DNA of 15,299 nucleotides, from the NCBI GenBank assembly GCA_016180645.1, contig JACPAV010000061.1:1-15299 (forward strand). The letters are read 5' to 3'. Positions within the stretch are counted from its first letter, which is position 1, and each line of letters opens with the position of its first letter. The stretch comes from Nitrospirota bacterium (GTDB lineage: Bacteria; JACPQY01). The notes under the pieces were generated by a model. That model did not search any database, was not told the DNA's origin, and was given only the letters and a program-made list of their open reading frames with translations. This document shows, one piece after another, positions 1 to 15,299 of this stretch. The position numbers and the translations under genes were made by a program.

Positions 1-80
1 GTCGCACGCCTGACAATCGATGAAAAAGAAACCTCGAAAACATACCCCCACGGCAGCCCCCGGAAAAGCCAAATTCACGC

Positions 81-160
81 CGGATTCAGGTTAAGGCTCC
101 GCTACAAGGGGAGGGCGAAGAAGGGATGGGGAGGGTGCAGCGGGTGGAGGGAAAGGGGAA
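81..160. repeat. Degenerate palindromic repeat cluster upstream of nfo
   Basis: Non-coding sequence before nfo. Bases 93-105 (AAGGCTCCGCTAC) recur exactly at 3197-3209, where they form half of a perfect hairpin; here the other half is degenerate. The purine-rich stretch that follows (about 106-160) has runs of GGGGAGGG and GGGATGGGG resembling one arm of the GC-rich hairpins at 4126-4201. I read this as decayed copies of dispersed intergenic repeats. No convincing gene lies in bases 1-251. Confidence 0.5.
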
Positions 161-216
161 GGTATTTGGATCGAGGGGTGGCCTCGGAAAAGTGTTTACG
201 CAACGCTCGATGGTTC

Positions 217-245
217 TGGAGTTTCGAGGTCAACATCGATAGACT
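217..245 (+). promoter_or_regulatory. Putative nfo promoter, leaderless geometry
   Basis: TGGAGT (217-222), a 17-bp spacer and TAGACT (240-245) precede the nfo ATG at 252, leaving only 6 nt after the -10. Transcription would start at or next to the A of ATG. No Shine-Dalgarno sequence lies before the start. The -35 is weak (3 of 6 to consensus); the main support is that the same layout recurs before the NHL lipoprotein and smc. Confidence 0.4.
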
Positions 246-251
246 CGGCCG

Positions 252-1133
252 ATGAGCAATCCCCATTCGCACCTCCTCCTTGGCGCGCATGAATCGATCG
301 CCGACGGATTTCATTCGGCCTGCGTGAGGGGGGAGGAGGATTCCTGCGAGGTCATCCAAATCTTCACCCGCAGCTCGCGCCAGTGGTCGGCGCCCAAGCT
401 GAACCCCGAAGACGTGTCCGAATGGGAGAATGCCGTGGCGCGATCCACCGCCCGGCCGTTCCTTGTTCACGATTCCTACCTCATCAACCTCGGCTCGCCG
501 AAGAAACGCATCCACGCCGCTTCGATGCGCGCGTTCAAGGACGAACTGGTTCGGGCCGAAGCCCTCTCGATCCCCAATCTGGTCATGCATCCCGGCGCGC
601 ACATGGGGGAGGGGGAAGAAGTCGCGCTGGAGCGCATCGCGGAGAGCATCACGAAAGCCATCCAGGAAACGTCAGGCCACCGCGTTCGCATTCTTCTCGA
701 AAACACGGCAGGCCAGGGCAGCACGGTGGGATATCGATTCGAACACCTGCGGCGGATCCTAGACCTTGTGAATAATGAAGACCGTATGGGGGTGTGTCTC
801 GATACATGCCATCTGTTCACATCGGGTTACGACATCCGCACGAGCGAGGGGTATCACCGCGTGTTCCAGGAGTTCGAGCGAATCGTCGGCCTAAAGTGGC
901 TCAAGGCCTTCCACTTGAACGATTCGAAGAAGCCACTCGATTCCCGCGTGGATCGTCACGAGCACATCGGGCTCGGTCATATCGGTCTCGATCCATTCCG
1001 ATGGCTGATGAACGACGAGCGGTTCGCCCACTTGGGCGGAGTATTGGAAACTCCAGTCCGCGAAAACCGCCGAACGTTCAAGGAGGATCTGGAGGTGCTT
1101 CGAGGCCTCAGGATCAACCCCAAATCGGCTTGA
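252..1133 (+). CDS. nfo: Endonuclease IV (apurinic/apyrimidinic endonuclease)
   Basis: This 293-residue protein is a complete endonuclease IV, the TIM-barrel enzyme that cuts DNA 5' of abasic sites and trims blocked 3' ends in base excision repair in the cytoplasm. All nine trinuclear-zinc ligands of the family are visible: His73, His113, Glu150, Asp184, His187, His221, Asp234, His236 and Glu266, with the same spacing as in the E. coli enzyme. Hallmark segments are MHPGAH (112-117), LLENTAGQG (148-156), LDTCH (183-187), FHLNDSK (220-226) and DRHEHIG (234-240). ATG 252 gives a normal family length and N-terminus; it has no Shine-Dalgarno sequence but sits 6 nt after a possible -10 box. The gene stands alone. 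Its stop codon (1131-1133) lies inside the -35 box proposed for the next gene. Identification is secure. Confidence 0.97.
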   Translation: MSNPHSHLLLGAHESIADGFHSACVRGEEDSCEVIQIFTRSSRQWSAPKLNPEDVSEWENAVARSTARPFLVHDSYLINLGSPKKRIHAASMRAFKDELVRAEALSIPNLVMHPGAHMGEGEEVALERIAESITKAIQETSGHRVRILLENTAGQGSTVGYRFEHLRRILDLVNNEDRMGVCLDTCHLFTSGYDIRTSEGYHRVFQEFERIVGLKWLKAFHLNDSKKPLDSRVDRHEHIGLGHIGLDPFRWLMNDERFAHLGGVLETPVRENRRTFKEDLEVLRGLRINPKSA

Positions 1134-1158
1134 CTTTGCGGCATCGCACGAGTAGCGT
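1130..1158 (+). promoter_or_regulatory. Putative promoter of NHL lipoprotein gene, leaderless geometry
   Basis: TTGACT (1130-1135, 5 of 6 to the sigma-70 -35) is followed by exactly 17 bp and TAGCGT (1153-1158), then 7 nt to the ATG at 1166. The start would fall 1 nt before or at the initiation codon, giving a leaderless mRNA. The -35 overlaps the nfo stop codon, so the lipoprotein gene would have its own promoter although it follows nfo by only 32 nt. No ribosome binding site precedes the ATG. Confidence 0.55.
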
Positions 1159-1165
1159 AGCCAGA

Positions 1166-3166
1166 ATGCGTACTTCTATGAAAACCTGTGGGAATCCCCG
1201 CGAGATCTCATTTCGACTCGGCGCCCTCGCCGCGTTGCCGCTCCTCATCGCGTCCTGCGGAGGCGGAGGAGGGGGCGGGGCGAAAACGGTCATCACCCAA
1301 AAGTGCCAACCAGACATTGAATGCACTCTCAAATACGAGCCCGAGATCAACGGCGCAAAGAAGCTGCTATTTGAGCTCTCTATCCCCGCAGGCGCACTGG
1401 AAGAGGCAGTGGAGATTTCGATCGAGAAATCGGACGAGGAAGACCCGGGGCTGTCTGCGGAAGCGACCTACAAGGTACTTCCGGAGTCGCTCAAGTTCGT
1501 CGCCGGCAAGAAGGCAGGTCTCATCCTGGGGTACGGAGAGGAACTTGACAAGCTCACGGAGGAACAGAAGCTCGAGCTGGCTCTCAGCGAAGAAGGGCTT
1601 CGGATTGGAAAAAGGAATCTTGAGGGAGGGTTCGACCTCGTGAAGGATTCCGGTCCTCCCCGCCTGGATGTGGATCAGATCACGGGCGAAGTGACCGGCC
1701 CCGGTGAATACGCCGTGGTGTACAACCCCCTCATTTTTTCCGTCTCTCCGGAAGTAGGGCGTCCGACCACCGTCGATCCAGCGGGCACGAAAACTGACGG
1801 TACGACCATCACGGTATCGGGGCTGAACTTCAAGGCTGATGAGGGCACTCTGGTTGTCATGTTCAACAAGATTCCGGTCACGGAGGACATCAAATATGCC
1901 GACGGCAAGGGCGACTCGGAATTCACCCTCATTCTGCCTGAGCTCTCCGCAGGAAAGAAGGAAGAGGACCTCAAAGGCGCGCTGACCATTACCGTGACGA
2001 ACAGCAGCGGCAAGAAACGGACAAGCAACGCTGTGATGTGGGGCTTCGGGACCGGATTCGACGCGGCGGTGTATGATTTGTCCATCTCGAAGGGCAAGCT
2101 GGCCCAGCCGGGATCGGAGTGCACGGAGGCCGAGTGTTTTACTCAGCCGTGGGGAATCGCCGTGGATCAATTTGATTGCATCTACGTCGCGGATTCCGCC
2201 AACCATCGCATCAAGAAATTTACGTCCTCGATCACGCCCGTGAGCAAAGATACGGCGTGCGTGGCATTCGATCCCACCGGAAGTGCCCCCACCTTCATGA
2301 TTGGGAAGAAGGGCGATCCCGCGGTGGACGACAAAGGCGCAAGCACCGAGATCGGAAAGGAACCCCTCTTTAACACGCCGTTGGGTCTGGCGGTGGATGT
2401 GAAGGGAAATATTTACGTGGCGGACAGTTTGAACCACCGGGTCGTCATGTTGGACAAACTCGGAAAGGTGGTCGCCCTCTTCGGCAAGTATGGAACCGGG
2501 ACCGACAAGACGACTGAGAAGGCAACCGAGGACGAGCTCAACCAGCCCTCCGGCATCGCCGTGGACCCGGATGGGAACCTATACGTTGTGGATACCCTCA
2601 ACAACCGGATCGTCTATTTCAAGATAACCACCGCGACGACCAAGAACGATAAGGACATCGAAACGACAACCACCACGGCGAAACAGGACACCGCCCGCAA
2701 GCTCGGACCCACTCTCGGCGATGCTGTGGGGAAGGCGACGGCCATCAACTTCCTGGGGGAACCTTCGGCCGTAGCCTACGACTCCGCCAGCACGCCGCAT
2801 CGAATTTTCTTTGCGGATCCCGGCAACTACCGGGTGGTCTACTTCAAGCGGAATGCGGACAAGAAGATCGATGAACTCGACAAGGCGGTCGGGCAGCCGG
2901 CCCGGACGAACGAAGGAAAGGATGATCTGTTCCTGAAGCCTGTCGGGGTGACGGTGGACATCCGCAGTTCAATCTACGTGGTGGACAAGCTCGCGGCCCG
3001 CGTTCAGAAGTTCGATCGCAGCGTCAGGGCTCTTCCAAGCTCGGTGGGGAATTCGAAGGACAGGACCCAGCTCTCCGAACCCACAACGATGGTCGTGGAT
3101 TCCAAGGCCAGCTTATATGTCCTCGACCGTGCGCTGAGCAAGGTCCAGAAGTTCTCGCCCCGTTAG
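1166..3166 (+). CDS. Lipoprotein with ZU5-like, IPT/TIG and six NHL repeats
   Basis: The 666-residue product starts with a lipoprotein signal peptide: Arg/Lys N-region, hydrophobic core (about 18-28) and lipobox I-A-S-C with the acylated Cys at 31. Seven glycines follow the Cys, and no Asp is at +2, so outer-membrane sorting is expected. Residues about 65-185 carry an IPAGAL motif (73-78) and look like a ZU5-type beta domain. Residues about 188-293 resemble an IPT/TIG immunoglobulin-like fold. Six NHL blades run from about 325 to the C-terminus; blade 1 reads GIAVDQFDCIYVADSANHRI and later ones decay (NYR, AAR, LSK). A Thr/Lys-rich insert (about 487-512) separates blades 3 and 4. A cell-surface binding propeller is inferred; no enzyme signature or ligand is evident. 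The frame is open upstream to 794, but that part overlaps nfo and lacks the signal peptide, so ATG 1166 (or 1178) is the start. Confidence 0.9.
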   Translation: MRTSMKTCGNPREISFRLGALAALPLLIASCGGGGGGGAKTVITQKCQPDIECTLKYEPEINGAKKLLFELSIPAGALEEAVEISIEKSDEEDPGLSAEATYKVLPESLKFVAGKKAGLILGYGEELDKLTEEQKLELALSEEGLRIGKRNLEGGFDLVKDSGPPRLDVDQITGEVTGPGEYAVVYNPLIFSVSPEVGRPTTVDPAGTKTDGTTITVSGLNFKADEGTLVVMFNKIPVTEDIKYADGKGDSEFTLILPELSAGKKEEDLKGALTITVTNSSGKKRTSNAVMWGFGTGFDAAVYDLSISKGKLAQPGSECTEAECFTQPWGIAVDQFDCIYVADSANHRIKKFTSSITPVSKDTACVAFDPTGSAPTFMIGKKGDPAVDDKGASTEIGKEPLFNTPLGLAVDVKGNIYVADSLNHRVVMLDKLGKVVALFGKYGTGTDKTTEKATEDELNQPSGIAVDPDGNLYVVDTLNNRIVYFKITTATTKNDKDIETTTTTAKQDTARKLGPTLGDAVGKATAINFLGEPSAVAYDSASTPHRIFFADPGNYRVVYFKRNADKKIDELDKAVGQPARTNEGKDDLFLKPVGVTVDIRSSIYVVDKLAARVQKFDRSVRALPSSVGNSKDRTQLSEPTTMVVDSKASLYVLDRALSKVQKFSPR

Positions 3167-3186
3167 AGGTTTCCTCGAGTGGTTTC

Positions 3187-3209
3187 GCGGAGCCTGAAGG
3201 CTCCGCTAC
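3187..3209. repeat. Hairpin repeat between convergent genes, possible terminator
   Basis: A perfect 8-bp stem, GCGGAGCC (3187-3194) with GGCTCCGC (3199-3206), closes a TGAA loop. It lies in the 107-bp gap between the lipoprotein gene and the convergent phosphatase gene. There is no T-run on either side, so it is not a textbook intrinsic terminator, although a convergent gap is where one is expected. Its right half plus flank (3197-3209) is repeated exactly at 93-105, so it is probably a dispersed repeat that may help end both transcripts. Confidence 0.55.
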
Positions 3210-3273
3210 GGAATCATCGTTTCTCCCTTGTAGCCGGCCTTTTGGGGTCCTCGTCGAACCGCCCCTGAATGAG

Positions 3274-4098
3274 CTACAGTCTCGTCAACTCCACCAGGAC
3301 AACGGTGATGTTGTCCATCCCACCCGCGATCTTCGCGCGCTCGATCAGGTCATCGGCCATCGTGTCGAGGTTGTCCCCGCTCAGCGCCTCCAGGATTTCG
3401 TCCGCACGGATCATATTCGTCAGGCCGTCCGAGCAAAGCAGGTAGCGGTCTTTCTCGCGCAGTTCGTTCTGGAAAACATCCACGTCCACGTGCTCGTCAA
3501 GCCCCACGCATCGCGTCACCACATTTTTCAAATAGTGGGCCTCCGCCTCCACACTGGATAGCCGCCCCTCGCGAACCTGCTCCTGGACCCACGAGTGGTC
3601 CTGGGTTACGAGATGGAGTTCTCCCTCCCGGACCAGGTAGGTGCGGCTGTCTCCGAGGTTGGCGACGTAGGTGTACAAGCCGTCCTCATTCGCCGGGTCC
3701 ACCCACAAGGATGTGAGCGTGGTCCCCATGCCTTTGTATTTCGGATTGTTCTTGGCGTACTCGTAAACGATGCGGTTGGCTTCCTCCATCGACTTCCGCA
3801 GGATGACTTCGTGTGCGTCCCGAGGGGCGGCCGGTCCTTTGAACGCGCGGGTGAGACGGTGGAAGAGCGGTTGCCGCTGGGTGGATTCCGGATCATCCGC
3901 CGAACGCTCTCGCACATGTCGCAGGAGGCCGTCTTGAAGCCCCTTGACACAGAGTTGGCTCGCCAGTCCCCCGCCGATGTGTCCGCCCATGCCGTCGGCC
4001 ACGGCGTAGAGACCCATTTCCTCATTCACGAGGAAGGAGTCCTCGTTCTTCTCGCGCCAGTTGCCGATGTCCGTTCGAGCCGCATGCCGGATGATCAT
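3274..4098 (-). CDS. PP2C-family serine/threonine protein phosphatase
   Basis: This 274-residue soluble protein is a complete bacterial PP2C (PPM) metal-dependent phosphatase of the Stp/PrpC type, which removes phosphate from Ser/Thr residues, usually opposing Hanks-type kinases. Metal-site motifs are present in order: NED (18-20), ADGMGGH (34-40, Asp35), GMGTT, NLGDSR, SDGL (Asp224) and GGMDN (Asp262). A roughly 30-residue charged insert (ERSADDPESTQRQ...) follows the first part of the core. ATG 4098 gives MIIRHAARTDIG, the usual beginning of the family; the frame stays open to 4320, but that extension translates the palindromic repeats upstream and is rejected. The gene is last in the minus-strand run, 136 nt after pmbA and separated from it by a repeat pair. 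No kinase is in the window, so the partner is unknown. No clear Shine-Dalgarno sequence is visible. Confidence 0.93.
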   Translation of the reverse strand: MIIRHAARTDIGNWREKNEDSFLVNEEMGLYAVADGMGGHIGGGLASQLCVKGLQDGLLRHVRERSADDPESTQRQPLFHRLTRAFKGPAAPRDAHEVILRKSMEEANRIVYEYAKNNPKYKGMGTTLTSLWVDPANEDGLYTYVANLGDSRTYLVREGELHLVTQDHSWVQEQVREGRLSSVEAEAHYLKNVVTRCVGLDEHVDVDVFQNELREKDRYLLCSDGLTNMIRADEILEALSGDNLDTMADDLIERAKIAGGMDNITVVLVELTRL

Positions 4099-4125
4099 GG
4101 TCGTAGGCCTGCACCCCCACCCACA

Positions 4126-4201
4126 CCCTCCCCCTTCGAGGGGGAGGGGAACAAAGGTTCGCGCCGCTCCCTCTCGTCCCTTCCCCCCTTGAGGGGGAAG
4201 G
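4126..4201. repeat. Inverted pair of REP-like GC-rich hairpins
   Basis: Two related palindromes fill the pmbA-phosphatase gap. The first pairs CCCTCCCCCT (4126-4135) with AGGGGGAGGG (4139-4148) across a 3-nt loop. The second pairs CCTTCCCCC (4179-4187) with GGGGGAAGG (4193-4201). The pyrimidine-rich tail left of the first (CACCCCCACCCACACC) reappears as its complement to the right of the second, so the two units lie in opposite orientation, like a REP/BIME pair. Such elements are common in Gram-negative genomes and can stabilise upstream mRNA or weaken read-through. Here that would uncouple pmbA from the phosphatase gene. Confidence 0.75.
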
Positions 4202-4234
4202 TGGGGATGGGGGGTGCTGAAAGGATGGTCATGG

Positions 4235-5593
4235 TCAGTTCCCGCTGATCTGAAGGTTTGAGACGAGGAGCGAGGGGGAGCCGATCGATCCCATGAATCG
4301 GAGGTCGTTGGCCACGGCATCCACGTGCTTGAAAAGCGTTTTCAGGTTCCCCGCAATCCCGAATCCGCGAAGGGGGCCGGCGGGCTTCCCTTTCGCAATC
4401 TCCTGCCCCACGGCGCCGAGCGAGAATTCGCCCGAAATTGGATCTGCCGTGTGGAGGCCGATGACCTCCGTGATGAGCACGCCGCTTCCGCACTCTGAAT
4501 GGAGACGGTCCGGAGACCACGTTCCGGCTTCCACGTGCAAGTTGGAGGGTGCGAGGACGGGGGCAGATTGGCTCGCGCCGCGCCGCGCGTTTCCCGTCGA
4601 GCCGCGCCGGCTCTTGTTGCCCCAGTAAGTGTCGCAGAGGAGGGTGCGAAGCAGGCCTCGTTCCACAACCGTGGAGCGCTGGGCCGGCACGCCTTCGCCG
4701 TCGAAGGGCGCCGCGTTCGCCCCGCGGGTTTCCAAGCCATTGTCGACCAGCGTGAGATGTTTCGAGAGGATCAACCGGCCCACCGCATCGCCCCAAAGCG
4801 ACTTCTTCTTCATCGTATTCTCGACGAGAAACGAGGGCGCAAGGAGGGATAGAAATTCGGCGGCCACGTGGTTTTCCAGGACCACGGGACACTCCCGGGT
4901 TTTCGGAACACGGCCTCCCAGTCGGGATACGGCTTTGCGGGCGACTTTTTTCCCGAGCGCTTCGGCGTCGAGTTCGTGGAGAAACGAGGAAAATTGGAAA
5001 TCCCACGCGTTTTCCGATTCTCCGCCTTTCTCCGCCACGGCCATGAGACTCAGACTGCAATAGGTTTTCGAGTAACTCGACTGGAGTCCGTTCGAATTGG
5101 CGAGATAGACCGTTCCGAAGATCTCATCGTAGGCGGACTTCCGAACGCGCTTCACGGCCCGGTGGGCCCGGAGCGAGGAGGCTTCCAGCTCGAGCGCGAG
5201 CTTGATCTTCTCCTCATCGGGCGTGGAAGGGACGTGTGCGTCGTACAGGTTGACCGCGGGGAGTGGTGCGGGTGTCGACTTGGGGAAGGCATGGTGTTCG
5301 TCCGCATCCAGGCACCGAGCCGTTCCCGCGGCAAATTGAAGCGCCCGGCGCACGGCATCCGGCGTGAGTTGAGTGGCATATGAAAAGCCCATGCGTCCGT
5401 CTAGAAGGAGGCGGACCCCTAGGGTCGTCGTCTCTGCACGGTCTCTCGCATGGATCTCCTGCCCTTTGACTTCGATGCTTTGCTCCGCGAGATGGGCTAC
5501 GTAGGCTTCCCACTGGCGGGCCTTGAGGCGCCTGGATTCGATCAGGATCGTTTCCAGGATCCGTTCAATCGCGCCCTCTTCCAAAGCCTGCAC
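4235..5593 (-). CDS. pmbA: TldE/PmbA-family metalloprotease subunit
   Basis: This 452-residue protein matches the TldD/PmbA (peptidase U62) family and has the length of E. coli PmbA (TldE). TldE pairs with TldD in a cytoplasmic protease that degrades unfolded peptides and matures ribosomal peptides such as microcins. Family landmarks include PFDGEGVPAQRSTVVERGLL, the region ending SNLHVEAG, and HTADPISGEFSLGAVGQEI near the C-terminus. The HExxxH zinc motif that marks TldD is absent, so this is the non-metal-binding subunit; the HELDA stretch does not complete the motif. The start is GTG 5593, 2 nt after the argA stop, with GGGAG about 8 nt upstream, implying translational coupling to argA. 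No tldD is in the window, so it must lie elsewhere if the heterodimer forms. Confidence 0.93.
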   Translation of the reverse strand: MQALEEGAIERILETILIESRRLKARQWEAYVAHLAEQSIEVKGQEIHARDRAETTTLGVRLLLDGRMGFSYATQLTPDAVRRALQFAAGTARCLDADEHHAFPKSTPAPLPAVNLYDAHVPSTPDEEKIKLALELEASSLRAHRAVKRVRKSAYDEIFGTVYLANSNGLQSSYSKTYCSLSLMAVAEKGGESENAWDFQFSSFLHELDAEALGKKVARKAVSRLGGRVPKTRECPVVLENHVAAEFLSLLAPSFLVENTMKKKSLWGDAVGRLILSKHLTLVDNGLETRGANAAPFDGEGVPAQRSTVVERGLLRTLLCDTYWGNKSRRGSTGNARRGASQSAPVLAPSNLHVEAGTWSPDRLHSECGSGVLITEVIGLHTADPISGEFSLGAVGQEIAKGKPAGPLRGFGIAGNLKTLFKHVDAVANDLRFMGSIGSPSLLVSNLQISGN

Positions 5594-5595
5594 GG

Positions 5596-6048
5596 TTACA
5601 ACTCCCGGATGACGGCGATTTCCTGGCAGTCCTTAAACCGCGAGCAGTAGACACAGTCTTTCCACACCTTCTGTGGAAAGCTGAGACGATCGGCCACGGC
5701 GAATCCGGTCCGCTTGAAAAACTCGGGCCGGTAGGTGAGTGCGAACACCCGGCGCAGGCCGAGTTTGCGCGCCTGCCGCAGGCAGCGCCGCACGAGTTTG
5801 ATGCCCCAATCCTGGCCGCGATGGCCGGCGTCGACCACGAGCGATCGGATCTCGCACAACTCCGGAGAGTAGATTTTGAGGGCGCACGTTCCGATCATAC
5901 TCCTCGATCGGTTGGTTGCCACGACAATGGTGGGGAGGTCCTTCGTGATGTCCTCCTCGTCGCGCGGCAGGATTTCCCCCCTTTGCGCCTCCTGCGAGAT
6001 GAGACGCAGGATTTTCGGGATGTCCGAGGTGGTGGCGGGACGGATCAT
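5596..6048 (-). CDS. argA: Short ArgA-type N-acetyltransferase (probable N-acetylglutamate synthase)
   Basis: This 150-residue protein is a single GNAT acetyltransferase domain. It has the ALKIYSPELCEIRSLVV strand, an acetyl-CoA loop region (DAGHRGQDWGIKLV; the usual R/Q-x-x-G-x-G/A is degenerate as RGQDWG) and FALTYRPEFFKRTGF. The C-terminus ends in a Cys motif, FPQKVWKDCVYCSRFKDCQE. From family knowledge, that combination marks the stand-alone short ArgA proteins of Deltaproteobacteria and relatives, which acetylate glutamate in the first step of arginine synthesis without the amino-acid-kinase domain of E. coli ArgA. A different GNAT substrate cannot be excluded. The ATG at 6048 follows a GAGGGTGGTGGG stretch and lies inside one arm of a large dyad (6044-6119). 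It is followed 2 nt later by pmbA. Confidence 0.8.
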   Translation of the reverse strand: MIRPATTSDIPKILRLISQEAQRGEILPRDEEDITKDLPTIVVATNRSRSMIGTCALKIYSPELCEIRSLVVDAGHRGQDWGIKLVRRCLRQARKLGLRRVFALTYRPEFFKRTGFAVADRLSFPQKVWKDCVYCSRFKDCQEIAVIREL

Positions 6049-6119
6049 CCCACCACCCTCTTCAAAATCTCACATTTCAAATTTGAAATCTCAAATTCGG
6101 AGGAAGGGGGTGGGATCAT
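6044..6119. repeat. 76-bp palindromic (MITE-like) element at the argA start
   Basis: A perfect 16-bp palindrome, ATTTCAAATTTGAAAT (6074-6089), sits at the exact centre of a larger imperfect dyad. Outer arms 6044-6063 and 6100-6119 match at 16 of 20 positions, and about 29 of 38 positions pair over the whole element. It is AT-rich in the middle and GC-rich at the arms. The left arm contains the argA start codon and its purine-rich leader, so in the argA message the ribosome site would be paired. It looks like a small non-coding palindromic insertion that now forms the recN-argA gap. Confidence 0.65.
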
Positions 6120-6201
6120 GGCCTGCGACTCGGCAAGGAATTCCTTCTCAAACGACACGGCGGGGAACGGCGAAACTCCCATCCGAACGGATCGGTCGAT
6201 G

Positions 6202-7899
6202 CTAGCGTGGAGCTATCCGCAGCAACTCTGCGGCGTAGGCACGCGCCTTATCCGATATTTTTTCTCCCCCGAGCATGCGGGCCAGCTCTTCGAGCCGTTC
6301 CTCGCGGCCGAGTTCGACAATTTCCGTAACCGTCCGCGATCCCGCGCGGCGTTTGCGAACGAGAAAATGGGCGTCCCCGAAACAGGCGATCTGCGGCAGA
6401 TGCGTGATGCAGAGGATCTGGTGGCGACGCGACAGCTCGCGCAGTTTTCGCCCTACGGCTTCCGCCACGGCGCCTCCGATTCCGGCATCGACTTCATCGA
6501 AGATCAGTGTCGCACCTTCCTTTTTTTTCGACAAGATGTTCTTGAGGACGAGCATGATGCGGGACCGCTCCCCGCCGGAAGCGATCCGGCTGAGGTCCCG
6601 GAGGGGCTCGCCGGGGTTGGCCGAAAAATCGTATCCGATCGTCATCGTCGGCGTGGCGGAGACGAGCCACTTTCCCGCGTCGTCCACCTTCGCCGGCTTG
6701 CCGTCCTGGTCCATCCAACCGGGCGTGAGCGTCACGGCGAAACGGGCTTTGGCCAGCCCCACCTCCTCGCATCCGGCTTCCACTTCGCGGGCCAGCCGAT
6801 CCGCGAACCTGCGGCGCTCCTTCAAGAACTTTTCGGCGCGGACCGCAAAGGCTTCCCAATCGGCCTCAAATCTCTTGGCCAGCGCGCCCCGGTCCGTTTC
6901 CTTCCTGGAAAGCTCCTCGATCTCCCTCGCCCCCTCCTCGGCCAGCCGCAACACGCTGTCCAGATCCGGCCCGTACTTCTTCTTGAGTCGATCGAGCTGA
7001 TAGAGGCGCTCCTCCACGGATTCGAGCCGCTTCGGATCGAATTCCATACTGCCCAGGTAGGAGGAGATGTCGCGTGCGGCGTCCTGGATCAGGGATTTCG
7101 CCGAGGCCAGCCCCTCGGCCATGGGAGTAAGACGCGGATCGATTTCACCGAGGGTCCGAATGGATTCCGCGTGTCGTCCGACCTGCTCCACCACGGATCC
7201 ATCGGTCGAGTAGAGAGCGCGGTCCGCCTCCCCGAGGGCTTGGGCGATTTTTTCGGCGTGGGCGAGGATGTTCCGCTCGGACTCCAATTCGTGATCTTCA
7301 TTCGGCCGGATGCGGGCCCCTTCGATCTCGTGGACCTGGAAGGAAAGAAGATCAATGCGTTCCCTGCGGGCTTTTTCCAGGCGGTCAAAATCGCGAAGTT
7401 CTTCATACAATCGGGCCACGGTCCTGCGTTCCTCTTCAAGTTTCTCGGCGGCTTCCTCCAGTCCTCCGAACTCATCGAGGTACGCCATCTGTTTTGCCGT
7501 GAGAACGAGGTCCATGTACTCGTGCTGGCCGTAGATTCCCACGAGCCGGCGGCCGAGATCCTCAAGCTGGCCGAGGGTGGCGCCGTCTTCATTGAACGTG
7601 ACTTTGCCCCGGCCTTCGCGGGTGATCTTCCGTCGGATCGTGAGTGCGGTCCCGTTCGAAGAAGCGGGCGCTGCCTGCGCAATCCCGCGCGTGTCGAATT
7701 GCGCCTCGAGGACGGCTTCCTCCCGCTCGGCACGGATCAGGTCGGCATGGGCCCTCGCGCCCAGGAGGAGATCGAGCGCGCCGATGATGATGCTCTTTCC
7801 GGCGCCGGTTTCGCCGGTGATCACGTTGAACCCTTCGCCGAGGTTGAGCTGGACCTCGTCGATGATCGCGAAATCCTTGATGCGCAGTTGCCGGAGCAT
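6202..7899 (-). CDS. recN: DNA repair protein RecN (SMC-like ATPase)
   Basis: A complete 565-residue RecN, close to the usual 550-570. RecN is a cytoplasmic SMC-like ATPase that gathers broken DNA ends for RecA-dependent double-strand break repair. The Walker A motif GETGAGKS is at 29-36, a long coiled coil occupies the middle, the ABC signature ASGGERSRIMLVL is near 440, and Walker B LIFDEVDAGIGG near 465 is followed by CITHLPQIA. ATG 7899 gives the standard MLRQLRIKDFAII beginning. No Shine-Dalgarno sequence is seen, and I found no convincing LexA-type operator upstream. It lies 161 nt downstream of nadK, a neighbour it has in many bacteria, with four small hairpins between them. Confidence 0.97.
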   Translation of the reverse strand: MLRQLRIKDFAIIDEVQLNLGEGFNVITGETGAGKSIIIGALDLLLGARAHADLIRAEREEAVLEAQFDTRGIAQAAPASSNGTALTIRRKITREGRGKVTFNEDGATLGQLEDLGRRLVGIYGQHEYMDLVLTAKQMAYLDEFGGLEEAAEKLEEERRTVARLYEELRDFDRLEKARRERIDLLSFQVHEIEGARIRPNEDHELESERNILAHAEKIAQALGEADRALYSTDGSVVEQVGRHAESIRTLGEIDPRLTPMAEGLASAKSLIQDAARDISSYLGSMEFDPKRLESVEERLYQLDRLKKKYGPDLDSVLRLAEEGAREIEELSRKETDRGALAKRFEADWEAFAVRAEKFLKERRRFADRLAREVEAGCEEVGLAKARFAVTLTPGWMDQDGKPAKVDDAGKWLVSATPTMTIGYDFSANPGEPLRDLSRIASGGERSRIMLVLKNILSKKKEGATLIFDEVDAGIGGAVAEAVGRKLRELSRRHQILCITHLPQIACFGDAHFLVRKRRAGSRTVTEIVELGREERLEELARMLGGEKISDKARAYAAELLRIAPR

Positions 7900-7927
7900 G
7901 GCGGGCTGCGACTACGACCCCAGGTCG

Positions 7928-8039
7928 GGACAGCTCCACCTGTCCGCCGCCCCTGGTCTGGGGCGTGAAATGTCCGCAGGCATAAAGCCTGCGCCTACCC
8001 AGGGTGCGGGTTCTTGGTAGCCGCGGGCTTCAGACCGCG
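7928..8039. repeat. Run of four short hairpins between nadK and recN
   Basis: Four consecutive inverted repeats occupy this 161-bp gap: GGACAG/CTGTCC (7928-7945), CGCCCC/GGGGCG (7948-7965), CGCAGGC/GCCTGCG (7975-7993) and CGCGG/CCGCG (8022-8039). The last resembles CCGCGGCCTTCAGTCGGCG at about 14923-14941 (16 of 19 positions shared). The third ends AAGCCTGCGCCTAC, close to the 13-mer at 93 and 3197. They appear to be different members of dispersed repeat families that have accumulated here. None has a T-run like an intrinsic terminator. Confidence 0.65.
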
Positions 8040-8060
8040 TCCCCGGATTCGTGTCTCTAA

Positions 8061-8933
8061 CTACCGACCGCCCCACTTGAGTTTCGTGCGGAGAATCTCG
8101 AAGGGATCGGGGGCGGCGTGGTTGAGTTTGATGACGTTCAAATCCTGCGAGGCCCGGTGAACTTCGAGTACGTCCTGGCTCACCAGGGGGCAGCCGACCT
8201 GGCCGTCGAGCGTGAGCTGCGTGTCGGAGGGGTCTTTGGCGTTCAATACGATTCGCACCCGGGAGGTGGCCGGGAGGACGAGTGGGCGGTTGGTGAGCGT
8301 ATGAGGACAGATCGGTGTGAGCACGAGGCAGTCCAGCGTGGGGGAAACGATCGGCCCGCCCGCGGCCAGGGAGTAGGCCGTCGATCCGGTCGGGGTGGAC
8401 ACGATCAAGCCGTCCGCCCGGAACACCGTCACCGGCTTCCCGTCCACTTCGGTCGACATTTCGATCATCCGCGCGATCGCGCTCTTGGTGATGACGGCAT
8501 CGTTCAGGGCGGACTCGGAGAGCAGTGTCCGCCCGTCGCGAAGGAGCGTCGCTTCAAGCCGCATGCGATGCGCGATCTTGTAGTCACCCGCGATCAACTG
8601 CTCCATCGCCTGCGTGGCGCCGTCGAGCGGAACTTCCGTGAGATATCCCAGACTGCCGAGATTGACGCCCAAAACCGGAACGCCCGTGTCGCTTACGAGC
8701 CGTGCTCCCCACAGGAACGTTCCGTCGCCGCCCAAGACGAGCAGCGCGTCGGTGTCCCGATGGACCAGTTGCCGTTCGGGAATGCCTTCCTTGCCGATCA
8801 GAGCGGCGGCGCCCGCTTCGAGTGAAAAGCGGACCTTCCTGTCAGTCAACCATTCTGAAAGATGACGAACCACCCGGGCCGCATCCTTGTGCTCCCGTTT
8901 CGCCAGAACGGCAACATTCGAAACTTTTTTCAC
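8061..8933 (-). CDS. nadK: NAD kinase (ATP-NAD kinase)
   Basis: This 290-residue cytoplasmic enzyme phosphorylates NAD to NADP. Diagnostic motifs are VLGGDGTFLWG (the catalytic GGDG at 68-71), LGVNLGSLGYLTE, the substrate-binding ND (144-145, in place of the common NE) and the glycine-rich STPTGSTAYSLAAGGP (179-194). The C-terminal half is the usual beta-rich domain. The start is GTG 8933; no Shine-Dalgarno sequence precedes it (the leader is pyrimidine-rich). It is the first gene of the minus-strand run nadK-recN-argA-pmbA-phosphatase and is divergent from smc. A promoter candidate lies 15 nt upstream. Confidence 0.96.
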   Translation of the reverse strand: MKKVSNVAVLAKREHKDAARVVRHLSEWLTDRKVRFSLEAGAAALIGKEGIPERQLVHRDTDALLVLGGDGTFLWGARLVSDTGVPVLGVNLGSLGYLTEVPLDGATQAMEQLIAGDYKIAHRMRLEATLLRDGRTLLSESALNDAVITKSAIARMIEMSTEVDGKPVTVFRADGLIVSTPTGSTAYSLAAGGPIVSPTLDCLVLTPICPHTLTNRPLVLPATSRVRIVLNAKDPSDTQLTLDGQVGCPLVSQDVLEVHRASQDLNVIKLNHAAPDPFEILRTKLKWGGR

Positions 8934-8948
8934 GTTGAACCGGAGGCG

Positions 8949-8977
8949 AAATTAGCACATCGATGGGGTGGAGTCCA
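8949..8977 (-). promoter_or_regulatory. Putative nadK promoter
   Basis: On the minus strand, TGGACT (8977-8972), a 17-bp spacer and TAATTT (8954-8949), with a TG one base before the -10, lie upstream of nadK. There are 15 nt from the -10 to the GTG, so the predicted leader is about 8 nt, too short for a normal Shine-Dalgarno interaction. The call rests only on matches to consensus and on its position in the divergent gap. Confidence 0.45.
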
Positions 8978-9092
8978 CGCGCGGCCCGCCCGCCCGAGCA
9001 TTCCCGCCGAAAAACCCCAAAGATTACTTTAGGTTACGCATACCATATCTTGTAGCGCAATGCGGCCTACCACTCCATATAGTGATTTTTGC

Positions 9093-9121
9093 TTTACAAA
9101 CCGAACCTCGTTTGTTAGGCT
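9093..9121 (+). promoter_or_regulatory. Putative smc promoter with internal dyad, leaderless geometry
   Basis: TTTACA (9093-9098), 17 bp and TAGGCT (9116-9121) lie 7 nt before the smc ATG at 9129, so the transcript would begin at about the start codon. No Shine-Dalgarno sequence is present. The spacer holds a dyad, ACAAAC (9096-9101) and GTTTGT (9110-9115) separated by 8 bp, which overlaps the -35 and abuts the -10. This is where a repressor operator would sit, though I recognise no specific regulator. Confidence 0.5.
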
Positions 9122-9128
9122 ACCGCGA

Positions 9129-12100
9129 ATGCGAATTCGCAAGCTGACCCTTCTGGGTTTCAAGTCCTTCCCGGAGAAAACGGAGTTCGTCTTTCCCGAG
9201 GGATTGACGTGCATCGTCGGTCCAAACGGCTGCGGCAAGACGAACATCGTGGACGCCATCCGTTTCTGTCTCGGCGAGCAAAGCGCCAAGAAACTCCGCG
9301 GAAAATCGGTGGTGGACATGGTGTTTGGGGGCACCTCGGGCAAGGCGGCGATGAATTTCGCCGACGTCTCCATGACCTTCGACGTTCAGAAGGGAGAACT
9401 TCCCGAGCCGTATCATGAAATCGAGGAGTTCGAAGTCCGCCGCGTGCTCTACCGATCGGGCGAAAGCGAATACTACATCAACCGCACCCCCAGCCTGTTG
9501 AAGGATATCTACGACCTTTTCTACGGCACGGGTCTTTCGCCGTACTCCTACGGCATCATGGATCAATCGGATGTGACCCGGCTCATCACCATGCACGTGG
9601 AGGAGCGGCGCCTCCTTCTGGAAGAGGCCGCCGGCATCACGAAGTTCCGTCGGAAACGGCAGGAAGCCGAGCGAAAGATGGAACGCACGAGGGTGAATCT
9701 CCAGCGCGTCGAGGACGTCCTTGCCGAGGTGGAGCGCCAGAAGCGGAGCCTCGAACGACAGGCGAAAAAAGCTCAGAAGCTCAAAGAATTGAACGAAGAG
9801 CTCCGGGCGAAGGAGCTGATCATGTACAAGGCCCAGTGGCGGGGCCTGAGAGCCGCGCTGGACCGTGTGGAGCAGGAGGAGACGGAGGAGCAGCGGCTGC
9901 GGGATGAATTGAGCGCTTCCTTGAGCACGCTGGAGTCCGAGCGGGAGCGCATCGAACTGGAATCAGTGCAGGTAGAGGAAGACCTCCGGCGGCTCCGCGA
10001 GGAGTTCCACCGCGCGGAGATCGACCAGGAGCAGTGTCGCGGGCAGATCGAGAAACACCGGGCGGACAAGGCCGCGTTGGAGCGCCGGACAAGCGAGCTC
10101 CGCGCTCAGGCCGACGCGCTTCGGGCCGACGTGGAGGCGGCGGATCGGAAGCTCGCCGAACTGGACGCCGAGCGCCGGGACGTGGAAGAAAATCTAAACC
10201 GGCTCCGGCTCCAGCTCTCCGAGAGGCGCCCGCGCCGCGAGGAATTGATCGCCCGCATGCAGTCACTTCGGGAGCAGGAAGACCGCCTCGAACAGGAACG
10301 CCTGGAGCGAATGGCCCAGGTTGCGGAACTCGAACGTGTGGTCGCTTCCGCCGAGGGGCGCCGCCATGAAACGGAAAAGCGCCGCGTGGAGCTGGAAAGC
10401 CGCCGCCAACAGCTCTTGTTCTCCGAACAGGAGATGGTGGAACAGACCAGGGGAATCGAAGATCTCCGCGCGAAAACGGCGGTGCTCCTGGAGGAAAATG
10501 GTCGTCGCCTCGAAAGCGTCGAAGAGCACCTTCGGAACCTTTCCCGGGTGTACGGCGAGCGGATCAATGACCGCCGCCAGAAACGGGACGACGTCGAGCG
10601 CCTGAGCGCCACTCGCACCTCCCTCCAAACGCTGCAAGAGACGTACTCGGGTTTCCATGAGGGCGCCCGTCAGATTCTTCTCAAGTGGGGCCGGAACGGA
10701 ATTAAAGGCACCGTGGCGGAAGTGTTGGACGTGCCCGAGCGCTATCGCCAGGCGGTGGAAGCCTCGCTCGGCGTCCTGCTGGAGGCGATCGTCACCGATA
10801 CAAGAAGCTACGGAATGCAGGCCATGGACTATCTTCGTTCCGAAGACCTCGGCCGGGCATTTTTCGTCGCCCTGGACGCGCCCGCCGGAAACGGCGCCTC
10901 GCCCATGGAGGATCCGAGGCCGGAGAACGCGGAGCGTCTGATCGAAAAAATTCAACCGAAGCCCGGCTATGAGAGCGTGGCCGAGCGCCTCCTGTCGCAC
11001 GTCTGGGTGGTGGACCGGATTGAAGACGTGTTCGCGCTTCCGCCCTCCTCTAGGGCGACCTACGTCACGAAGTGGGGCGAGGTGAGTCATCCGCAAGGCG
11101 TGCTCGCGGGCGGCGCCCAGGCCAAACAGGAAACCGCCTCGCTGGCCTGGCTCGAACGGAAGGAGAAACTTCAACAGATCGACGAGCAGCTCACGGCGAT
11201 GCAGTCCGCCCTTTCGCAGATCGAAGAGGAAATTCCTTTGATGGAAGCGCGGCGAACCGAGCTGGAATCGGAGCGGGAAAAGGAACGCCTCGCGCAGGTG
11301 GACCTCCAGGCCCAGATCGCCCGGTTTCAGGCGGAGAAGGAGGGCGTGGCCCGAGTGATGCAGACCTCCGGTTCGGCCGCGGTTTCGCAGGAGGAAGACA
11401 GCATCCAGCGCACCATCGGTGAACTTTCCACCGTTCTGGACACCGCGCAGCAATCGCTGGATCAATTCCGGGGACAGCAGCAGGCCCTCGCGGAGAAAAT
11501 CGCCGGGGTGAGGCGGGAGCACGAGGCGGCCGGCCTGGGCCTGGCCGAGACCGAAAAAGGGATCAACGAACTGGCGTTCACTGAGGTCCAACTCGACGAA
11601 CGGCATCAGCAATTGGCGAAGGCTTCGGTGGAGATCGAACGGGGGCGGGAACAGGTTTTGGAGCGTTTCGAGCGGCTCGAGGCGGAGATCGGGGAATCGG
11701 CGGCACCCGTGGCCGCGTTGGACAAGGCGATCGCGGAGGCCGAATCGCGGCTTTCCGATCTCCAGGAACAGGCCCGCATGGCGCGGGAAGAAGTGGCCAA
11801 GGCGGAAGAGACCATCCGCCAACTCCGGGATCGCCGGGGAGCTTTGGAATCCGACGCCAAATCCACCCGGGAGCGTCTACGCCAGGTGGAGGAGCGCGTG
11901 GCGGAGTTGTCGGTGGAAAAGGCGACATCGGCCATGCACATGGATCGCACCAACCAGGAAGCTCGAGAGCGTTGGGGGGTGGAGGATCTGGCGGCACTGG
12001 AAGCGGCTCCGCCCGAGGACCTCGAAGCGCTGACGGCCTCGGTTGCCGAACTGCGGGATCGGAAAACGAAAATGGGTGACGTGAATATGGAGTCTCTCGC

Positions 12101-12713
12101 GGAATACGATGAACTTAGTCAGCGGTTCACCTTCCTGACTGAGCAGAGGGACGACATTCAGAAATCGATCGAGCAGCTCCGCGAAGCGATCGCCAAGATC
12201 AACCGGGTTTGCCGCGAACGGTTTGATCAGATTTTCGAGGAGGTCAGCAAGAAATTTTCTGAGGTATTTGCCGGCTTGGTCCGAGGGGGGAAGGGCGAAC
12301 TCCGGCTGATCGAGCCGCCGCCGCTCCCCGAAGGCGAGATCGAGGACGAAGAGGCGGCTTCGCGGCGGTCCAAGCGAGAACGCGGCGTGGATATCTACGC
12401 CAAGATGCCCGGCAAGACCATGGCGAGCCTCAACCTCCTGTCCGGTGGTGAGAGGGCCCTGACGGCGTTCTCGCTCCTGCTCTCGCTATTCCTCGTTCGT
12501 CCGAGTCCGTTCTGCATTCTCGACGAGGTGGACGGCCCGTTGGACGATTCCAACGTCCATCGATTCGCCCAGACCATCGGCGAGATGGGGAAAACCAACC
12601 CCTTCCTGGCCATCACGCACAACAAAGTGACGATGAAATACGCAGGCACCCTCATCGGCGTCACCATGGAAGAGGACGGCATCTCCAAACTCGTCTCCGT
12701 CAAAGTCGCGTAG
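9129..12713 (+). CDS. smc: Chromosome segregation ATPase SMC
   Basis: A full-length 1194-residue SMC, the core of the condensin-like SMC-ScpAB complex that compacts and segregates the chromosome. The N-terminal head has Walker A GPNGCGKTN (31-39), a Cys/Thr variant of the usual GSGKSN. Two long heptad-rich coiled coils flank the hinge (about 505-660, including FHEGARQILLKW and GVLAGG). The C-terminal head has the signature LNLLSGGERALTAFSLLL (about 1100) and Walker B FCILDEVDGPLDDSNV (about 1128), where Gly replaces the more usual Ala after DEVD. ATG 9129 gives the classical MRIRKLTLLGFKSF beginning; the open frame back to 9060 crosses the promoter and is not used. scpA and scpB are not in the window. 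The gene is 68 nt from a convergent recombinase gene. Confidence 0.97.
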   Translation: MRIRKLTLLGFKSFPEKTEFVFPEGLTCIVGPNGCGKTNIVDAIRFCLGEQSAKKLRGKSVVDMVFGGTSGKAAMNFADVSMTFDVQKGELPEPYHEIEEFEVRRVLYRSGESEYYINRTPSLLKDIYDLFYGTGLSPYSYGIMDQSDVTRLITMHVEERRLLLEEAAGITKFRRKRQEAERKMERTRVNLQRVEDVLAEVERQKRSLERQAKKAQKLKELNEELRAKELIMYKAQWRGLRAALDRVEQEETEEQRLRDELSASLSTLESERERIELESVQVEEDLRRLREEFHRAEIDQEQCRGQIEKHRADKAALERRTSELRAQADALRADVEAADRKLAELDAERRDVEENLNRLRLQLSERRPRREELIARMQSLREQEDRLEQERLERMAQVAELERVVASAEGRRHETEKRRVELESRRQQLLFSEQEMVEQTRGIEDLRAKTAVLLEENGRRLESVEEHLRNLSRVYGERINDRRQKRDDVERLSATRTSLQTLQETYSGFHEGARQILLKWGRNGIKGTVAEVLDVPERYRQAVEASLGVLLEAIVTDTRSYGMQAMDYLRSEDLGRAFFVALDAPAGNGASPMEDPRPENAERLIEKIQPKPGYESVAERLLSHVWVVDRIEDVFALPPSSRATYVTKWGEVSHPQGVLAGGAQAKQETASLAWLERKEKLQQIDEQLTAMQSALSQIEEEIPLMEARRTELESEREKERLAQVDLQAQIARFQAEKEGVARVMQTSGSAAVSQEEDSIQRTIGELSTVLDTAQQSLDQFRGQQQALAEKIAGVRREHEAAGLGLAETEKGINELAFTEVQLDERHQQLAKASVEIERGREQVLERFERLEAEIGESAAPVAALDKAIAEAESRLSDLQEQARMAREEVAKAEETIRQLRDRRGALESDAKSTRERLRQVEERVAELSVEKATSAMHMDRTNQEARERWGVEDLAALEAAPPEDLEALTASVAELRDRKTKMGDVNMESLAEYDELSQRFTFLTEQRDDIQKSIEQLREAIAKINRVCRERFDQIFEEVSKKFSEVFAGLVRGGKGELRLIEPPPLPEGEIEDEEAASRRSKRERGVDIYAKMPGKTMASLNLLSGGERALTAFSLLLSLFLVRPSPFCILDEVDGPLDDSNVHRFAQTIGEMGKTNPFLAITHNKVTMKYAGTLIGVTMEEDGISKLVSVKVA

Positions 12714-12727
12714 CCCCTGGAAGCCGA

Positions 12728-12764
12728 TCCCCAAACCTTTCGGGGGAGAGGTATGTTCTTTTCT
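12728..12764 (+). terminator. Weak candidate smc terminator
   Basis: Just after the smc stop, TCCCC (12728-12732) can pair with GGGGA (12743-12747) over a loop of about 10 nt, and a T-rich stretch (TTCTTTTCT, 12756-12764) follows some 8 nt later. The stem is short and the T-run is displaced, so this is only a tentative terminator. Confidence 0.2.
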
Positions 12765-12781
12765 AGTGCCATGGCGTGAAT

Positions 12782-14427
12782 TCAGTCCTGGCACACCCCC
12801 AGTGTGGCCACGCCGTTCACGTTGACGTTCTTCGGAATGGCCCCTAAATCGCTACCGGATCGAAACTCTCCGAGGGGGATCGTATGTCGGATCACGAGTT
12901 GACCGTCTTGGACGATGACACGATCGAGCACGAGGCGCAAGATCTTCACCTTCGACTCGAAGTTCGGACGTTCGAGTGCCCCGTGAATATTCTTACAGAA
13001 GACCTCCACACCTTCGACCAGGTGCAAGCTCCTCTGCCGCTCTTTTTGTTTCTCCTCGATTTCCTTCAGCCGCGCCTCCATGAGCGTCTGATGAGCGGCA
13101 ATCGACTCGCGCCTCTGCTTGAGATCCTCCAGCGCTAGGATGCCCGCCTGGTAGCCGTCGATGAGACGTTGGTCCTCGCGCTCCAAGGCCCGTAGGCGCG
13201 TGTGGAGCCGCTTGATCTCCTGATCCTCGATGAGGTCTTGGGATGCTTCTCCGTGGCCTCGGGCGTACTGCTCCAAGAGGATCTTCGGATCGAGGAGCAT
13301 CTGTCGCACCGTGTCCCACACCCGCTCTTCCACCGGCTGTGCGGCAACGAAGCCCCCGCACACCGATCGGGGCGATACGACGGATATCGGGCGGTACAAA
13401 GATAGCGTCGGTAGTGGGGCGTGCGCGTCGAGGTCAGCCCGTGCATGCGCCGCCCACACGCACCGCAGACGAGGAGACTCTTGAGCAGGTATCGCCCGGG
13501 GGTCGCGTGGCCCGGATTCCACGTTCGATTCTTCTCGATCTGTTTCTGGGCCTTCTCCCAGATCTCCTCCGACACAAGGGCCGGAGCCGGAACGGGAATC
13601 CATTCCGCGGGGGGTCTCTTCCGGCGACTCCTCGCGATCCCCGGTCGAAGGTCCTTGAAGCTCTGGGCACCCCGCGGACGGGCGGGGGGCGTGTCCACCG
13701 TCGTCAGCACGTTGTAGTACCGAAGCCCCTTGTACACGGAGTTCTTGACCATCCCCGTCAAACCGGAGACATGCCACCGAGTCTTCCCCTCCTGGGTCGG
13801 AACGGCCCGCTCGGTCAAGCGATGCGCGATCCGCCCGAGCGAGAGTTCCTCCTCGACGAGCCAGCGATAGATTTCACGCGCAACCTCCGCCTCCGGCTCG
13901 TACACCTTGAGCAGGCCTCCCCCTCCCTCCGCCCGCTTCCACGTCCGATACCCGTACGGGGCACGGCCGCTCGTGATCCGACCCTGACGGGCCAGGTAAA
14001 TCCGTCCACGCCTGGTTCTTTCAGCGATGAGTTTTCTTTCATACTCGCTGAACACGCCCTGGATCTGGAGGAGCATCTGGTCCTCCGACCGATCTGAATA
14101 GGTCCGGTTGAGAAACACGATTTCGACACCCGCCCGGCGAAACTCCTCCAAGAGAATCACCTGATACGGAAACTGCCGGGCGAGTCGGTCGGGGGCATAG
14201 GCCAGAATCGCCTCCAGCTTCCCCTCGTACACGTCGTCCCTCAGCCGCTCCAAACCCGGACGGTCCAGACGGGACCCCGTGAACACATCGGTGTACTCGC
14301 GGCTCCCGTCCACCCGATACTCGTGCTCGCTCGCGTATCGATGAAGCGCGTCGAGCTGGCTCTCCATCGTCGCCTCGTCCTCCTGCCGGTCCGTCGATAC
14401 ACGCGCATAAATGGCTGCAATCTTCAT
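12782..14427 (-). pseudogene. Large serine recombinase, split by a single frameshift
   Basis: Two overlapping minus-strand frames together encode one large serine recombinase of about 548 residues. The first frame (14427 down to about 13358) has the resolvase catalytic domain: YARVSTDRQ with nucleophile Ser11, then YAPDRLAR and the long helix E. The recombinase domain (APYGYRTW to about 260) and a Cys-rich zinc ribbon (VCGACGRRMHG, YLCTARY, DRC) follow. The second frame (13357 to 12782) supplies the coiled coil and C-terminal domain (ERVWDTVRQML through IPLGEFRSG). The shift occurs in a G5 tract (13353-13357 on the plus strand); a sixth G would restore one frame. Unshifted, the first frame reads on to 13135, giving a 430-residue protein with an aberrant tail. 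ATG 14427 has a strong AAGGAGG site. Such enzymes integrate or excise mobile DNA. A sequencing indel is as likely as a true mutation. Confidence 0.88.
13353..13357 (-). other. Homopolymer at the recombinase frameshift
   Basis: Reading the minus strand, codons TGT GCG GGG GCT leave the correct frame, whereas TGC GGG GGC TTC is the downstream correct frame. The switch is equivalent to one missing G in this G5 run, or to a ribosome slipping back one base on GGG. The zinc-ribbon sequence ends at DRC just before it, and VAAQPVEERVWD resumes just after it. Confidence 0.75.
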
Positions 14428-14440
14428 CTCGTCCTCCTTG
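14428..14440 (-). promoter_or_regulatory. Strong ribosome binding site of the recombinase
   Basis: On the minus strand, AAGGAGGACGAG directly precedes ATG 14427, placing AAGGAGG about 5 nt before the start. It fixes the start at MKIAAIYARVS and argues against the 34-codon longer open frame. The site lies in the 16-nt gap after the small upstream gene. It contrasts with the SD-less starts of nfo, the NHL lipoprotein, smc, nadK and recN. Confidence 0.8.
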
Positions 14441-14443
14441 ATC

Positions 14444-14635
14444 TTATGTTCCTGTGGCCTTCTGGATCGCTTCCGATTCCACCCGCGCAGCCGGGTCTTC
14501 TGTTTCCGGACTCGGTAAAGTCCGCGCAATCGGCGGGCTCCGAAGAAGCTGAAACACTCGCCCCAGTCTCTCGACCTCGTCGCGACACGGCACCTTCTCG
14601 ATCTCGATTCTCCATGCGTGGGATCTCTTCTTCAT
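14444..14635 (-). CDS. Small hypothetical protein upstream of the recombinase
   Basis: A 63-residue open frame begins MKKRSHAWRIEIEKVPC, continues through the amphipathic DEVERLGRVFQLL and ends in a polar, Pro/Glu-rich tail. It has no signal peptide or membrane segment. The basic start and single short helix are compatible with a small regulatory or DNA-binding protein, but I recognise no family by sequence alone. Its stop lies 16 nt before the recombinase ATG and the two share direction, so they probably form a two-gene unit. GAGAGG about 9 nt upstream is a modest ribosome site. The open frame extends to 14740, but the upstream 35 codons look non-coding. A role as a recombination directionality factor or regulator is only inferred from position. 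Confidence 0.55.
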   Translation of the reverse strand: MKKRSHAWRIEIEKVPCRDEVERLGRVFQLLRSPPIARTLPSPETEDPAARVESEAIQKATGT

Positions 14636-15071
14636 GGCATCGTCCCTCTCGTCCCCCCGCTTGATCCCTCCACCAAGGTTTCTGGAGAAGATCGGACACG
14701 GACGATCCGTTCGTACCCACAACGAAAACGTCACCCACAAGCTCGTCAGAACAGAGCAGGACGCTCCGGAAACCTCTCATGACCCTCCAACTTGCCGGAG
14801 CCGAGGACGGACCGTGTGAAAAGGCTCTAAGATTTCAAACTCAAGGTATGTTTCGATCCCGTGCAGATTTCGCCCTCAACCCGAAAGGAGCGGAACGCTA
14901 CTCTGGCACCCATCCGCGGCGGCCGCGGCCTTCAGTCGGCGTTGATCCCGCGGACAAGCGCCCGTACCTACCTCACGGCTTGATCATCCGGATGCGGTGG
15001 TTACGACGGTCGGCCACGCGCCGCCTGCCGTCAGACTTGATTCTCTTGTACGTCCCGGATACAACCCTGAC

Positions 15072-15218
15072 GTGAGGCCGACCAGACGACAAGTGGAGTT
15101 TCTGATTGAGGTGCTAAAGACTTGGGGCCTTTTGGCCGTTCCTGGGGGCGCCGCAGATTCCGTAATCGACGGGACACGCCGCGGGTGGGACCTAAATATT
15201 CCCACTAATGTACTTTAA
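15072..15218 (+). CDS. Doubtful short open frame, possible gene remnant
   Basis: From GTG 15072 the frame reads MRPTRRQVEFLIEVLKTWGL and ends IPTNVL, 48 residues in all; it is open upstream to 14946. The RRQVEFLIEVLKTWG stretch is helix-like and faintly recalls the TxRQxEFL opening of LexA-type winged helices, but too little follows to claim that. There is no ribosome binding site, and the stop lies inside the next promoter. It may be a decayed C-terminus or chance. Confidence 0.2.
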   Translation: MRPTRRQVEFLIEVLKTWGLLAVPGGAADSVIDGTRRGWDLNIPTNVL

Positions 15219-15259
15219 CATATTCTCCATATCTGCTATGCTCTCCTCAACAAGGAGGG
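15214..15259 (+). promoter_or_regulatory. Promoter and ribosome binding site of the right-edge gene
   Basis: TTTAAC (15214-15219), 17 bp and TATGCT (15237-15242), with TG one base before the -10, make an extended -10 sigma-70-type promoter; TTAACA with a 16-bp spacer is an alternative -35. The predicted leader of about 13 nt carries AAGGAGGG (15252-15259), 3 nt before ATG 15263. This local drop in GC marks a conventional leadered start. Confidence 0.65.
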
Positions 15260-15262
15260 TTC

Positions 15263-15299
15263 ATGGCCAGAACGATTCGGTTGACGCGGCGCGTGCCCG
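15263..15299 (+). CDS. Start of an unidentified gene, cut by the window end
   Basis: Only twelve codons are visible: MARTIRLTRRVP, a strongly basic beginning. The call rests on the perfect AAGGAGGG ribosome site and the promoter upstream, not on homology. Function cannot be assigned; a nucleic-acid-binding protein would fit the charge but is a guess. It diverges from the recombinase unit and may or may not be part of the same element. Confidence 0.6.
   Translation, partial: MARTIRLTRRVP

Follow-up and report, generated by a model that had tools for sequence, protein, structure and literature searches.

Probable membership of the nfo, NHL-repeat lipoprotein and smc promoters in a genome-wide leaderless class of a Nitrospirota bacterium

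We have analyzed a stretch of 15,299 nucleotides (the window) from a Nitrospirota bacterium and found that the promoters of three of its genes, nfo, an NHL-repeat lipoprotein gene and smc, are with high probability members of a genome-wide leaderless class in which transcription would start at the ATG or 1 nt before it. Judging from the sequence, it is very likely that the three predicted mRNAs begin directly at the start codon. This was the original prediction, and it is supported by a genome-wide peak of TANNNT in the source genome (G000) and in a relative (G001), together with the posteriors of the three genes in a model trained without them. From the computed features (motif, position, 17-bp spacer, genome-wide enrichment and held-out scores) we infer a transcription start, the absence of a leader and a route of translation. 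Ordinary housekeeping (sigma-70-type) promoters would set the start of transcription on the A of the ATG or on the base preceding it, and the leaderless mRNAs would be translated without Shine-Dalgarno (SD) pairing, the ribosome recognizing the 5'-terminal AUG. The class to which the three genes are assigned would comprise about a quarter of the genes leading transcription units, alongside SD-led genes, and would also be present in the related genus of G001.

All three genes are located on the plus strand. The first, nfo (252..1133), codes for endonuclease IV (deoxyribonuclease IV; TIGR00587, 8e-89) and is preceded by a -35 element TGGAGT (217..222) and a -10 element TAGACT (240..245), 6 nt from ATG 252. 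Its -35 is a weak match to TTGACA, with 3/6 bases in agreement, which counts against the leaderless reading; with the 17-bp spacer the held-out posterior was 0.98. The TAG inside this -10 doubles as an in-frame stop upstream of nfo. The NHL-repeat lipoprotein gene (1166..3166; PF01436) has TTGACT (1130..1135) and TAGCGT (1153..1158), the latter 7 nt from ATG1166, with a held-out posterior of 0.99. This promoter falls within the 32-bp junction between both genes, its -35 overlapping the stop codon of nfo. In front of smc (9129..12713; TIGR02168, 4e-270), coding for the chromosome segregation ATPase, we found TTTACA (9093..9098) and TAGGCT (9116..9121), 7 nt from ATG 9129 (held-out posterior 0.99). 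The -35/-10 spacer is 17 bp in all three cases. Direct reading thus finds the -35/-10 pairs, their spacer and the distances of 6, 7 and 7 nt exactly as they had been described, and the three -10 elements are also assigned by the model. The absence of SD sequences was equally borne out (SD posterior 0.00 for each gene in the mixture model). The description of the three as core genes applies to nfo and smc, which are core-type, and not to the NHL lipoprotein.

The starts of nfo and smc can be taken as secure on the evidence of the sequence, that of nfo being unambiguous. ATG252 is the first possible start past the in-frame stop and the only one ahead of the conserved core. ATG9129 yields the canonical SMC N-terminus MRIRKLTLLGFKSF, and the TIGR02168 alignment begins at residue 2. 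The start of the lipoprotein gene at ATG1166 is less certain than these, because a gene finder based on coding score prefers an in-frame ATG at 1178. The held-out model chose ATG1166, with a posterior of 0.99 vs 0.02 for ATG1178.

The window is one contig of a genome of 4.7 Mb and 60.5% GC. For the genome-wide test we used 1.53 Mb of this genome (about a third), and for comparison 0.68 Mb (about a fifth) of G001, which belongs to a different genus of the same family; every other genome compared in the search for relatives shares only the domain. Genes were called with a simple dicodon-model finder in which coding score alone decides the start, and upstream regions were anchored at the start. 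TANNNT was found at -12 in 37/633 leading genes of the source genome over a baseline of 4.7 per position (Poisson p ~7e-21), with a shoulder at -13 to -16, and in 14/293 leading genes of G001 over a baseline of 1.5. A peak near -12 had been set beforehand as the genome-wide check, and it appeared in both genomes. Operon-internal genes of the source genome showed no such peak (3/444 at -12), and neither did the Escherichia coli control (0/75), whereas a Deinococcus deserti plasmid, a small control of 150 kb, gave 5/75 at -12 over a baseline of 0.4. A TTG exactly 23 nt upstream, i.e., with a 17-bp spacer, accompanied 20 of the 37 sites at -12, neighboring offsets giving at most 1. When only TANNNT backed by a -35 was counted, 22 genes had it at -12, with a drop at -11, and the background was <1 per position over -200 to -31 (about 0.6-0.75 at -60 to -31). 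Leaderless status was shared by both members in 4 of 35 pairs of orthologues between the two genomes, a weak concordance (p = 0.39, in a small sample). For nfo, smc and 16S no match was found in G001, whose assembly is 84% complete; smc was missing although 40 candidates were scored, and incompleteness is the probable cause.

We also fitted a three-part mixture (leaderless promoter, SD, neither) by EM, with the window contig left out of training and the -35 matrix initially flat. The motif recovered in the source genome was TTGac[a], a spacer of 17 (77%), TAnaaT and an offset of -12 (40%), the weights for -12 to -15 being.40,.13,.14 and.16. The leaderless share of leading genes was estimated at about 23% in the source genome and 25% in G001, and the mean leaderless posterior was 0.23 in leading genes vs 0.04 in operon-internal ones. 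Applied to E. coli, the same model failed to yield a coherent promoter motif. Shuffled sequences produced 14 leaderless calls in 626 vs 144 in the real ones, so about 10% of the calls may be due to chance in the source genome; the proportion was higher in G001 (11 shuffled vs 71 real). A sizeable minority of the leading genes in the class, about a third, were placed at -14 to -16, for which the predicted leaders would be about 2-4 nt, i.e., near-leaderless mRNAs.

Among the alternatives, the one that survives best is a very short leader (1-5 nt) in place of none at all, whether or not further promoters lie upstream; the geometry would be unchanged, but some genes, among them those where the gap is 7 nt, would not be leaderless in the strict sense. 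The spread of the class over -12 to -15 fits this, as does the position of two of the three window genes at -13. Against it, the mode is exactly at -12, and TTG start codons are rarer in the leaderless class (1/144 vs 38/482, p = 6e-4), as expected if the RNA polymerase begins on the purine of A/GTG. We regard this alternative as unlikely, without being negligible.

That AT-rich matches upstream of the three genes arose by chance seems very improbable. Scanning the window with a generic sigma-70 consensus did give 2 promoters vs 2.3 expected and missed the three sites, so that the window alone is no proof of promoters, and it is the genome-wide statistics that supply it: the held-out posteriors were 0.98-0.99, and TANNNT at -12 or -13 is expected in only about 1.5% per gene. 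Similarly poor prospects await the idea of a distinct promoter subtype with a TAGNNT -10, for example one of an alternative sigma factor, reserved for the leaderless genes of this lineage. All three window sites are TAGNNT, and 39% of the G001 sites have G as the third base of their -10. In the source genome, on the contrary, only 12/56 sites backed by a -35 have G there and the third base is unconstrained (model frequencies A.21, C.31, G.27, T.20), with G in 29% of background TANNNT. The original proposal that TAGNNT is specifically tied to leaderless starts was consequently rejected, G not exceeding the background; three TAG out of three in the window is a coincidence of about 1%, noticed after the fact. 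Least tenable of all is an artefact of gene calling, in which the need for an ORF to follow an in-frame stop enriches TAG/TAA and mimics the peak at -12: the positions -12 and -15 are in frame and the nfo TAG is truly the in-frame stop, but the forms without a stop codon, TACNNT/TATNNT, likewise have a peak at -12 (20 vs a baseline of 2.8) and thereby exclude the stop-codon register as the cause, the out-of-frame positions -13 and -14 are enriched too, TGA is flat, operon-internal genes have no peak and the -35 is at a fixed distance.

The leaderless reading of the three genes does not imply that SD-led initiation is missing from this organism. In the source genome, SD sequences were found in 0/56 genes with a promoter backed by a -35 at -16 to -11 vs 148/570 of the others, although this depletion is partly trivial, because the -10 and SD motifs compete for the same bases. 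In G001 an SD-like string was present in 4/24 of such leaderless genes. The SD depletion that had been anticipated therefore holds for the leaderless genes only, and SD-led genes make up a second, normal class of the source genome. The 3' end of its 16S retains an intact anti-SD. The genome also encodes IF3 and a bS1-like protein, and nothing points to a loss of the ordinary initiation machinery; the bS1 match scores under the cut-off of its family, which is also the case in most control genomes.

The neighbors of the three genes are on the minus strand. Between 3274 and 8933 there are co-directional genes for a NAD kinase, a RecN/SMC-type ATPase, a GNAT acetyltransferase, a PmbA/TldD-like protease and a PP2C phosphatase, divergent from smc; at their called starts the mixture model found no leaderless promoter, and the SD was weak or absent. 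A large serine recombinase (Resolvase + Recombinase + zinc ribbon; 13135-14427) with a strong SD, AAGGAGG, is convergent with smc near the end of the contig and may mark the border of a mobile element.

Leaderless genes of this kind are already known in bacteria. Zheng et al. (2011, PMC3160421) described TA-led leaderless genes in 207/953 bacterial genomes, with a TA-like signal ~10 bp upstream of the start that in high-GC groups takes the form TAnnnT with uninformative middle bases. The source genome has this form and a high GC, and it displays the positional TANNNT peak, the confinement of the signal to genes leading transcription units and the lack of SD before leaderless genes that characterize the class; its lineage is close to only one genome compared (G001). 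The StartLink paper (PMC9581028) cites a figure of 21.6% of bacterial species predicted to use leaderless transcription. In Deinococcus-Thermus, TANNNT is located 6-7 bp before the ORF, with almost no variation in its initial TA or its final T, beside a GGAG SD class, and nearly one-third of all genes of D. radiodurans have been reported as leaderless (PMC12340547). The distance to the start codon and the coexisting SD class are common to our genome, which differs in its clear -35 (TTGac), its rigid 17-bp spacer and the smaller size of the class (about a quarter of leading genes). In Mycobacterium tuberculosis 26% of the genes with a primary start site are leaderless, with a TANNNT -10, an A/GTG start and no conserved -35 identified (PMC3898074); the -10, the start codons and the proportion of about a quarter are shared, whereas the -35 is strong in our genome.

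We have counted the pattern TTGA-N19-TANNNT-N6-RTG over 192 whole genomes, using as controls a 20-nt gap to RTG and the reversed pattern. The source genome had 67 cases vs 10 and 9 in the two controls, respectively, and G001 had 37 vs 13 and 3. Some unrelated genomes gave similar figures against the 20-nt gap control, 53 vs 4 (G030), 29 vs 7 (G177) and 62 vs 15 (G127), a 4- to 13-fold excess, and the first two share a family that looks like another lineage rich in leaderless genes. Geometry-specific excess over this control was absent in others, such as G040 (58 vs 55) and G107 (47 vs 48). The source genome is thus a strong example and not a unique one. As for the suggestion of a lineage trait, the TANNNT geometry does occur in two genera of one family, but other phyla are known to have it as well. 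We consider it a known bacterial leaderless class found here in a poorly sampled lineage, the novelty being modest and consisting of the lineage and of the complete -35 with its rigid 17-bp spacer. One could tentatively go further, with somewhat less than even confidence: a deep, poorly sampled lineage with leaderless starts in about a quarter of its leading genes and complete -35/-10 promoters of almost fixed 17-bp spacer, unlike the -35-poor ones of Mycobacterium, would suggest that leaderless translation evolved independently of promoter architecture.

This data adds one more poorly sampled lineage in which leaderless translation is predicted to be a major mode beside SD, and a genome of high GC whose leaderless genes have informative -35 elements. 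In such genomes the -10 would mark the start codon, so gene starts should be called with a leaderless model, as in the choice of ATG1166 over ATG1178.
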